Shown in pieces: positions 1 through 64,000 of a stretch of 64,000 nt of DNA. The notes under the pieces were generated by a model. That model was not told where the DNA came from and searched no databases. It saw nothing but the letters and a program-made list of their open reading frames with translations. The position numbers and the translations under genes were made by a program. Source of the DNA: Frateuria soli (GTDB lineage: Bacteria > Pseudomonadota > Gammaproteobacteria > Xanthomonadales > Rhodanobacteraceae); NCBI RefSeq assembly GCF_021117385.1, contig NZ_CP088252.1, positions 62,001-126,000 of the forward strand, given 5' to 3'. Positions within the stretch are counted from its first letter, which is position 1. Every line of letters starts with the position of its first letter.

Positions 1-1
1 G

Positions 2-160
2 GCGGCCCCGGCGGCCGAGCTGGACCGCGCTTATGGCGGCAGCCTCAGCCTGGGAGCGCTGCCGTGGTGGCTGCTGCTGGCCGTGCCGTTGGCGTCGGCG
101 CTGCTTGGCTGGATCGGCGCGCGGCTGGTCAGCGCCCGGCAGTTGCGCAAGACCGCGTAG
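2..160 (+). CDS. ftsX: FtsX C-terminal end (partial gene)
   Basis: An open frame enters from the left edge and stops at TAG 158-160. It encodes about 52 residues: a short polar stretch, one hydrophobic segment (WWLLLAVPLASALLGWIG) and a basic tail (RLVSARQLRKTA). This matches the last transmembrane helix and short cytoplasmic tail of FtsX, the membrane subunit of the FtsEX complex that controls septal murein hydrolases. The genomic context supports the call, because ftsX lies just upstream of rpoH in many gammaproteobacteria and rpoH follows here at 2053. The assignment rests on the tail and on synteny only; the rest of the gene is outside the window. Confidence 0.8.
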   Translation, partial: AAPAAELDRAYGGSLSLGALPWWLLLAVPLASALLGWIGARLVSARQLRKTA

Positions 161-270
161 GCGCCCGGGCGCCTTAGTGACCGCCTTCGCAACCCGTACG
201 GGGCGCGATGGTGCAAGATACCCCCGGGTGTGCGGGGGCGTACGCGGGGTTCGATGTGGATGGGTGGGGC

Positions 271-1104
271 ATGAATGCAGAGGTGGGCAGCCGCGCCGGC
301 AGCGCACCGCGGGTGCTGGTGGTGGACGGCTCCAAGGTGGTGCGCCAGTTGATCACGCGCGTGCTCAAGGCCGAACTGCCGGAAGCCGGGCTGGTCGACT
401 GCGGTAGCGGTGCCGAGGCGCGTGCGCTGATCGAGCAGGGTCCGTTCGACTTCATCACCATTGCCCTGCGCCTGCCCGACATGGACGGCCTGGAGCTCGC
501 CCGCCACGTGCGCGAGTCGGCCCAGGCCTACGTGCCGATCGTGGTGGTTTCCGGCGACGTCGACGCACGCCTGCACAAGCGCGAGCTGGGCGACGTCACC
601 GATTACTTCGACAAGTCGCTCGGCTTCCAGGCACTGGCCGACTTCATCCGTGGCTACGTGCGGCCGGAAGCGACCGCCGAGGGCACGGTGCTGTACGTCG
701 AGGACAGCCGCGTGGTGGCGCTGGCCACCCGCCGCATGCTCGAGAAGATCGGCCTGACCGTGCGCCACGTGGTGAGCGTGGAGGACGCCCTGGCCATGCT
801 GGAAACCGACCGCGCGCAAGGCCGGATCGGTGCCGATGTGGTGCTTACCGACGTCAGCCTGAAGGGCGAGCTCACCGGCGGCGACCTGCTCGAGCGCATC
901 CGCAGCCACTTCGGCTATGGCAAGGGCCAGCTCCCCGTGCTGGTGATGACCGGCGACGAGAACCCGGCCAACCAGGCCGCGCTGCTCAAAGCCGGTGCCA
1001 ACGACCTGGTGGAGAAGCCGGTCGAGGAAAAGCTGCTGGTCACCAAGCTCCTGTTCCAGCTGCGCGTGGCCCGGCACCTGCGCGAGCGGACGCAAGGCGC
1101 GTGA
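271..1104 (+). CDS. Response regulator with two receiver domains, no output domain
   Basis: About 277 residues made of two CheY-like receiver domains in tandem (about residues 13-130 and 140-265). There is no DNA-binding, GGDEF or HD domain. In the second receiver the phosphoacceptor is intact (Asp194 in [10 protein letters not shown]) and the conserved Lys is in the EKP motif. In the first receiver the phosphoacceptor position is Ala65 ([12 protein letters not shown]), so that domain looks unable to accept phosphate. A start at ATG 271 is preferred because the receiver fold begins soon after it; an in-frame ATG at 208 would add 21 residues of unlike composition. The stop overlaps the ung GTG start (GTGA), which suggests translational coupling. 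It is probably a diguanylate-independent signalling adaptor; its partner kinase is not visible. Confidence 0.85.
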
Positions 1105-1832
1105 GCGAGACGGTCGAGGCCGAACGGGTCCGCCTGGAGCCGTCCTGGAAGGCGCGCCTGGGCGACTACCTGGAACGCCCGGACATGCGCGCGCTGGCCG
1201 ATTTCCTGCGCGCCGAGAAGCGCGCCGGCAAGGTGCTCTACCCGCCGGGCCCGGAGATCTTCAATGCCTTCGCCCACACGCCCTTCGACAAGGTACGCGT
1301 GGTGATCCTGGGCCAGGACCCCTATCACGGGCCTGGCCAGGCGCACGGCCTGTGCTTCTCGGTGCGCCCCGGCGTGCCGGTGCCGCCGTCGCTCAACAAC
1401 ATCTTCGCCGAGATCGAGCGCGACCTGGGCATTCCCCGCCCCGACCACGGCTGCCTGACGCCCTGGGCCGACCGTGGCGTGCTGCTGCTCAACAGTGTGC
1501 TGACCGTCGAGCAGGGTCGCGCCGGCGCGCACCAGAACAAGGGCTGGGAAGGTTTCACCGACGCCGCCATCGAGGCGCTGAACCGCGAGCGCGAGGGCCT
1601 GGTGTTCCTGCTGTGGGGCGCCTACGCGCAGCGCAAGGGGCGGCTGGTCGACCCGAGCCGGCACCTGGCGCTGAGTTCGGTCCACCCTTCGCCGCTGTCG
1701 GCGCATCGCGGTTTCATCGGCAACGGCCACTTCTCGGCGGCCAACCGCTACCTGGAAAGCCGCGGTCAGCCGCCGGTGGACTGGTCGTTGCCGCCCCGTT
1801 CGGAACTGCCGCCCGACCGCCCCGCGGGGTGA
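1101..1832 (+). CDS. ung: Uracil-DNA glycosylase (family 1)
   Basis: 243 residues, the usual length for family 1 UDG, which removes uracil from DNA to start base-excision repair. Family motifs are clear: the catalytic loop GQDPYHG with Asp73, the uracil-recognition segment LLLNSVLTV, and the C-terminal minor-groove loop [11 protein letters not shown] with the conserved His. The start is GTG at 1101, overlapping the TGA of the preceding response regulator by four bases, so the two are probably co-translated. The gene ends 220 bp before rpoH. I see no terminator after it. Confidence 0.97.
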
Positions 1833-1981
1833 GCTTCGATCGGCCTTGTCCCCCGGCCCTGGCCACCCCCCGTTCACGGCCGATAGATCGCGGATATGAA
1901 CAATGGCGGGACGGCCGCGTGGCAAGGGCTGGCGATGCCGCCCACATTGCTGTACGATTCGGTACATTAAATATCGCAGCC

Positions 1982-2009
1982 GAAACTTTTCGCCCCTTTA
2001 GCACTCTCA
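1982..2009 (+). promoter_or_regulatory. Candidate sigma-E-type promoter of rpoH
   Basis: GAAACTTTT (core AACTT at 1984-1988) is followed after exactly 16 bases by TCTCA at 2005-2009. This resembles the extracytoplasmic sigma-E consensus (GGAACTT, N16, TCnnA). In Escherichia coli rpoH has a sigma-E promoter, so the role is plausible. Predicted transcription would start near 2015, inside the CIRCE element. This is pattern matching only. Confidence 0.45.
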
Positions 2010-2024
2010 GCAGTGGAGTGCTAA
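1998..2024 (+). promoter_or_regulatory. CIRCE element (HrcA operator) upstream of rpoH
   Basis: TTAGCACTC at 1998-2006 and GAGTGCTAA at 2016-2024 are separated by exactly nine bases. This is a perfect match to the CIRCE consensus bound by the heat-shock repressor HrcA. It lies 28 bases before the rpoH start codon and overlaps the candidate sigma-E -10 region. CIRCE is normally found before groESL and dnaK operons. Its position here implies that HrcA represses synthesis of the sigma-32 factor itself, joining the two heat-shock circuits. Confidence 0.92.
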
Positions 2025-2052
2025 GCTGCGATTTACTTGCCGGAGGTTCCAC

Positions 2053-2904
2053 ATGTCCCAAGCCTTGGTGACCGCCAACCTGCCGATCCCCAGCGTCGTT
2101 GGCAGCCTGGATGCCTACATCTCCGCCGTGCACCGTATCCCGGTGCTCAGCCACGACGAGGAGCAGGCGCTGGCGCGCCGCTTCACCGACGAAAACGACC
2201 TGGGTTCGGCCAAGAAGCTGGTGATGTCGCACCTGCGCTTCGTGGTCCACGTGGCGCGTGGCTATTCGGGCTATGGGCTGCCGCTGGGCGACCTGATCCA
2301 GGAAGGCAACATCGGCCTGATGAAGGCGGTCAAGCGCTTCGACCCGGACCAGGGCGTGCGTCTGGTCAGTTTCGCGGTGCACTGGATCCGCGCCGAGATG
2401 CACGAATTCATCCTGCGCAACTGGCGCATCGTCAAGGTCGCCACCACCAAGGCCCAGCGCAAGCTGTTCTTCAACCTGCGCAAGAGCAAGAAGCGCTTGG
2501 GCTGGATGAACGCCGAGGAAGTGCGCGTGGTGGCGCACGACCTGGGCGTGCCCGAGGCGACCGTGCGCGAGATGGAATCGCGCCTGTCCGGCCGCGACAT
2601 CGGTTTCGAAGCGCCCGCCGATGCGGACGACGACGTCAAGCCGGCGCCGGAAGCGTTTCTGGTGGACGACGGCGCGGACCCGTACGACAACGTGTCCGAT
2701 GCCGATCAGGCCGACAACCAGCTGGAGACGCTTTCCAGCGCCCTCGCCAAGCTGGACAACCGCTCGCGCGACATCATCCAGCGCCGCTGGCTCAACGAGG
2801 ACAAGGCCACCTTGCAGGATCTGGCCGACGAGTACGGCGTGTCGGCCGAGCGCATCCGCCAGGTCGAGGCGAACGCCATGAAGAAGATGCGCGCGCTGTT
2901 CTGA
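2053..2904 (+). CDS. rpoH: RNA polymerase heat-shock sigma factor (sigma-32)
   Basis: 283 residues, typical of RpoH. Region 2 ([18 protein letters not shown], then the -10 binding helix), the RpoH box QRKLFFNLR that distinguishes sigma-32 from sigma-70, and region 4 with its helix-turn-helix ([13 protein letters not shown]) are all visible in order. It directs RNA polymerase to heat-shock promoters (chaperones, proteases). The ATG at 2053 follows a good Shine-Dalgarno site (GGAGG, about 2042). Transcription is probably controlled by the CIRCE element and the sigma-E-like promoter just upstream, and an intrinsic terminator follows the gene. It is not overlapped by ung, so it can be transcribed alone. 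Confidence 0.98.
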
Positions 2905-2931
2905 GACGCGGCTCGATCAGGCCAGCCGACA

Positions 2932-2958
2932 ACGGCCCCGCAAGGGGCCGTTTCTTTT
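2932..2958 (+). terminator. Intrinsic terminator after rpoH
   Basis: A perfect 8-bp stem ACGGCCCC / GGGGCCGT with loop GCAA (2932-2951) is followed by TTCTTTT. It starts 28 bases after the rpoH stop. Confidence 0.9.
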
Positions 2959-2992
2959 GCAGAGCGGCGACCGCGACCGGCGGCGAGACCTC

Positions 2993-3065
2993 GCAGGAGC
3001 CCACTTGTGGGCGATGCGTTTCATGCGGCCAGGGCGAGACGCATCGCCCACAAGTGGGCTCCTGC
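2993..3065. repeat. REPIN palindrome, type A
   Basis: Two 27-base arms, perfectly complementary (2993-3019 and 3039-3065), with a 19-base loop. Each arm holds its own small palindrome GCCCACTTGTGGGC. It sits between the convergent genes rpoH and tal. Confidence 0.92.
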
Positions 3066-3116
3066 AGCGGAGAGGTGGCGCACCATCGCCCAACAGCGGA
3101 CAGGCGGGTGGTCGTC

Positions 3117-4070
3117 CTACAGCCGCTCGGCCAGCAGCTTCTCCAGCTGCCGCTGGTCCGCCGCGAACTTGCGGATGCCTTCGGCCAGCTTGTCGCTGGC
3201 CATCGCATCCTCGTTCATGCCCCAGCGGAAGCGCGCCTCGTCGATCGCCGGCGGGCGTTCGCTGCGGGTGCCGTCGTCGGCCAGGCGCCGCGGCAGCGGA
3301 TCGTCCGAGCCATCGAGCTGCTCCATCAGCTCCGGGCTGATGGTCAGGCGATCGCACCCCGCCAGGGCCTGGATCTGTCCCACGTTGCGGAAGCTCGCGC
3401 CCATCACCACGGTGTCGTAGCCGTGGGTCTTGTAGTACTGGTAGATGCGCCGTACCGACTGCACGCCCGGGTCCTCGTCCGGCGCGTATTGCTTGACCCC
3501 GGTGTTGGCCACGTACCAGTCCATGATGCGGCCGACGAACGGCGAGATCAGGAACACGCCGGCCTCGGCGCTGGCCACCGCCTGTTCGAAGGCGAACAGC
3601 AGGGTCATGTTGCACTGGATGCCGCGGCGCTCCAGCTCGCGCGCGGCGCGCACGCCTTCCCAGGTGGAGGCGAGCTTGATCAGCACGCGGTCGCGGCCGA
3701 TGCCGGCGTCCTCGTACAGCCCGATCAGCCGCTCCGCCTTGGCGATGCTGGCGTCGGCGTCGAACGACAGCCGTGCGTCCACCTCGGTGGAGACGCGCCC
3801 GGGGACCAGCTCCAGGATCTTGCGTCCGACCGCTACCGCCAGGTGGTCGCCGGCATCCACCAGTTGCTGCTCGCGCGACTGGCTCCTGGTGCGCGCCCAG
3901 GCGAGCGACTCCTCCAGCAGCGGCGCGAAGTTGCTGCGCGTGACCACCTTGAGCAGCAGCGAGGGGTTGGTGGTGGCGTCGACCGGCCGCCAGCGGGCGA
4001 TCGCGTCGATGTCGCCGGTGTCGGCGACCACGGTGGTGTACTGGCGCAGTTGTTCGAGTTGGGAAGGCAC
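3117..4070 (-). CDS. tal: Transaldolase (class I, TalB type)
   Basis: 317 residues, matching the E. coli TalB length. It moves a dihydroxyacetone unit between sedoheptulose 7-phosphate and glyceraldehyde 3-phosphate in the non-oxidative pentose phosphate pathway. The N-terminal [11 protein letters not shown] motif and the Schiff-base lysine in [10 protein letters not shown] are present, with the lysine at residue 132, the same number as in E. coli Tal[11 protein letters not shown] and [11 protein letters not shown] follow as expected. The start at 4070 lies only 15 bases after the ndh stop on the same strand, so the two are probably co-transcribed. It is convergent with rpoH, and a REPIN lies between them. 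Confidence 0.97.
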
Positions 4071-4085
4071 GATGGGTTCCGGAGC

Positions 4086-5387
4086 TTAGGGGGAGTCGTC
4101 AGGGCGTTCGTCGGCGGTGGGCACGTCGTCCGCGTCGGCACCGGTGACGATGCGGGCGTGGCGCGCGTAGGTCCAGTAGGCCCAGGCCCAGTCCAGCAGC
4201 ACCACCAGCCGGTTGCGGAAGCCGATCAGGAAGTAGACGTGGGCGACCAGCCAGACCCACCACGCCGGCGGACCGGACAGCCGCAGCCGTCCGAATTGTG
4301 CCACCGCAGCCATGCGCCCGATGGTGGCGAGCGCACCCTGGTCACGGTAGTGGAACGGAGCCGCCGTCGAATCGGCGTCGACGCGCGCGCGGATGTTGCG
4401 CGCCGCATGATGCCCCATCTGCTTGGCAGCCGGCGCCACGCCCGGCACCAGCGAACCGTCGGCGCGCTCGATGCAGGCCAGGTCGCCGATCACGAACACC
4501 TCCGGGTGCGCGGGCAGGCTCAGGTCCTTCGCCACGCGCACGCGGCCGGCGCGGTCCAGCGGGGCATCGAGCCGCCGGCCGAGTGGCGAGGCGGCCACGC
4601 CCGCCGCCCACAGCACGGTATAGGCGGGCATGGGCGCTTCGCCCAGGCGCACGCCGGCGCCGTCGATCGCCGTGACGGCGGTGCCGGTGCGCACTTCCAC
4701 GCCAAGGCGCTCGAGCTGGCGCTGCGCCTTGGCCGACAGCTCCGGATCGAACGCCGCCAGCAACCGCGGACCGGCCTCGACCAGCACCACCCGCGCGCTG
4801 TGCGGATTGCTCCGGCGGAATTCGCGCGGCAGCGTGTGCCGCGCAATCTCGGCGAGCGTGCCGGCCAGCTCCACGCCGGTCGGGCCGCCGCCCACCACCA
4901 CGAAATTGAGCCACGCCCGGCGTTCGGCCGGATCGTCCTCGCGCTCGGCCCGCTCGAAGGCGAGCAGCACGCGGCGGCGGATCGCGAAGGCGTCGTCCAG
5001 CGTCTTCAGGCCGGGTGCCCAGCGTGCCCATTCGTCGTGGCCGAAGTAGGCGTGGGTGGCGCCGGTGGCGATGACCAGGAAGTCGTAGTCGAGCGTCTCG
5101 TGGGCAAAGCGCACGCGGCGCGTCTGGAGATCCACGTCCAGTGCCTCGTCGAGCAACACGGTCACGTTGTCCTGCCTGCGCAGGATCTGACGCAGCGGCG
5201 CGGCGATCGAGGGCGCGGAGAGGCCGGCGGTGGCGACCTGGTAGAGCAGTGGCTGGAACAGGTGATGGTTGCGCCGGTCGACCAGCGTGATGCGTACCGG
5301 GGCGCCGGCCAGGCCGCGGGCAGTGGCCAGTCCACCAAAGCCGCCGCCGAGGATCACGACGTGGGGAAGCGTCGGGCCATCGTCCAT
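4086..5387 (-). CDS. ndh: Type II NADH:quinone oxidoreductase (NDH-2)
   Basis: 433 residues, a flavoprotein that passes electrons from NADH to quinone without pumping protons. The N-terminal FAD-binding motif (VVILGGGFGGLATA) begins by residue 10. The NADH-binding motif (VVVGGGPTGVELAG) is near residue 165, and a second flavin motif (VFVIGDLACIE) is near residue 297. A C-terminal hydrophobic segment (WWVWLVAHVYFLIGFRN) fits peripheral membrane attachment. The true start is the ATG at 5387, which follows a TAAAGG-type ribosome site; the open frame runs further upstream into priA, but that part is the antisense of coding sequence in another frame. It is followed closely by tal. Confidence 0.93.
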   Translation of the reverse strand: MDDGPTLPHVVILGGGFGGLATARGLAGAPVRITLVDRRNHHLFQPLLYQVATAGLSAPSIAAPLRQILRRQDNVTVLLDEALDVDLQTRRVRFAHETLDYDFLVIATGATHAYFGHDEWARWAPGLKTLDDAFAIRRRVLLAFERAEREDDPAERRAWLNFVVVGGGPTGVELAGTLAEIARHTLPREFRRSNPHSARVVLVEAGPRLLAAFDPELSAKAQRQLERLGVEVRTGTAVTAIDGAGVRLGEAPMPAYTVLWAAGVAASPLGRRLDAPLDRAGRVRVAKDLSLPAHPEVFVIGDLACIERADGSLVPGVAPAAKQMGHHAARNIRARVDADSTAAPFHYRDQGALATIGRMAAVAQFGRLRLSGPPAWWVWLVAHVYFLIGFRNRLVVLLDWAWAYWTYARHARIVTGADADDVPTADERPDDSP

Positions 5388-5457
5388 GGGCTTGCCTTTA
5401 CAAGGATGCGTCCGCCCATTGTCCCACCGGGGGCGCGGAAATCCGAATGCGGCCCCC

Positions 5458-5483
5458 GCAGGAGCGCACGGGTGCGTTCCTGC
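5458..5483. repeat. Short single REP-like hairpin (GCGCAC type)
   Basis: GCAGGAGCGCAC and GTGCGTTCCTGC pair around a GG loop with one mismatch. It lies between priA and ndh (both minus strand) and could weaken read-through. It resembles one arm of the type C REPIN at 24205. Confidence 0.7.
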
Positions 5484-5499
5484 ACGGCGCGAGGGCCGG

Positions 5500-7671
5500 T
5501 CAGTAAAGGTCGATCGGATCGACGTCGATCGACCAGCGCACCTTGCGCGCCGGCGGCAGCGCGGCCAGTGCGTGCTGCCAGGGGCGGAGCGCGGCGTGCA
5601 GCGGCCCGCGGGTATCGGCCTCGACCAGCAATTGCCCGCGATGGCGGCCGGCGCGCAACGGCATCGGCGCGGGCATGGGGCCCGCGATGCGCAGTGCGGG
5701 ATCGTCCGGCAGCGCGGCATGTGCCGCGGCGAGAAAGGTGTCCACGTCCGCACGCAGGTGTGCTTCGACGCGCAGCAGTGCCTGGTGGCTGCAGGGCGGC
5801 AGCAACGCCTCGCGACGTTCGGCCAGCAGCTCGCGTGCGGCCGCGGCGTAACCCTGGGCGAGCAGGCCGCGCAGCAGCGGGTGGTCCGGATGATGGGTCT
5901 GCAGCAGGACCCGGCCGGGCTTGCGCGCGCGCCCGGCGCGCCCGGCCACCTGCACCACCAGTTGCGCCAGCCGTTCGCCCGCGCGGAAATCGACGCTGTG
6001 CAGCCCCTCGTCCACGCCGACGATGGCGACCAGCGTGAGATTGGGCAGGTCGTGCCCCTTGGCCAGCATCTGCGTGCCGACCAGGATGGCCGGGGCATCG
6101 TCCTGAAGGCCATCGAGCAAGTGTTCGAACGCATCGCGGCGGCGCGTGGTCTCGCGGTCGATGCGCAGCACCGGCACGCCCGGGAAGCGCGCGACAAGGG
6201 CCTCTTCCAGCCGCTCGGTGCCCTGGCCCTGGGGCTTGAGTTCATGGCTGCCGCAGGCCGGGCAGGCCGGCGGCACCGCCGCATGCCGGTCGCAGTGGTG
6301 GCACGCCAGCGTCCGGCGCTGCGCGTGCAGGGTCATCGGGTGCTCGCAGCGGGGGCATTCGGCATGCCAGCCGCAGGCGTGGCACAGCAACACCGGCGCG
6401 TAGCCGCGGCGGTTGCGGAACACCAGCGCCTGTTCGCCACGCGCGACCGCCTCGGCCACCGCCGCCAGCAACGCGGGCGACAGGCCGTGGTCCAGCCGCT
6501 GCGCGCGCATGTCCACGATCTGCACCTGCGGCGGGCGTGCCGCGCCGGGCCGTGCGCGCAGGTGCAGCGCACGGTAACGGCCAGCCTCCACGTTGGCGAG
6601 CGTCTCCAGCGAAGGCGTGGCCGACCCCAGCAGCACCGGGACGCCCAGCGCCCGGCCACGCACCAGCGCCAGGTCGCGCGCGTGGTAGCGGAAACCCTCC
6701 TGCTGCTTGTAGGCGCCGTCGTGCTCCTCGTCGACCACGATCAGGCCGGCCTGCGGCAGCGGCGTGAACACCGCCGAGCGGGTGCCCAGCACGACGCGCG
6801 CCTCGCCATTGCGCGCGCGCAGCCAGGCGCGCGCGCGTTCGCCCTCGGCCAGGTTCGAATGGATGACTTCCACCGGTACGCCCAGGCGCTCGCGCAGCCG
6901 GCGCACGGTCTGCGGCGCCAGGCCGATCTCCGGCACCAGCAGCAGCGCCTGCCGACCGGCGGCCAGCGCCTGCGCGATCAGCGCCAGGTAGACCTCGGTC
7001 TTGCCACTGCCGGTGACGCCATCGAGCAGGAACGGCTGGAAGCGGCCGAAGGCGCCGGAGACGGCCGCCACCGCGGCCTCCTGCTCGGCACTCGGCGGTG
7101 GCGCAGGCGCGGGCGTCGGTGGCGCGGATTCGGGCGCGCGCTGTTCGATCAGCCCCGCTTCCAGCAGGCGCTTCGCGGCCGGACGCCAGCCGGGCAGGGC
7201 GAGGTCCAGTTCGGCGGCCCCGAGCGGCGCGGCGGCGAGCAGATCGAGCAGCGCCCGGCTGGATCCGCGCCGGCTGCCTGCGTCGCGCGCACTCTGCCCG
7301 GCGACGGTCAGCGCGTAACAGGGTTCGGTGGTTTCCGGCAGTGGCCGCGGTTCGCGCAGGGCCAGCGGCAGCGCGTTGGCGTAGGCCTCGCCCGGCGCCG
7401 CCAGCCAGTAGTCGGCCGCCCACGCCAGGGTCTGCATCAGCTCGGCATCGAGCAGGGGCCCGTCGTCCAGCACGGACGACACCGCCTTGAGCCGCGCGCC
7501 GGCCACGGCCGCTTCGACCCCGTTCGCCACCACCACGCCGACCAGCTTCTTGCGTCCGAACGGCACCAGCACCCGGCTGCCGACCGCCACGCCACCGGCG
7601 GGCGGCAGGTAGTCGAACAGGCGGGCCAGTGGAACCGGCAGGGCGACGCGGACGACGGTGGGCATGGGCAC
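5500..7671 (-). CDS. priA: Primosomal protein N' (replication restart helicase PriA)
   Basis: 723 residues, the usual PriA size. PriA recognises stalled or recombined forks and reloads the replisome. Order of parts: an N-terminal 3' DNA-binding domain (about 1-105), a winged-helix part, and a superfamily 2 helicase core with Walker A GVTGSGKT (218-225) and DEEH (314-317). A zinc-binding insert then has eight cysteines (CHACGWHAECPRC, then CHHC, CPAC), followed by helicase motifs V and VI (QVAGRAGR). Start at 7671 (MPMPTVV); a second in-frame ATG two codons later is also possible. An inverted pair of DnaA boxes lies 117-141 bases upstream. ndh follows on the same strand after 112 bases. Confidence 0.98.
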   Translation of the reverse strand: MPMPTVVRVALPVPLARLFDYLPPAGGVAVGSRVLVPFGRKKLVGVVVANGVEAAVAGARLKAVSSVLDDGPLLDAELMQTLAWAADYWLAAPGEAYANALPLALREPRPLPETTEPCYALTVAGQSARDAGSRRGSSRALLDLLAAAPLGAAELDLALPGWRPAAKRLLEAGLIEQRAPESAPPTPAPAPPPSAEQEAAVAAVSGAFGRFQPFLLDGVTGSGKTEVYLALIAQALAAGRQALLLVPEIGLAPQTVRRLRERLGVPVEVIHSNLAEGERARAWLRARNGEARVVLGTRSAVFTPLPQAGLIVVDEEHDGAYKQQEGFRYHARDLALVRGRALGVPVLLGSATPSLETLANVEAGRYRALHLRARPGAARPPQVQIVDMRAQRLDHGLSPALLAAVAEAVARGEQALVFRNRRGYAPVLLCHACGWHAECPRCEHPMTLHAQRRTLACHHCDRHAAVPPACPACGSHELKPQGQGTERLEEALVARFPGVPVLRIDRETTRRRDAFEHLLDGLQDDAPAILVGTQMLAKGHDLPNLTLVAIVGVDEGLHSVDFRAGERLAQLVVQVAGRAGRARKPGRVLLQTHHPDHPLLRGLLAQGYAAAARELLAERREALLPPCSHQALLRVEAHLRADVDTFLAAAHAALPDDPALRIAGPMPAPMPLRAGRHRGQLLVEADTRGPLHAALRPWQHALAALPPARKVRWSIDVDPIDLY

Positions 7672-8063
7672 CTCGTGGGCGGGCCAGTGTAACGGGCTTG
7701 CACGAGGCGCCCTGCCGGTGCACGGCCGCGTCCTGCCCCGAAATCTAGGAATTCGTCCTAAGTGGCTATTGCAGGTTGGAAAACCCGCTTATCCACAACA
7801 GTTGTGGATAAGTCTGTGGACGGGCCGGGGAGAGGGGCTGTCAAAGCCCTGTCATGGGGGCTCCGGGCACGCGCTGGGCAAAAAATAACCAGCAAAATTA
7901 GCAACGACGAATCAATGACTTGCGGGAGAGCATGTGACGCCGTTCACTTGTCGCTCATGCTTCCGGAAACGGCCTTGACAGGCTAATGACGCTGTGCACA
8001 ACCGCCATCGCCGGCCGTTTTCCCGATGCGCCGGGCGCGGGCCGGGCCCAGGGCACGGCGGCC
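7672..8063. other. 392-bp non-coding, locally AT-rich region upstream of priA
   Basis: No convincing gene. It contains the palindrome TAGGA-N5-TCCTA (7746-7760), the DnaA-box pair (7788-7812), an A/T-rich stretch around 7880-7920 that stands out in this GC-rich DNA, and a relaxed DnaA box (TTGTGCACA on the minus strand, 7993-8001). The priA promoter must read leftwards from here, but I could not identify a clear -35/-10 pair. Confidence 0.7.
7788..7812. promoter_or_regulatory. Inverted pair of consensus DnaA boxes
   Basis: TTATCCACA at 7789-7797 and its inverse TGTGGATAA at 7803-7811 form a near-perfect palindrome with 12-base arms around a single A. Both boxes match the high-affinity DnaA consensus at all nine positions. 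They lie in the promoter-side region of priA, not beside dnaA, so a regulatory or DnaA-titrating role is more likely than an origin. Confidence 0.8.
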
Positions 8064-9248
8064 TCAGTGCCCGGCCCCCAGCAGCATCACGACGGCCACT
8101 ACCGCCAGCAGCAGCCAGAAATAGCACCAGCCGATGCACCAGTACTTGAGCAGGGTCATCGGCCAGCCCTGGTGGTAGATGCGCTTCTGCATGATCAGCA
8201 GGTAGACCGGCATCCACAGCAGCAGGGCGCTGCCGGCATAGCCCAGGCCGGCGCTTGCCCAGGCCGCATGCGGCTCCAGCCAGCCCGCAAGCAGGGTGAC
8301 CAGGCCGAACAGCAGCAGGGAAAGGAACAGGAAGGCGTGGCTGTGCAGCGCCACGATCAGATGTTCCATGTACAGCCGGCGCTTGAACACGTAGAACAGC
8401 TTCAGCAGCAGCGCGAAGACCGGGATCATCACCACCATGGCCTGCGGCAGCAGGCTGAACACGCCGGTGATCATCCGGGCGCGCGCTGCCCGGCGCTTGT
8501 CCCGCGTCGATGCCTGGTCGAAGGCATCGTGGACATTCGTCAGCACGTTTCCGACCAGGTGGGTCAGCCGCTGGTTGGCGAAACCCGGCAACCAGGATAC
8601 GTCGACCTTCGGGCGCTCATTATCCTCGGCCGTGGCGCCTTCCGCCCCGGTCGTGGCGGGCCTGGCCGCAACGGTGGCGCCGAAGTCCGCGGGCAGCGGC
8701 GCGGCGCCCAGGGCGGCGAGTCGCTCGTTGGCGAGCCGGCGCAGGGTGCGCTCGTTGGTTTCCAGCGCGCCGGTCATGCCGGCGGGCAGGGCGTGGCGGG
8801 CGGTGGCCAGTCCGCGCAGGCGCTCCCTCAGGTCGTTGCGCACCTCGCTCGCGGTGTCATCGTCGGCGAACGCGTCGGCCCTGGTCACCAGCTGCGCCTG
8901 GATCATGTTGGATTCCGCCTGCTCCACGCCCCAGTCGACCGCCAGGTGAAAGGCGAAGAACGCCAGCAGGCACAGCACGAACATCAGTCGGAACGGCGCC
9001 ACGTAACGCTGCCGGCGCCCGCCGAAGTACTCCAGCGTGAGGAAGCCCGGCCGCGTGAACAGCGGCGGCACGGTGTGGAAGATGCGCCCGTCCACGTGCA
9101 GGAACATGTCCATGCCGTCTTCGAGCATGTGGTGCACCGGCTTGAGCACGCTGTGCACGGACTGGCCGCAGTGGTGGCAGAACTCGCCCTCCAGCGGCGT
9201 GCCGCAGTTGGCGCAGTGCAGTTTGCCGGCTTCGATCAGCTCGTTCAC
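8064..9248 (-). CDS. DUF3667-type membrane protein with N-terminal zinc ribbon
   Basis: 394 residues of unknown function. An N-terminal zinc ribbon (Cys12, Cys15, Cys24, Cys27) precedes a conserved stretch (DGRIFHTVPPLFTRPG, FGGRRQRYVAPFRL) typical of the DUF3667 family. One transmembrane helix (about 88-105) follows, then a polar loop of about 130 residues rich in Arg, Ala and Glu, and four or five hydrophobic helices in the last 130 residues. The polar loop is probably outside the membrane core. It lies upstream of priA on the same strand but is separated by 392 bp. The family call comes from the zinc-ribbon/FGGRRQRYV pattern; no reaction can be inferred. Confidence 0.8.
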   Translation of the reverse strand: MNELIEAGKLHCANCGTPLEGEFCHHCGQSVHSVLKPVHHMLEDGMDMFLHVDGRIFHTVPPLFTRPGFLTLEYFGGRRQRYVAPFRLMFVLCLLAFFAFHLAVDWGVEQAESNMIQAQLVTRADAFADDDTASEVRNDLRERLRGLATARHALPAGMTGALETNERTLRRLANERLAALGAAPLPADFGATVAARPATTGAEGATAEDNERPKVDVSWLPGFANQRLTHLVGNVLTNVHDAFDQASTRDKRRAARARMITGVFSLLPQAMVVMIPVFALLLKLFYVFKRRLYMEHLIVALHSHAFLFLSLLLFGLVTLLAGWLEPHAAWASAGLGYAGSALLLWMPVYLLIMQKRIYHQGWPMTLLKYWCIGWCYFWLLLAVVAVVMLLGAGH

Positions 9249-9320
9249 GTGCAGGCAGCCCCTGTGAAAGCGTGCGATCTTGGCACAGCGCGGCTGTCGG
9301 GGCAGCCCTGTCCGGTGGGC

Positions 9321-9326
9321 TAGAAT
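9321..9326 (+). promoter_or_regulatory. Candidate -10 box (TAGAAT) of the MATE gene
   Basis: TAGAAT lies 26 bases before the ATG at 9353, in the context GCTAGAATGGC that recurs before other genes in this window. No good -35 partner is visible. Confidence 0.4.
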
Positions 9327-9352
9327 GGCCTGCCCTGGCTGGATGCGAACCC

Positions 9353-10768
9353 ATGAAGACCATCGACCGCGCGCGCGTCGTGCACGAGGTCGGCGCCACT
9401 GTGCGCCTGGCCCTGCCGCTGGTGCTTGCGCAACTGGCGGCGGTCGGTACCAACGTCGTCGATGCGTTGCTTTCCGGGCATTTCAGCGCGCACGTGCTCG
9501 GCGCGGTGGCGGTGGGCACCAGCGTGTGGTCGCTGGCGATCGTCAGTGGCATCGGCGTGATGATGGCGGTGCCGCCCTCGGTGGCACAGCTCGATGGCGC
9601 CAACCGGCGTTCGGAGGTGGGCGCCGTGTTCCGCCAGGCCTTGTGGCTGGCGGTGGTCCTCGGGCTGCTGCTGTGGTTCGGCGTGCGCCATGCCGCCCCG
9701 CTGGTCAACCTGATCGGCGTGACGCCCAGCCTGCGCCACGACGTCGACGAGTTCCTGCAGGCGATCAGTTGGGGTGCGCCGGCGCTGGCCTGCTATTTCA
9801 CCTTGCGCGGGCTGTCCGAGGGCCTCTCGCTGACGCGCCCGTCGATGATGTTCAGCCTGGGCGGCCTGGCCATCCTGGCGCCGCTGGGCTACGTGTTCAT
9901 GTTCGGCAAGCTGGGCCTGCCGCCGCAGGGCGCGCGCGGCTGCGGCATTGCCACGGCGCTGGTGCTGTGGCTGGAGATGCTGGGTTTCCTCGTCTATGTG
10001 TTGTGCCATCGCCATTACCGCGGACTCGCGCTGTTCGAGCGCTTCGAGTGGCCGCACTGGCGGCGGATCGGCGCGTTGCTGCACATAGGCCTGCCCATGG
10101 CGGTGACGCTGCTGGCCGAGGCCGGGCTGTTCGTGGCCACGGCGCTGCTGATCGGCACGATGGGCGAGGATGTGGTGGCCAGCCACCAGGTGGCGATCAA
10201 CGTCGCCTCGGTGTTCTTCATGATTCCGCTGGGCGTGGCCATGGCGATCACCGTCCGGGTGGGCAACGCGGTCGGCCGGAACGATCCGCGCGGCGTGCGC
10301 TATGCCGGGTTCTGCGGCATCGGACTGGCGCTGGTGACCCAGTTGCTCTCCGCCGGGCTGATGCTGGGCCTGCCGCACGCGATCGCCTCGCTCTACACCG
10401 GCAATGCCACGGTGATCGCGCTGGCCGCGCAATTGCTGGTGCTGGCCGGCCTGTTCCAGTTTTCCGACGGCATCCAGGTGGCCTCCAACGGCGCGCTCAG
10501 GGGCCTGAAGGACACCCGCGTTCCGATGGCGATCACCCTGTTCGCCTACTGGGGCGTGGGCATGCCGGTGGGCTGGTGGCTGGCGTTCCGCCACGGCCTG
10601 GGCGCGCGCGGCATGTGGATGGGGCTGATCGCCGGCCTGAGCGTGGCGGCAGTGCTGCTGTTCGCGCGCTTCTGGCGCAGCGCCTGGGGGCACCGCTGGC
10701 GGGAGGCCCCGCCGGAAGACATCATGACGGTGCGTTCGCAAGCGGTTACGCTCAACGATCATCTCTAG
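9353..10768 (+). CDS. MATE family multidrug/cation efflux transporter
   Basis: 471 residues with about 12 hydrophobic segments arranged as two similar halves, the MATE (NorM-like) fold that exports cationic drugs or metabolites in exchange for Na+ or H+. Characteristic features are the N-terminal LALPLVLAQLAAVGTNVVD segment, GHFSAHVLGAVAVG, and in the second half ASHQVAINVASVFFMIPLGV. The ATG at 9353 is chosen because the preceding 81 bases of open frame have no family similarity and a TAGAAT promoter box falls inside them. It is divergent from the DUF3667 gene and followed 17 bases later by sppA on the same strand, so both may share a transcript. The substrate cannot be told from sequence. 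Confidence 0.92.
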   Translation: MKTIDRARVVHEVGATVRLALPLVLAQLAAVGTNVVDALLSGHFSAHVLGAVAVGTSVWSLAIVSGIGVMMAVPPSVAQLDGANRRSEVGAVFRQALWLAVVLGLLLWFGVRHAAPLVNLIGVTPSLRHDVDEFLQAISWGAPALACYFTLRGLSEGLSLTRPSMMFSLGGLAILAPLGYVFMFGKLGLPPQGARGCGIATALVLWLEMLGFLVYVLCHRHYRGLALFERFEWPHWRRIGALLHIGLPMAVTLLAEAGLFVATALLIGTMGEDVVASHQVAINVASVFFMIPLGVAMAITVRVGNAVGRNDPRGVRYAGFCGIGLALVTQLLSAGLMLGLPHAIASLYTGNATVIALAAQLLVLAGLFQFSDGIQVASNGALRGLKDTRVPMAITLFAYWGVGMPVGWWLAFRHGLGARGMWMGLIAGLSVAAVLLFARFWRSAWGHRWREAPPEDIMTVRSQAVTLNDHL

Positions 10769-10785
10769 CATCAGCGACAACACCC

Positions 10786-12663
10786 ATGAGCACCCCGCCG
10801 CCCCTGCGCCGCCCGAACGGATTCTGGGCTTTCCTCTGCGTGATCGGCCGCGGCTTCAACGTGGTGCGGCTGGTGATCCTCAACCTGGTGTTCTTCCTGC
10901 TGCTGTTCGTCGTGCTGCTGCTCATCGTCGGCGGCGTGGCCGGCAACCGCCTGGCGCACACCATCAAGGACTCCAGCGTGCTGGTGCTGCAGCCCCGGGG
11001 GGAGCTGGTCGAGCAGTACAGCATCGAGCCGTTGCAGCGCGCGCTGGAGAGCCTCTCCGGCGAGCCGCCCAGACAGGTGCAGATGCGCGACCTGGTCGGC
11101 GCCATCGACGCGGCCGGCCGGGACGAGCGGATCGGCCGCATCCTGCTGCTGCCGGACGAACTCAAGGGCGGCGGCTTCGCCACGCTGCGCGAGGTAGGGG
11201 CGGCGCTGGACCGTTTCCGCGCCACCGGCAAGCCGGTGATCGTGTGGGGCGTGAACTTCGACCAGGGCCAGTACTACCTGGCCGCGCATGCCGACCGCAT
11301 CCTGCTCGACCCGCAGGGCGGGGTGATGATCACCGGCCTGGCCAACTACCGGCTGTTCTACAAGGACCTGCTCGACAAGCTCGGCGTTGACGTGCACCTG
11401 TTCCGCGTCGGGCGCTACAAGAGCGCCGCCGAACCGTACATCCTCGACCACGCCTCGGACGACGCCAAGGCGGCCGACCGCTTCTGGATGGATGGCCTGT
11501 GGGACGAGTACATCGTGGAAGTGGCCAAGCTGCGCCGGCTCGATCCGGCCACCTTGCGCGCCGACATCGACAACCTGCCGCAGGCCATCGAACAGACCGG
11601 CGGCGACCTGGCCCGACTGGCGCAGGAGCAGCACCTCGTCGACGGCATCGCCACCCGCGCCGAACTCGACGCGATGATGCGCAAGGCCGGCGTGCCGGCT
11701 GGCGACAAGCCGCAGGAGGGCTTCCGCCAGGTCGACCTCCCGCGCTACGTCGCCAACCTCGGCCACGACGGCCTGTTCGCCCCGGGCGTGGCGGTGGTGG
11801 TGGCCGAGGGCGAGATCGTCGGGGGCAAGCAGCCGCAGGGCAGTGTTGGCGGCGAGTCGACCGCGGCGCTGATCCGCGCGGCGCGCCACGACCGGCGCAC
11901 CAAGGCGCTGGTGCTCAGGATCAACTCGCCCGGCGGCGAGGTCTACGCCGCCGAGCAGATCCGTCGCGAAGTGGAGCTCACGCGCAAGGCCGGCATTCCG
12001 GTGGTCGTATCGATGGGCAACGTTGCGGCCAGCGGCGGGTACTGGATCGCGATGAACGCCGATCGCATCTTTGCCGAGCCCAATACCATCACCGGCTCGA
12101 TCGGCATCTTCGGCATGTACTACGCGGTGCCGGGCACGCTGGAGAAGATCGGCATCCGCAGCGATGGCGTGGGCACCGGCCCGATGGCCGGCGCGTTCGA
12201 CATCACCCGGCCGCTCGACCCGCAGGCGGGCCGGGTGATCCAGGCAATCATCAACAAGGGCTATCGCGATTTCGTGGGCAAGGTGGCCGGGGCGCGCGGC
12301 AAACCCTTCGAGGCGATCGACGCGGTCGCCCAGGGGCGCGTGTGGACCGGCCGCCAGGCGCTCGAGCGCGGCCTGGTCGACCGTCTCGGCGGCCTCGATG
12401 CCGCGCTCGACGAGGCCGCGGCACTGGCGAAGCTGGGCAAGGATTACCGCGTGCACTACGTCGAGGCGCCACTGGGCGGCTTCGAGCAGTTCCTGGTGGG
12501 CATGAACCAGAGCGCGATGGTGCAGGCGGCCCGGGGTTATGGCCTGCGCCTGCCTTCATGGCTGGCCGAACTGCCGCAACTGGCCCCCGAGCTCAAGCTG
12601 CTGCGCCACGCCCGGGCCGGCCGGCCGAACGTCTACGCCTACTGCTTCTGCGCGCCGCGCTGA
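10786..12663 (+). CDS. sppA: Signal peptide peptidase SppA, 67-kDa type
   Basis: 625 residues with the two-domain architecture of the long SppA form. An N-terminal transmembrane helix (about 25-55) anchors it to the inner membrane facing the periplasm. An N-terminal S49-like domain carries the general-base lysine (VGRYKSAAEPY), and a C-terminal S49 domain carries the catalytic serine (GNVAASGGYWIA). It degrades signal peptides left in the membrane after cleavage by signal peptidase. The start is ATG 10786; the same frame is open back to 9280, but that part is antisense-type shadow of the MATE gene. A REPIN follows 20 bases after the stop. Confidence 0.96.
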   Translation: MSTPPPLRRPNGFWAFLCVIGRGFNVVRLVILNLVFFLLLFVVLLLIVGGVAGNRLAHTIKDSSVLVLQPRGELVEQYSIEPLQRALESLSGEPPRQVQMRDLVGAIDAAGRDERIGRILLLPDELKGGGFATLREVGAALDRFRATGKPVIVWGVNFDQGQYYLAAHADRILLDPQGGVMITGLANYRLFYKDLLDKLGVDVHLFRVGRYKSAAEPYILDHASDDAKAADRFWMDGLWDEYIVEVAKLRRLDPATLRADIDNLPQAIEQTGGDLARLAQEQHLVDGIATRAELDAMMRKAGVPAGDKPQEGFRQVDLPRYVANLGHDGLFAPGVAVVVAEGEIVGGKQPQGSVGGESTAALIRAARHDRRTKALVLRINSPGGEVYAAEQIRREVELTRKAGIPVVVSMGNVAASGGYWIAMNADRIFAEPNTITGSIGIFGMYYAVPGTLEKIGIRSDGVGTGPMAGAFDITRPLDPQAGRVIQAIINKGYRDFVGKVAGARGKPFEAIDAVAQGRVWTGRQALERGLVDRLGGLDAALDEAAALAKLGKDYRVHYVEAPLGGFEQFLVGMNQSAMVQAARGYGLRLPSWLAELPQLAPELKLLRHARAGRPNVYAYCFCAPR

Positions 12664-12682
12664 GCGCCCCCGCTCCCGGGTA

Positions 12683-12746
12683 GGAGCCCACTTGTGGGCG
12701 ATGCTCTTCTGGCACAGGCCCAGAGCATCGCCCACAAGTGGGCTCC
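12683..12746. repeat. REPIN palindrome, type A
   Basis: Two 25-base inverted arms (GGAGCCCACTTGTGGGCGAT plus GCTCT, and its complement) around a 14-base loop. It lies between sppA and the convergent small lipoprotein gene. Confidence 0.92.
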
Positions 12747-12761
12747 TGCAAGGGAAGCCGG

Positions 12762-12971
12762 TTACTGCTCGGCCTCGTCCAGCGCCTTCTGCTGCGCCCT
12801 GGCCTGGTCGTCGAGCACCTTCTGCACGTCTTTCGCCTTCTGTTCGTCCTTTTTCATGTCGTCCCAGGGCGTGGCCACGCGCCTGGCCGCGGCGGTGGCC
12901 TGCGGTTCGGGCGGCTTGTTCGAGCAGCCGGCCAGCGCGAGCAGGCAGGCGAGTGGCAGCAATGGCTTCAT
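12762..12971 (-). CDS. Small predicted lipoprotein
   Basis: 69 residues. A signal peptide (MKPLLPLACLLALAGC) ends in a lipobox LAGC, so Cys16 should be lipidated. The mature part has an Ala/Pro-rich linker, then a highly charged helix (DDMKKDEQKAKDVQKVLDDQ) that looks coiled-coil. The start at 12971 is fixed by the signal peptide; an upstream in-frame ATG would put 21 basic residues before it. I do not recognise a family. It is probably an envelope lipoprotein of unknown role, convergent with sppA and divergent from the SDR gene at 13052. Confidence 0.8.
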   Translation of the reverse strand: MKPLLPLACLLALAGCSNKPPEPQATAAARRVATPWDDMKKDEQKAKDVQKVLDDQARAQQKALDEAEQ

Positions 12972-13051
12972 GGCGGTTCCCCTTGTCGAGCGGGCTGGCA
13001 GTGTCCCGCCGGCGCGCGATCGCGGCAAGCGCATCGGCTAAGCTCTCGTCC

Positions 13052-13834
13052 ATGAACCTGCGCGCCGACGCCTGGCAGCTGTCCGGCCATACCGCCCTGA
13101 TCACCGGCGCCAGCAAGGGCATCGGCCAGGCGGTCGCGCGCGAGCTCGGCGGGCTGGGTGCGGACCTGCTGCTGGTGGCCCGCGACGACGTGCACCTGGA
13201 ACAGGTGCGTGCCGAACTTGCCGAGGACCTGCCCGGGCGCGAGGTGCTCGCTTTCGCCGCGGACCTGACCGAGGACGAGGAGCGGCTGGCGGTATTCGAC
13301 TGGATCGCCGACCTCGACGCGCCGGTCTCGCTGCTGGTCAACAACGCCGGCGGCAACGCGCCCGACGCGACGCTGGCCTACGACAGCGCCGGCTACCGCG
13401 CGATCTTCGAGCAGAACCTGTTCAGCGCCTTCGAGATGTGCCGCCTGGCCCATCCGCATCTGGTCGAACACGGCAATGCGGCCATCGTGAACGTGGGCTC
13501 CGTTTCCGGCGTGGTGCACGTGCGCACCGGCTCGCCCTACGGCATGAGCAAGGCCGCGCTGCACCAGCTGACCCGCAACCTGGCGGTGGAGTGGGCGGTG
13601 GACGGCATCCGCGTCAACGCCGTGGCGCCCTGGTACATCCGCACGCAACGCTCGGAGCCGGCGCTGGCCGATGCCGACTATCTGGAAGAAGTGCTCGAGC
13701 GCACGCCGCTCAAGCGCATCGGCGAACCGGAGGAAGTGGCCGCGGCGGTGGCCTTCCTGTGCCTGCCGGCGGCCGGCTACATCACCGGCCAGGTGCTGGC
13801 GGTGGACGGCGGCTTCCTGAGCTTCGGTTTCTAG
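13052..13834 (+). CDS. Short-chain dehydrogenase/reductase (tropinone-reductase-like)
   Basis: 260 residues, classical SDR. The cofactor motif TGASKGIGQ begins near residue 17, NNAGG is near 94, and the catalytic Ser-Tyr-Lys triad is visible (NVGSVSG, then SPYGMSK with Tyr and Lys four apart). The C-terminus ITGQVLAVDGGF is typical. The order and the phrase AVAPWYIRT resemble the tropinone-reductase-like group. It presumably reduces a ketone with NAD(P)H; the substrate is unknown. ATG 13052 sits only eight bases after a possible -10 (TAAGCT). A REPIN follows the stop. Confidence 0.93.
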   Translation: MNLRADAWQLSGHTALITGASKGIGQAVARELGGLGADLLLVARDDVHLEQVRAELAEDLPGREVLAFAADLTEDEERLAVFDWIADLDAPVSLLVNNAGGNAPDATLAYDSAGYRAIFEQNLFSAFEMCRLAHPHLVEHGNAAIVNVGSVSGVVHVRTGSPYGMSKAALHQLTRNLAVEWAVDGIRVNAVAPWYIRTQRSEPALADADYLEEVLERTPLKRIGEPEEVAAAVAFLCLPAAGYITGQVLAVDGGFLSFGF

Positions 13835-13848
13835 GGGCCCGCCCGTCG

Positions 13849-13924
13849 GCAGGAGCCCACTTGTGGGCGATGCTGCGGCTACCGGAATGGAAACAGGAGC
13901 TATCGCCCACAAGTGGGCTCCTGC
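13849..13924. repeat. REPIN palindrome, type A
   Basis: GCAGGAGCCCACTTGTGGGC on the left and its complement on the right (13901-13924), with a loop of about 27 bases. It separates the SDR gene from the convergent DUF4124-like gene. Confidence 0.9.
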
Positions 13925-13933
13925 GGAGAGCGG

Positions 13934-14599
13934 TCAGTCGCCGCAGTTGGCCAGTTGCGCCTGCAACTGCGCCTCGCGCCTCTCCAGCGGCGGGCGCTGG
14001 CTCTTGAAGGCGTTGCGGAGCTCGTGCTCGTTTTCTTCGTAGGCGTCGCGCAGGGCCTGGCAGGTTTCCGCGGCGTCCAGCTCGCGGCACTGGTCCTGCA
14101 CCCATACATAGTTGTTCGCGACCAGGCCGGAGGTGACGCGCCCGCGATTGGCCTCCGGCGCGGACATGCCGGCCGCACCCCGATCGGGGCCGTAGACCTC
14201 CGACAGGGGTTGCTGCCCGACGCCCAGCACGCCATAGGGCGCCTGGTAGGGCGGCGGGTCGCCGTTGTCGCTCAGGTAGGTCTTGCCGTCGGTGGCGCGC
14301 ACGCAGGCGTACATCACCGGCAGCGGCAAGGAAGGACCGCGCGCCGGGGGCGGGGCGGCGGGCTCCGGTGGCGGGGTGGGGGCGGGCGGGGCGGCCGGTG
14401 GCGGCGCCGCGGGGGCATCGGCGACCTGCATCGTGCGCTGCTGCTGGCCGGCGCCGCACGGGGTGTCCTGGTAGATCACCCGGCCGTCGGTGGTGGTGCA
14501 CTCGTAGATGGTGGTGGCGGCCGCGTTGCCGCCGCTCCACGCCGGCGCGGCGGCGAGCAGGCCGAAGCCCAGCAGGACGGGGAGAGTCGGTCGGCGCAT
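13934..14599 (-). CDS. Secreted DUF4124-like protein with Pro/Ala linker
   Basis: 221 residues. An N-terminal signal peptide (about 1-28, ending near WSGGNAAA) is followed by a short motif IYECTTTDGRVIYQDTPC, characteristic of DUF4124-type domains found at the start of many Xanthomonadales exported proteins. A Pro/Ala-rich linker (about 60-100) and a second cysteine-containing half (YACVRATDGKTYLS, then CREL, CQAL) with a helical Glu/Arg-rich end follow. Several cysteines suggest disulfides in the periplasm. The real start is ATG 14599 at the signal peptide. Function is unknown. Confidence 0.8.
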   Translation of the reverse strand: MRRPTLPVLLGFGLLAAAPAWSGGNAAATTIYECTTTDGRVIYQDTPCGAGQQQRTMQVADAPAAPPPAAPPAPTPPPEPAAPPPARGPSLPLPVMYACVRATDGKTYLSDNGDPPPYQAPYGVLGVGQQPLSEVYGPDRGAAGMSAPEANRGRVTSGLVANNYVWVQDQCRELDAAETCQALRDAYEENEHELRNAFKSQRPPLERREAQLQAQLANCGD

Positions 14600-14707
14600 G
14601 GGGTGATTGTAGGGCGGGGCGGGTGAACCGGGCGGCAGAACCCGCCCCGCGGCAGCCCGGGAAACGGAGGGTGCGGACGCGCCGGAGCGGAGTTCCCGCG
14701 AGTGCGG

Positions 14708-14733
14708 CCCCTCTCCCGCCACGGGACAGGGAG
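14708..14733 (-). terminator. Imperfect GC-rich hairpin downstream of DegV gene
   Basis: CCTCTCCCGCC and the partly complementary GGGACAGGGAG lie 11 bases past the DegV stop on the minus strand. There is no T-tract. It resembles a decayed form of the hairpin after aceE. Confidence 0.3.
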
Positions 14734-14743
14734 CACAACGGCG

Positions 14744-15685
14744 CTAGAAGTCGGGCTCGTGTTCCTCGGCGGCGAAACCCAGCGTCACCGCCCCTTCGCC
14801 CACGTTGACCATGCCGGTGATGCTCATCGGCGCTTCCAGCAGGGTCACCCCGGTTTCCTCGCAGGCCTGGCGCAGCTCCTCGTAGCCGGGCAGCTTGACC
14901 AGGTCGGCCAGGTTGCCGCCGTAGCTGACGCACACCACCGGAACCATCAGCCCCCCGCGCACGCGCCGGGCGGCGTAGCCGAACAGCATCTGGGCGCCGT
15001 GCTCGAAACCGCGCACCTTGCCGACCGGGCCGGTTTCGCCGCGGAAGCAGCGCAGCAGCGGCTTGATGTCCAGCGCCGTACCGACCACCGCGCTGAACAG
15101 GCTGACGCTGCGGTCGCCGCGCTTGCGGGTGCGGCTGCGCAGGTGGTGCAGGTCGCGCGGCAGCATGTAGGCGTAGGTGTGGTTGGCAATCAGGCCCAGT
15201 CGCTCGCGGATCGCCGGCGGTGCCTCGCCGGCCCGGATCAGCCGTGTCGCCTCGAACACCGCCGGGCCTTCGCCGGCGAACACGTTGCGCGTGTCGACCA
15301 CGCGCATCAGGAACGGGCCGGGCACGCCGGCGCGCTCGCGCACCTCGCGGTAGTTCTTCAGGATCGCGAAGCTCGCCTTGAGCACGTGCTCGTGGATCGG
15401 GCTGCGCGTGGCGGTGATGGTCAGGCAGAACACGCAATCCTGCTCCAGCACCAGCTTGTCCAGGAACAGCCGCTGCACATCCTCGACCGAGCACGGCTCG
15501 GTTTCGGCGGCGTGGGTGCCGGCCAGCTTCATGTAGAGGAAGCGCTCGATCTCCTGCTGGTCGCGGTCGTCCTTGAACACGCTGCCGTCGAGCTTCACGA
15601 TGATCGGCATCACCGCGATGTTGTGTTCCTCGAGGAACGCCTGCGGCAGATCGCAGGATGCGTCGATCGCCAAGCCCATCCTCAT
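14744..15685 (-). CDS. DegV family fatty-acid-binding protein
   Basis: 313 residues, the DegV family size. The N-terminus (MRMGLAIDASCDLPQAFLEE) carries the D-(S/A)-(S/T)-C/D-DLP motif, and ITATRSPIHEHVLKA corresponds to the fatty-acid headgroup-binding region. Known DegV/FakB proteins bind fatty acids and, in Gram-positives, present them to the kinase FakA. No kinase gene is nearby, and the family's job in Xanthomonadales is not well established. It is divergent from the AMP nucleosidase gene with 228 bp between, where an inverted repeat (15706-15733) overlaps the likely promoter. Confidence 0.88.
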   Translation of the reverse strand: MRMGLAIDASCDLPQAFLEEHNIAVMPIIVKLDGSVFKDDRDQQEIERFLYMKLAGTHAAETEPCSVEDVQRLFLDKLVLEQDCVFCLTITATRSPIHEHVLKASFAILKNYREVRERAGVPGPFLMRVVDTRNVFAGEGPAVFEATRLIRAGEAPPAIRERLGLIANHTYAYMLPRDLHHLRSRTRKRGDRSVSLFSAVVGTALDIKPLLRCFRGETGPVGKVRGFEHGAQMLFGYAARRVRGGLMVPVVCVSYGGNLADLVKLPGYEELRQACEETGVTLLEAPMSITGMVNVGEGAVTLGFAAEEHEPDF

Positions 15686-15705
15686 CGTGTCATCCCCCTG
15701 TTCAA

Positions 15706-15733
15706 TGACGCGCTGACCATAACATGCGCGTCA
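15706..15733. promoter_or_regulatory. Inverted repeat in the degV/AMP nucleosidase divergent region
   Basis: TGACGCGC (15706-15713) and GCGCGTCA (15726-15733) are separated by 12 bases. On the minus strand the spacer contains TGTTATGGT, an extended -10-like element, so a repressor bound here could block degV transcription. This is an inference from position. Confidence 0.35.
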
Positions 15734-15822
15734 ATGCTGTGACGTGGTTCCGACTGCGCGGTTTCCGGGGTTATCGGCATGCGCCGGGAGCGGCTTGAGT
15801 GACGGCTGCGGTCGGCTCCCCG

Positions 15823-15828
15823 TAGAAT
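15823..15828 (+). promoter_or_regulatory. Candidate -10 box (TAGAAT) of the AMP nucleosidase gene
   Basis: TAGAAT in the context CGTAGAATGGC, 85 bases before the ATG. TGACGG lies 17 bases upstream as a weak -35. Confidence 0.4.
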
Positions 15829-15913
15829 GGCGGGGACTCGAGAAATGGTCCCTGCCGGCGTGGCGTCGCCGGCGCGCGCGCCGCGGCCGCGGTGCGTTTT
15901 CCCGGGATATCCC

Positions 15914-16705
15914 ATGAAGGACAAGCAAGCGATCGTCTCCAACTGGCTGCCGCGCTATACCGGCACGCCGCTGGAGCAGTTCGGCCAGCACATCCTGCTG
16001 ACCAATTTCGGCCTGTACGTGGACCTGTTCGCCCAGTGGCACGGCGTCCAGGTGCAGGGACGCGACCGGCCCATGCCCAATGCCACCGCCGATGGCATCA
16101 CCCTGATCAACTTCGGCATGGGCAGCCCCAATGCCGCCACGGTGATGGACCTGCTGAGCGCGGTGCGGCCGAAGGCCGCGCTGTTCCTGGGCAAGTGCGG
16201 CGGACTCAAGAAGAAGAACCAGCTCGGCGACATGGTGTTGCCGATCGCCGCGATCCGCGGCGAGGGCACGTCCGGCGATTATCTGCTGCCGGAGGTCCCG
16301 GCGCTGCCGGCGTTCCAGCTGCAGCGCGCGGTCTCCACCATGATCCGCGACCTCGGCCACGACTACTGGACCGGCACCGTCTACACCACCAACCGGCGCG
16401 TGTGGGAACACGACGAGGCGTTCAAGGACTACCTGCGCCGCACCCGCTGCATGGCGGTGGACATGGAGACGGCGACGATCTTCGCGGCCGGCTTCGCCAA
16501 CAAGATTCCCTGCGGAGCGTTGCTGCTGGTATCCGACCAGCCAATGATCCCCGAGGGCGTCAAGACCGAGGCCAGCGACCGCAGCGTCACCGAGAAGTAC
16601 GTGGAGGCGCACATCCGCGTCGGCGTCGAGGCGCTCAAGCTGGTCAGGCGCAACGGGCGCAGCGTCAAGCACCTGCGCTTCGAGGACGAGATGGACGGCG
16701 ACTGA
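15914..16705 (+). CDS. AMP nucleosidase (short form)
   Basis: 263 residues of the PNP/UDP phosphorylase fold. Motifs NFGMGSPNAATVMDLL, LFLGKCGGLKKKN, IAAIRGEGTS and the catalytic-type MAVDMETATIFAAGF match the short AMP nucleosidase family found in Bacteroidetes and Xanthomonadales. That enzyme hydrolyses AMP to adenine and ribose 5-phosphate; the longer E. coli Amn has an extra regulatory N-terminal domain that is absent here. Start is ATG 15914; the frame is open further upstream, but the family similarity begins at KDKQAIVSNWLPRYTG. Divergent from degV. Related 6-oxopurine phosphorylases are the main alternative. Confidence 0.87.
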   Translation: MKDKQAIVSNWLPRYTGTPLEQFGQHILLTNFGLYVDLFAQWHGVQVQGRDRPMPNATADGITLINFGMGSPNAATVMDLLSAVRPKAALFLGKCGGLKKKNQLGDMVLPIAAIRGEGTSGDYLLPEVPALPAFQLQRAVSTMIRDLGHDYWTGTVYTTNRRVWEHDEAFKDYLRRTRCMAVDMETATIFAAGFANKIPCGALLLVSDQPMIPEGVKTEASDRSVTEKYVEAHIRVGVEALKLVRRNGRSVKHLRFEDEMDGD

Positions 16706-17065
16706 GCCGGCGCCCCTTCGTACCGGCGCTCCCTTGGCGCTCCTTGTGTAGCAGCCCACTCGTGGGCGACGCTCTGCTGCCGGCGCCGCGAAAAGAGCAT
16801 CGCCCACGAGTGGGCCCTTGCCGGCGCTGTCGTCGCAGGAACCTGCGCTGCTCGTAGCGTTCGCATCGCGCCTCTTTCACCCGCGCATGACCGTGCGCGC
16901 GGCAAGGTAGTGCGGTCCGATCCCCAGTGCGTGTCGGCGTAGACGTTCTCCGTTCCGCCGTTCCTTGCCAGATCCCCTCGAGCTCTGACAGGCACGCGCT
17001 CCCCGCGCGAGGAGAGCCCTTGCGCCCGATCCGCGGCGCCGCGCGCCCGCAAGGAGCCAGCACCC
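16706..17065. other. 360-bp intergenic region before the ThDP-enzyme cluster
   Basis: Apart from the variant REPIN at 16750-16820 I see no gene, clear promoter or terminator here. The last bases hold the ribosome site AAGGAG for the next gene. Confidence 0.6.
16750..16820. repeat. REPIN palindrome, variant type A' (CCCACTCGTGGG)
   Basis: Arms AGCAGCCCACTCGTGGGCGA and the inverse GCATCGCCCACGAGTGGGC. The T-to-C change at the centre of the left core is matched by G in the right arm, so pairing is kept. Confidence 0.85.
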
Positions 17066-18856
17066 ATGAGCGAAACCGTCGGCGATTTCATCCTGCAGCG
17101 CCTCACCGACTGGGGCATCCGGCGCATCTTCGGATTCCCGGGCGACGGCATCAACGGGATCATGGGCGCGATGGGTCGCGCGGCGGAACGCTTCGATTAC
17201 GTGCGCGTGCGCCACGAGGAAATGGCCGCCTTCATGGCCGGCGCGCATGCCAAGTTCACCGGCGAGATCGGCGTGTGCATGGCCACCTCCGGCCCCGGCG
17301 CGATCCATTTGCTGAACGGCCTGTACGACGCGCAGATGGACCACATGCCGGTGCTGGCGATCGTCGGCCAGTCCGCGCGCAGCGCGATCGGCAGCGACTA
17401 CCAGCAGGAGGTGGACCTGCAGGTGCTGTTCCAGGATGTGTGCGGCTACGTCGAGACGGTGCTCTCGCCGGTGCAGGTGCGCCAGGTGATGGACCGCGCG
17501 ATCCGCATCGCCGCCGCACGTCGCACCGTCACCTGCGTGATCGTGCCCAACGACATCCAGGAACTGCCGGCGGTCAGGCACCCGCCGCGCAAGCACAACG
17601 ACATCTACACCGGCGTGGGCTACGCCAACCCCTGTCCGGTGCCGGGCGACGCGGACATCGAGCGCGCGGCCGAGGTGCTCAACGACGGCCGCAAGGTGGC
17701 GATCCTGATCGGCGCCGGCGCCATGCATGCCGGCGACCAGGTGATCGCGGTGGCCGACCGGCTCGATGCGGGCGTCGCCAAGGCCCTGCTCGGCAAGGCC
17801 GCGCTGCCGGACGACCTGCCGTTCGTCACCGGCTCGATCGGCCTGCTCGGCACCAAGCCGAGCTGGGACATGATGAACGACTGCGACACCCTGCTGATGG
17901 TCGGCACCACGTTCCCCTACTCCGAGTTCCTGCCCGAGGAGGGCCAGGCGCGCGCGGTGCAGATCGACATTGACCCGCGCAACGTGTCGATGCGCTATCC
18001 GACCGAAGTGAACCTGATCGGCGACAGCGCGCAGGTGCTCGAACGCCTGCTGCCGCTCTTGCGCCCGAAGGAGAACCCCGACTGGCGCGAGCGGATCGAG
18101 CTGAACGTGCGCAAGTGGTGGCGCGACCTGGAAGCCAAGGCGATGGAGCCGGCCGATCCGATCAACCCGCAGCGGATCTTCTGGGAGCTCTCCCCGCGCC
18201 TGCCGGACAACACCATCATCTGCGGCGATTGCGGCTCGCATACCAACTGGTACGCGCGCGACGTGAAGATCCGCAAGGGCATGATGGCCTCGCTCTCCGG
18301 CAAGCTCGCCACCATGGGCAGCGGCATGCCCTACGCCATCGCGGCCAAGTTCGCCTATCCGGAACGGCCGGTGCTGGCGATCGTCGGCGACGGCGCGATG
18401 CAGATGAACGGCAACGCCGAGCTGATCACCGTCAAGCAGTACTGGAAGCAGTGGTCCAACCCCTGCTTCGTGGTGATGGTGCTGCACAACGACGACCTCA
18501 ACCAGGTCACCTGGGAGCAGCGCGCGCTGGGCGGCGACCCGAAGTTCTCCCAGTCGCAGGACGTGGAGGAGTTCTCCTACGCCAAGTACGCCGAGCTGCT
18601 CGGCTTCAAGGCGATCCGCGTGGATCGGCCCGAAGACCTCGGCACCGCCTGGGAGCAGGCCTTCGCGGCCGATCGCCCGGTGCTGCTGGACATCATCGCC
18701 GACCCGGACGTGCCGCCGCTGCCGCCGCACATCACCTGGAAGCAGGCGAAGGACTACATGACCGCGCTGGCCAAGGGCGACCCCGACGAGGGCGGCATCA
18801 TCAAGCAGAGCCTGCGCCAGGTACTGGCCGGCGTCCTGCCGCACAGCCCGCGATGA
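17066..18856 (+). CDS. Thiamine diphosphate enzyme, pyruvate oxidase / acetolactate synthase-like
   Basis: 596 residues with the three-domain POX/AHAS architecture. The N-terminal PYR domain carries the activating glutamate (Glu51 in VRHEEMAAF), a central FAD/DHAP-like domain follows (ILIGAGAMHAGDQV), and the C-terminal PP domain has the ThDP motif GDGAMQMNGN near residue 441. It most resembles PoxB-like pyruvate oxidases, which convert pyruvate to acetate plus CO2 and reduce quinone or O2. The E. coli-type C-terminal membrane helix is not obvious. Ribosome site AAGGAG precedes ATG 17066. Its stop overlaps the start of the enolase-superfamily gene (ATGA), so the two are translationally coupled. 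Other 2-keto acids are possible substrates. Confidence 0.82.
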   Translation: MSETVGDFILQRLTDWGIRRIFGFPGDGINGIMGAMGRAAERFDYVRVRHEEMAAFMAGAHAKFTGEIGVCMATSGPGAIHLLNGLYDAQMDHMPVLAIVGQSARSAIGSDYQQEVDLQVLFQDVCGYVETVLSPVQVRQVMDRAIRIAAARRTVTCVIVPNDIQELPAVRHPPRKHNDIYTGVGYANPCPVPGDADIERAAEVLNDGRKVAILIGAGAMHAGDQVIAVADRLDAGVAKALLGKAALPDDLPFVTGSIGLLGTKPSWDMMNDCDTLLMVGTTFPYSEFLPEEGQARAVQIDIDPRNVSMRYPTEVNLIGDSAQVLERLLPLLRPKENPDWRERIELNVRKWWRDLEAKAMEPADPINPQRIFWELSPRLPDNTIICGDCGSHTNWYARDVKIRKGMMASLSGKLATMGSGMPYAIAAKFAYPERPVLAIVGDGAMQMNGNAELITVKQYWKQWSNPCFVVMVLHNDDLNQVTWEQRALGGDPKFSQSQDVEEFSYAKYAELLGFKAIRVDRPEDLGTAWEQAFAADRPVLLDIIADPDVPPLPPHITWKQAKDYMTALAKGDPDEGGIIKQSLRQVLAGVLPHSPR

Positions 18857-19995
18857 ACGACGCGCGGCCAGCCCCCGCCGCGACCGCTCCCGCAACGCGC
18901 CGCATCGCGCGCGTCGAGGTGGATGCCTACCGTATCCCCACCGATGCGCCGGAAGCCGATGGCACCATCGCCTGGAACGCCACCACGATGGTGCTGGCCC
19001 GGGTTTCGGCCGGCGGCTACACGGGGCTGGGCTGGACCTACGCCCACGCCGCCGCGGCGGCGTTGGTCGCCGATCCGCTGCGCGACGTGCTGCTCAACCG
19101 CGATGCCGACGACATCCCTGGCGCGTGGCATGCCGTGAACCGCGCCTTGCGCAACATCGGCCGGCCCGGCATGGGGCTGATGGCCATCGCCGCCGTGGAC
19201 ACGGCCATGTGGGATCTGAAGGCGCGCCTTCACGGCACCTCGGTGGTGCGCCTGCTGGGCCGTGCGCGCGAGGCGGTGCCGGTGTACGGCAGTGGCGGGT
19301 TCACCTCCTATGCGATCGACCGCCTGCAGGCGCAATTGGCCGGCTGGGTCGGGCAGGGCATGGCGCGGGTGAAGATGAAAGTCGGCACGCACCCGCACGA
19401 CGACCCGGCGCGCGTGCATGCGGCGCGCGAGGCGATCGGCCGCGCGCCCGAGCTGATGGTCGACGGCAATGGCGCCTACGACCGCAAACAGGCGCTGGCC
19501 CTGGCCGAAGGCTTCGCGCACGAGGGCGTGGGCTGGTTCGAGGAGCCGGTGTCATCCGATGACCTGGAAGGCCTGCGCCTGCTGCGCGACCGCGTCCCGG
19601 CGGGCATGAACATCGCCGCCGGCGAATACGGCTGGGACGCGTGGTACTTCCGCCGCATGCTCGCGGCCGGCGCGGTCGACGTGCTGCAGGTGGACGCGAC
19701 CCGTTGCGGCGGCTTCACCGGCTTCCTGCACGCGGCCGCGCTCGCGCACGGCTTCGGCATACCGGTGTCCGCGCATTGCGCGCCGCACCTGCACGCGCAC
19801 GTGTGCAGCGCGGTGGGGCACCTGCAGCACATGGAGTTCTTCCACGACCACGCGCGCATCGAATCGATGTTCTTCGACGGCCTGCCCGAATTGCGCAACG
19901 GCGCGCTGGTGGTCGATGCGGACGCGCCTGGGCTGGGCCTGACCTTCAAGCAGGGCGACGCGGAGCGCTACCGCGTCACGCCGGAGGCCTGCTGA
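18853..19995 (+). CDS. Enolase superfamily enzyme (mandelate racemase subgroup)
   Basis: 380 residues. An N-terminal capping domain (to about 140) precedes a TIM barrel with the full catalytic set: Lys174-x-Lys176 (RVKMKVG), metal ligands Asp204, Glu230 and Glu258, and the Asp281/His308 dyad. This set defines the mandelate racemase subgroup, which abstracts the alpha proton of a carboxylate and contains many sugar-acid dehydratases. The first 18 residues are an Ala/Pro-rich extension. The start overlaps the stop of the upstream ThDP-enzyme gene. The substrate is unknown; an acid-sugar dehydratase is the most likely role given neighbours that act on 2-keto and 2-hydroxy acids. Confidence 0.88.
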   Translation: MNDARPAPAATAPATRRIARVEVDAYRIPTDAPEADGTIAWNATTMVLARVSAGGYTGLGWTYAHAAAAALVADPLRDVLLNRDADDIPGAWHAVNRALRNIGRPGMGLMAIAAVDTAMWDLKARLHGTSVVRLLGRAREAVPVYGSGGFTSYAIDRLQAQLAGWVGQGMARVKMKVGTHPHDDPARVHAAREAIGRAPELMVDGNGAYDRKQALALAEGFAHEGVGWFEEPVSSDDLEGLRLLRDRVPAGMNIAAGEYGWDAWYFRRMLAAGAVDVLQVDATRCGGFTGFLHAAALAHGFGIPVSAHCAPHLHAHVCSAVGHLQHMEFFHDHARIESMFFDGLPELRNGALVVDADAPGLGLTFKQGDAERYRVTPEAC

Positions 19996-20020
19996 CATGC
20001 CCACACCACCCGCTCTTCGT

Positions 20021-20092
20021 AGGAGCCCGCTTGCGGGCGATGCTCTTTTGATGTCCTGGCCAAAAGCATCGCCGCGCAAGCGGGCTCCTGCA
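20021..20092. repeat. REPIN palindrome, type B (CCCGCTTGCGGG)
   Basis: Left arm AGGAGCCCGCTTGCGGGCGA and an inverse right arm with one small mismatch. It lies inside the same-strand cluster, between the enolase-superfamily and FAD/Fe-S genes, so it could attenuate transcription or protect mRNA ends. Confidence 0.85.
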
Positions 20093-20112
20093 GGAAGGCA
20101 CCGGAGAGTGAC

Positions 20113-23100
20113 ATGACCAAACAGCGAGAACACGGCTCCGTCCCTTCGTTTCCCCGCGAGGCCGACGCCCCCGGCGCCGAGGCGGCCGCATCGTCCACCG
20201 ACGGCCGCGACCGCCAGGACAGCCACCGCGACGCCGCGGTGCTGCCGCTTGCGCCGCCGCGCGTGCGCCACTCGCACAGCAACCGCTTCGCCTTCTCCAG
20301 TGCGGCGGCCGCCGTGCTGGCACAGGACCTGGCTGCCGCACTGGACGGCGAGGTCTGTTTCGACGACGGCAGCCGCGCGCTGTACGCCACCGATGGCTCG
20401 ATCTATCGCCAGGTACCGATCGGCGTGGTCAAGCCGCGCCATGCGCGGGACGTGATCGAGATCCTGCGCATCTGCCGCGAACACGACGCGCCGGTGCTCT
20501 CGCGCGGCGGCGGCACCAGCCTGGCCGGCCAGTGCTGCAACACGGCGGTGGTGATGGACTTCTCCTACCACCTCAACCAGATCGTCGCGATCGACCCGCA
20601 GCAGCGCCGCGCGCGCATCGAGCCCGGCTGCGTGCTGGACGACCTGCGCGACGAAGCCGAGAAGCACCATCTCACCTTCGGCCCCGATCCCTCCACCCAC
20701 GCGCACAACACGCTGGGCGGGATGATCGGCAACAACTCCTGCGGCGTGCACTCGGTGATGGCCGGGCGCACCGCCGACAACGTCCACTCGCTGGAGATCG
20801 TCACCTACGACGGCCTGCGCATGCGGGTGGGGCCGACCAGCGAGGAGGAACTGGAGCAGATCATCCGCGAGGGCGGCCGCCGCGGCGAGATCTATGCGGG
20901 CCTCAAGGCGATCCGCGACCGCTACGCCGACCTGATCCGCGCGCGTTACCCCAAGATTCCGCGCCGCGTCTCCGGCTACAACCTGGACGAGCTGCTGCCC
21001 GAGAACGGCTTCAACGTGGCCCGTGCGCTGGTCGGCACGGAAGGCACCTGCGTCACCATCCTGGAAGCCGAGGTGCGGCTGGTACCCAGCCCGCCGGTGC
21101 GCTCGCTGCTGGTGCTGGGCTACCCCGACGTGTTCGAGGCCGGCGACCACGTGCCGCAGATCCTGTCCTTCGGTCCGGTCGGCCTGGAGGGCATCGACGA
21201 CGCACTGATCGCCGACATGAAGCGCAAGGACATGCATCCGAAAGACCGCGCCCTGCTGCCGCCGGGCGGCGGCTGGCTGATGGTCGAGTTCGGTGGCCAG
21301 ACCAAGGAAGAGGCCGACGGCAAGGCACGCAAGCTGATGCAGGCGCTCGAGGCCGAGGACCATCCGCCGAGCATGAAGCTGTTCGACGATCCCGACGAAG
21401 AGGGCATGCTCTGGACCATCCGCGAGTCGGGCCTGGGCGCCACCGCGCGCGTGCCCGGCCAGCCGGACGGCCATCCCGGCTGGGAGGATGCCGCCGTGCC
21501 GCCGGACCGGGTCGGTCCGTACCTGCGCGATTTCCGCAAGCTGCTGGCCAAGTACCAATACACCTGCGCGCTGTACGGCCATTTCGGCGACGGCTGCATC
21601 CACTGCCGCATCGCCTTCGACCTGGCCACGCCCGAGGCGGTCGCGCAATGGCGCGCCTTCATGGACGAGGCCTCGGACCTGGTGCTCTCCTACGGCGGCT
21701 CGCTCTCCGGCGAACACGGCGACGGGCAGGTGCGCGCCTCGTTCCTGCCCAAGATGTTCGGCGACGAGCTGGTCCGGGCCTTCGGCGAGTTCAAGGCGCT
21801 GTGGGACCCGCGCGGGCGCATGAACCCGGGCAAGGTGGTCGATCCCAACCCGATGGATGCCGACCTGCGCGAAGGCCCCGGCTACCAGCCGCCCAAGCTC
21901 GAGACCGCGTTCGCCTACCCGGCCGACGGCATGAGCTTCGCCCAGGCGGCGCGCCGCTGCGTCGGCGTGGGCAACTGCCGCAACAAGCACAAGAACGTGA
22001 TGTGTCCGAGCTACCGCGCCACCCACGAGGAGAAGTGGTGCACGCGCGGGCGCTCGCACCTGCTGTTCGAAATGCTCGAGGGCGATCCGCTCAAGGGCGG
22101 CTGGCGCAGCGAGCCGGTGCGCGACGCACTGGACATGTGCCTTGCATGCAAGGGCTGCAAGAGCGACTGTCCGGTCAACGTGGACATGGCCACCTACAAG
22201 GCCGAGTTCATGCACCACCACTACAAGGGCCGGCTGCGCCCGCGCGCCGCGTATGCCATGGGGCGCATTTTCGACGTGGCGCGCCTCGCCTCGCACGTAC
22301 CGTGGCTGGCCAACGCCATCCTGCAGACCCCGGGGTTGTCGCGCGTGGCCAAGGCGATCGGCGGGATCGCCCGGCAGCGCGCGATGCCGCGCTTCGTGGG
22401 CGAAACCTTCCGCGACTGGTTCGCCGCGCGCGGGGCCCGGCGCAGTGCCGGGCCGGAAGTGCTGCTGTGGCCCGACACCTTCAACAACTACCTGCATCCG
22501 GACCCGCTCAAGGACGCCGTCGGCGTGCTGGAGGCGGCCGGCTATCGCGTGGTGGTGCCGCAGGCGACGCTCTGCTGTGGCCGCCCCCTGTACGCCGAGG
22601 GCATGCTCGACAAGGCGCGCGCGCAACTCCGCGACATCCTCGACGCGCTCTCCCCGCACATCGATCGCAGCGTGCCGGTGGTCGGACTGGAACCCTCCTG
22701 CGTGGCCGCCTTCCGCGACGAGCTGCCCAACCTCTTTCCCGGCGACGAGCGCGCGCACTGGCTCGCGCGAAACACCTTCCTCTTCAGCGAGTACCTCGAC
22801 CGCGTCGGCTACGTGCCACCGCAGTTCAGGCGCAAGGCGCTGGTCCACGCGCACTGCCACCACCACGCGGTGATCGGCACCGACGGGGAGAAGCGGCTGC
22901 TGGCCAAGGCCGGGCTGGACTTCGAATTCCTCGACGCCGGTTGCTGCGGCATGGCCGGCTCGTTCGGCTTCGACGCGAAGAAGGTCGACGTCTCCCTCGC
23001 GATCGGCGAGCTGGAACTGCTCCCCGCCATCCGCGCCGCCGATCCCGACACGCTGATCATCACCAACGGCTTCTCCTGCCGCCAGCAGATCCAGCAATGC

Positions 23101-23265
23101 ACCGGGCGCACCGCGCTGGACGTGTCGCAGGTGCTGGCGATGGCACTGGCGCAGGGAGCGTCCAATCTCGACGGGATCCCCGTGCGCGAACGGGAGGCTT
23201 CGCTGCCGTCGGCGCGCCCGGAGCCCGGACGCGGCGGCGAGACCTGGGGAGGGACCCCCCATTGA
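20113..23265 (+). CDS. FAD-linked, Fe-S D-2-hydroxyacid dehydrogenase (YdiJ-like)
   Basis: 1050 residues fusing a FAD-binding type 4 oxidase half with a GlpC/CCG-type iron-sulfur half. An N-terminal low-complexity extension of about 55 residues precedes a PCMH-type FAD domain (RGGGTSLAGQCCNTAVVMDF, GMIGNNSCG). The FAD-oxidase C-terminal domain follows (SLSGEHGDGQVR), then cysteine motifs CVGVGNCRNKHKNVMC and CLACKGCKSDCP, and two CCG motifs (LCCGRPLYAEG, GCCGMAGSFG). E. coli YdiJ has the same order and is reported to oxidise D-2-hydroxyglutarate. It probably passes electrons from a D-2-hydroxyacid to quinone. RBS GGAGAG precedes ATG 20113. Confidence 0.9.
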   Translation: MTKQREHGSVPSFPREADAPGAEAAASSTDGRDRQDSHRDAAVLPLAPPRVRHSHSNRFAFSSAAAAVLAQDLAAALDGEVCFDDGSRALYATDGSIYRQVPIGVVKPRHARDVIEILRICREHDAPVLSRGGGTSLAGQCCNTAVVMDFSYHLNQIVAIDPQQRRARIEPGCVLDDLRDEAEKHHLTFGPDPSTHAHNTLGGMIGNNSCGVHSVMAGRTADNVHSLEIVTYDGLRMRVGPTSEEELEQIIREGGRRGEIYAGLKAIRDRYADLIRARYPKIPRRVSGYNLDELLPENGFNVARALVGTEGTCVTILEAEVRLVPSPPVRSLLVLGYPDVFEAGDHVPQILSFGPVGLEGIDDALIADMKRKDMHPKDRALLPPGGGWLMVEFGGQTKEEADGKARKLMQALEAEDHPPSMKLFDDPDEEGMLWTIRESGLGATARVPGQPDGHPGWEDAAVPPDRVGPYLRDFRKLLAKYQYTCALYGHFGDGCIHCRIAFDLATPEAVAQWRAFMDEASDLVLSYGGSLSGEHGDGQVRASFLPKMFGDELVRAFGEFKALWDPRGRMNPGKVVDPNPMDADLREGPGYQPPKLETAFAYPADGMSFAQAARRCVGVGNCRNKHKNVMCPSYRATHEEKWCTRGRSHLLFEMLEGDPLKGGWRSEPVRDALDMCLACKGCKSDCPVNVDMATYKAEFMHHHYKGRLRPRAAYAMGRIFDVARLASHVPWLANAILQTPGLSRVAKAIGGIARQRAMPRFVGETFRDWFAARGARRSAGPEVLLWPDTFNNYLHPDPLKDAVGVLEAAGYRVVVPQATLCCGRPLYAEGMLDKARAQLRDILDALSPHIDRSVPVVGLEPSCVAAFRDELPNLFPGDERAHWLARNTFLFSEYLDRVGYVPPQFRRKALVHAHCHHHAVIGTDGEKRLLAKAGLDFEFLDAGCCGMAGSFGFDAKKVDVSLAIGELELLPAIRAADPDTLIITNGFSCRQQIQQCTGRTALDVSQVLAMALAQGASNLDGIPVREREASLPSARPEPGRGGETWGGTPH

Positions 23266-23371
23266 GTACGACGAGGCCGCACGCGCCGGTTACCCGGAAC
23301 GCGCACCCCATGCCTACCCACCCCGGCCCTGCTTGTCCCGGAAGCAGGCAGCGACGCAGGAGCGCCGACCC

Positions 23372-23818
23372 GTGCATTACCAATTGATCCACCAGGACGA
23401 GAACAAGACCTGGGCCGTCGTGCTCGAGACCGGCGACGAGGCCAACGCCTGCCTGCTTGCCTTCGCCAGGGAGCAGCACCTCTCCGCCGCGCACTTCACC
23501 GCCATCGGTGCCTTCGAGCGCGCGGTGCTCGGCTACTTCGACTGGAACACCAAGGACTACAGGCGCAACCCGGTCGACGAGCAGGTCGAGGTCGTCTCGC
23601 TGATCGGCGACGTGGCGCTCAAGGGCGACGCGCCGAAACTGCACATGCATGCGGTGCTCGGGGAGCCCGACGGCCGCGCGCTCGGTGGCCACCTGCTCGA
23701 AGGCCACGTGCGTCCCACGCTGGAGGTGATCCTCACCGAGTCGCCCGCGCACCTGCGCCGCCTGCACGATCCCGCATCGGGACTTGCCCTGATCCACCTC
23801 GAAAAGGAGCTGCCATGA
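23372..23818 (+). CDS. PPC/DUF296 domain protein
   Basis: 148 residues forming a single PPC (DUF296) domain. The hallmarks are FTAIGAFERAVLGYFDWNTK, VSLIGDVAL and KLHMHAVLGEPDG with its conserved histidines. In plants the domain joins AT-hook proteins; stand-alone bacterial forms are trimers of unknown function with a possible metal- or ligand-binding pocket. The start is taken as GTG 23372, nine bases after AGGAG; an in-frame TTG at 23333 is less likely. The stop overlaps the ATG of the ASRT-like gene, so the two are translationally coupled. Confidence 0.85.
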   Translation: MHYQLIHQDENKTWAVVLETGDEANACLLAFAREQHLSAAHFTAIGAFERAVLGYFDWNTKDYRRNPVDEQVEVVSLIGDVALKGDAPKLHMHAVLGEPDGRALGGHLLEGHVRPTLEVILTESPAHLRRLHDPASGLALIHLEKELP

Positions 23819-24195
23819 CCACGCCAGAACCGATCGGCGCGCGCCGCTGGGCCATCGCCGAAGGCTACATCCCGCCCGGTGGCACGCATGCCGACGACCC
23901 GCGTTTCCTCAGCCACGAGACCGCCTGCCTCCTCAACACGAACGCGCAGGACGCGCAGGTGAGCATCACCATCTACTTCAAGGACCGCGACCCGGCCGGT
24001 CCCTACCGCGTCACCGTCCCGGCGCGGCGCACGCTGCACCTGCGCTTCAACGATCTGAAGGACCCCGAGCCGATCCCGCGCGATACCGATTATTCCAGCG
24101 TGATCGAATCCGACGTGCCGATCGTGGTGCAGCACACCCGCCTGGACTCGCGCCAGGCAGCGCTCGCGCTGCTTTCCACCATCGCCTACAGCTGA
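23815..24195 (+). CDS. Sensory rhodopsin transducer (ASRT) family protein
   Basis: 126 residues, almost the length of the Anabaena sensory rhodopsin transducer. The family signature runs through the whole chain: RRWAIAEGYIPPG, SHETACLLNTN, YRVTVPARRTLHLRFNDL, IESDVPIVVQHTRLDSRQ. ASRT is a soluble all-beta tetramer. I recall a published proposal that the wider family binds small molecules, possibly carbohydrate-related, and is often not linked to rhodopsin. No rhodopsin gene is present in this window. Coupling to the PPC gene by ATGA overlap, and the enolase-superfamily and oxidoreductase neighbours, favour a metabolite-sensing or chaperoning role. Confidence 0.88.
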   Translation: MTTPEPIGARRWAIAEGYIPPGGTHADDPRFLSHETACLLNTNAQDAQVSITIYFKDRDPAGPYRVTVPARRTLHLRFNDLKDPEPIPRDTDYSSVIESDVPIVVQHTRLDSRQAALALLSTIAYS

Positions 24196-24204
24196 CCCTC
24201 CCTC

Positions 24205-24265
24205 TGTAGGAGCGCACCTGTGCGCGACCGGGGAGCAGGCGGTCGCGCGCAGGTGCGCTCCTACA
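24205..24265. repeat. REPIN palindrome, type C (GCGCACCTGTGCGC)
   Basis: Perfect 25-base arms, TGTAGGAGCGCACCTGTGCG plus CGACC and the complement, with an 11-base loop. It separates the ASRT-like gene from the SDR gene on the same strand. Confidence 0.9.
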
Positions 24266-24289
24266 GGAAGCGTTGCCAGGAGCCGTTTC

Positions 24290-25309
24290 ATGAGCCGCAA
24301 AAAAACCGAAGTCGTCGTCATCACCGGGGCCTCCGCCGGCGTCGGCCGCGCCACCGCCCACCGCTTCGCCCGCGACGGCGCCCGGATCGCCCTGCTGGCG
24401 CGCGGCAGCCAGGGGCTGGAGGTCGCCGCCGAGGAAGTGCGCAAGCTGGGCGGCGAGGCGTTGCCGATCCCTGTGGACGTATCCGATGCAGAGGCCGTGG
24501 AGGCCGCCGCCGGGCGCATCGAGCAGGAACTCGGACCGATCGACATCTGGATCAACGATGCGATGGCGACCATCTTCTCGCCGGTGCACGAGATCACTCC
24601 GGACGAGTTCCGCCGCGCCACCGAGGTCACCTACCTGGGCACCGTGTACGGCACCATGGCGGCCCTCAAGCGCATGCGCGAGCGCAACTGCGGCACCATC
24701 GTGCAGGTGGGTTCGGCGCTGGCCTACCGGGCGATCCCGTTGCAGTCCGCCTACTGTGGCGCGAAGTTCGCCATCCGTGGTTTCACCGACGCGCTGCGCG
24801 TGGAGCTGATGCACGACCGCAGCGACATCCACATCACCATGGTGCAGCTGTCCGCGTTCAACACGCCGCAGTTCCAGTGGGGCCGGACCAAACTTCCACG
24901 CCGCCCGCAGCCGGTGCCGCCGATCTTCCAGCCGGAAGTGGCCGCCAAGGGTATCCATTGGGCCGCGCACCACCGGCGACGCGAGCTCAACGTGGGGTTC
25001 CCGGCGGTCAAGGCGATCCTCGGCAACAAGCTGGCGCCGAAGCTGGCCGACCGAGCGCTGGTCAAGCTCGGCTACGCCGGCCAGATGGGCAAGCTGCCGC
25101 TGCCGGAGGTCCGGCCGGACAACCTGTACGAGGCCGTGCCGGAGGACTACGGCACGCATGGGCGCTTCGACGCACGCTCGAAGGCGACCAGCCTGCAACT
25201 GTGGGCGACGACGCATCGAGGGCTGGTCGCCGCCGGCGCGCTGGCGGCCGGGGCATTGTTATGGGCCGGCAGGCGCAGCATGCGCCCGGCCCGGCGCCGG
25301 TTCGACTGA
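24290..25309 (+). CDS. Short-chain dehydrogenase with C-terminal membrane segment
   Basis: 339 residues. An SDR Rossmann fold occupies the first 250 (TGASAGVGRA at about 12, NDAMAT in place of the usual NNAG, then the catalytic serine in QVGSALAYRA and YCGAK as Tyr-x3-Lys). It is followed by an extension ending in a hydrophobic helix (LVAAGALAAGALLWAG) and an Arg-rich tail. Larger SDRs of this type occur widely in proteobacteria with unknown substrates. Ribosome site CAGGAG precedes ATG 24290. The last bases of the gene (from 25282) are part of the tandemly repeated unit that follows. It is the last gene of the 17-25 kb cluster. Confidence 0.87.
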   Translation: MSRKKTEVVVITGASAGVGRATAHRFARDGARIALLARGSQGLEVAAEEVRKLGGEALPIPVDVSDAEAVEAAAGRIEQELGPIDIWINDAMATIFSPVHEITPDEFRRATEVTYLGTVYGTMAALKRMRERNCGTIVQVGSALAYRAIPLQSAYCGAKFAIRGFTDALRVELMHDRSDIHITMVQLSAFNTPQFQWGRTKLPRRPQPVPPIFQPEVAAKGIHWAAHHRRRELNVGFPAVKAILGNKLAPKLADRALVKLGYAGQMGKLPLPEVRPDNLYEAVPEDYGTHGRFDARSKATSLQLWATTHRGLVAAGALAAGALLWAGRRSMRPARRRFD

Positions 25310-25333
25310 CGCGAGCCGCAAGGCAAGCCCCTG

Positions 25334-25402
25334 GTAGGAGCCCACTTGTGGGCGATGCCTTTGCGAAGTTCCCAGGAGCATCGCCCACAAGTGGGCTCCT
25401 AC
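25334..25402. repeat. REPIN palindrome, type A (tandem unit 1)
   Basis: Arms GTAGGAGCCCACTTGTGGGC plus GATGC and the exact complement, 19-base loop. Confidence 0.92.
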
Positions 25403-25562
25403 GTGAGGCGGGCGCGGGTGGGTAACGGGGACGGCGGGATCGACCTCGCGTGCCCAGGCGTCCATGCCGCCTTCGACGTTGAACACGTTGGTGAAGCGTG
25501 CGCCACGAAGGCGCCCGGCCCGGCGCCGGTTCGACCGACGCCAGCCGCAAGGCAAGCCCCTG

Positions 25563-25633
25563 GTAGGAGCCCACTTGTGGGCGATGCCTTTGCGCGAGGT
25601 TCCCAGGAGCATCGCCCACAAGTGGGCTCCTAC
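25563..25633. repeat. REPIN palindrome, type A (tandem unit 2)
   Basis: Same arms as unit 1. The loop differs slightly and contains GCGCGAGG. Confidence 0.92.
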
Positions 25634-25795
25634 GTGAGGCGGGCGCGGGTCAGTAACGGGGAACGGCGGGATCGACCTCGCGTGCCCAGGCGTCCATGCC
25701 ACCTTCGACGTTGAACACGTTGGTGAGGCCGTGCGCCACGAAGGCGTCCGGCCCGGCGCCGCTTCGACCGACGCCAGCCGCAAGGCAAGCCCCTG

Positions 25796-25864
25796 GTAGG
25801 AGCCCACTTGTGGGCGATGCCTTTGCGATGTTCCCAGGAGCATCGCCCACAAGTGGGCTCCTAC
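25796..25864. repeat. REPIN palindrome, type A (tandem unit 3)
   Basis: Same arms; the loop contains GCGATG. This unit is the one with the truncated rhodanese fragment. Confidence 0.92.
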
Positions 25865-25985
25865 GTGAGGCGGGTGCGGGTCGGTAACGGGGAACGGCGG
25901 GATCGACCTCGCCGTGCGCCACGAAGCGCCCGGCCCGGCGCCGGTTCGCCGGTTCGACCGACGCCAGCCGCAAGGCAAGCCCCTG

Positions 25986-26056
25986 GTAGGAGCCCACTTG
26001 TGGGCGATGCCTTTGCGCGAGGTTCCCAGGAGCATCGCCCACAAGTGGGCTCCTAC
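25986..26056. repeat. REPIN palindrome, type A (tandem unit 4)
   Basis: Same arms and the same loop as unit 2. It lies 16 bases downstream of the intact Grx-rhodanese stop codon. Confidence 0.92.
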
Positions 26057-26072
26057 ATGGGGCAGGCGCGGG

Positions 26073-26996
26073 TCAGTAACGGGGAACGGCGGGATCGACC
26101 TCGCGTGCCCAGGCGTCCATGCCACCTTCGACGTTGAACACGTTGGTGAAGCCGTGGGCCGCGAAGCGCTCGGCCACGCCGCGGCTGGAGTTGCCGTGGT
26201 GGCAGATGAAGGCGATCGCGGTGTCCTTCGGCAGTGCTGCCAGCGCGTCGTAGCCTTCGTCCTCCAGCACGCGTGCCAGCGCCAGCGGCGCGGCCTGCGC
26301 GCGGCCGGCGGCCGGACGCACGTCGACCAGCAGTACGCTGCCGTCGGCCAGGCGTGCCTTCAGTTCCTGCACGGACATCGACTTGATCTCCTGCGCGCCG
26401 GGGAACTTCAGGCTGAGGCCTTCGCCCTGCACGGTGGACACCCAGTCGATCACGATGCCCTTGGCGCGCTGCGCGCTGCCCGGGTCGAAGTGCACCTCGA
26501 TGCCGTTGGCGGCCACCACGATGTCGTGGTCGCCTGCGGGCGCGAGCTGGAAGCCGGCGCTGTGGTCGGGGCCGATCTCCAGGTGCAGCGCCAGGCCCTG
26601 CGCGTTGGCGATGCCGTTGCGGATCGCTTCGGCGGCCTTGTCGGTGATGGTGATCTCCGGCGGCGTGCGGTCCGGCGGCGCCGCGCCGAACAGGGTGTGC
26701 AGCTCGCCGCTGGCATACATCTGGCGGATGATGTCTGCGCCGCCGACCAGCTCGCCCTCGACGTAAAGCTGCGGAATCGTGGGCCAGTCGCCGTAGACCT
26801 TGATGCCCTCGCGGATATCCGGATCGTCCAGCACGTTGACCGTGTGGTACTCGGGCAGCAGCTCGTTGAGCGTGTTGGTCGCCGCGGCGGAGAAGCCGCA
26901 CATCGGCTGGCGGCGGTCGCCCTTCATGAACAGCACCACGCGGTGGTCCTTGAGCAGGGTTTCGATGCGTTCGCGGGTGGCAGGATCGAGGGACAT
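26073..26996 (-). CDS. Monothiol glutaredoxin / A-type-like / rhodanese fusion
   Basis: 307 residues with three domains. The first (about 1-105) is a monothiol glutaredoxin of the Grx4 class with active site CGFS (Cys33) and the glutathione-binding WPTIPQLYV. The second (about 110-200) resembles the HesB/IscA A-type scaffold (ITDKAAEAIRNGI ... IDWVSTVQGEGLSLKFPGA) but contains none of the three iron-binding cysteines. The third (about 205-307) is a single-domain rhodanese with Cys265 in CHHGNSSR. It is probably involved in Fe-S cluster or sulfur handling. A GGAG ribosome site precedes ATG 26996. The 3' end is the source of the fragments repeated downstream. Confidence 0.9.
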   Translation of the reverse strand: MSLDPATRERIETLLKDHRVVLFMKGDRRQPMCGFSAAATNTLNELLPEYHTVNVLDDPDIREGIKVYGDWPTIPQLYVEGELVGGADIIRQMYASGELHTLFGAAPPDRTPPEITITDKAAEAIRNGIANAQGLALHLEIGPDHSAGFQLAPAGDHDIVVAANGIEVHFDPGSAQRAKGIVIDWVSTVQGEGLSLKFPGAQEIKSMSVQELKARLADGSVLLVDVRPAAGRAQAAPLALARVLEDEGYDALAALPKDTAIAFICHHGNSSRGVAERFAAHGFTNVFNVEGGMDAWAREVDPAVPRY

Positions 26997-27069
26997 GGGA
27001 AAGCTCCGGCAAAGAGGGCCAATGATACGCCCCGAAGCCGGGATGACGCAGGCGGCCCCGACCGGAGCG

Positions 27070-27669
27070 CTATTCCACCGCCGCCGCGGCCACCGGCAGG
27101 ATGGCCTCGGTCCATAGCGCGTACTGCTCCGCGCTCGGGTGCAGGCCGTCGTGGGCGACCTGTTCCGGATGACGGCGGGAGATGGGCGTGATGTCCACCC
27201 AGCGCGCATCGGCACGACCGGCCTCGTCGCGGGCGATGGCGTTGTAGGCGTCCAGCGCCTGGGCGACCTGGGTCGCATCACGCCCCTGCTCGCGCGCGAA
27301 GCGGGTGACGCCCCAGTCGGGGATCGACACCACGACCACGTGCGAGGCGCGGTCGCCGGCCAGGGCGATGGCGCGATGCAGGAGGCCGGTGAACTGCGTG
27401 CGGTACTCCCCGGCAGTGCGCCCGCGGTACTGGTTGTTGACACCGATGAGCAGCGTGACCAGGTCGTAGGGTGGGCTGAGCGCGGCCGCGTCCATGCCGG
27501 CGGAGAGCTCGTCGGTGGTCCAGCCGGTGACGGCGATGATCTGCGGCTCGTCGATGACCACGCCGCGCGTGCGCAGTTGCCGCACCAGTTGCGCGGGCCA
27601 GCGCCCGGCGGCGGGGACGGCTTCGCCGATCGTGTAGGAGTCGCCAAGGGCGAGGTAATGCAGCGGCAT
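27070..27669 (-). CDS. SGNH/GDSL-type hydrolase
   Basis: 199 residues with SGNH blocks: GDSYTIGEA (catalytic Ser), GVNNQYRG (oxyanion Asn) and DGLHPS (Asp-x-x-His). These define a serine esterase or lipase of the GDSL family. There is no signal peptide, so it is cytoplasmic; carbohydrate or acyl esters are plausible substrates. The start at 27669 follows GGAGG at good spacing (CCGGAGGCCCCGC); the open frame upstream is intergenic repeat. The Grx-rhodanese gene follows after 73 bases on the same strand, so co-transcription is likely. Confidence 0.9.
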   Translation of the reverse strand: MPLHYLALGDSYTIGEAVPAAGRWPAQLVRQLRTRGVVIDEPQIIAVTGWTTDELSAGMDAAALSPPYDLVTLLIGVNNQYRGRTAGEYRTQFTGLLHRAIALAGDRASHVVVVSIPDWGVTRFAREQGRDATQVAQALDAYNAIARDEAGRADARWVDITPISRRHPEQVAHDGLHPSAEQYALWTEAILPVAAAAVE

Positions 27670-28054
27670 GCGGGGCCTCCGGTGGTGGATCCTTCGACTC
27701 GGCGCTGCGCGCCTGCGCTCAGGACGAACGGCTTTTTTCCGGCGCTTCATGGAACCGGACGCTTCATGGAACGTCATCCACGAAAACCGTTGCCCCATGA
27801 AACCGTTGCTACATGATCCGCCGCATCAGATGGAACCGTTGCATCGGACCGGATGGAACCCGTCGCCGGATCGGATGAGATCGGTCATCGAATGGAACCG
27901 TTCGCCGAGCGTAGCCCGCAGGGCGAAGTCGAAGTGCCCGCCTCAAACCACAAACCCGAATTCCGCTCCCTCCGGAAGAAGGGGGCGGCGGCGGGGAGGT
28001 GAGGGTCCGGGCAAAGCGGGATATCCGCCGTTACCCAGCCTCTCCGCCGGGGTT
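27670..28054. other. 385-bp intergenic region with dispersed and short repeats
   Basis: No gene seen. 27692-27732 is a TTCGACTCGGCGCTGCGC-type sequence (ending near CAGGACGAACGG) of a sort I recall as dispersed in proteobacterial intergenic DNA, followed by TTTTTT. A partial inverse (CCGAGCGTAGCCCGCAGGGC) lies near 27905. Between them is the ATGGAACCG array. The right part (27960-28020) is purine-rich. Confidence 0.6.
27749..27907. repeat. Array of degenerate ATGRAACCG repeats
   Basis: Six copies of ATGGAACCG or close variants begin at 27749, 27766, 27797, 27830, 27853 and 27892; three extend to CCGTTGC or CCGTTCG. Spacing is irregular (17-39 bases). It lies between the SGNH and aminotransferase genes, and no protein is supported. 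Confidence 0.7.
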
Positions 28055-29299
28055 TCAGGCCACGACCGATTCCCGCGCCTGCTCCTGCGCCATCCGCGAG
28101 AGCACCCGCTCGATCCGTACCAACACGTCCGCCAGTTCCGCCGGCGACGGCAGCAGGGTCAGGCGGAAATGCCGGCTGGCCGGCACGTTGAAGCTGGAAC
28201 CAGGCACCACCAGCACGGCTTCCTCTTCCAGCAGGCGCAGCGCGAACGCGTTGTCGTCGAAGCGCGGCAGGCGTTCGTCGCGGACCCGCGGAAAGGCGTA
28301 CAGCGCCCCGGCGGGCGCGACCACGTCGAGATACCCGCTGGCCGCCACGCCTTCCAGCACGGCGCGACGCGCCTCGTGCAGGCGCCCACCCGGCGCCGTT
28401 AGCGTGGCGATGGTCGCGCGGCCGGTCAGCGCCGGCTCGACCGCCCATTGCGCGGTGACGTTGGCGCACAGGCGCAGCGCCGCCAGCAACTGCAACGCAT
28501 CGCGGTAGGCACCGGTGTGCGCCGGATCGCCGGACAGGCTCAGCCAGCCCACGCGGTAGCCACAGGCGCGATGCACCTTGGACAAGCCGCCGAAGCTCAG
28601 GCACGGGTGCGCACCGGCGATCTCGGCCAACGGCTGGAACGGCACGTCGTCGTACAGGATCTCGTCGTAGATCTCGTCGGCGAGCAGCAGCAGCCCGTGC
28701 CGCTGCGCGATCGCCACCAGCCGTTCCAGCAGCGCGCGCGGATAGACGGCGCCGGTGGGATTGTTCGGGTTGATCAGCACCAGCGCGCGGGTGCGCGGGG
28801 TGACGAGAGCCTCCAGTTCGTCCGGATCGGGCAGGTGCGCGTGCTGCGCCAGGCAGCGGTAATAGCGCGGACGCCCGCCGTTGAGGATGGTGGCCGCGCT
28901 CCACAGCGGATAGTCGGGACTGGGCACCAGCACTTCGTCGCCCGGTTGCAGCAGTGCGCGCAGCGACAGGTCGATCAGCTCGCTGACGCCGTTGCCGACG
29001 AAGATGCGTTCCACCGCCACGCCCTGCGCACCGCGCGCGCGCTGCTGGGCCGCGATCGCCTCGCGCGCCTCCTCCAGCCCCTGCTCGTGGCCGTAGCCCT
29101 CGCTGTCGGCCAGGTGCGCGGCGATCGCCTGGCGCAGGTGTCCCGGTGTCTCGAAGCCGTAGCGGGCCGGGTTGCCGATGTTCAGCTTGACGATGGCGCG
29201 GCCGGCCGACTCCAGCTCGCGGGCGCGGCGGGTGAGCGCGCCGCGGATCTCGTAGCGCACGTCGCCAAGGTGGGGGCTGGGGATGATCGGGGCCGGCAC
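28055..29299 (-). CDS. PLP aminotransferase class I/II (AlaA-like)
   Basis: 414 residues, fold-type I. Substrate and PLP motifs are clear: NIGNPARYGF at the N-terminus, SPDYPLW, INPNNPTGAVY, the aspartate in LADEIYDEILYD, and the PLP lysine in GLSKVHRACGYRVGW. The closest match by these motifs is AlaA, which makes alanine from pyruvate using glutamate. The ADEIYDEI and LSK..RACGYR pattern fits that group better than aspartate aminotransferase. It is divergent from rsgA across 207 bp. The far end of the gene faces a repeat-rich region, and I see no clear terminator. Confidence 0.87.
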   Translation of the reverse strand: MPAPIIPSPHLGDVRYEIRGALTRRARELESAGRAIVKLNIGNPARYGFETPGHLRQAIAAHLADSEGYGHEQGLEEAREAIAAQQRARGAQGVAVERIFVGNGVSELIDLSLRALLQPGDEVLVPSPDYPLWSAATILNGGRPRYYRCLAQHAHLPDPDELEALVTPRTRALVLINPNNPTGAVYPRALLERLVAIAQRHGLLLLADEIYDEILYDDVPFQPLAEIAGAHPCLSFGGLSKVHRACGYRVGWLSLSGDPAHTGAYRDALQLLAALRLCANVTAQWAVEPALTGRATIATLTAPGGRLHEARRAVLEGVAASGYLDVVAPAGALYAFPRVRDERLPRFDDNAFALRLLEEEAVLVVPGSSFNVPASRHFRLTLLPSPAELADVLVRIERVLSRMAQEQARESVVA

Positions 29300-29492
29300 G
29301 CGCGTTCTCGGGTGGGGCGAAAGCGGCGATCCTAGCAGCGCCTTCCACCCCTTTGCAGGATCGCACCCGTGGACGATCCCGCATCAGCCAGCCCGGCAGA
29401 AAAGGGGACACCGCCCGCAAGTGCGCCGCTGTGCAAGAACCAAGGCCTTCCCCGCAGGCGAGGCCGGCACGGGAGCGCGCCCTGGAAACAGG

Positions 29493-29498
29493 CATAAT
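29493..29498 (+). promoter_or_regulatory. Candidate -10 box (CATAAT) of rsgA
   Basis: CATAAT ends only eight bases before the rsgA ATG, so a transcript starting the usual 6-7 bases later would be leaderless or nearly so. No strong -35 is seen. Confidence 0.4.
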
Positions 29499-29506
29499 CG
29501 ACGGCC

Positions 29507-30559
29507 ATGAGCGATGCCGCGACCCTCCAACGCCTGCGCCACATCGGATGGCGCGGGGACCTGCCGCCCGGTGGGCGCCGCATCGCGCGCGTGGTGGCGC
29601 AGCATCGCGCCGGCTATGAACTGCACGACGGGGTGGCACTCTCCGGCGCGCAGCCGGCGGGGCATTTCCTCAAGCGCACGCTCGACCCGGCCGAGCGGCC
29701 CGCGGTGGGCGACTTCGTCGAGGTGGAAGATGGCCGTCCGCCGCACATCCTCACCGTGCTGCCGCGGCGCAGCGTGCTTTCGCGCGCCGCCGCGGGCGAG
29801 CGCTACGAACGCCAGATCATCGCCACCAACATCGATTACGTGCTGGTGCTGACCGGGCTGGACAAGGACTTCAACCCGGCGCGCATCGAGCGCTACCTCT
29901 CGCTGATCGAGGACTCCGGCGCGCAGCCGGTGGTGCTGCTGAGCAAGCTCGACCTGCATGCCGACGGCGATGCACGCCTGGGCGCCCTGCGCGAGCGCCT
30001 GCCCGAGGCCACGCCGGTCCACGCCATCAACGGCAAGGACCCGGCAAGCGCCGCGCTGCTCGCGCGCTACCTCGGTCCCGGCGACAGCGCGGTGCTGGTC
30101 GGCTCGTCCGGCGCCGGCAAGTCGACCCTGACCAACACGCTGCTGGGCGCCGAGCGCATGGCCACCGGCGAGGTGCGCGCGCACGACAGCCGCGGCCGCC
30201 ACACCACCACGCATCGCGCGCTGCTGATGCTGCCCTCGGGCGGCTGCCTGATCGACACGCCCGGCATGCGCGAGCTCAAGCTGACCGGCGAGGAAAATCT
30301 CGACCTGTTCGCCGACATCGAGGCGCTGGCCGAGACCTGCCGCTTCGCCGACTGCGGCCACGGCAGCGAACCCGGTTGCGCGGTGCAGGCGGCGCTGGAT
30401 TCGGGCGAGCTCACTGCCGAACGCTGGCGCAATTACCTCAAGCTGCGCGACGAGCGCGAAGAGCAGGCCGCCACGCTGGAAGCGCGCCTGCGCCGCCAGC
30501 GGGGCGGCCGTCCGCCGGACCGCCCGCACGGGCACCGTGGCCGGCGCGAGCGGGAATAG
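29507..30559 (+). CDS. rsgA: Ribosome small-subunit GTPase RsgA
   Basis: 350 residues. RsgA is a circularly permuted GTPase that helps late maturation of the 30S subunit. An N-terminal OB-fold (about 40-110) precedes the G domain, in permuted order: LSKLDLH (G4), then GSSGAGKSTLTN (G1/Walker A), HTTTHRALL (switch) and DTPGMRE (G3). A C-terminal zinc motif CRFADCGHGSEPGC completes the family signature. The C-terminus is an Arg-rich tail. The open frame starts at ATG 29507 directly after a -10-like box, with little room for a Shine-Dalgarno site. Confidence 0.97.
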   Translation: MSDAATLQRLRHIGWRGDLPPGGRRIARVVAQHRAGYELHDGVALSGAQPAGHFLKRTLDPAERPAVGDFVEVEDGRPPHILTVLPRRSVLSRAAAGERYERQIIATNIDYVLVLTGLDKDFNPARIERYLSLIEDSGAQPVVLLSKLDLHADGDARLGALRERLPEATPVHAINGKDPASAALLARYLGPGDSAVLVGSSGAGKSTLTNTLLGAERMATGEVRAHDSRGRHTTTHRALLMLPSGGCLIDTPGMRELKLTGEENLDLFADIEALAETCRFADCGHGSEPGCAVQAALDSGELTAERWRNYLKLRDEREEQAATLEARLRRQRGGRPPDRPHGHRGRRERE

Positions 30560-30607
30560 GCGGGGCATGCACCGCACCTGCGCGAATCCGGGCGTCTCCT
30601 GCGCCGC

Positions 30608-31897
30608 GTGTCCACCGGTGCCGCGATGAACGTCGACGCATCGTCCCGCGGGCATTACGCCGCGCTCGACCGGCGACTGCTCGCCGCCACCCGCACCATC
30701 AACATCCTGCCTGCAGTGAGCTGGCCGGCTTCGCTCGAGCAGCGCATGATCGCCGCCTACGACAGGGGCGACTTCGCGCTGCCGGAGGTGCAGTACGTCC
30801 GCCCGGACCTGGCCGGGGTCCGCGCCGAACTGGCCGCGATCGAGCGCGAAGCCGAGGTGCTGCTGGTGGGCGATCCGATCGGCGACTACCTGTGCCGCAC
30901 CGCCACCTCCTGGCGGATAGCCGCCGAGATGCTCGAGGCGGTCGGCAGCGCCGGCGTCACTGCCCCGTCGATTGCGCTGTACGGGCGGCCCGGCGACACG
31001 ATCCCCGGCAGCAGGAAGAGCAACCTCGACGCGGCGCGCTACTTCGTGGAGCTTTCCGACGAGCTGGGCGCCGACCTGCTGGCCGATACGGTCAGCATGG
31101 ACCTTTCCGCGGAGCAACTGCGCGCGGATCTGGCCCGGGTGCTGGACGAGTTCTTCGGCCCCGGGCGCATCGCCATCGAGGTCGATCCGGAGCTCACCGC
31201 CAAGGCCGCCGCCGGCGCTACCCGCATCCGCCTGCGCGGGGGCGCGCACTTCAGCGAGTACGACCGCCACCAGCTGCTCGCGCACGAGGCGTTCGTGCAT
31301 TCGCTCACTGCGCTCAACGGGCGCGAGCAACCGTTGCTGGGTTCGCTGGCGCGGACGTCGCCGCGCGTCACCGCGACACAGGAAGGCCTGGCGGTGTTCG
31401 CCGAACTGATGTCCGGGGCCATCGACATCGCGCGGCTCAAGCGCATCAGTCTGCGCATCCTTGCCATCGACATGGCGCTCAATGGCGCGGACTTCGTCGA
31501 GGTCTACAAGTACTTCCGCCACTGCGGGCAGGGAGCGGCCGACAGCTTCCATTCGACCCAGCGGGTGTTCCGCGGCGTGCCGGTGACCGGCGGCGCGGCC
31601 TTCGCCAAGGACAACGTCTACCTGTCCGGCCTGCTCACCGTGCACACCTTCTTCCGCTGGGCGTTCAAGCAGCAGCGCATGGACCTCTTGCGCTACCTGT
31701 TCGCCGGCAAGCTGGCCCTGCACGACGTGATCACCCTGCAGCCGCACTTCGAGGCCGGCACGTTGCTGCCGCCGCGCTGGCTGCCGCCCTGGATGCAGCG
31801 CGTGCATGGCCTGGCCGGCAAGCTCGCCTTCTCGCTGTTCATCAACGGCATCCACATGGGGCAGGTGCAGGCCGACGAGCTGAACCTCCGGTTGTAG
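30608..31897 (+). CDS. QEGLA-motif (DUF1704/MATCAP-like) metallopeptidase-family protein
   Basis: 429 residues from GTG 30608, or 423 from ATG 30626. It carries the motif that names the family, TATQEGLAVFAE (Gln258 onward), about 30 residues after a zinc-protease-like HEAFVH (His226, Glu227, His231). Members are annotated as flavohaemoglobin-expression-modulating QEGLA proteins, and the same family includes the animal tubulin carboxypeptidases (MATCAP). It is therefore probably a gluzincin-type peptidase acting in the cytoplasm; no signal peptide is seen. The bacterial substrate is unknown. It lies 48 bases after rsgA on the same strand. Confidence 0.85.
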   Translation: MSTGAAMNVDASSRGHYAALDRRLLAATRTINILPAVSWPASLEQRMIAAYDRGDFALPEVQYVRPDLAGVRAELAAIEREAEVLLVGDPIGDYLCRTATSWRIAAEMLEAVGSAGVTAPSIALYGRPGDTIPGSRKSNLDAARYFVELSDELGADLLADTVSMDLSAEQLRADLARVLDEFFGPGRIAIEVDPELTAKAAAGATRIRLRGGAHFSEYDRHQLLAHEAFVHSLTALNGREQPLLGSLARTSPRVTATQEGLAVFAELMSGAIDIARLKRISLRILAIDMALNGADFVEVYKYFRHCGQGAADSFHSTQRVFRGVPVTGGAAFAKDNVYLSGLLTVHTFFRWAFKQQRMDLLRYLFAGKLALHDVITLQPHFEAGTLLPPRWLPPWMQRVHGLAGKLAFSLFINGIHMGQVQADELNLRL

Positions 31898-31980
31898 CCC
31901 CGGTGCGCGGCTGCCATGCCGCGCGGTCGCGCGGCCGGGCGATCCCCCGGGCGACGGAGCCCGCCCAGCGGCCCGCCTGC

Positions 31981-31986
31981 TACCAT
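31981..31986 (+). promoter_or_regulatory. Candidate -10 box (TACCAT) of maeB
   Basis: TACCAT in the context TGCTACCATG, 38 bases before the maeB ATG. No convincing -35 partner. Confidence 0.3.
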
Positions 31987-32024
31987 GTGAGACCGCTCCC
32001 TCGCAGAAAAAAAAGCCGCCACCC

Positions 32025-34337
<2,313 letters not shown>

Positions 34338-34383
34338 CCCTCGCTACGGCGTATGCTGCGCTCGCGCGCCGGTCTTACGGGGT

Positions 34384-34408
34384 GGATGCGGGACGTCCGC
34401 CCGCATCC
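34384..34408. other. GC-rich hairpin downstream of maeB
   Basis: GGATGCGGG and CCCGCATCC pair perfectly (9 bp) around a 7-base loop, 47 bases after the maeB stop. There is no T-tract, so termination is uncertain. The rest of the 247-bp gap holds nothing I can identify. Confidence 0.5.
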
Positions 34409-34584
34409 TGGAGGCACGACGAGCGCGCGGGGATTCCGGAGCACGATTGCATGGCGCATCCGCGCGCGGCGCTGGCCGGGTGCAGGCGTTCGCGCGAGTC
34501 ACCGGCAGTTCGGGAACTGAACGGCGGGTACCCGGCCATGGAGTGGCGTTCGAAACGCAAGGCATCCTTGGGGTCGGGTGAGCC

Positions 34585-35568
34585 ATGTCTGAAAACGCAC
34601 TTTCCGCCAGCATCCTGCTGCTCTGCTACCGGGATGCGCCCTATATCCGTGCTGCGCTGGAGTCGGCGCTGGCGCAGACGGTGCCGTGCGAGATCATCGT
34701 CTCCAACGACTGCTCCGACGACGGTACCTTCGAACTGGCGCAGGAACTGGTCGAGAACTACCGAGGCCCCCACCGCGTCAGCGTGCGCCGCAACGAGCAC
34801 AACCTGGGGGTGGCCGCGCACGTCAATGCGACCGTGCCGCTCACCCATGGCGACATCGTGGTGATGATGGCCGGCGACGACATCTCCTACCCGCACCGCG
34901 TCGCGACCATCCTGGAGGCCTTCCGGCGCCGGCCGCAGGCCACGGTGCTGGGCAGCGACTTCGACGGCATCGACGAGGAGGGCCGTCCGCGCGCCGTGTC
35001 CTTCCGCCGGCGGCCGGAAGTGTTCGGGCTGGACTACTACGTCAGCATTGGCCGGCTGATCGGCCTGCTGGGCGCGGCAATGGCGTTCCGGCGCGAGGTG
35101 TTCGAGCGCTTCGGTCCGCTGCTGGGGCCGATCGAGGACAACGCGCTGAGCCTGCGTGGCGCGCTGCTCGGCGACTGCCTGAACCTGCGCCAGCCGTTGC
35201 TCAAGTACCGCCAGCACGCCCACAGCGTCAGCGCCGGCGTGTTCGCGCGGCACGAGCCGCCGATGCTGCGCATGCAGCGCCGCTACGAACGCACCATCCG
35301 CTTCTACCGCGGCACCGCCGACGACCTGGAGCGTTGCCTGGCGCAGATGCCCGAGCTGCCGCCGCGCCGGCGCGGGCTGGCGCGCGACATCGTGTCGATG
35401 TACCGGATCGAGGCGGACGCCCGCGAAGCCCTGCTGCACAAGGCCCGCCGGCACTGGCTCAAGCCGATCGCCCGCGGCCTGCTGCACCTGGGCCTGCGCC
35501 GCAAGAGCGCCGAGCGCGCGCTCAAGCTGTTCGTGCCGCGGCGCTGGTTCGGCCTGTACGGCCGCTAG
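34585..35568 (+). CDS. Glycosyltransferase family 2
   Basis: 327 residues. The GT-A fold begins at SASILLLCYRDAPYIRAALE, with the nucleotide-binding IIVSNDCSDDGT and the DxD-like metal site in MMAGDDISYP (about 95). The likely catalytic EDN follows in GPIEDNALSLRG. The C-terminal 100 residues are Arg-rich and helical, without obvious membrane spans, so it may sit at the membrane surface. It probably transfers a sugar in a surface polysaccharide pathway, but no other such gene is adjacent, and donor and acceptor are unknown. The start ATG 34585 has a GGTGAG-type site upstream. Confidence 0.88.
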   Translation: MSENALSASILLLCYRDAPYIRAALESALAQTVPCEIIVSNDCSDDGTFELAQELVENYRGPHRVSVRRNEHNLGVAAHVNATVPLTHGDIVVMMAGDDISYPHRVATILEAFRRRPQATVLGSDFDGIDEEGRPRAVSFRRRPEVFGLDYYVSIGRLIGLLGAAMAFRREVFERFGPLLGPIEDNALSLRGALLGDCLNLRQPLLKYRQHAHSVSAGVFARHEPPMLRMQRRYERTIRFYRGTADDLERCLAQMPELPPRRRGLARDIVSMYRIEADAREALLHKARRHWLKPIARGLLHLGLRRKSAERALKLFVPRRWFGLYGR

Positions 35569-35607
35569 TCCCCGGTCGTTCCCCTGCAGGGCGCACCCTG
35601 GCGCAAC

Positions 35608-35629
35608 CGCGGCCCGCAACCGGGCCGCG
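35608..35629. terminator. GC-rich hairpin after the glycosyltransferase gene
   Basis: CGCGGCCC / GGGCCGCG stem with loop GCAACC, 40 bases after the stop. It lacks a T-tract. Confidence 0.4.
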
Positions 35630-35694
35630 TGAGCCCGTCGTGCCCCGGCCGGTCGCACACAGGGTGCGTCCGTGCGGCCGACGCCGGCCCTCAT

Positions 35695-35724
35695 CTGGCA
35701 GCAGTGCACCCCGAAAGCTAGAAT
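35695..35724 (+). promoter_or_regulatory. Candidate sigma-70 promoter of aceE
   Basis: CTGGCA (35695-35700), an 18-base spacer and TAGAAT (35719-35724). This is the best -35/-10 pair among the TAGAAT sites in the window. The predicted leader is about 50 bases. Confidence 0.5.
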
Positions 35725-35781
35725 CGGGGGCTCCCCACACGTCGAATACTAGAGGCGCCCAGCGCGCCGCGGAGAAGCTTC

Positions 35782-38505
35782 ATGGACCAGCTCGATGACA
35801 TCCTGAACCAGGATCTCGACCCCACCGAAACCCGCGAGTGGGTCGAATCGCTCAACGCGGTCATCCAGCACGACGGCACCGAGCGCGCGCACTACCTGCT
35901 CGAGCGCATGGTCGATTCCACCCGCCGTGCGGGCGGTTACCTGCCGTTCGATCCGACCACCGAATACGTCAACACCATCGCGCCGGGCAACGAGGCCAAG
36001 AGTCCGGGCGACGCGGCGATGGAGTGGCGCATCCGCTCGCTGATCCGCTGGAACGCGATGGCGATGGTGGTGCGCGCCAACCGCAAGCCGGGCGAACTGG
36101 GCGGCCACATCGCCAGCTTCGCCTCCTCGGCCACGCTCTACGACGTGGGCTTCAACCACTTCTGGCGCGCGCCCAGCGCCGAGCATCCGGGCGACCTGGT
36201 GTTCCACCAGGGCCATTCCAGCCCGGGCATCTACGCGCGCTCGTTCCTGGAGGGCCGCCTCGCCGAGGACCAGCTCGACCTGTTCCGCATGGAGGTGGTC
36301 GGCAAGGGCCGCGCGCTGTCGTCCTACCCGCACCCGTGGCTGATGCCCGATTACTGGCAGGTACCGACCGTGTCGATGGGCCTGGGTCCGATCCAGGCGA
36401 TCTACCAGGCGCAGTTCTGGAAGTACCTGGAGCATCGCGGCCTGATGCCCAAGACCGACCGCAAGATCTGGTGCTTCATGGGCGATGGCGAGTGCGACGA
36501 GCCCGAGTCGCTCGGCGCCATCTCGCTGGCCGGCCGCGAGGGCCTGGACAACCTGGTGTTCGTGATCAACTGCAACCTGCAGCGCCTGGACGGTCCGGTG
36601 CGCGGCAACGGCAAGATCATCCAGGAGCTCGAGGGCGTCTTCCGCGGCGCCGGCTGGAACGCGATCAAGGTGATCTGGGGCTCCTACTGGGATCCGCTCC
36701 TGGCGCGCGACAACGACGGCGTGCTGCGCAAGCTGATGATGGAAACGCTCGACGGCGAGTACCAGGCCTGCAAGGCCTTCGGCGGCGCCTACACGCGCGA
36801 GCATTTCTTCGGCAAGTACCCGCAGACCCGCGAGATGGTCGCCAACCTGTCCGACGACGACATCTGGCGCCTCAACCGCGGCGGCCACGATCCGCACAAG
36901 GTCTACGCCGCCTACCATGCGGCGGTGAACACCAGTGGCATGCCCACGGTGATCCTGGCCAAGACGGTCAAGGGCTACGGCATGGGCCTGGGTTCGGGTG
37001 AATCGCAGAATCCGACCCACCAGCAGAAGAAGCTGGACACCGACTCGGTCCGCGCCTTCCGCGACCGCTTCAACATCCCGGTGCCGGACGACAAGCTGGA
37101 CGAGGTGCCCTACTACCATCCGGGCAAGGACTCGCCGGAAGTCGAATACATGCTCGAACGCCGCCGCGCGCTGGGCGGCTTCCTGCCGCAGCGCCGGCGC
37201 AAGACCGACGTCAAGCTGCAGGCGCCGGAGCTGTCCGCCTTCGCGCAGATCACCGCCGGCACCGGCGAGCGCGAGATCTCCACCACCATGGCGCTGGTGC
37301 GCGGCATGAACCTGCTGCTGCGCGACAAGGCGATCGGCCCGCGCGTGGTGCCGATCGTCGCCGACGAGGCGCGCACCTTCGGCATGGAGGGCATGTTCCG
37401 CCAGATCGGCATCTACGCGCCGTTCGGCCAGAAGTACCGCCCGCAGGATGCCGACCAGCTGCTCTACTACCGCGAAGACCAGAAGGGCCAGGTGCTGCAG
37501 CAGGGCATCAGCGAGGCAGGCGGCATGGCGTCCTGGATGGCCGCGGCGAGCAGCTACTCGGTCAGCAACCAGCCGATGCTGCCGTTCTTCATCTACTACT
37601 CGATGTTCGGCTTCCAGCGCATCGGCGACCTGGCCTGGGCCGCTGGCGACATGCGCGCGCGCGGCTTCCTGGTCGGCGGCACCTCCGGTCGCACCACGCT
37701 CAACGGCGAAGGCCTGCAGCACGAGGACGGCCAGTCGCACCTGATGGCCGGCGTGATCCCCAACGTCAAGGCGTACGACCCGACCTTCTCCTACGAGGTC
37801 GCGGTGATCCTGCAGGACGGCACCCGCCGCATGCTGCAGGAGCAGGAGGACGTGTACTACTACATCACCGTGATGAACGAGAACTACGAGCACCCGGATC
37901 TGCCCAAGGGTTGCGAGGAGGGCGTCATCAAGGGGATGTACCTGTTCCGGGATTCGGGAGTCGGGAATCGGGATTCGGGTAAAGGCAAGGGCAAGGGCAA
38001 GGCGCCGTGCGTGCAGCTGCTCGGCTCGGGCACCATCCTGCGCGAGGTGATCGCGGCGGCCGAGCTGCTGCAGAAGGATTTCGGCGTGGCTGCGGACATC
38101 TGGTCGTGCCCGAGCTTCACCGAGCTGCGCCGCGACGGTTTCGACGCCGAGCGCTGGAACCGCCTGCATCCGGAGGCCGAGCAGCGCCTGCCCTACGTCA
38201 CCCGGCTGCTGCAGGGCCGCTCCGGACCGGCGATCGCGGCGACCGACTACGTGCGCGAGTACGCCGACCAGATCCGTGCCTTCATGCCCGACGGGATGCG
38301 CTACACCGTGCTGGGTACCGACGGCTACGGCCGCTCGGATACCCGCGCGCACCTGCGCGAGTTCTTCGAGGTCGACCGCTACTGGATCGCCCACGCCGCG
38401 CTCGCCGCGCTGGCGAAGGATGGCCTGGTCAATGCCAAGGACGTGGCGCGCGCGATCAAGGAATACAAGCTCGACCCCGAGAAGCCGAACCCGCTGACGG
38501 TCTGA
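35782..38505 (+). CDS. aceE: Pyruvate dehydrogenase E1 component (homodimeric)
   Basis: 907 residues. AceE decarboxylates pyruvate on ThDP and acetylates the E2 lipoyl group. The N-terminal segment that binds E2, the ThDP motif GDGECDEPESLG and the active-site region HEDGQSHLM are all present. The chain is about 20 residues longer than E. coli AceE. Part of this is a low-complexity insertion at residues about 723-744 (RDSGVGNRDSGKGKGKGK) encoded by a repetitive GGGATTCGGG-type sequence, placed where the family has a variable surface loop. RBS GGAGAAG precedes ATG 35782. aceF is about 24 kb away, not adjacent as in E. coli. Confidence 0.98.
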   Translation: MDQLDDILNQDLDPTETREWVESLNAVIQHDGTERAHYLLERMVDSTRRAGGYLPFDPTTEYVNTIAPGNEAKSPGDAAMEWRIRSLIRWNAMAMVVRANRKPGELGGHIASFASSATLYDVGFNHFWRAPSAEHPGDLVFHQGHSSPGIYARSFLEGRLAEDQLDLFRMEVVGKGRALSSYPHPWLMPDYWQVPTVSMGLGPIQAIYQAQFWKYLEHRGLMPKTDRKIWCFMGDGECDEPESLGAISLAGREGLDNLVFVINCNLQRLDGPVRGNGKIIQELEGVFRGAGWNAIKVIWGSYWDPLLARDNDGVLRKLMMETLDGEYQACKAFGGAYTREHFFGKYPQTREMVANLSDDDIWRLNRGGHDPHKVYAAYHAAVNTSGMPTVILAKTVKGYGMGLGSGESQNPTHQQKKLDTDSVRAFRDRFNIPVPDDKLDEVPYYHPGKDSPEVEYMLERRRALGGFLPQRRRKTDVKLQAPELSAFAQITAGTGEREISTTMALVRGMNLLLRDKAIGPRVVPIVADEARTFGMEGMFRQIGIYAPFGQKYRPQDADQLLYYREDQKGQVLQQGISEAGGMASWMAAASSYSVSNQPMLPFFIYYSMFGFQRIGDLAWAAGDMRARGFLVGGTSGRTTLNGEGLQHEDGQSHLMAGVIPNVKAYDPTFSYEVAVILQDGTRRMLQEQEDVYYYITVMNENYEHPDLPKGCEEGVIKGMYLFRDSGVGNRDSGKGKGKGKAPCVQLLGSGTILREVIAAAELLQKDFGVAADIWSCPSFTELRRDGFDAERWNRLHPEAEQRLPYVTRLLQGRSGPAIAATDYVREYADQIRAFMPDGMRYTVLGTDGYGRSDTRAHLREFFEVDRYWIAHAALAALAKDGLVNAKDVARAIKEYKLDPEKPNPLTV
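37949..38004 (+). repeat. In-frame repeat insertion inside aceE
   Basis: GGGATTCGGGAGTC, GGGAATCGGGATTC and GGG, then three GGCAAG hexamers. The first part resembles intergenic GGGAATCGGGATTCGG repeats known in Xanthomonadales (from memory). The reading frame of aceE is kept across it, and it codes for two RDSG motifs and a Gly-Lys run. Confidence 0.75.
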
Positions 38506-38514
38506 GCGCTTCGA

Positions 38515-38539
38515 GCCCCTCTCCCGCCGGGAGAGGGGC
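38515..38539 (+). terminator. Strong hairpin after aceE
   Basis: A perfect 11-bp stem GCCCCTCTCCC / GGGAGAGGGGC with loop GCC, 10 bases after the aceE stop. There is no T-run, so it may be a processing or rho-assisted site. Confidence 0.55.
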
Positions 38540-38573
38540 CTGCGTGTGCCCAGGGCCAGAGTTCAGCGACCCC

Positions 38574-38645
38574 GTAGGAGCCCACTTGTGGGCGATGCCC
38601 TTTCGCCACGCAAACCGGGAGCATCGCCCACAAGTGGGCTCCTAC
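38574..38645. repeat. REPIN palindrome, type A
   Basis: Exact arms GTAGGAGCCCACTTGTGGGC plus GATGC and complement. It lies between aceE and the convergent MFS gene. Confidence 0.92.
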
Positions 38646-38652
38646 GAGGCGT

Positions 38653-38721
38653 GCGCGCAGCGAAACCCAAGGCGCGCAGCGAAACCCAAGGCGCGCAGCG
38701 AAGCCCAAGGCGCGCAGCGAC
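38653..38721. repeat. 19-bp tandem repeat, 3.6 copies
   Basis: Unit GCGCGCAGCGAAACCCAAG starts at 38653, 38672, 38691 and 38710 (last copy partial; third has one base change). It directly follows the REPIN. Confidence 0.85.
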
Positions 38722-38739
38722 GTCGGGGGTCCTGCGCGC

Positions 38740-40790
<2,051 letters not shown>

Positions 40791-40875
40791 TCAACGCGCG
40801 CGGGACCGGCCTTTCGCATGGCACGCACGCAGGGTTGCCGATACTCGGCGCCATCCCACCACGCGCAGGCTTTCC

Positions 40876-41106
40876 ATGACCCGGTCCAAGCCCCACGCCG
40901 CGGACGCGGCGATTGCCAACTCCTCCCAGGCGGGTGTCTCGATGGGCGGCCCGCCCGGTCCGCCCGAGCATCCGCAGCAGGACCCGCCGCCGGAGCGGCC
41001 GCGCGATCCGGTCAATCCGGGACCGCAGCAACCCGAGTTGCCGCCGGTCGACCCGCACTCGCCCACGTTGCCGGAACCGCGCATGCGGGTCCACGCCGCC
41101 GCGTAG
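40876..41106 (+). CDS. Small proline-rich hypothetical protein
   Basis: 76 residues; a short polar N-terminus (MTRSKPHAADAAIANSSQAG) is followed by a Pro-rich chain with acidic and basic repeats (GPPEHPQQDPPPERPRDP). There is no signal peptide or known domain. Support is limited: the open frame has an ATG after AGGC and a strong hairpin 26 bases past its stop. It may be a real small disordered protein or chance; antisense frames overlap it. Confidence 0.45.
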   Translation: MTRSKPHAADAAIANSSQAGVSMGGPPGPPEHPQQDPPPERPRDPVNPGPQQPELPPVDPHSPTLPEPRMRVHAAA

Positions 41107-41132
41107 CGCGGCAGGCCGCTCTCCCCGTCAAG

Positions 41133-41158
41133 CCGGGCTCCCCATCAAGGGAGCCCGG
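41133..41158 (+). terminator. Perfect GC-rich hairpin
   Basis: A 10-bp stem CCGGGCTCCC / GGGAGCCCGG with loop CATCAA and no T-tract. It lies downstream of the Pro-rich gene and about 140 bases past the DUF883 stop on the other strand. Confidence 0.5.
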
Positions 41159-41296
41159 GCAGGGCCGGGGCAGCTTCGGCGTACTGTCTTCCAGCGCGCA
41201 TCGCCGGAGGTCCCCGCGCTGCCGTCACACGACGGTGAACGCACGCGGGTGACGTCCATTCGAAGGCTGGCCTTCGTCAAAGCGCTTGCCCGCCGG

Positions 41297-41629
41297 TCAC
41301 TCCTCGTCGCTGCGCAGCAGCTTGCGCAGCAGGAAGAACGCGCCGACGGTGCCCGCGACCACGGCGACGGTCGCCACCGGGTGGCGCGTGGCGTGGCGGC
41401 GCGCGCGGCGATACTGGTAGCTCGCCTCGTCGGCCAGATCCTCGGCCATGTGCGAGATCTGCTTGCCGTAGCCGGAGCTACGGCGCCCCAGGCGCGTGGT
41501 CAGGCGACGGCCGCGTTCGATCAGGTTGTTGGCCGTGTCGGTGGTGCCGTCGGCGTACTGGCGCACGCGGTCGCGCACGCGTTCGCTGGCGTTGTCGAAG
41601 CGCTGTTCGAGATCGCGGGTTCGGTTCAT
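41297..41629 (-). CDS. DUF883/ElaB-like membrane-anchored protein
   Basis: 110 residues. A long charged helix (residues 1-85, rich in Arg, Asp and Glu) is followed by one C-terminal hydrophobic segment (TVAVVAGTVGAFFLLRKLL) and an acidic tail. This is the layout of the ElaB/YqjD/DUF883 proteins, which anchor to the inner membrane by the C-terminus; YqjD binds ribosomes in stationary-phase E. coli. The start is ATG 41629, seven bases after a near-perfect AGGAGG. It is expected to be stress- or stationary-phase-expressed, but no promoter is evident. Confidence 0.8.
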   Translation of the reverse strand: MNRTRDLEQRFDNASERVRDRVRQYADGTTDTANNLIERGRRLTTRLGRRSSGYGKQISHMAEDLADEASYQYRRARRHATRHPVATVAVVAGTVGAFFLLRKLLRSDEE

Positions 41630-41793
41630 GGGAGCCTCCTGTGTCGGAGCCCCAGCCTGACCACCGTGGCGTGAGAGGGGCGTCGAAAGCACGCGCTCCG
41701 GTTCAGGCTGGCCTTGGCCCGGCCGCTACACGCCACCGTGCTCGGGCGCGCGCCGGCAGGCGTTGCCGCGAGGGGTGGACGGTGAGCGTGCGC

Positions 41794-43416
41794 TCAGTAG
41801 CGCCAGCTCGTGCGATCGGCGCCGGCCGGCGCATGGCTGTCGATGTACCGCGTGACCGTCTCGATTAGTTCCTTCCCGTGCGGCCCCCAGCAGTGCGGCG
41901 CCATCGGCTGGTAGGTCACGCTGCCGCGGAAGGACGGGTTGCGCGCGCTCTTGAGGAACGCATCCATCGCGCGCACGCCCATGTTGAGGTTGTAGGTGTC
42001 CGCATCGCCCACGTAGATGTGGATCTTGTCGGTCACCTTCGGACCCAGCGTGGTCCACTGCGACTGGAGCAGGTGGCGCAGGTCGAAGTGCTGCTTCCAG
42101 TACCGGGCGACGTCGTGGTCGATCACGCCGGTGCGCTTGTCCCAGAGCCGCCTGGGATAGCCGTTCGCGCCGACCGGGCCGAAGGCCGCTTCCCAGATGT
42201 CCCACTGTCCGCCGGAGCGGTTGTGGTCGCCCACGGCCAGCTCGTACCGGTTCTCGTCCTTCATCATGGCGTCGACGTTGCCGTCGGGCTGGCGCGTGTC
42301 CACGCGCTCGACCTTCACCCAGCCCTTGTCGAGCCAGTAGGCGTTGGCGTCGTCGTAGATGTTCACCACCTGGTGGTGGCGGAAATCCAGTGCGTCCGGG
42401 CAGGAGGCGAAGGCGGCGCCGTAGTAGTCCGGATGGAAGAGCAGCTGTGCCATGGCGATCCAGCCGCCGGTCGAGCCGCCTTCCAGGATTCGCGCCCAGG
42501 GCGCGTCGATGGTGCGGAAGCGTTTCCGGATCTCGGGCAGCAGTTCCTGCTGGATGGCGTCGTCGTACGGGCCCTCGTTGGCCGAGTTCACCGCGTAGGA
42601 GTCGTCGTAGTAGGGCGAGGGATGCTGCAGGCTCACCATGAGGTAGCGCGGCGTGCCGTCGGCCAGCCAGTAGTCGCGAAAGCCGCTCTTGGGACGATCG
42701 AAGCCGCCGGGCGCGCGGGTGGAGAAGTGCCCCTGCTCGTAGATCACCGGGTAGCGCACGTCCGTATGCCGGTCGTAGTCCTTCGGCAGCAGCACCGTGG
42801 CGCCGAGATAGATCGGCTGGCCCCACCAGTCGCTCAACAGCTTGCTCCTGATGCGGAAGCGCTTGACGTGGGGCGTGTCCGCGGGAAACGGGATCGGCGG
42901 GATCACCTGGTCGGCCACCAGCGTCACCGGCGTCGACGCGACCGGGTCGTAGTGCACCTCCACCGGCTTGCCGTAGAGGTTGCCGGGCGAATGCTTGAAG
43001 TCCTGGCCTTCCCACTGGTCCATGTGCAGCCAAACGGTATGGCCATCGGCACGCCTGAACTCGGTGTAGACGTTGACGAACGGCTGCATCCAGTAGTCGC
43101 CGGCCGGCAGCTGGTCGAGACTGGTCAAGGGCGCGCCGAAGTCGTCGGCGTCGATGGTCGCCACCTGGCCCGGCGCGAGCGCGGTGACGTCATGGCCGAA
43201 CAGCGGGACGCCGGTAACGTCGGCCTGCTCGATCGGCGGCGTCCGGTTGCTGCGGCTGACCGCCACGTACACGCGCCCGGTGACCGGCTGCGCACGCGCC
43301 CTGGCACTGAAGCTGACCTGGATCCGCGGGCCCTCGGCCGCCTGTGCGACGGGCAGGGTGGCGAGGACGAGGAGGGCGGCGCCGGCCAGGCGCAGGAGAG
43401 GCGGGGACGTGGTCAT
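41794..43416 (-). CDS. Secreted esterase-family alpha/beta hydrolase
   Basis: 540 residues. A signal peptide (MTTSPPLLRLAGAALLVLATL, cleavage after AQA) is followed by an N-terminal beta-rich domain (about 30-190), then an esterase (PF00756-like) domain. The nucleophile is in EGGSTGGWIAM, and the likely catalytic His is in MAPHCWGPHG. Such proteins resemble enterochelin esterase or feruloyl-esterase-type enzymes. Substrate is unknown; it is exported to the periplasm or beyond. The start at 43416 is chosen from the signal peptide, and the 34 codons of open frame upstream run into a REPIN. It ends 164 bases from the DUF883 gene. Confidence 0.87.
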   Translation of the reverse strand: MTTSPPLLRLAGAALLVLATLPVAQAAEGPRIQVSFSARARAQPVTGRVYVAVSRSNRTPPIEQADVTGVPLFGHDVTALAPGQVATIDADDFGAPLTSLDQLPAGDYWMQPFVNVYTEFRRADGHTVWLHMDQWEGQDFKHSPGNLYGKPVEVHYDPVASTPVTLVADQVIPPIPFPADTPHVKRFRIRSKLLSDWWGQPIYLGATVLLPKDYDRHTDVRYPVIYEQGHFSTRAPGGFDRPKSGFRDYWLADGTPRYLMVSLQHPSPYYDDSYAVNSANEGPYDDAIQQELLPEIRKRFRTIDAPWARILEGGSTGGWIAMAQLLFHPDYYGAAFASCPDALDFRHHQVVNIYDDANAYWLDKGWVKVERVDTRQPDGNVDAMMKDENRYELAVGDHNRSGGQWDIWEAAFGPVGANGYPRRLWDKRTGVIDHDVARYWKQHFDLRHLLQSQWTTLGPKVTDKIHIYVGDADTYNLNMGVRAMDAFLKSARNPSFRGSVTYQPMAPHCWGPHGKELIETVTRYIDSHAPAGADRTSWRY

Positions 43417-43481
43417 GCCGGCGATCGTAGCGGTTGGCCGGGGCACTTCACACTGCCGGCCACCGAGGCCTGCCGGGCCTT

Positions 43482-43567
43482 GTAGGAGCCAGCCCGCTTG
43501 CGGGCGATGCTCCCGCATGACCCGGGAACATGAGAGACCAGGGCATCGCCCGCAAGCGGGCTCCTAC
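43482..43567. repeat. REPIN palindrome, type B, left arm with insertion
   Basis: The right arm GCATCGCCCGCAAGCGGGCT is intact; the left has three extra bases (GGAGCCAGCCCGC). Loop about 32 bases. It lies between two minus-strand genes. Confidence 0.85.
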
Positions 43568-43584
43568 GAGGGCGCACTGCGCCC

Positions 43585-44502
43585 TCAGAAGATCTCCGCC
43601 ACGCAGCAGCGCAAGCTGCCGCCAGCCTTCTCGATCTCGTCCAGCTCCACCGCGCCGATGCGGAAGCCCCAGCCGGCCAATGCCCGGCACTGCGCGTCGG
43701 TGAGCGCCTGCGCGGCGGTCGCGCTCATCCACACGCGCTGGTCCGACAGCGTGATCGCATTGCCGGCGAAGGCCTGCTTCTGTGCCGGCGTGAGCCAGAG
43801 CGCGCGGTCGCCGTAGGCGCGGGCGATCGCCGCGGGCACGTCCGGGTCGGCGAAGCCGTCCGGCGCCACGATCGCGGCGCGGCCGGCCAGCAGCGCCAGC
43901 ACCACGTTGGTGTGGTACTCGCCGGCGGCGAGCGGGAAGCAGAACGTGAGGCGCAGGCCGAACGCCTCGTGCATGGCCCGCGCGCCAGCGTCGTCGCAGC
44001 GCTCGGACAGGCCGCAGTAGCCCACGCCGCGGGCGCGGTCGATGACCAGCGAACCGGTCAGCTCGGCCACGCAGTCGCTGCGGCCGGACAGGTCGATCTC
44101 CCGGTAGCCGAGCAGCCGGGCGAAGAAGTCGCGCACGTCGCGCCGTGACGCCTCGCGCTGGCGCACGGCATGGCGCATGCGCCCGACGATCAGCCGCCCC
44201 GGCGCGGTGGCGAACACGTTGTTGGGGAACACCGCGTCCGGCGTGCCGGCGTCGCCGGGAAAGGTGACCACCGGGCAGTCCGCGCGCAGCGCCTGTGCCA
44301 GCGCCGCGTGCTGGGCCAGTGCGCGCAGCGGGTCGACCGCCATGCCCATGGCCATGTAACGGTTGTCGCTGGCCGATTCGGCGGCCAGCGCGAACCCGGC
44401 CGGAGCGAGCAGGAAAGCCGCCCGCGCGGTGGCGCTGGCGCCGGGCAGCGGAGGCAACGCCGCGAAGGCGTCGAGGAAGGCGTCGGGCGAGCTGACGATC
44501 AT
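43585..44502 (-). CDS. Arginine-deiminase-related hydrolase (CtlX/amidinotransferase fold)
   Basis: 305 residues of the guanidino-group-modifying superfamily. Supporting pieces are the N-terminal loop DNRYMAMGMAVDP, FPNNVFATAP (conserved substrate loop), the catalytic His in GEYHTNVVLALL and the catalytic Cys at the very C-terminus (SLRCCVAEIF, Cys299 or Cys300). These fit the arginine deiminase-related/CtlX group, which hydrolyses arginine- or citrulline-like guanidino or ureido compounds. No arginine catabolism genes are next to it. ATG 44502 is preceded by CAGGAG. Confidence 0.85.
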   Translation of the reverse strand: MIVSSPDAFLDAFAALPPLPGASATARAAFLLAPAGFALAAESASDNRYMAMGMAVDPLRALAQHAALAQALRADCPVVTFPGDAGTPDAVFPNNVFATAPGRLIVGRMRHAVRQREASRRDVRDFFARLLGYREIDLSGRSDCVAELTGSLVIDRARGVGYCGLSERCDDAGARAMHEAFGLRLTFCFPLAAGEYHTNVVLALLAGRAAIVAPDGFADPDVPAAIARAYGDRALWLTPAQKQAFAGNAITLSDQRVWMSATAAQALTDAQCRALAGWGFRIGAVELDEIEKAGGSLRCCVAEIF

Positions 44503-44541
44503 GGCGGACTCCTGGGGACACGCCATGGTAAGCGCCGGCCG

Positions 44542-45798
44542 TCAGGGCGTTCCGGTGCCGGCCTGCTCGACCGACCCGATCGCCTCCGCTTCCAGGTGCA
44601 GCCGCTGGCGTCGGCGCAGGGTCGGGAACATCGCCATCCACAGTCCCACCACCACCAGCGTGCCGACGCCGCCGAGCACGGCCGAGCCCACCGCGCCCAG
44701 CCATGCCGCGACCAGGCCCGACTCGAACTCGCCGAGCTGGTTGGAGGTGTTGATGAAAATCGAGTTGACCGCGTTGACCCGTCCGCGCATCGCGTCCGGC
44801 GTGTCCAGTTGCACCATCGACCCGCGGATCACCATGCTCACCATGTCGAACGCGCCACCGGCGAACAGCGCAATCAGCGACAACCACATCCACGAGGAGA
44901 GCGCGAACACGAGCGTGGCCACGCCGAAGCCGGCCACCGAGCCGAACATGATCATGCCCACGCGCCGCGTCAGGTCGTGGCGCGCCAGCCAGAAGGACAT
45001 CAGCAGCGCACCCACCGCCGGCGCCGCGCGCAGCAGGCCCAGGCCCCACGGGCCGGTATGCAGGATGTCCCTGGCGAAGATCGGCAACAGCGCGGTGGCG
45101 CCGCCGAACAGCACGGCGAACAGGTCCAGCGAGATCACGCCCAGCACGTCCTTGCGCTCGCGGATGAAATGCACGCCGGCGAACAGGGATTTCAGCGTCG
45201 CCGGTTCGCGCTTCGGCGGCGTCTGCTCGTAGCGCAACAGCCCCATCAGTGTGGCGGCGACGAGGTACAGGCCCGCGGCTGTCGCATAGACCACGCCCGG
45301 CCCGGCCACGTAGAGCAGGCCGCCCACGGCCGGCCCGAGCACCATCGCCATCTGGAAGGCCGAACCGCTGACCGCCACCGCGCGCGGCAGCATCGCCGGC
45401 GGCACCAGCGCCGGCAGCAGCGAGGACATCGACGGCGACTCGAACGCCTTGGCCGTGCTGATCACGAACACCAGCGCCAGGATGCCCACCTCGTGGATGC
45501 GCCCGGTGAAACTCAGCGCCGCCAGCGCGGCGATCGCGCACCACTCGACGATCTGCCCGATCAGCACCACGCGCCGGCGCTCGAACTGGTCGGCGACGTG
45601 GCCGGCCGGCAGCGCCAGCAGCACCGAGGGGAAGAACTGCACCAGGCCGATCAGGCCCAGGTCCAGCGCGCGACCGGTGATCGCGTAGATCTGCCAGGCC
45701 ACCGCCACCGACAGCATCTGGAAACCGAAGCCCGAGGCGATGCGGGCGAACCAGAACTGCACGAAGGCGCGGTGCGCGAGCAACGAATCGGTGGGCAT
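44542..45798 (-). CDS. MFS transporter (EntS/DHA3-like exporter)
   Basis: 418 residues with 12 hydrophobic segments. The first 50 residues (LAHRAFVQFWFARIASGFGFQ) and AGHVADQFERRRVV (motif A, G-x3-D-x2-x-R-R-x2) place it in the drug/siderophore exporter DHA3 group, with EntS as the best-known member. APAVGALLMSF marks the start of the second half, and DTPDAMRGRVNA is typical of the 10-11 loop. The C-terminal tail is polar. Substrate unknown. It is separated from the CtlX-like gene by 40 bases on the same strand. Confidence 0.9.
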   Translation of the reverse strand: MPTDSLLAHRAFVQFWFARIASGFGFQMLSVAVAWQIYAITGRALDLGLIGLVQFFPSVLLALPAGHVADQFERRRVVLIGQIVEWCAIAALAALSFTGRIHEVGILALVFVISTAKAFESPSMSSLLPALVPPAMLPRAVAVSGSAFQMAMVLGPAVGGLLYVAGPGVVYATAAGLYLVAATLMGLLRYEQTPPKREPATLKSLFAGVHFIRERKDVLGVISLDLFAVLFGGATALLPIFARDILHTGPWGLGLLRAAPAVGALLMSFWLARHDLTRRVGMIMFGSVAGFGVATLVFALSSWMWLSLIALFAGGAFDMVSMVIRGSMVQLDTPDAMRGRVNAVNSIFINTSNQLGEFESGLVAAWLGAVGSAVLGGVGTLVVVGLWMAMFPTLRRRQRLHLEAEAIGSVEQAGTGTP

Positions 45799-45980
45799 GC
45801 GCAGTCCAGGCGGGCGAAGGGCGGGATTATCGCCGCAGGTGGCCCCGCGCGAGTGCTCCCATGGCCTCGGGCGCCTGCACCGGCCGGCGAGGGAAGGCAG
45901 GGGGCCTGCCGTGGAACTTCACGACCACTTGTCCACCGCCGCCCTAGCCTCGCCCCCATCGCCGCCGCAGGAGAACGGCC

Positions 45981-46283
45981 ATGGGCCGCCAGGCCGAACA
46001 CGTCTACACCGACCAACCCACCATCGCCCGCTTCAACGACATGGTCGAGCACCTGCAGAACGGGGCGCGCGTGCGCTTGCACCTGGCCGACGGCAGCACC
46101 TGCGACGGCGTGGTCGCCGCCCGCCCGACCGTGCAGGAGTTCTTCGACGGCGCCGGCAACGAGGGGACCAACGGGGTGGTGCACCTGGAACAGCCGGGCA
46201 CTTCCGAGTGGAGGCGCTACATCTGGTTCGACCAGATCGAGCGCATCGAGCACCTGGATTCGGACGCCCAACTGCGCGCCTGA
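45981..46283 (+). CDS. DUF3247 family protein
   Basis: 100 residues. Conserved pieces ADGSTCDGVVAARPTVQ, FFDGAGNEGTNGVV and RRYIWFDQIERIEHL identify DUF3247, a small Sm-like beta-barrel family known mainly from Xanthomonas and relatives, so it supports the taxonomic placement. The function is unknown; the Sm-like fold suggests nucleic acid or protein binding. RBS AGGAGA is seven bases before ATG 45981. The end faces the convergent acyltransferase gene 20 bases away, with no room for a large terminator. Confidence 0.85.
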   Translation: MGRQAEHVYTDQPTIARFNDMVEHLQNGARVRLHLADGSTCDGVVAARPTVQEFFDGAGNEGTNGVVHLEQPGTSEWRRYIWFDQIERIEHLDSDAQLRA

Positions 46284-46302
46284 GCGTCCGGGCGGCACAG
46301 GC

Positions 46303-47496
46303 TCAGGCCACGTCGTCGCAAGGCCGCGGCACGGCCGGGCGCGACGGTTGCCGGGCAGGCGCGGTCTCCAGGCCGAACAGCGGGCGCAGCCAGCGGCTGG
46401 GGCGGATCACGGCGTGGTGCAGCAGGGCGCAGCCCAGGATCGTGGCAAGCAGGATCGCTAGCGGTTCCACGACCGGTCCCAGGCCCAGCGGCATCAGCTG
46501 CCAGGCGGCGAACAGCAGCAGGCTCTGGTGCAGCACGTACCACGGATAAACGGCTTCGCGTGCGTACGGCAGCCAGCGAAAAGGGCGGTTGAGGCAGGCG
46601 TGGCCCCAGCCAAGCACGGCTGCGATCGCCGCCCACAGGTAAGCATAGCGGGCCGCATGCACCATCCACCACAGCGGTGCCGGCGCGGCGTCCGGGAGCA
46701 TCGAGATGCCGGCCAGGTAGACCGCAAAGCAGGCGAGCGCGAACGGCAGCGAGGTGCGGCGCAGGCGCGCGAGCTCGTTCCAGAGTCCGGTATCGGTCCC
46801 CAGAAGATAGCCGTAAAGGAAAACCGTCGCGTAGATGGCATGGGCATACCAGTCGTCCACCAGCGCGCCAGTCACCGGGTATCGTGAGGCAAGCAGGCGA
46901 TCCCAGGCGAACAGCGGCACCGCCGGCACCAGCAGCAGCGCCGTGCCGCGCAGTTTCACGCAGGCGGCGCGCAGACGCTGCCCGGCGGTCGACTCCAGCG
47001 CCGGTAGCAGGGCGAGCAGGAGCAGGGTGTAGACCCACAGGTAGGGCAGGTACCAGAGATGGTTCCAGGTCACGCCGAACTGCCAGCCGGTGAACGCGCC
47101 CGGCGGCCACGGGCCGCCGCTCCAGTAACGCAGCAGGAAACGGCCGAAGCCGGGCTGGACCAGGTGATTGGCAAGACCCTGCACGTACGGCTGGATCGGC
47201 ACCACCACCGCCATGCCGAAGACCAGTGGCAGCAGCAGGCGCAGGCTGCGCTTGCCCGCCATGCCGGGCAGGCTGCCGCGGCGGCGCATGAAGTTCACGG
47301 CCAGGCCGGAGATCAGGAACAGCAGCTCCATCCGCCACCGGTTGAGGAACAGCATCGGGTACTGCAGCCACTCGGCCGTGTGACTGCTCTTGAGGTGGAA
47401 GTCCCAGTCGGCCACGTACAGCATGCCGGCGTGGTAGAGGATCAGCAGGCCGAAGGCCAGGACGCGCAGCGCGTCGATGTCGTAGCGTCGGTTCAT
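46303..47496 (-). CDS. Acyltransferase family 3 membrane protein
   Basis: 397 residues with about 10 hydrophobic helices. The N-terminal YDIDALRVLAFGLLILYHAG contains the conserved R-x10-H core of acyltransferase-3 proteins, and SGLAVNFMRRRG is typical. These integral membrane enzymes transfer acetyl or succinyl groups to polysaccharides, lipids or glucans (OpgC, OafA relatives). The position of helices and the sequence PWYVLHQSLL resemble OpgC-like proteins, but the acceptor is unknown. It is divergent from the LytTR regulator (144 bp between), so the regulator could control it. Confidence 0.88.
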   Translation of the reverse strand: MNRRYDIDALRVLAFGLLILYHAGMLYVADWDFHLKSSHTAEWLQYPMLFLNRWRMELLFLISGLAVNFMRRRGSLPGMAGKRSLRLLLPLVFGMAVVVPIQPYVQGLANHLVQPGFGRFLLRYWSGGPWPPGAFTGWQFGVTWNHLWYLPYLWVYTLLLLALLPALESTAGQRLRAACVKLRGTALLLVPAVPLFAWDRLLASRYPVTGALVDDWYAHAIYATVFLYGYLLGTDTGLWNELARLRRTSLPFALACFAVYLAGISMLPDAAPAPLWWMVHAARYAYLWAAIAAVLGWGHACLNRPFRWLPYAREAVYPWYVLHQSLLLFAAWQLMPLGLGPVVEPLAILLATILGCALLHHAVIRPSRWLRPLFGLETAPARQPSRPAVPRPCDDVA

Positions 47497-47626
47497 GGGG
47501 CGCTCCCGGACGGAAAGTGGCGCCAGTCTTGGCCCCGGGCGGGGTCCGGTCACGCCGGGAGTGACCACCCGGGGGGCTGCGGGGACGAACCGCGGGCCCG
47601 CGGGGGCGAACCGGGGGCGGCCTGCG

Positions 47627-47632
47627 TAGAAT
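47627..47632 (+). promoter_or_regulatory. Candidate -10 box (TAGAAT), leaderless start of the LytTR gene
   Basis: TAGAAT is followed by only eight bases before ATG 47641. The expected start site falls on or next to the A of ATG, and no Shine-Dalgarno sequence exists upstream. Confidence 0.5.
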
Positions 47633-47640
47633 CCGGCCCC

Positions 47641-48525
47641 ATGACCTCCGCCGCCCCCGGTTCCGATCCTCCCCAACGTTGGCGCCGTACGCTCGGGGCC
47701 GCGGCATGGGTCTTCTTCTTCCTGCTCAACGCCCTGTTCAACAGCTTTAACTCCGGCGTGGACCATCCCGACGCGGCCGCCTGGGAGCCCTGGGTGTGGG
47801 AGTGGACCAGCGCGCTGGTGCTGCTGGCCCTGCTGCCCGGAGTGATCGCGCTGGAGCGGCGCTGGCCTGTCCGCTTCGATACCTGGCGGCGCAACCTTCC
47901 GCTGCATGCACTGGCAAGCGTGCCGTTCAGCCTGGTGCATGTGGCCGGCATGTGGCTTCTGCGCAAGCTGGTGTACGCCGCCATGGGGTGGAGCTACGAC
48001 CCGGGCGGGTGGTGGTTCAACGTCGGCTACGAGTACCTGAAGGACGTCCGGACCTATTTCCTGATCGTCGGCGCGCTGGTGCTCTATCGCCTGTGGCGGT
48101 TGCGCCAGCACGGCGAGGCGCGCCTGCTGGCGGCGCCCGATGACGGCCCGCCGGTCGAGCCGGTGGAGCGGCCTGAGCGTTTCCTGGTGCGCAAGCTCGG
48201 CAAGGAGTTCCTGGTCAACGCGCGCGAAGTCGAGTGGCTGCAGGCGGCCGGCAACTACGTGAACCTGCACGTGCGCGGGCGCGACTATCCGCTGCGCACC
48301 ACCATGGCGGCGATCGAGGAACGGCTGGATCCGGCGCGCTTCGTGCGGGTGCACCGCAGCTATTTCGTCAACCTGGACTACCTGGCCGAGATCGAGCCGC
48401 TGGACACCGGCGACGCGCGACTGAAGCTGCGCGACGGCGCCACCGTCCCGTGCAGCCGGCGCTACCGCACGCAGCTGCGCGAGCGCTTCGGCGAGCCGGC
48501 GCCGGTCGAGCGGCTTCCCCTGTAG
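47641..48525 (+). CDS. Membrane-bound LytTR transcriptional regulator
   Basis: 294 residues. The N-terminal half has four transmembrane helices (about 18-155), then a short linker rich in Pro and Glu, then a LytTR DNA-binding domain (about 182-285: FLVRKLGKEFLVNAREVEWL, AAGNYVNLH, RVHRSYFVN). Proteins of this layout regulate genes directly from the membrane, without a receiver domain, and may sense membrane or small-molecule signals. The divergent acyltransferase gene is a natural target. The transcript may be leaderless. The stop codon sits in a short hairpin (48522-48545). Confidence 0.92.
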   Translation: MTSAAPGSDPPQRWRRTLGAAAWVFFFLLNALFNSFNSGVDHPDAAAWEPWVWEWTSALVLLALLPGVIALERRWPVRFDTWRRNLPLHALASVPFSLVHVAGMWLLRKLVYAAMGWSYDPGGWWFNVGYEYLKDVRTYFLIVGALVLYRLWRLRQHGEARLLAAPDDGPPVEPVERPERFLVRKLGKEFLVNAREVEWLQAAGNYVNLHVRGRDYPLRTTMAAIEERLDPARFVRVHRSYFVNLDYLAEIEPLDTGDARLKLRDGATVPCSRRYRTQLRERFGEPAPVERLPL

Positions 48526-48545
48526 GCGCACGGGTGCGCGCCTAC
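48522..48545. repeat. Short REP-like hairpin overlapping a stop codon
   Basis: GTAGGCGCAC and GTGCGCGCCTAC pair around GG, with one bulge. The TAG of the LytTR gene is inside the left arm. It is the same single-arm type as 5458 and 49845. Confidence 0.75.
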
Positions 48546-48608
48546 GGAGGTTGCACCGCTCGCCCGCCCGTCCCACGCTAGGGCCTTTCCTTGCCTGGAG
48601 AGCACCCG

Positions 48609-49328
48609 ATGAAGTTGCCCTTCCATCCCTCCGCGGCCCTGCTGTGCGGCGTGCTGACCCTGGCCGGCTGCAACTCGCAGGACCAGCAGCAGGCGGCGAA
48701 CGCGCCGGCGGCCCCGGCGCGGGACGACGATGCCGCGCGCAAGCTCGACACCTACCGCCAGCTGCTGCGCATCCACAACGACGAGATGGCCGTGACCATG
48801 GGCCACGACATCCTCGACCACCACCCGGACAGCGCCGCGGCGAAGGAAGTGCAGCAGACCCTGCCCGATATCGAAAAGCGCTGGAAGGAAGAAAGCGAGA
48901 AACGCCGCCTCGACGCCCTGTGGCTGTACCAGGTCTCGCCCATGCAGGGTGGTACGCAGTCGACCGCCACCATCTATTCCAGCCAGCCTTCCGGCAACGA
49001 CCGCGTACGGCTGGTGCTGCGCAGGCATACCGACTGGGGCCAGAACGTGTTCCTGTACGGCGGCGGGCATGGTTTCGTCTGCCGCGGCAACTGCACCATC
49101 CACGCCACCTTCGATGGCAAGGAGCACGGCATCAAGGCGTTCGCGCCATCCACCGGCGAGCCGGCGCTGATGATCCGCAACGATGACGACTTCATCGCGC
49201 GGCTGAAGAAGGCGAAGAAGATCACCATGGACGTGACCCTGGTCGACGGCGAGAAGAAGGAAACCCTGGTCTATGAGGTCGGCGGGTTCGACCCGGCCAG
49301 GTGGAAGGCGCTGCCCGGGAAGAAATGA
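48609..49328 (+). CDS. Predicted lipoprotein of unknown function
   Basis: 239 residues. The signal peptide ends in lipobox LAGC (Cys21), followed by a Gln/Ala-rich linker and a helical segment (LDTYRQLLRIHNDEMA; ALWLYQVSPM). The second half is beta-rich, with one cysteine pair (FVCRGNCTIHATFDG) that could form a disulfide. It ends in a Lys-rich tail. I do not recognise a named family. RBS GGAGAG fits ATG 48609. It lies between the LytTR gene and another lipoprotein on the same strand. Probable outer- or inner-membrane lipoprotein. Confidence 0.8.
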   Translation: MKLPFHPSAALLCGVLTLAGCNSQDQQQAANAPAAPARDDDAARKLDTYRQLLRIHNDEMAVTMGHDILDHHPDSAAAKEVQQTLPDIEKRWKEESEKRRLDALWLYQVSPMQGGTQSTATIYSSQPSGNDRVRLVLRRHTDWGQNVFLYGGGHGFVCRGNCTIHATFDGKEHGIKAFAPSTGEPALMIRNDDDFIARLKKAKKITMDVTLVDGEKKETLVYEVGGFDPARWKALPGKK

Positions 49329-49391
49329 CGCTGGTGCACCGATCGGCCACCGGTGCGTTAAAGGTCCGGGAAGTCCTCGAGGAGAAACGCC

Positions 49392-49826
49392 ATGTCTTTG
49401 ATACGTGTCCTGCTGGCCGGCGTCGCCACGATCGTCTTCGCCGGCTGTTCGAGCGTCCCCTATGCGCAGCGTCTGGCCGAGCGCCAGGCAGCCTACGCGG
49501 CGGCGGCCGGGGCGCCGGTCAACCACTTCAGCTTCTTCGTGCCGATGTGGTCGTGGGAGCCGCTGGGCAGCGACCAGGTGGCGATCTACACCAAGCCGAA
49601 GGAGGCATGGCTGCTGGATGTGCCCGGCTGCATCGAGTTGCCGTACGCCAACACGATCGGCGTGACCTCGAACCTCAACCAGGTCTCGATCAACTTCGAC
49701 AAGGTGGTCACCGGGCGCAGCCAGCTTGCCTGCACGATCCGGCAGATCCGCCCGGTCGACGTGGGCAGGCTCAAGGCGCTGCAGCAGGAGCAGAGACGGG
49801 TCACGGCGGAGCCACGCCAGCGTTGA
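49392..49826 (+). CDS. DUF6491-like lipoprotein
   Basis: 144 residues. The lipobox is FAGC (Cys19). The mature part, with SWEPLGSDQVAIYTKPKEAWLLDVPGC and LACTIRQIRPVDVGRLK, resembles the DUF6491 family of small Xanthomonadales lipoproteins, which place two conserved cysteines this way. Function unknown. AGGAGAA before ATG 49392 is a good ribosome site. The 3' end is convergent with the ferritin-like gene, with a short hairpin between them. Confidence 0.78.
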   Translation: MSLIRVLLAGVATIVFAGCSSVPYAQRLAERQAAYAAAAGAPVNHFSFFVPMWSWEPLGSDQVAIYTKPKEAWLLDVPGCIELPYANTIGVTSNLNQVSINFDKVVTGRSQLACTIRQIRPVDVGRLKALQQEQRRVTAEPRQR

Positions 49827-49844
49827 TCGCACGCGGCTCCTGTG

Positions 49845-49871
49845 TGGGAGCGCACGGGGTGCGCCCCTGCA
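49845..49871. repeat. Short REP-like hairpin between convergent genes
   Basis: GCGCAC (49851-49856), loop GGG and GTGCGC (49860-49865) with partial outer pairing. It may act as a two-way stop or be a single REP arm. Confidence 0.55.
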
Positions 49872-49889
49872 ACGGTTCGAGCCAGCCGG

Positions 49890-50771
49890 TCAGTTGAGGA
49901 ACAGCCGCTCGGCCAGCTTCGCCAGCGGTTTTTCCAGCGCGCCCTGCAGCCGCGGCGGAAAGTCCAGCGGTTTGAGCAGCATCTTGACCGTCATCTCGGC
50001 GGGGATGTGCCGGCGCAGCAGGTCCTGCGCCTTGCCGGCGACCTTGCGGAAGGCCTCGCGATCGCCCTTGTGCTGCGGGTAGCACTGGTCGAACACGTGG
50101 CGCAGCGCGATGTCGCTGTCTTCGCTGCGGATCTCGTTGACCCGCTTCAACACGGCGCGGAACACCTTGTAGCGCCCCAGCCCCTCGTTCTCGCGGTAGC
50201 GGCGGAAGTGCTGGTAGAAGTACTTGAAGTGGCGCACCTCGTCGCTCTTGATGTGCCCGGTCAGCTGCTTGAGCACCGGCTCGTCGGTGATCTCGTGCAG
50301 CGCGCGGTACAGGCTGGCGGTGCCGGTCTCGACCACGCAGCGCGCGGCCAGCTCCAGCCCCCGGCTTTCCTCCAGTTCCTCGGCGGTGCACACCGCGCCG
50401 TATTCGGTCCAGAACGCGGCGAAACCCTTGTTCCAGTCGAATTCCGGCCATACCGCGCGCACGTAGGCGGCCAGCGCGCGGCCGTGCTGCAGTTCCTCGT
50501 GCTCCCAGTGCTGGCTGAGCCAGGTCTGCAGTTCCTCGTCGCCATTGAAGTGGGCGACCAGGTTCCGCGTGTAGAGATCCGAACCGCTCTCGACGAAGGA
50601 GGAACTGCACAGCAGGAAAAACAGGTCCTCGTCATGACGGATGCGCGCACGGTCGATGCACGACAGGTCGAGGCTTTCCAGCGTCCAGGGCAGGGCAGGG
50701 GCGTAGTTCACGCGGGTGTCCTGTGAAGGCGCGGCGCTAGGCGCGCGCGACGGGCGAATGACGGACAGCAT
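49890..50771 (-). CDS. Ferritin-like di-iron protein
   Basis: 293 residues, mostly helical. Di-iron ligands can be read as E-x-x-H motifs in HWEHEELQHGRAL and SDEVRHFKYFYQH, with further Glu in ETGTASLYRALHE. The first 30 residues look like an unstructured extension. The pattern fits the ferritin-like superfamily of oxidases and desaturase-type proteins rather than storage ferritins. Its substrate is unknown. An alternative start at a later ATG or GTG cannot be excluded; ATG 50771 keeps the longest frame. UspA lies upstream on the same strand. Confidence 0.8.
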   Translation of the reverse strand: MLSVIRPSRAPSAAPSQDTRVNYAPALPWTLESLDLSCIDRARIRHDEDLFFLLCSSSFVESGSDLYTRNLVAHFNGDEELQTWLSQHWEHEELQHGRALAAYVRAVWPEFDWNKGFAAFWTEYGAVCTAEELEESRGLELAARCVVETGTASLYRALHEITDEPVLKQLTGHIKSDEVRHFKYFYQHFRRYRENEGLGRYKVFRAVLKRVNEIRSEDSDIALRHVFDQCYPQHKGDREAFRKVAGKAQDLLRRHIPAEMTVKMLLKPLDFPPRLQGALEKPLAKLAERLFLN

Positions 50772-50826
50772 ACGGCCTGGTGACGCGCGGGGATTAACCC
50801 AGCCCGACCCCGGGAACCGCCGATGC

Positions 50827-51243
50827 CTACGGCACCACCGTCACCGGCACGTGCGCGCGGGCCAGCACGTCGCTGGAAACCGAGCCGAGCAGCCAGCGCG
50901 CCAGCGTGCCGCGTTCGGTATGGCCGATCACGATGTGGTCGACGCCGCGTTGCTCGACCTGCCCGAGCAACACGTCGCCGGGGCTGCCGTGGGTGACTTC
51001 CACGTCGATCATGTCGCGCGCGTCCGGCTCCATCGCGACCAGCTCGTCGAGCAGCTCCTGCGCGCGCTGCGCGCTGGAGTCGGCCATCATCAGCGCGCAG
51101 GCATCGGCGCCGCCCTCGGTCACCTGCAGCACCGACACCACGCGCACCCGGCCCTGGCCGCAGCGCGCCAGCGCGACGGCGGTCTGGAACGCGCGTTGCG
51201 AGGAGGGCGAACCGTCGTAGCCGACCAGCGAGTACCTGAACAT
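50827..51243 (-). CDS. Universal stress protein (UspA family)
   Basis: 138 residues. The fold begins with YSLVGYDGSPSSQRAF, and the ATP-binding signature G-2x-G-9x-G(S) is seen in GHTERGTLARWLLGSVSSDVL. It is a single-domain, ATP-binding-type Usp, which in other bacteria is induced by stress, starvation and growth arrest. It lies between YihY and the ferritin-like gene, all minus strand, with 41 and 55 bases between, so a three-gene stress-type transcript is possible. Confidence 0.95.
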   Translation of the reverse strand: MFRYSLVGYDGSPSSQRAFQTAVALARCGQGRVRVVSVLQVTEGGADACALMMADSSAQRAQELLDELVAMEPDARDMIDVEVTHGSPGDVLLGQVEQRGVDHIVIGHTERGTLARWLLGSVSSDVLARAHVPVTVVP

Positions 51244-51284
51244 GGCGCGTCTCCGTGCGTGTGGTTCCGATTATGCCGTGCTCG

Positions 51285-52154
51285 TCAGTCGTCGCAGGAG
51301 GCGACCACCTCCGCGTGCGCGTTGGGCCGGATCGGCACGCCGCGCACCTCGGCCACGTTCTGCGTGAGTTCGGCGCCGAGCAGCAGGATCACCGCCGAGT
51401 AATACACCCACACCAGCAGCACCACGACGCTGCCGGCCGGGCCGTAGGCGCCACCGACGTCGCTGTGGGACAGGTACAGGCTGATGCCGAACTTGCCGAT
51501 GGCGAACAGCACCGCCGTGAACGCGCCGCCCAGCAGGGTGTCGCGCCAGTCGATCTGGGCATCGGGCAGGACCTTGTAGATGGACGCGAAGACCAGGCCG
51601 AACAGCAGCAGCGCCACGGTCGCTTCCAGCGCATCCCATAGCACTGTGTCGCTGCGCGCGAATACCGCGATGACGGTACTCGCCACCAGCGAGACGATCA
51701 GCAGGAACGCCAGCGTCAACAGCAGGCCCAGCGCGTGCATGCGCGTGAGCAGCCAGCTGAACAGGGCGTTGCGGGGCGCGGCGCGCAGGTTCCACACCCG
51801 GTTGATCGCCAGTTGCAGCTGGGCGAACACGGTGGAGGCGCCGACCAGCGTGACCAGCAGGCCGGTGACGCCGGCCCAGTGCCCCAGCTGCGGGCGATCC
51901 TCCGCGTTGTTGATCACCAGTTTCACCGCGTCCGACGCGCGCGCACCGACCAACCGGTTGATCGAATCCACCAGTTCCTGCTGCCAGTCCGGCTGCAGCG
52001 AGGCAATCAGCCACAGCAGCAGCACCAGCATCGGCGCGAAGGACAGGGCCGAATAGAAGGCCACCGCCGCGGCGTGGGTCATCAGGTCGTCCTGCGCCGC
52101 GCCCTTGGCCGTCCGCTTGACGACCGCCACGGTCGATTGCCACAACGACTGCAT
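51285..52154 (-). CDS. YihY/BrkB family inner-membrane protein
   Basis: 289 residues with six hydrophobic helices. The AAAVAFYSALSFAPMLVLLL segment near the N-terminus, LVGASTVFAQLQLAINRVWN and YGPAGSVVVLLVWVYYSA are hallmarks of the YihY/BrkB (formerly RNase BN) family. Its function is not settled; some members are proposed to be transporters or needed for serum resistance. The start at 52154 follows GGAGG; the frame is open further upstream but is not conserved there. Confidence 0.92.
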   Translation of the reverse strand: MQSLWQSTVAVVKRTAKGAAQDDLMTHAAAVAFYSALSFAPMLVLLLWLIASLQPDWQQELVDSINRLVGARASDAVKLVINNAEDRPQLGHWAGVTGLLVTLVGASTVFAQLQLAINRVWNLRAAPRNALFSWLLTRMHALGLLLTLAFLLIVSLVASTVIAVFARSDTVLWDALEATVALLLFGLVFASIYKVLPDAQIDWRDTLLGGAFTAVLFAIGKFGISLYLSHSDVGGAYGPAGSVVVLLVWVYYSAVILLLGAELTQNVAEVRGVPIRPNAHAEVVASCDD

Positions 52155-52310
52155 GGATGCCTCCGGTACCAGTGAGCAGGCCAAGCATGGCGAGGCGGCT
52201 GCGCGGCGCCCGTGAATGCCGTTCGTCGCGTCCGGTGGCGCTTCCTTCACCCGACCGGCGGCAGACTCGACCGGAGCCTCAGACGCCCCGGACGGGGAAG
52301 GAGACCTGCG

Positions 52311-52769
52311 ATGAACATGCGTACGACCGCATTGGCGAGTGTGTTCCTGGCCGGCACGATGGCGATGGCCGCCTGGCCGGCCAGCCCGGCGCGCGCCGCC
52401 GAGCCGATGGTCAAGTGCGAACTCAGCTACAACCTGCAGGGCTGGTCGATCATCTACAAGCACGCCGAGGGCAGCGGCACGGTCACCTGCAGCAACGGCC
52501 AGAGCGCACCGGTGAAGATCAGCGTGGTCGGCGGCGGGCTCACCGCGGGCAAGTTCCGCGTCGAGAACGGCAAGGGCGAGATCACCCGCGTGCACGACAT
52601 CTCCGAGGTGTTCGGCGACTACGTGCAGGCTGGCGCCGAGGCGGGCGTGGTCAAGAGTGCGCAGGCGCAGGTGCTGACCAAGGGCACCACCTCGCTGGCG
52701 CTGTCGGGTACCGGCCAGGGCATCAATCTGGGCGTGTCGGTGGGCAAGTTCACCATCGCGCGCCCGTAA
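52311..52769 (+). CDS. Secreted hypothetical protein
   Basis: 152 residues. A signal peptide ending near ARAAEP (about residue 30) is followed by a beta-rich domain with a single disulfide candidate (VKCELSYNLQGW and TVTCSNGQ), Gly-rich turns (GGGLTAGKFRVENGKGE) and a Val/Gly-rich C-terminus. Family not recognised with confidence; it resembles periplasmic DUF992-like beta-sandwich proteins. Ribosome site AAGGAGA is very good. It begins 157 bases from the divergent YihY gene. Confidence 0.8.
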   Translation: MNMRTTALASVFLAGTMAMAAWPASPARAAEPMVKCELSYNLQGWSIIYKHAEGSGTVTCSNGQSAPVKISVVGGGLTAGKFRVENGKGEITRVHDISEVFGDYVQAGAEAGVVKSAQAQVLTKGTTSLALSGTGQGINLGVSVGKFTIARP

Positions 52770-52862
52770 CGCCCTGCGCCACGCACTGGGCAGGCCGGAA
52801 CTGCGGGGCCCACGCGACGCCGGCAGCGCTTAAACTTCGGCGGTCCTTCCACGGAGCAAGCC

Positions 52863-52913
52863 ATGCGTCGCCTGCCGATCACGTCCGTCCGCCACGCCAT
52901 GGCCCTCCACTGA
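52863..52913 (+). CDS. Possible 16-residue leader peptide
   Basis: A short frame from ATG 52863 (MRRLPITSVRHAMALH) ends in TGA 52911-52913, overlapping the ATG of the next gene in a TGATG arrangement. It has its own site (GGAG, seven bases before ATG), while the following gene has none. This suggests translational coupling, or an N-terminus mis-set by a frameshift. Confidence 0.4.
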   Translation: MRRLPITSVRHAMALH

Positions 52914-53371
52914 TGGCCGCACTCGCTGCCGCGCGCGCGGCCCGCTTCGGCCTGTGGCGGGTCGCCACGTGGATCGTGCTGCTGCTGGCAGCCTTCGGCG
53001 GCGTGCTGTACCTGCGCCATGGCGACTGGGCCTATCTGGTCGCCACCTTCGCGGTGATCGTGGCATGCGCCGGCGCCATCCTGCGCCAGTCCTGGGCACG
53101 GCAGGCGCTGCGCGTGCTGGCCCTGCTGCTGGTGCTGTGGGCGGTGGCCACCGGTGGCCTGATGCTGGCCCAGTGGGACCAGTTCGACGCCGCCCGCGCG
53201 CACGCCATGGGCCAGCCGCAGGCGCAACTGCTGTTGCTGGTGATCGAGCAGGCACGCCGCAGCTTCCTGCTGGGGCTGGTGTTCAAGGCGCTGCTGGTGC
53301 CGCTGCTGCTGTGGCTGGCCTGGCAACTGGGCCGGCCCATGGTGCGCGCGCAGTTCGCTGCGCGTCGTTGA
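52913..53371 (+). CDS. Small four-helix membrane protein
   Basis: 152 residues with four transmembrane helices (about 13-32, 40-58, 64-86, 114-140). Short basic loops (RQSWARQALR) and a C-terminal basic tail follow the positive-inside rule. No known domain is recognised. The ATG at 52913 overlaps the stop of the short leader frame and lacks its own ribosome site. Function unknown, probably an inner-membrane protein. Confidence 0.65.
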   Translation: MAALAAARAARFGLWRVATWIVLLLAAFGGVLYLRHGDWAYLVATFAVIVACAGAILRQSWARQALRVLALLLVLWAVATGGLMLAQWDQFDAARAHAMGQPQAQLLLLVIEQARRSFLLGLVFKALLVPLLLWLAWQLGRPMVRAQFAARR

Positions 53372-53505
53372 GGTCCGGCAGGCGGTCCGCGGCAGAACTG
53401 CCGCCGGGTCGCGTGCACCTGCCACGTCAGCCGGACCGGCCTGGTTCAGCCGCGGTTGACGCGCGGGCAGGTATCGCTGAGGCCCCTTCCCGGGACGACC
53501 ATCCG

Positions 53506-54258
53506 ATGCGCCTGCGGTTCCTGTTCGCCAGCCTGATCCTGTCCGCCGCCCTGCCGGTCCTGCACGCGCAGGACCTGGCGGGTACCTGTCACGCCAGCAG
53601 CAGCTACGACCTGACGGTGAAGCCGGGCAGCCTGCTGTTCGACCGGTCGCAGCCGTCGCCCTTCCACGTGCAGGTCGCCGACGGTGCCTTGCGCAACGAC
53701 GGCCAACCGGTCCACCTGAATGCCGAGGCGCAGGACCGGCTGGTGCTGTTCGAGCGCGAGCTGCGCGCACTGGTTCCGCGCGTGCGCGCCGTGGCGGATG
53801 CCGGCGTGGACCTGGCTGTGCGGGCCGTTCACGCGGAAGCCGCCGACATGCAGCTGGCACCCGCCACCCTGGCCGAACTCGACCGGCGGCTGGCCTCCCA
53901 CGCGTCGCAGCTCAAGCAGCGCATCGCGCAGAGCAACAGCACGCATGACTGGCAGGGTGATGCCGCCCGGCAGCTGGCCGACCGCATCGTCGGCGACCTG
54001 GCGCCGCTGGTTGCCGGCGATCTGGGCCAGCAGGCGCTCGCCGCCGCGATGAACGGCGATCTGGCCGAGGCCGCGCGCCTGCGCGACGAAGCGGCGGACC
54101 TGGCCACCCAGCTCAAGCCGCGGCTGGAGCGACGGATGCAGGCGCTGCGCCCGCAGGTGCAGGCGCTGTGCCCGGCGATCCGGCGGCTGGCCGAGCTGCA
54201 GCAGGGCGTGCGCGGAGCCGATGGACAGCCGCTGGACCTGGTGCAGCTCGGGCAATGA
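53506..54258 (+). CDS. DUF2884 (YggN-like) periplasmic protein, paralogue 1
   Basis: 250 residues. A signal peptide (RFLFASLILSAALPVLHA) is followed by the DUF2884 pattern: SSYDLTVKPGSLLFDRS with the N-terminal Cys (GTCHASSSYDL), VADGALRNDGQPVHL, then a long helical segment and a C-terminal Cys (ALCPAIRRLAELQQ). The two cysteines probably pair. YggN of E. coli is uncharacterised. It matches the gene at 55972 in layout (53506 ends GQPLDLVQLGQ, 55972 ends with a longer polar tail), so the two are paralogues. Confidence 0.83.
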   Translation: MRLRFLFASLILSAALPVLHAQDLAGTCHASSSYDLTVKPGSLLFDRSQPSPFHVQVADGALRNDGQPVHLNAEAQDRLVLFERELRALVPRVRAVADAGVDLAVRAVHAEAADMQLAPATLAELDRRLASHASQLKQRIAQSNSTHDWQGDAARQLADRIVGDLAPLVAGDLGQQALAAAMNGDLAEAARLRDEAADLATQLKPRLERRMQALRPQVQALCPAIRRLAELQQGVRGADGQPLDLVQLGQ

Positions 54259-54498
54259 CGCCCGCTGCGTCGGGGCAGTCCACCGGCCCCGCAGCGCCGT
54301 GCCCGGGATGAACCTCCACGTTCACTTTCCGCGCGGGCTGCGGGGCCGGGCTCAACGGTCGGTTTCCGGTCGCCGCATGGCAACCCGAATGCCGCCTGAC
54401 GGACCGTGCGCAAAAGAGCTCCCGGCCCGCACGAGTTAATCCGCGGCTAAGTGCGCAGGGCCGACCATGGCCGTCCCCGAGTCGCAGGAGCCATCGCC

Positions 54499-54939
54499 GT
54501 GGCGCCACGCCCGCAAACGCTGTTCAACGCGCTGATCCGCAAGGGCATCGACCTGCGCGCCATGTACCGCGATGCGTCGGCACAGGCCAGCGAGCCGGGC
54601 CTGCGCGTGGTGCTGTGCGAAAACGCGAGCGCGCTGGACCAGGTGATCGCCGACCTGCAGGGCCAGGTCAGCCACATGGGCGGCACGCCGGCCCGTCGGG
54701 GCCGCCTGGGCGGCTCGGCCCGCCGCCAGTTGATCGAATGGCTGCTGCCGGATACACCGCATCGCGACACGGCCTGGATCGCGCGGCTGGCCCACGGCGA
54801 AGCGGCGCTGGTGCATGCCTTCGAGCAGGAGTTGCAGCGCGCCACGCCCGAGGCGGAACGGGTCTTGCGCCGCCAGCTGCCGCGGCTGCAGGGCATCCAC
54901 CTGGACATGCATAGCCTGGCCCGCGCCCGGCGCTGTTAA
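54499..54939 (+). CDS. DUF2383-like four-helix protein
   Basis: 146 residues from GTG 54499, which has AGGAG eight bases upstream; the longer frame from ATG 54451 begins with an unlikely basic stretch. The protein is all-helical and Arg/Ala-rich (LFNALIRKGIDLRAMYRDA ... ARLAHGEAALVHAFEQELQ), consistent with DUF2383 proteins, which are ferritin-like four-helix bundles. Metal ligands cannot be assigned with confidence. Function unknown; it lies in a series of small envelope or stress-type genes. Confidence 0.6.
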   Translation: MAPRPQTLFNALIRKGIDLRAMYRDASAQASEPGLRVVLCENASALDQVIADLQGQVSHMGGTPARRGRLGGSARRQLIEWLLPDTPHRDTAWIARLAHGEAALVHAFEQELQRATPEAERVLRRQLPRLQGIHLDMHSLARARRC

Positions 54940-54977
54940 GCTCCGCCCTCGCGGGGGTGGTCCAGGGGGGACACGGC

Positions 54978-55550
54978 ATGACCGCTAGCGCGAAGGATGT
55001 ACTGGATTTCTGGTTCGCGGACGAGAACACGGTGCGCTGGTTCGTCCGCGATCCCCAGTTCGACGAGGTCGTCCGGACGCGCTTCGGCGACACCCTGGAG
55101 GCGGCCGCCGCCGGCGTGCTGGACATGTGGGCGATCACCCCGCACGGCTGGCTCGCGCTGCTGATCGTGCTCGACCAGTTCAGCCGCAACATCTACCGCG
55201 GCGATGCGCGCGCCTTCGCCCAGGACGACCGGGCGCAGGCACTGGTGCTGGAAGGGCTGGAACGGCGCGACGACGAGGCGCTGGCGCCGCTCGAGCGCGT
55301 GTTCGCCTACCTGCCGCTCGAACACGCCGAGGACCTCGCGCTGCAGTGGCGTTCGGTGACGCTGTTCCGCGCGCTCGCCCTACAGGCCTCGCCCAATGCG
55401 CGCGGGCAATATGAGAATTTCCTCGACTACGCGCGCCGGCACTGCGAAGTGATCACGCGCTACGGCCGCTTCCCGCATCGCAACGCGGCGCTGGAGCGGC
55501 CCAGCACGCCGGACGAACTGGCCTACCTCGCCGAGGGCGGCGGTTTCTAG
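54978..55550 (+). CDS. DUF924 family protein
   Basis: 190 residues. Hallmarks VLDFWFADENTVRWF, LIVLDQFSRNIYRGDARAFA, FAYLPLEHAEDLALQ and GRFPHRNAALERPSTPDE identify DUF924, an all-helical TPR-like family of unknown function spread widely in proteobacteria. Start at ATG 54978 (the GGGGGG run a few bases before serves as a ribosome site). Confidence 0.93.
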   Translation: MTASAKDVLDFWFADENTVRWFVRDPQFDEVVRTRFGDTLEAAAAGVLDMWAITPHGWLALLIVLDQFSRNIYRGDARAFAQDDRAQALVLEGLERRDDEALAPLERVFAYLPLEHAEDLALQWRSVTLFRALALQASPNARGQYENFLDYARRHCEVITRYGRFPHRNAALERPSTPDELAYLAEGGGF

Positions 55551-55583
55551 CGCGACGCGTCGATTTTCCATGGAGGGAACGAC

Positions 55584-55871
55584 ATGCGCACCATCCTGAT
55601 CGCAAGCCTGTGGCTGCTCGCCTCTGCCGCGAGCGCCTCGGACACGCTGCGCGTGGGCAGCCGCCTGCTGGTCGCCGGCGACAGCGCGGCGCAGGTGCGC
55701 GAACTGCTCGGCCGTCCCGCGCGGGTGACGCATCACCGCGCGCGACGCCACGGCCGCGGCGTCGTGGTGGTGACGCCCGCCAGCGAGAGCTGGGTCTATC
55801 GCGACGGCCAGCGCGAGATCACCGTGACGCTTGTCGATGGCGAGGTCGCGGACATCGCGCAGCGCCCCTGA
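55584..55871 (+). CDS. Small secreted DUF2845-like protein
   Basis: 95 residues. A signal peptide (MRTILIASLWLLASAASA) is followed by a short domain with SDTLRVGSRLLVAGDSAAQV and SESWVYRDGQREITVTLVDGE. The pattern fits DUF2845, seen in small periplasmic proteins of Xanthomonadales; the domain recalls SmpA/OmlA-type folds (VGDSAAQVRELLGRP). Good GGAGG site before ATG 55584. Function unknown. Confidence 0.72.
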   Translation: MRTILIASLWLLASAASASDTLRVGSRLLVAGDSAAQVRELLGRPARVTHHRARRHGRGVVVVTPASESWVYRDGQREITVTLVDGEVADIAQRP

Positions 55872-55971
55872 AACGCGCCAGGCGTGACCGATGGCACGGC
55901 ATGACGCCTGGCCCATGCCGGTAACGCCGGGCGGCGGGAAGCTTTCGCCATCGTCATCGCGGAGCCGTCCC

Positions 55972-56787
55972 ATGCGCACGCTGATCCTTTCCCTGGCACT
56001 CGCCAGCGGCCTGGCGCTGGTCGCGCCGGCGCAGGCCGGTGGCCTGCACGTGAACCACGACCAGTGCAGCTTCGAAACCGACTATGACGTGCTGGTCAAG
56101 CCCGCCGGCATCACCTTCGAGCGCCAGCACGGCACGCCCGGCAGCGTGTTCATGCACGACGGCGCGCTGCGCATCGACGGCCGCGACGTGGCCGTGTCGG
56201 CCGCCGATGCGAGCCGCCTGCGCGAATACGAAGGCCAGGTGCGCAGCCTGTTGCCCGAGGTCGCGTCGATCGCCCGCGAAGGTGTGGATATCGGTTTCGA
56301 CGCGCTTGCCACGGTGGTCGCCAGCTTCGCCGACGATGCGACCGAGCGCAGCCGTCTGGTCGCCCGGATCAACGACCAGCACAAGCAGGCGCTGGCGAGG
56401 ATCGACAACGGCCTGGGCAACGGCGAGTGGCGGCAGCACGGCATCGAGGACCTGATGGAAGACCAGATCGGCGGCGCGGTCCAGTCGCTGGTCAGCACGG
56501 TCACCGCGAGGGCGGTCAAGGCCGCGCTGAGCGGCGACCAGAGCCAGGTGGCGGCACTGGAAGCCCGTGCCGACGCGCTCGACAAGACCATCGACAAACA
56601 GGTCAACGCACGCGCGGACGCGCTCTCCGATCGCGCCGAGGCACTGTGCCCGCGCATGACCCGGCTCGATGAACTGCAGCAGCAGTTCGAGTTCCGCCTG
56701 AAGGACGGCTCGCGCCTGGCGCTGGTCGACCACAAGCCGGAGCATGACAACGAGGCCTCCGCCAGGACGGAGCCCCAGACCCGCTAG
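55972..56787 (+). CDS. DUF2884 (YggN-like) periplasmic protein, paralogue 2
   Basis: 271 residues. Signal peptide (MRTLILSLALASGLALVAPA) and the pattern CSFETDYDVLVKPAGITFER, MHDGALRIDGRDVAVS, then a long helical part (EGQVRSLLPEVASIAREGVDIG) and a C-terminal Cys in ALCPRMTRLDELQQQFEF. It is a paralogue of the gene at 53506 (same Cys placement and a matching RLDELQQ/RLAELQQ motif). The last 20 residues are polar. It is followed by an excellent terminator. Confidence 0.85.
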   Translation: MRTLILSLALASGLALVAPAQAGGLHVNHDQCSFETDYDVLVKPAGITFERQHGTPGSVFMHDGALRIDGRDVAVSAADASRLREYEGQVRSLLPEVASIAREGVDIGFDALATVVASFADDATERSRLVARINDQHKQALARIDNGLGNGEWRQHGIEDLMEDQIGGAVQSLVSTVTARAVKAALSGDQSQVAALEARADALDKTIDKQVNARADALSDRAEALCPRMTRLDELQQQFEFRLKDGSRLALVDHKPEHDNEASARTEPQTR

Positions 56788-56845
56788 CCGTCCCCACGGC
56801 CCGCGGGCCGGCCGCTCCCCCACAACGATCCTTCATGCGGCCATG

Positions 56846-56887
56846 CGCCGCGCCGGTTATCCCCCAGGCCGGCGCGGCGTTCTTTTT
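56846..56887 (+). terminator. Intrinsic terminator after the second DUF2884 gene
   Basis: An 11-bp perfect stem CGCCGCGCCGG / CCGGCGCGGCG with a 12-base loop, followed by TTCTTTTT (56880-56887). It starts 59 bases after the stop codon and separates this gene from mscS-like. Confidence 0.93.
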
Positions 56888-56960
56888 CCGTGGCCCAGCG
56901 TGCCGCCCGCCTTGCAGGAGCCCACCCGTCGGGGGGGCGGTTCGCGACACGCCCGCCTGC

Positions 56961-56966
56961 TAGGCT
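56961..56966 (+). promoter_or_regulatory. Candidate -10 box (TAGGCT) of the MscS-like gene
   Basis: TAGGCT in the context CTGCTAGGCTTT, 30 bases before ATG 56997. No strong -35. Confidence 0.3.
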
Positions 56967-56996
56967 TTGCGGCTGGTTCGTACGCGGAGTGATGCC

Positions 56997-57839
56997 ATGC
57001 CCGACCTGCTTGCCCGGATCCACCTCTCCGAGAGCGCCACGCTGCTGGGGATCAACATCCTGATGGCGCTGCTGATCCTGCTGATCGGCATCTGGCTGGC
57101 GGCGCGGGTTGCCAACCTCGTCCAGCGCGCGATGCATCGGGCGAGCATCGACCCCACCCTGATCGGCTTCCTGCGCAACCTCCTCTACGGCGTGCTGGTC
57201 GCGGTGCTGGTGGTCAGCGCCCTGATCACCGCGGGGGTGCCCTCCGCGCCGCTGGTCGCCGCGCTGGGCGCCAGCGGACTGGCGATCGGGCTGGCGCTGC
57301 AGGGCTCGCTCAGCAACCTGGCCTGGGGCGTGCTGCTGATTGTGTTCCGGCCGTTCCGCGCGGGCGATTTCATCCACGCCGGCGGCCTGGATGGCACGGT
57401 CGAGGCGGTCAACCTGATGTACACGTTCCTTTCGCTGCCCGACGGCCGCGAGGCGGTGGTGCCCAACGCCAAGGTCGGCGGCGACGCGATCATCAATGCC
57501 AACCGCCGAGGCACGCGTCGGTTCGAACTGAAGGTCGGCATCGGCTACAAGGATGACATCGGCCAGGCGATCGGCGAGATCGAAAAGCTGTTCGCCGCCG
57601 ACGCGCGCATCCTCACCGAGCCGGCACCCAGCGTGGTGACCGGTACGCTGGCCGAAAGCTCGGTCGAGCTGATCATCCGGGCCTGGACGCGCAGTGCGGA
57701 CCTGTGGGACGCGCAAACCGGACTGCTGCGCGGGATCAAGGAACGCTTCGCCGACGTGGGCATCAGCATCCCGTTCCCGCAGCGCGAGCTGACCGTAGTG
57801 CGGGGCGCGCTGCCGGAGGGAGGGGCAAGGGCCGGCTGA
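56997..57839 (+). CDS. Small-conductance mechanosensitive channel (MscS family)
   Basis: 280 residues, the E. coli MscS size. Three transmembrane helices (about 18-40, 60-82, 85-115) lead to the pore helix, rich in Gly and Ala (ALGASGLAIGLALQGSLSN), followed by the beta domain (FRPFRAGDFIHAGGLDGTVEAVN, VVPNAKVGGDAIIN) and the C-terminal domain. The channel releases solutes upon osmotic downshock. It is monocistronic by position, between a terminator and a convergent gene. Confidence 0.95.
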   Translation: MPDLLARIHLSESATLLGINILMALLILLIGIWLAARVANLVQRAMHRASIDPTLIGFLRNLLYGVLVAVLVVSALITAGVPSAPLVAALGASGLAIGLALQGSLSNLAWGVLLIVFRPFRAGDFIHAGGLDGTVEAVNLMYTFLSLPDGREAVVPNAKVGGDAIINANRRGTRRFELKVGIGYKDDIGQAIGEIEKLFAADARILTEPAPSVVTGTLAESSVELIIRAWTRSADLWDAQTGLLRGIKERFADVGISIPFPQRELTVVRGALPEGGARAG

Positions 57840-57878
57840 CGCCACGCCCATGTGCGAAAGGCGGCGCGATGCCGACGG

Positions 57879-60800
57879 CTATTGCACCATCACCGGACGC
57901 CGGTTGTCGCCCGACACCCGATCGATCAACTCGTTGAACGGATCGATCCCGGCCTCGGCCGGCTTGCCTTCGACCGTCACGGTGATCGTGCTGTCGCCGG
58001 CCGGCAGCAGACGCTTTTCCAGGTAGAGCGGCTTGCCGTCGCGTCCCTTGCCGGGGGCGGCGGCGAACACGCCGATGTCCACCGGCACGTCCGGCGCGGC
58101 TGGCGTTTCCCCACCGGTGCCGTCGACGTGGACCTTGCCCGCATGCACCTTGAGCGTCACTTCGTAGCGGCCGTCGGGCATCCTCGCTGCCGTCGCCGCG
58201 GTGATGCGGTTGTCGAACAGGGTGATCTTCCAGAACAGGTCGTCCAGCAGCCCCTTCCACTTCGGCGCCAGCGCGCCGGCGAGCGTATCCATGAAGTCCC
58301 GCGAGCTGGGGTAGGGCGGGCCGCGGAACTGCCACTGGAGCAGGAACTGCCTGAGCGCGTGGTCGAACGCATCCTCGCCGACATAGTCCTGCAACGCGTA
58401 GAACACCAGCGAGCCCTTGTTGTAGTGGATGTACTGCTGGTTCTCCACCTTCGCCAGCGGCTCCTCGGCGACCTTCTCGGTGGCGCGGCTCATCAGGTAC
58501 CTGTCCAGCTCGTACTTGAGGAACTTGCGCATCTGGTCGGCACCGTACCGGTGCTTCATCACCATCAGCGCCGAGTACTGCGCCAGCGACTCGCTGAGCA
58601 TCGTCGAGCCCTGCATGTGCGCGCCGATCACCTGGTGCGCCCACCACTGGTGCGCAACTTCGTGCGCGGTGACGTAATAGACGTAGTCCACCCTGGACGG
58701 GTCGCGCAGGTCGGCGATGAAGCCCACGCTTTCCGAATAAGGGATCGTGTTGGCGAAGGACTGCGCGAAGTGCGCGTAGTTCGGGAACTCCAGGATGCGC
58801 ACCTGGCGGTACTGGTAGGGCGTGAAGTGCGCCTGGTAGTAGGCCAGCGCGTCCTTGGTCGCCTGGACCATGCGGTCCACGTTCCAGGCGTGGGCGCTGT
58901 CGTAATACACCTCGATGGCGATGCCCTCGTAACTGTCCTTCTTCACCGTGTAGCGGGCGGACAGCCAGGCGAAGAAGTCGAGCATCGGTCGCTCGGCGGT
59001 GTAGGTGAAGTAACGTCGGCCGTTGGCGGTCCAGCTCCTGGCGAGGCGACCGGGCGCGAGCGCGATCTGGTCGGCGGCGGTGGAGACGGTGGTGCTGAAG
59101 TCGATCCAGTCCGCGTCGCTGCTGACGTAGTTGTCGGCCAGCGCCCGGGTGTCGCCCAGCTTGGGCATGCGCGGCACGTCGGGCGGCAGGCCGTGCTTGC
59201 GACGGTCGCCGCGGTCGGTCAGCTGAACCTCGCCCTGGTAGCCGAAGCGCGGCAGCACCTGGCTGTTGAAGAAGCTGCCGTTGGCGACCAGGAACTTGCC
59301 CGAGGGCTCGTTGGTGAAGCCGCGCGGCGCGTACTCGATATCGAAATCGAAGTCCATCGAGGCGCCGGGCGCCAGCGGCGTCTTCAGGCGGTAGATGGCG
59401 TAGCCCAGCCGCCTGTCGTCGCTCACCGTTTCGTGCGGCGCAAACTCGAGCGACCTGAGCGTGAAGTCGGTATCGGTGTTGACGTGCAGCGTGTCGATCG
59501 GTCCGCCGCTGCGGTTGACCAGCGTGTAATGGCCGCGGATCTCCAGCCGCCGCCGGTAGGGATGGATGTCCACGTCGGTCTTCACCGCGGTGATGCGCGG
59601 CTGCGGCAGGCCTTCGTACTTTGAATATTTCTTCTCGTAGTCGGCACGCTGGCGCGTATCGTCGTCGCTGCTCGCGTAATGGTTGAGCACGTTGGTGTTG
59701 TAGAAGATCCATGCGCCGGTCGCGATGAAGCCCGCCAGCGCCACGGCCAGCGCGACCGCTGCCGGACGGCGCAGCCGGCTGCGTGCCTCGTGCAGGCGCT
59801 CGCGCCAGGTCGTGCCGGTGCCGCGCACGTTGAACAGGGCGGCGATCACCAGCATCGCCGCGGCGGCGAAGCCCCAGTAGAGGTCGAACCACAGCGCCGC
59901 GGGCAGGAAATGGCCGAAGCCGTTCATGTCCGAATACGGCACCGAGGAGGCGTGGCCGAAGATGTAGAGGTTGTGCTCCCAGTGCAGCAGCGGGAAGCCG
60001 ATCAGCGAGGCCACCAGCCACACGATGCCCAGCAGGTAACCCATGAACTTGCTGCCGGCCAGCGTCTGGAACAGCAGCATCAGCACCGCCAGCAGCACGA
60101 ACGGCATCGCGTCCAGTCCCAGCATGGCCAGGTACACGCCGATCTCCAGCCGCGTGTAGCCGTGGCCGAGTTGCCAGCCGATACCAACCAGGTCGCCGAC
60201 CGCCAGGTACACCAGCACCACCGCGACCAGCGCCAGCAGGCGCGCGGTGAGCGGCAGAGCGTCCGGCAGCGGGAAGGCATCGACCACCTCGGCGGTGTGC
60301 CGGTCGCGCTCGCGCCAGACCAGCTCGCCCGCGTAGAACGTCACGATGATCGCCAGCAGCCAGTGGAAGCTGCCCTGGACCGTCTCCAGTACCGTGTGGG
60401 TGACCGGATACACCGGCGTGCCGTAGAAGTCGCTGGCGAAGGCCAGCGCGAACAGCAGGTTGACCAGCCCGAACACCAGCATGACCAGGAACGGCACGCC
60501 GCGCAGCACCTGCCCGACGTCGAAGGCCAGCAGCGCGCGAAGCCGGGTCAGGTGCGCGCGCAGGTCGTGGCCCAGCCGCACGGTCGCAAGGCCGGTGCGC
60601 AGCGAGCCGGCCATCGGGCGCAGCAGCGGCGGTTCGGCGCGCGGCTTGCGCCCGGGCAGGCGCAAGCCCTCGCGGCTGGCGCGGAAAAGCATGAACGCCG
60701 CGCCGGCCAGCAGCAGCGAAATGCCCAGCCAGAGCAGCCGGTTCCACAACAGCAACCCTTCCAGCGGCGGCAGGCGGTGGTTGAGCTCGTCGGCGGACCA

Positions 60801-61466
60801 GTAGCGCGTGACGATGCCCAGCGTGCGATGCGCGAATGGATCGAGCATGGCCGCGAGGACATGGTGGTTGACGTCGCGCGTGAGCAGGCCCGACAGCGAC
60901 AGCAGCACGATGAAGGCGATAATGCCGATGTAGGTGGCCAGCAGCGAACGGGTCACGGTAGCCAGCAGGAACAGCAGCGTGGCGACGAACAGCATGTCCG
61001 GCAACACGATCACGCCGAGCGCCCAGGCGTAACCGTGCCAGTCGGCGGGGCCCAGGCGTGCCGGGTCGATCCACGGCATGGCCCCGCCCAGCGCCACGCC
61101 CAGCGGCACCACCAGCATGATCGCCACGGTCGCCGCGTAGCCGGCGGCCAGCCGTCCGCCCAGGTAGGCGCCGCGGGCGACCGGCGTGGTGAACATCAGC
61201 TCGGCGGTGTTGTGGTCGAAGTCGCGCAGTGCCGCGCCGGCGACGAACACGCCGCCGGCCAGCAGGCCCACGATGGTGAACTGGTTGATCAGCCGCACGA
61301 TGACCATCGGTGCGTTGCGCAGCACGTTGCCGCTGGCGCCGCCGATCACCACCCCATCGGTGCTCGCCACGGCGAACGCCAGCGCGCCGAGGGCCAGCGC
61401 CAGGATCCAGAACAGCGGCGCACGCCATTGCTGGCGCCACTCGAAACGGAAGATCTCCCCCAGCAT
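57879..61466 (-). CDS. ABC transporter permease fused to M1-family peptidase
   Basis: 1195 residues. The N-terminal half (about 1-560) is an ABC-2-type permease with about 12 transmembrane helices (MLGEIFRFEWRQQWRAPLFW; VVRLINQFTIVGLL). The C-terminal part (about 600-1195) is an M1-type metallopeptidase: HEVAHQWWAHQ, then 18 residues later the third ligand Glu in LSESLAQYSAL. No GAMEN exopeptidase loop is seen. Such fusions occur in Bacteroidetes and Xanthomonadales with an ABC ATPase partner; the peptidase should face the periplasm. Its stop is 40 bases from the convergent mscS-like gene and its start is five bases from the ATPase gene (same strand). Confidence 0.93.
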   Translation of the reverse strand: MLGEIFRFEWRQQWRAPLFWILALALGALAFAVASTDGVVIGGASGNVLRNAPMVIVRLINQFTIVGLLAGGVFVAGAALRDFDHNTAELMFTTPVARGAYLGGRLAAGYAATVAIMLVVPLGVALGGAMPWIDPARLGPADWHGYAWALGVIVLPDMLFVATLLFLLATVTRSLLATYIGIIAFIVLLSLSGLLTRDVNHHVLAAMLDPFAHRTLGIVTRYWSADELNHRLPPLEGLLLWNRLLWLGISLLLAGAAFMLFRASREGLRLPGRKPRAEPPLLRPMAGSLRTGLATVRLGHDLRAHLTRLRALLAFDVGQVLRGVPFLVMLVFGLVNLLFALAFASDFYGTPVYPVTHTVLETVQGSFHWLLAIIVTFYAGELVWRERDRHTAEVVDAFPLPDALPLTARLLALVAVVLVYLAVGDLVGIGWQLGHGYTRLEIGVYLAMLGLDAMPFVLLAVLMLLFQTLAGSKFMGYLLGIVWLVASLIGFPLLHWEHNLYIFGHASSVPYSDMNGFGHFLPAALWFDLYWGFAAAAMLVIAALFNVRGTGTTWRERLHEARSRLRRPAAVALAVALAGFIATGAWIFYNTNVLNHYASSDDDTRQRADYEKKYSKYEGLPQPRITAVKTDVDIHPYRRRLEIRGHYTLVNRSGGPIDTLHVNTDTDFTLRSLEFAPHETVSDDRRLGYAIYRLKTPLAPGASMDFDFDIEYAPRGFTNEPSGKFLVANGSFFNSQVLPRFGYQGEVQLTDRGDRRKHGLPPDVPRMPKLGDTRALADNYVSSDADWIDFSTTVSTAADQIALAPGRLARSWTANGRRYFTYTAERPMLDFFAWLSARYTVKKDSYEGIAIEVYYDSAHAWNVDRMVQATKDALAYYQAHFTPYQYRQVRILEFPNYAHFAQSFANTIPYSESVGFIADLRDPSRVDYVYYVTAHEVAHQWWAHQVIGAHMQGSTMLSESLAQYSALMVMKHRYGADQMRKFLKYELDRYLMSRATEKVAEEPLAKVENQQYIHYNKGSLVFYALQDYVGEDAFDHALRQFLLQWQFRGPPYPSSRDFMDTLAGALAPKWKGLLDDLFWKITLFDNRITAATAARMPDGRYEVTLKVHAGKVHVDGTGGETPAAPDVPVDIGVFAAAPGKGRDGKPLYLEKRLLPAGDSTITVTVEGKPAEAGIDPFNELIDRVSGDNRRPVMVQ

Positions 61467-61470
61467 CGGG

Positions 61471-62355
61471 TCAGGCCGCCCGGGCCGTGGCCTGCGCGCG
61501 CAGGCGTCCGAAATAGACGTCCTCCAGATCCGGCGTCACCGGCTCGAAGCCCGGCTCCGGCGGCGCGTCGGCCAGCACGTGCAGCAGCGTGCGTCCACCG
61601 GCCAGGCGGGTGGAGAGGATGGTCATGCGCGCGCGGTAGCTGTCCAGCTCCGCCTTGTCGATCGTGCGCCGCCATACGCGCCCGTCCAGGCCGCGGATCG
61701 CCTCCCGCGGCTGGCCGGTCAGCAGCACCTGGCCCTGGCCGATGATCGCCATGCGCGGGCACAGGTCGGTCACGTCGGCCACGATGTGGGTGGAAAGGAT
61801 CACCACCACCTTCTCGCCGATCTCCGCCAGCAGGTTGAGGAAGCGGTTGCGCTCCTCCGGATCCAGGCCGGCGGTCGGCTCGTCCACGATCACCAGCTTC
61901 GGGCTGCCGATCAGTGCCTGGGCGATGCCGAAGCGCTGGCGCATGCCGCCGGAAAAGGTGCCGAGCTTGCGCTTGCGCACGTCCCACAGGTTGACCTGGC
62001 GCAGCAGCGCCTCGGTGAGGTCGCGCCGCTCGCCGCGGGCGGTGACACCCTTGAGTACCGCGAAGTGATCCAGCATCGCCTCGGCCGACACCTTCGGGTA
62101 GACGCCGAACTCCTGCGGCAGGTAGCCGAGCAGGCGGCGGGTGGCCTGCTTGTCGGCCGACAGGTCCATGCCGTCGAGCTCGATGCTGCCCTGGTCCGGG
62201 TCCTGCAGGGTCGCGATGGTGCGCATCAGCGAGGACTTGCCCGCCCCGTTGGGCCCGAGCAGGCCGAACATGCCCTGCGGGATGTCCAGGTCGATCCCAC
62301 GCAGCGCGTGCACGCCGTTGGCATAGGTCTTGGACAGGTGGCGGATGGTCAGCAT
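61471..62355 (-). CDS. ABC transporter ATP-binding protein
   Basis: 294 residues. All ABC motifs are present: Walker A GPNGAGKSSLM, signature FSGGMRQRFGI, Walker B LVIVDEPTAGLD and the switch His in STHIV. The last 70 residues form a C-terminal extension typical of ABC-2-type exporters. GGAGGAG precedes ATG 62355. The permease-peptidase gene starts five bases after its stop, so they form an operon and one complex. The exported or extracted substrate is unknown. Confidence 0.95.
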   Translation of the reverse strand: MLTIRHLSKTYANGVHALRGIDLDIPQGMFGLLGPNGAGKSSLMRTIATLQDPDQGSIELDGMDLSADKQATRRLLGYLPQEFGVYPKVSAEAMLDHFAVLKGVTARGERRDLTEALLRQVNLWDVRKRKLGTFSGGMRQRFGIAQALIGSPKLVIVDEPTAGLDPEERNRFLNLLAEIGEKVVVILSTHIVADVTDLCPRMAIIGQGQVLLTGQPREAIRGLDGRVWRRTIDKAELDSYRARMTILSTRLAGGRTLLHVLADAPPEPGFEPVTPDLEDVYFGRLRAQATARAA

Positions 62356-62582
62356 GCAGTCTCCTCCGCGCCGCTCCTTGCGGCACCGACGGGGCCAGCA
62401 TAGGGAGCGCGGGTGGCGGGCACATCGGCACAAGGTCATGCCTGCTTCCCCGTTCGCCGCGGGCGCAGCCGGGGCGCGAGATCGAGGGGGCAGCCCGCGA
62501 CTCCCCCGGGGCCACGCCCGGGGTGGACGGCCGGTCGCGGCCCTGTCCGGGCGAGTGCTACGCGGTGCGGGCGGCCGTTCGC

Positions 62583-62588
62583 TATCAT
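62583..62588 (+). promoter_or_regulatory. Candidate -10 box (TATCAT) of aceF
   Basis: TATCAT in the context GCTATCATGGG, 60 bases before ATG 62649. No clear -35 hexamer at 17 bases. The rest of the 293-bp gap (62356-62648) shows no gene. Confidence 0.4.
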
Positions 62589-62648
62589 GGGAGGCCTTGC
62601 GCGGCCGCCATCCCCGGGCGCTGCGCCCTTGTCATCGCAGGAGACCCC

Positions 62649-64000
62649 ATGGCCGACCCCAAAGAAGCACGCGTCCCCGACATCGGCGGCCACGACAACG
62701 TGCCGGTGATCGAAGTGCTGGTGAAGGCCGGCGACCGCGTCGAGAAGGAGCAGAGCCTGATCACGCTCGAGTCCGACAAGGCGACCATGGAGGTCCCCTC
62801 GCCCTTTGCGGGCGTGGTGAAGGAGGTCAAGCTCAAGGTCGGCGACGAAGTGTCCGAGGGCGCGTTGATCGCGGTGATCGAGGCCGAGGGCGCGGCACCG
62901 GCCCCGGCGAAGGCGCAAGCGGCCGCCGCGCCGCTCGCCTCCGCCCAGCAGGCCAGGGCCGCCGAGCCGCGTTCGGGCAAGGGTGCCATCGAGGAGGCGT
63001 CGCCGCAGCCGCCCCCCGCCGGACCGGCCGCGGGCGGCGGCGTGCGCGAGGCTCGCGTGCCCGACATCGGCGGCCACGACAACGTGCCGGTGATCGAGGT
63101 GCTGGTGAAGGTCGGCGACACCGTCGCCAAGGACCAGAGCTTGATCACGCTGGAGTCGGACAAGGCCACCATGGAAGTGCCCGCGCCGTTCGAGGGCGTG
63201 GTCAAGGAACTCAAGCTCAAGGTGGGCGACGAGGTATCGGAGGGCGCGGTGATCGCGCTGATCCAGACCGGCGCCGCGGCGCCGGCCGTCCCCGCACCGT
63301 CGCCCCAGGCCTCGCCGGACGCGCAGTCCGCCACCGGCCTGCCGGTCAGCGGCGGTGGTCCCAGGGAGTCCGGACAACCCGCGCCGGTCGGCGGCCGCAG
63401 CGTGCAGCCGGGCAACGTGCCCGAGGGCGACGTCGCGCCGCGCGCACGCCCGCCGGTGGACGCCAAGGTGATCATGCCGGGCGACGCGCCCTACGCCAGT
63501 CCGGCGATCCGCGCCTTCGCGCGCGAGCTGGGCGTGGACATCGCCCAGGTCAAGGGTTCCGGCCGCGGCGGGCGCATCCAGCGCGAGGACGTCAATGCCT
63601 ACGTCAAGCACGCGCTGGCCTCCGGGGCGCGTCCGGTGCAGGGCGCGCCGGTGACCGCCGGTGGCGGGCTCAACCTGCTGCCGTGGCCCAGGGTGGATTT
63701 CTCCAAGTTCGGCCCGGTCGAGGAGAAGCCGCTCACCCGCATCCAGAAGATTTCCGGCGCCAACCTCGCGCGCAACTGGGCGATGATCCCGCACGTCACC
63801 CAGCACGAGGACGCGGACATCACCGAGCTGGAGGCGTTCCGCAAGCAGCTCGGCGCCGAGAACAAGGACTTGAAGGTCACCCCGCTGGTGTTCCAGATCA
63901 AGGCGGTGGTCGCGGCGCTGAAGCAGTTCCCGCAGTTCAACGCCTCGCTGGACGAGACCGGCGAGAAGCTGGTCCTCAAGAAGTACTTCCACATCGGCAT
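62649..64000 (+). CDS. aceF: Dihydrolipoamide acetyltransferase, PDH E2 (partial)
   Basis: 450 codons to the window edge. Two lipoyl domains (Lys44 and Lys172, each in ESDKATMEVP) are joined by an Ala/Pro linker. They are followed by a peripheral-subunit-binding domain (about 280-316; YASPAIRAFARELGV and GRIQREDVNAYV) and the start of the catalytic acetyltransferase domain (RIQKISGANLARNWAMIPHV). E. coli AceF has three lipoyl domains; two is common elsewhere. AceF carries the acetyl group from E1 to CoA. aceE lies 24 kb upstream; lpd may follow beyond the window. Confidence 0.96.
   Translation, partial: MADPKEARVPDIGGHDNVPVIEVLVKAGDRVEKEQSLITLESDKATMEVPSPFAGVVKEVKLKVGDEVSEGALIAVIEAEGAAPAPAKAQAAAAPLASAQQARAAEPRSGKGAIEEASPQPPPAGPAAGGGVREARVPDIGGHDNVPVIEVLVKVGDTVAKDQSLITLESDKATMEVPAPFEGVVKELKLKVGDEVSEGAVIALIQTGAAAPAVPAPSPQASPDAQSATGLPVSGGGPRESGQPAPVGGRSVQPGNVPEGDVAPRARPPVDAKVIMPGDAPYASPAIRAFARELGVDIAQVKGSGRGGRIQREDVNAYVKHALASGARPVQGAPVTAGGGLNLLPWPRVDFSKFGPVEEKPLTRIQKISGANLARNWAMIPHVTQHEDADITELEAFRKQLGAENKDLKVTPLVFQIKAVVAALKQFPQFNASLDETGEKLVLKKYFHIG

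Follow-up and report, generated by a model that had tools for sequence, protein, structure and literature searches.

Which signals decide when the gene for the heat-shock sigma factor sigma-32, rpoH, is transcribed in Frateuria soli? The question is raised by a short stretch in front of this gene, where a predicted operator for the repressor HrcA and a promoter of the sigma-E type appear to share the same bases. We analyzed this site in its window, the whole stretch of 64,000 nucleotides of F. soli DNA considered here, and compared it with the corresponding sites in genomes of the family, order, and class.

A predicted HrcA operator overlaps a sigma-E-type promoter in front of rpoH

The open reading frame at 2053-2904 was identified as RpoH by two profiles (TIGR02392, 411 bits with a cut-off of 323.1; NF005143, 432.9 bits with a cut-off of 241), and the gene 5' of it, at 1101-1832, encodes a uracil-DNA glycosylase. 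Between the two lies TTAGCACTC-TCAGCAGTG-GAGTGCTAA, which matches the CIRCE operator with 0 mismatches at 1998-2024 and leaves 28 bases between its end and the rpoH ATG at 2053 (Table 1). A search of the 64 kb window for CIRCE at up to 3 mismatches returned this one match, and none was returned from 100 dinucleotide shuffles. The sequence GAAACTT-N16-TCTCA spans 1982-2009, with its 3' end inside the left arm and loop of CIRCE, and the more general pattern GRAACTT-N16-TCNNA occurs once in the window, compared to a shuffle mean of 0.03. The -35 box differs from the consensus GGAACTT by one mismatch, and the -10 box (TCNNA) takes its TC from the 3' end of the CIRCE left arm and its A from loop base 3. 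A perfect CIRCE 28 bases before rpoH, and a promoter of this form overlapping it, had both been proposed in a sequence-only reading of the locus; both were found at these positions, each as the single instance in the window.

Table 1. Features of the rpoH upstream region, in window coordinates.
Feature	Position	Strand	Basis or remark
Predicted CIRCE operator (HrcA site)	1998..2024 (arms 1998-2006 and 2016-2024; loop 2007-2015)	+	Perfect match, kept before rpoH in relatives
Sigma-E-type -35, GAAACTT (consensus GGAACTT)	1982..1988	+	6-of-7 matches across 91 related sites almost only at spacers 16 and 17
Sigma-E-type -10, TCTCA	2005..2009	+	TC belongs to the CIRCE left arm (its last bases), the final A to the loop (base 3)
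Inferred sigma-E transcript start region	2012..2018	+	Usual -10-to-start distance, from general knowledge
Upstream promoter-like block, -35 TGGCGA, -10 TACGAT, spacer 17	1930..1958	+	Family consensus TGGACA-N17-TACTAT
Conserved block TGTACGATTCGGTACATTAAA, partly palindromic	1951..1971	+	Family comparison; single genome match at up to 2 mismatches
Outer inverted repeat around promoter and CIRCE, left arm ATCGCAGC	1973..1980	+	Inner 6 pairs kept in relatives
Outer inverted repeat, right arm GCTGCGAT	2025..2032	+	
Ribosome-binding sequence GGAGG	2042..2046	+	By eye; similar in relatives (by eye)
rpoH, sigma-32, 283 aa	2053..2904	+	RpoH family profiles

Elsewhere in the window, REP-like palindromic repeats (AGGAGCCCACTTGTGGGCGATG) produced 20 matches at up to 3 mismatches and 0 in shuffles. 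Most are arranged as head-to-head pairs (2995-3063, 12682, 13851, 16750, 25336, 25565, 25798, 25988, and 38576), with single matches at 20021 and 43544.

F. soli encodes both putative regulators

The sequence-only reading considered that its proposal would fail if the genome had no hrcA or if the element were not conserved in relatives. The absence of hrcA is excluded, as the gene was detected by profile search at 307 bits (cut-off 197.2), and the absence of conservation is likewise excluded, as the element is common across the family and its order relatives. By eye, hrcA lies 5' of a GrpE-like ORF, and the genome scan detected no CIRCE at up to 3 mismatches belonging to hrcA itself. The whole genome (3.49 Mb, one contig) contains two CIRCEs at this threshold, the rpoH site without a mismatch and a site before groES with one mismatch, and the reversed control pattern gave 0 matches. 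RpoE-like and RseA-like ORFs adjoin each other at locus L006 (a sigma-70 region 2 domain was assigned by family search, and the names by eye). Inspection by eye also showed that rpoE is preceded by TGAACTT-N16-TCTGA, with the same spacing as in the rpoH promoter, and that the groESL leader carries a sigma-32-like box, CTTGAAA-N14-CCCCAC (consensus as given in excerpts of PMC545781).

Promoter and operator keep a common register within the family

The family of the compared genomes is probably Rhodanobacteraceae, and the closest named RpoH among the matches listed is that of Dyella flagellata, with 89% identity. At least one CIRCE was present in all 147 family genomes searched, and most had two among the matches listed. 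We read the region in front of rpoH in 90 of the 147, counting as an operator any site with up to 3 mismatches to one of three arm patterns (canonical, CAGTC/GACTG, or mixed). An operator was found in 88 of these 90 genomes; no rpoH operator was found in the remaining two, G006 and G055, both of which are HrcA-positive. At loop base 3, 85 of the 88 family sites have A, with the remaining loop positions variable, and the best GGAACTT-like box (at least 5 of 7) lies at a spacer of 15-17 in 81 of them.

A less redundant set of 91 sites was assembled from 48 genera of the family and order, one site per genus, plus 43 named loci. Boxes matching the -35 at 6 of 7 positions or better were located at spacer 16 in 46 sites and at spacer 17 in 15 (61 in all), compared to a total of 6 at the other 24 spacers in the range from 5 to 30. 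An A at loop base 3 accompanied the box, being present in 59 of the 61 sites with a -35 versus 12 of the 30 without (Fisher 2.5e-9, with relatedness ignored). As a control we used groESL CIRCEs from the same family; of 20 regions plus that of F. soli, 15, all from the family, were recognized by their GroES motif, and 6 regions belonging to other families were left out. One of the 15 recognized sites has A at loop base 3, no box of at least 5 of 7 was found at spacer 15-17 in any of them, and by eye they lie directly 3' of -10-like boxes such as TAGAA and TACAA. Because the A is nearly constant where a -35 is present but is found once among the groESL sites, it seems to be kept for sigma-E rather than for HrcA. 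In sequence terms, the overlap of operator and promoter looks functional.

The fused arrangement extends beyond the family

We screened 369 genomes of the class with a pattern blind to gene content, GAAC-N11/12-TTRGCACTC-NNA-N6-GAGTGCTAA. It was present in 106 of them, with one copy in each, and its reversed form in 0. We opened 30 of the 106 loci, and all 30 were upstream of rpoH (tblastn). The F. soli genome is not among the 106 because its -35 reads GAAAC. HrcA (E <= 1e-20) was detected in 269 of the 369 genomes, with 262 of the 269 above the curated cut-off, and in 103 of the 106 carrying the fused pattern; the other three assemblies are 62, 72, and 75% complete. The strict fused pattern is absent from 166 of the 269 HrcA-positive class genomes, F. 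soli included.

Direct reading of rpoH loci outside the family recovered an operator (up to 3 mismatches) in 34 of 80 places sampled from 111 in the order. The same threshold identified one in 43 of 80 named rpoH loci, the best 80 of at least 592 stretches, including Methylocaldum, Nitrosomonas, Rhodocyclaceae, and Burkholderiales. The scanned rpoH loci of Vibrio, Shewanella, and enterobacteria yielded no operator at up to 5 mismatches. The register is looser outside the family, with A at loop base 3 in 27 of the 34 order sites and 27 of the 43 named sites, and with the -35 at spacer 14 in six order sites. Among the named loci, a -35 at spacer 16-17 was present in 21 of 26 where CIRCE is at most 65 bases from rpoH, compared to 5 of 17, mostly beta-proteobacterial, where it is more than 65 bases away. 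Two designs of CIRCE at rpoH, distinguished by their distance from the gene, therefore seem to exist.

The operator arms are altered in a second family

A second family, f2 (probably Xanthomonadaceae), typically has TTAGCAGTC-N9-GACTGCTAA as its rpoH operator. Of 18 loci, 7 match this form exactly and 13 carry CAGTC in the left arm; most retain the sigma-E register. Xanthomonas pisi (L048) has the same operator type. Arms with CAGTC/GACTG at rpoH were noted at L195, L197, L188, and other f2 loci, and the second CIRCE-type sites of f2 genomes, putatively those of groESL, have mixed arms.

The residue x in the PVGSxTL stretch of f2 HrcA is glutamine (8), lysine (1), or alanine (1) in all 10 genomes with a left-arm CAGTC, one of which (G241) has the right arm GATTG, and arginine in 3 of 3 others shown; G194 is absent from this comparison. 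In f4, G149 and G195 are counter-examples to the pairing of arms with HrcA residue. The change in the HrcA helix-turn-helix is possibly linked to that in the operator arms, and the correspondence could stem from a single event on the tree.

No operator at rpoH in genomes without a detected HrcA

We compared 44 order and family genomes that were picked after their rpoH fronts had been seen. The operator was present at rpoH in 26 of 30 HrcA-positive genomes versus 0 of 14 HrcA-negative genomes (Fisher 2.7e-8, for a chosen set and with relatedness ignored). A loose sigma-E pattern was detected within 300 bases of rpoH in 11 of the 14 HrcA-negative genomes, where chance would account for about 0.02 per sequence by hand estimate. 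The clearest case is G158, in which hrcA was not found, GGAACTT-N16-TCCAA is kept, and the adjoining palindrome has decayed.

Four of the 30 HrcA-positive genomes have no regular operator at rpoH: G006 and G055 from the family, and G249 and G161 from the order, the last two with palindromes that by eye are of other spacing or decayed. Since HrcA-positive genomes exist without the operator or with misspaced or degenerate versions of it, the operator at rpoH is not essential. The rpoH CIRCE of G161 (L224), judged by eye, has a loop of 8 bases rather than 9.

A second promoter-like block lies upstream

A sigma-70 scan of the rpoH region yielded nothing, and a further conserved block emerged only through comparison. 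The block consists of TGGACA-N17-TACTAT followed by GGTTCA-TTAAA and was present in 75 of 88 family sequences, from which the template itself was built. Its best matches outside the family reach 13 or 14 of 21 positions, compared to up to 20 inside, and its 3' part has a single match in the genome at up to 2 mismatches. Judged by its letters, the block looks like a second promoter. With such a conserved block upstream, sigma-E is probably not the only input to rpoH transcription, and the block may even dominate rpoH expression. Across 1930-1971, conservation beyond the -10 (partly palindromic in the window, TGTAC-N6-GTACA) exceeds what a promoter alone explains.

Alternative readings of the element

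If the upstream block is a sigma-70-like promoter, CIRCE could act mainly as a feedback brake on it, by roadblock or repression, with the sigma-E overlap a minor matter and no real coincidence gate. The frequency of the block in the family is in line with this, as is its placement in the window, where CIRCE begins about 40 bases past the end of the upstream -10. However, the A at loop base 3 and the spacing of the -35 are explained by a sigma-E promoter and not by the upstream one, and the block is matched far less well outside the family. We regard a simple brake as unlikely, although it is the alternative that we take most seriously. A different objection, that CIRCE at rpoH is a conserved relic or a chance palindrome without a regulatory role, could appeal to the few HrcA-positive genomes that do without it (G006 and G055). 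It would have to account for retention of the palindrome in 88 of 90 family sequences, for joint change of both arms in many loci of the Xanthomonas family, and for loss of the operator where hrcA is missing, and we give it almost no credence.

The element might instead act as RNA, in which case translation or stability of rpoH would be regulated by two structures in the leader of an upstream transcript, the CIRCE hairpin and the outer stem. The leader at 1965-2056 is more stable than its shuffles (z -2.76), but a sigma-E transcript would begin within CIRCE, without the hairpin, and its predicted leader is less stable than shuffles (z +1.46). Over 25 genera, the 42 bases before CIRCE have a mean z of -1.14 versus -0.46 for the next 42 upstream (Wilcoxon 0.02), and eight genera reach means of -2 to -3.3; in the genus of the window, however, the hairpin beside CIRCE is weak (mean z -0.30), and likewise in several others. 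By eye, all 6 genomes read from the genus retain the inner 6 pairs of the outer stem, in one case with a G-T pair. That genomes without a detected HrcA also have no operator at rpoH speaks for protein binding, and we consider regulation through RNA improbable.

Some further structural observations were made at these loci. At L030, L136, L148, L026, and others, a GC-rich hairpin encloses the sigma-E -35 box and ends beside CIRCE. The arms of the hairpins around the -35 differ between several genera (genus-mean z down to -3.3), and in a common alignment the hairpins fall in different registers. An SD-to-loop pairing (GGAGGTTCC with GGAACC) was considered and rejected, as by eye it fails to track the changes in genera with GGAGGATCC.

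A proposed two-input circuit at rpoH

On the strength of these comparisons, we think it likely that the HrcA operator superposed on the sigma-E promoter of rpoH forms a 'sigma-E AND NOT HrcA' gate within a chaperonin feedback loop. HrcA requires GroEL for its activity, and sigma-E is released by envelope stress. At normal temperature, GroEL would keep HrcA active and on CIRCE, where the bound repressor would cover the -10 and the start of the sigma-E promoter, competing with sigma-E polymerase. It would also stand in the way of RNA polymerase arriving from the upstream promoter-like block, leaving rpoH low. Misfolded protein would occupy GroEL and so release HrcA. The gate would arise because the promoter would fire, and sigma-32 rise, with HrcA off and sigma-E freed by envelope stress, and the loop because sigma-32 would raise GroEL, which would reactivate HrcA and shut rpoH down.

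This arrangement suggests that two stress alarms could be combined at rpoH. The architecture behind the AND-type gate put forward in the sequence-only reading has strong support: HrcA and RpoE are both encoded, and their predicted sites overlap in a largely constant register that is retained well outside the family. Strict AND logic is something we infer from these letters, and the upstream block weakens it. The circuit may serve coincidence detection no more than it serves chaperonin feedback (RpoH -> GroEL -> HrcA -| rpoH).

Relation to known systems

HrcA and CIRCE control groESL and hrcA-grpE-dnaK with a chaperonin-responsive logic. The proposed rpoH switch would share their operator and repressor gene, but its target is the sigma-32 gene itself, and its operator covers a sigma-E-type promoter. 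Related predictions may, reportedly, be contained in 2003 work by Permina and Gelfand on beta-, gamma-, and epsilon-proteobacteria. The sequence-only reading had allowed that a CIRCE near rpoH might already have been predicted, and this caution was apt: according to excerpts of a 2004 paper, a perfect CIRCE is predicted at position -51 of rpoH in Geobacter sulfurreducens (PMC545781). That prediction concerns one species of another class, and the excerpts do not mention a sigma-E promoter. The sigma-E side also has counterparts, as excerpted texts describe the P3 promoter of E. coli rpoH as sigma-E-dependent (PMC8103513) and RpoE binding at rpoH in Vibrio alginolyticus (PMC4890791). In these species an RpoE-type promoter (GGAACTT -35; TCAAA -10) feeds rpoH (PMC8103513, PMC4890791), but unlike here, the Vibrio and enterobacterial rpoH loci scanned have no CIRCE (6 or more mismatches). 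In Xylella, HrcA was invoked for groESL in 2010, again according to excerpts (PMC3224663). We found no account of a CIRCE placed over a sigma-E promoter at rpoH in open-licence literature, including the excerpted texts of PMC545781, PMC3989490, PMC1978210, PMC3224663, PMC3135505, PMC8103513, and PMC4890791. Sigma-E control of rpoH, which is classical, and a predicted CIRCE at rpoH were thus already known, and the main new fact would be the wide conservation of the fused design as read from these genomes.

Implications for sigma-32 control in the class

E. coli was not among the matches when the HrcA profile was searched in control genomes, and to our knowledge this species has no HrcA. It is quite possible, if somewhat short of probable, that the fused switch is an old and perhaps ancestral form of sigma-32 control in the gamma/beta-proteobacterial class, lost together with HrcA in several lineages. 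The wiring of E. coli rpoH would then be derived, with translational and stability control replacing HrcA, and across much of the Xanthomonas family the operator would have changed together with its repressor (arms from CACTC to CAGTC; the helix-turn-helix arginine of HrcA to glutamine, lysine, or alanine).

The site may also offer a simple natural two-input promoter if this reading is true, since the sigma-E input should be lost through a single mutation, at loop base 3, and the HrcA input through mutations of the left arm outside TC or of the right arm. Should HrcA gate the sigma-E promoter of rpoH in a large share of the class, the rpoH promoter would sense chaperonin load directly, and the heat-shock circuit of these bacteria would work differently from that of E. 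coli, the main source of what is known about sigma-32 control.
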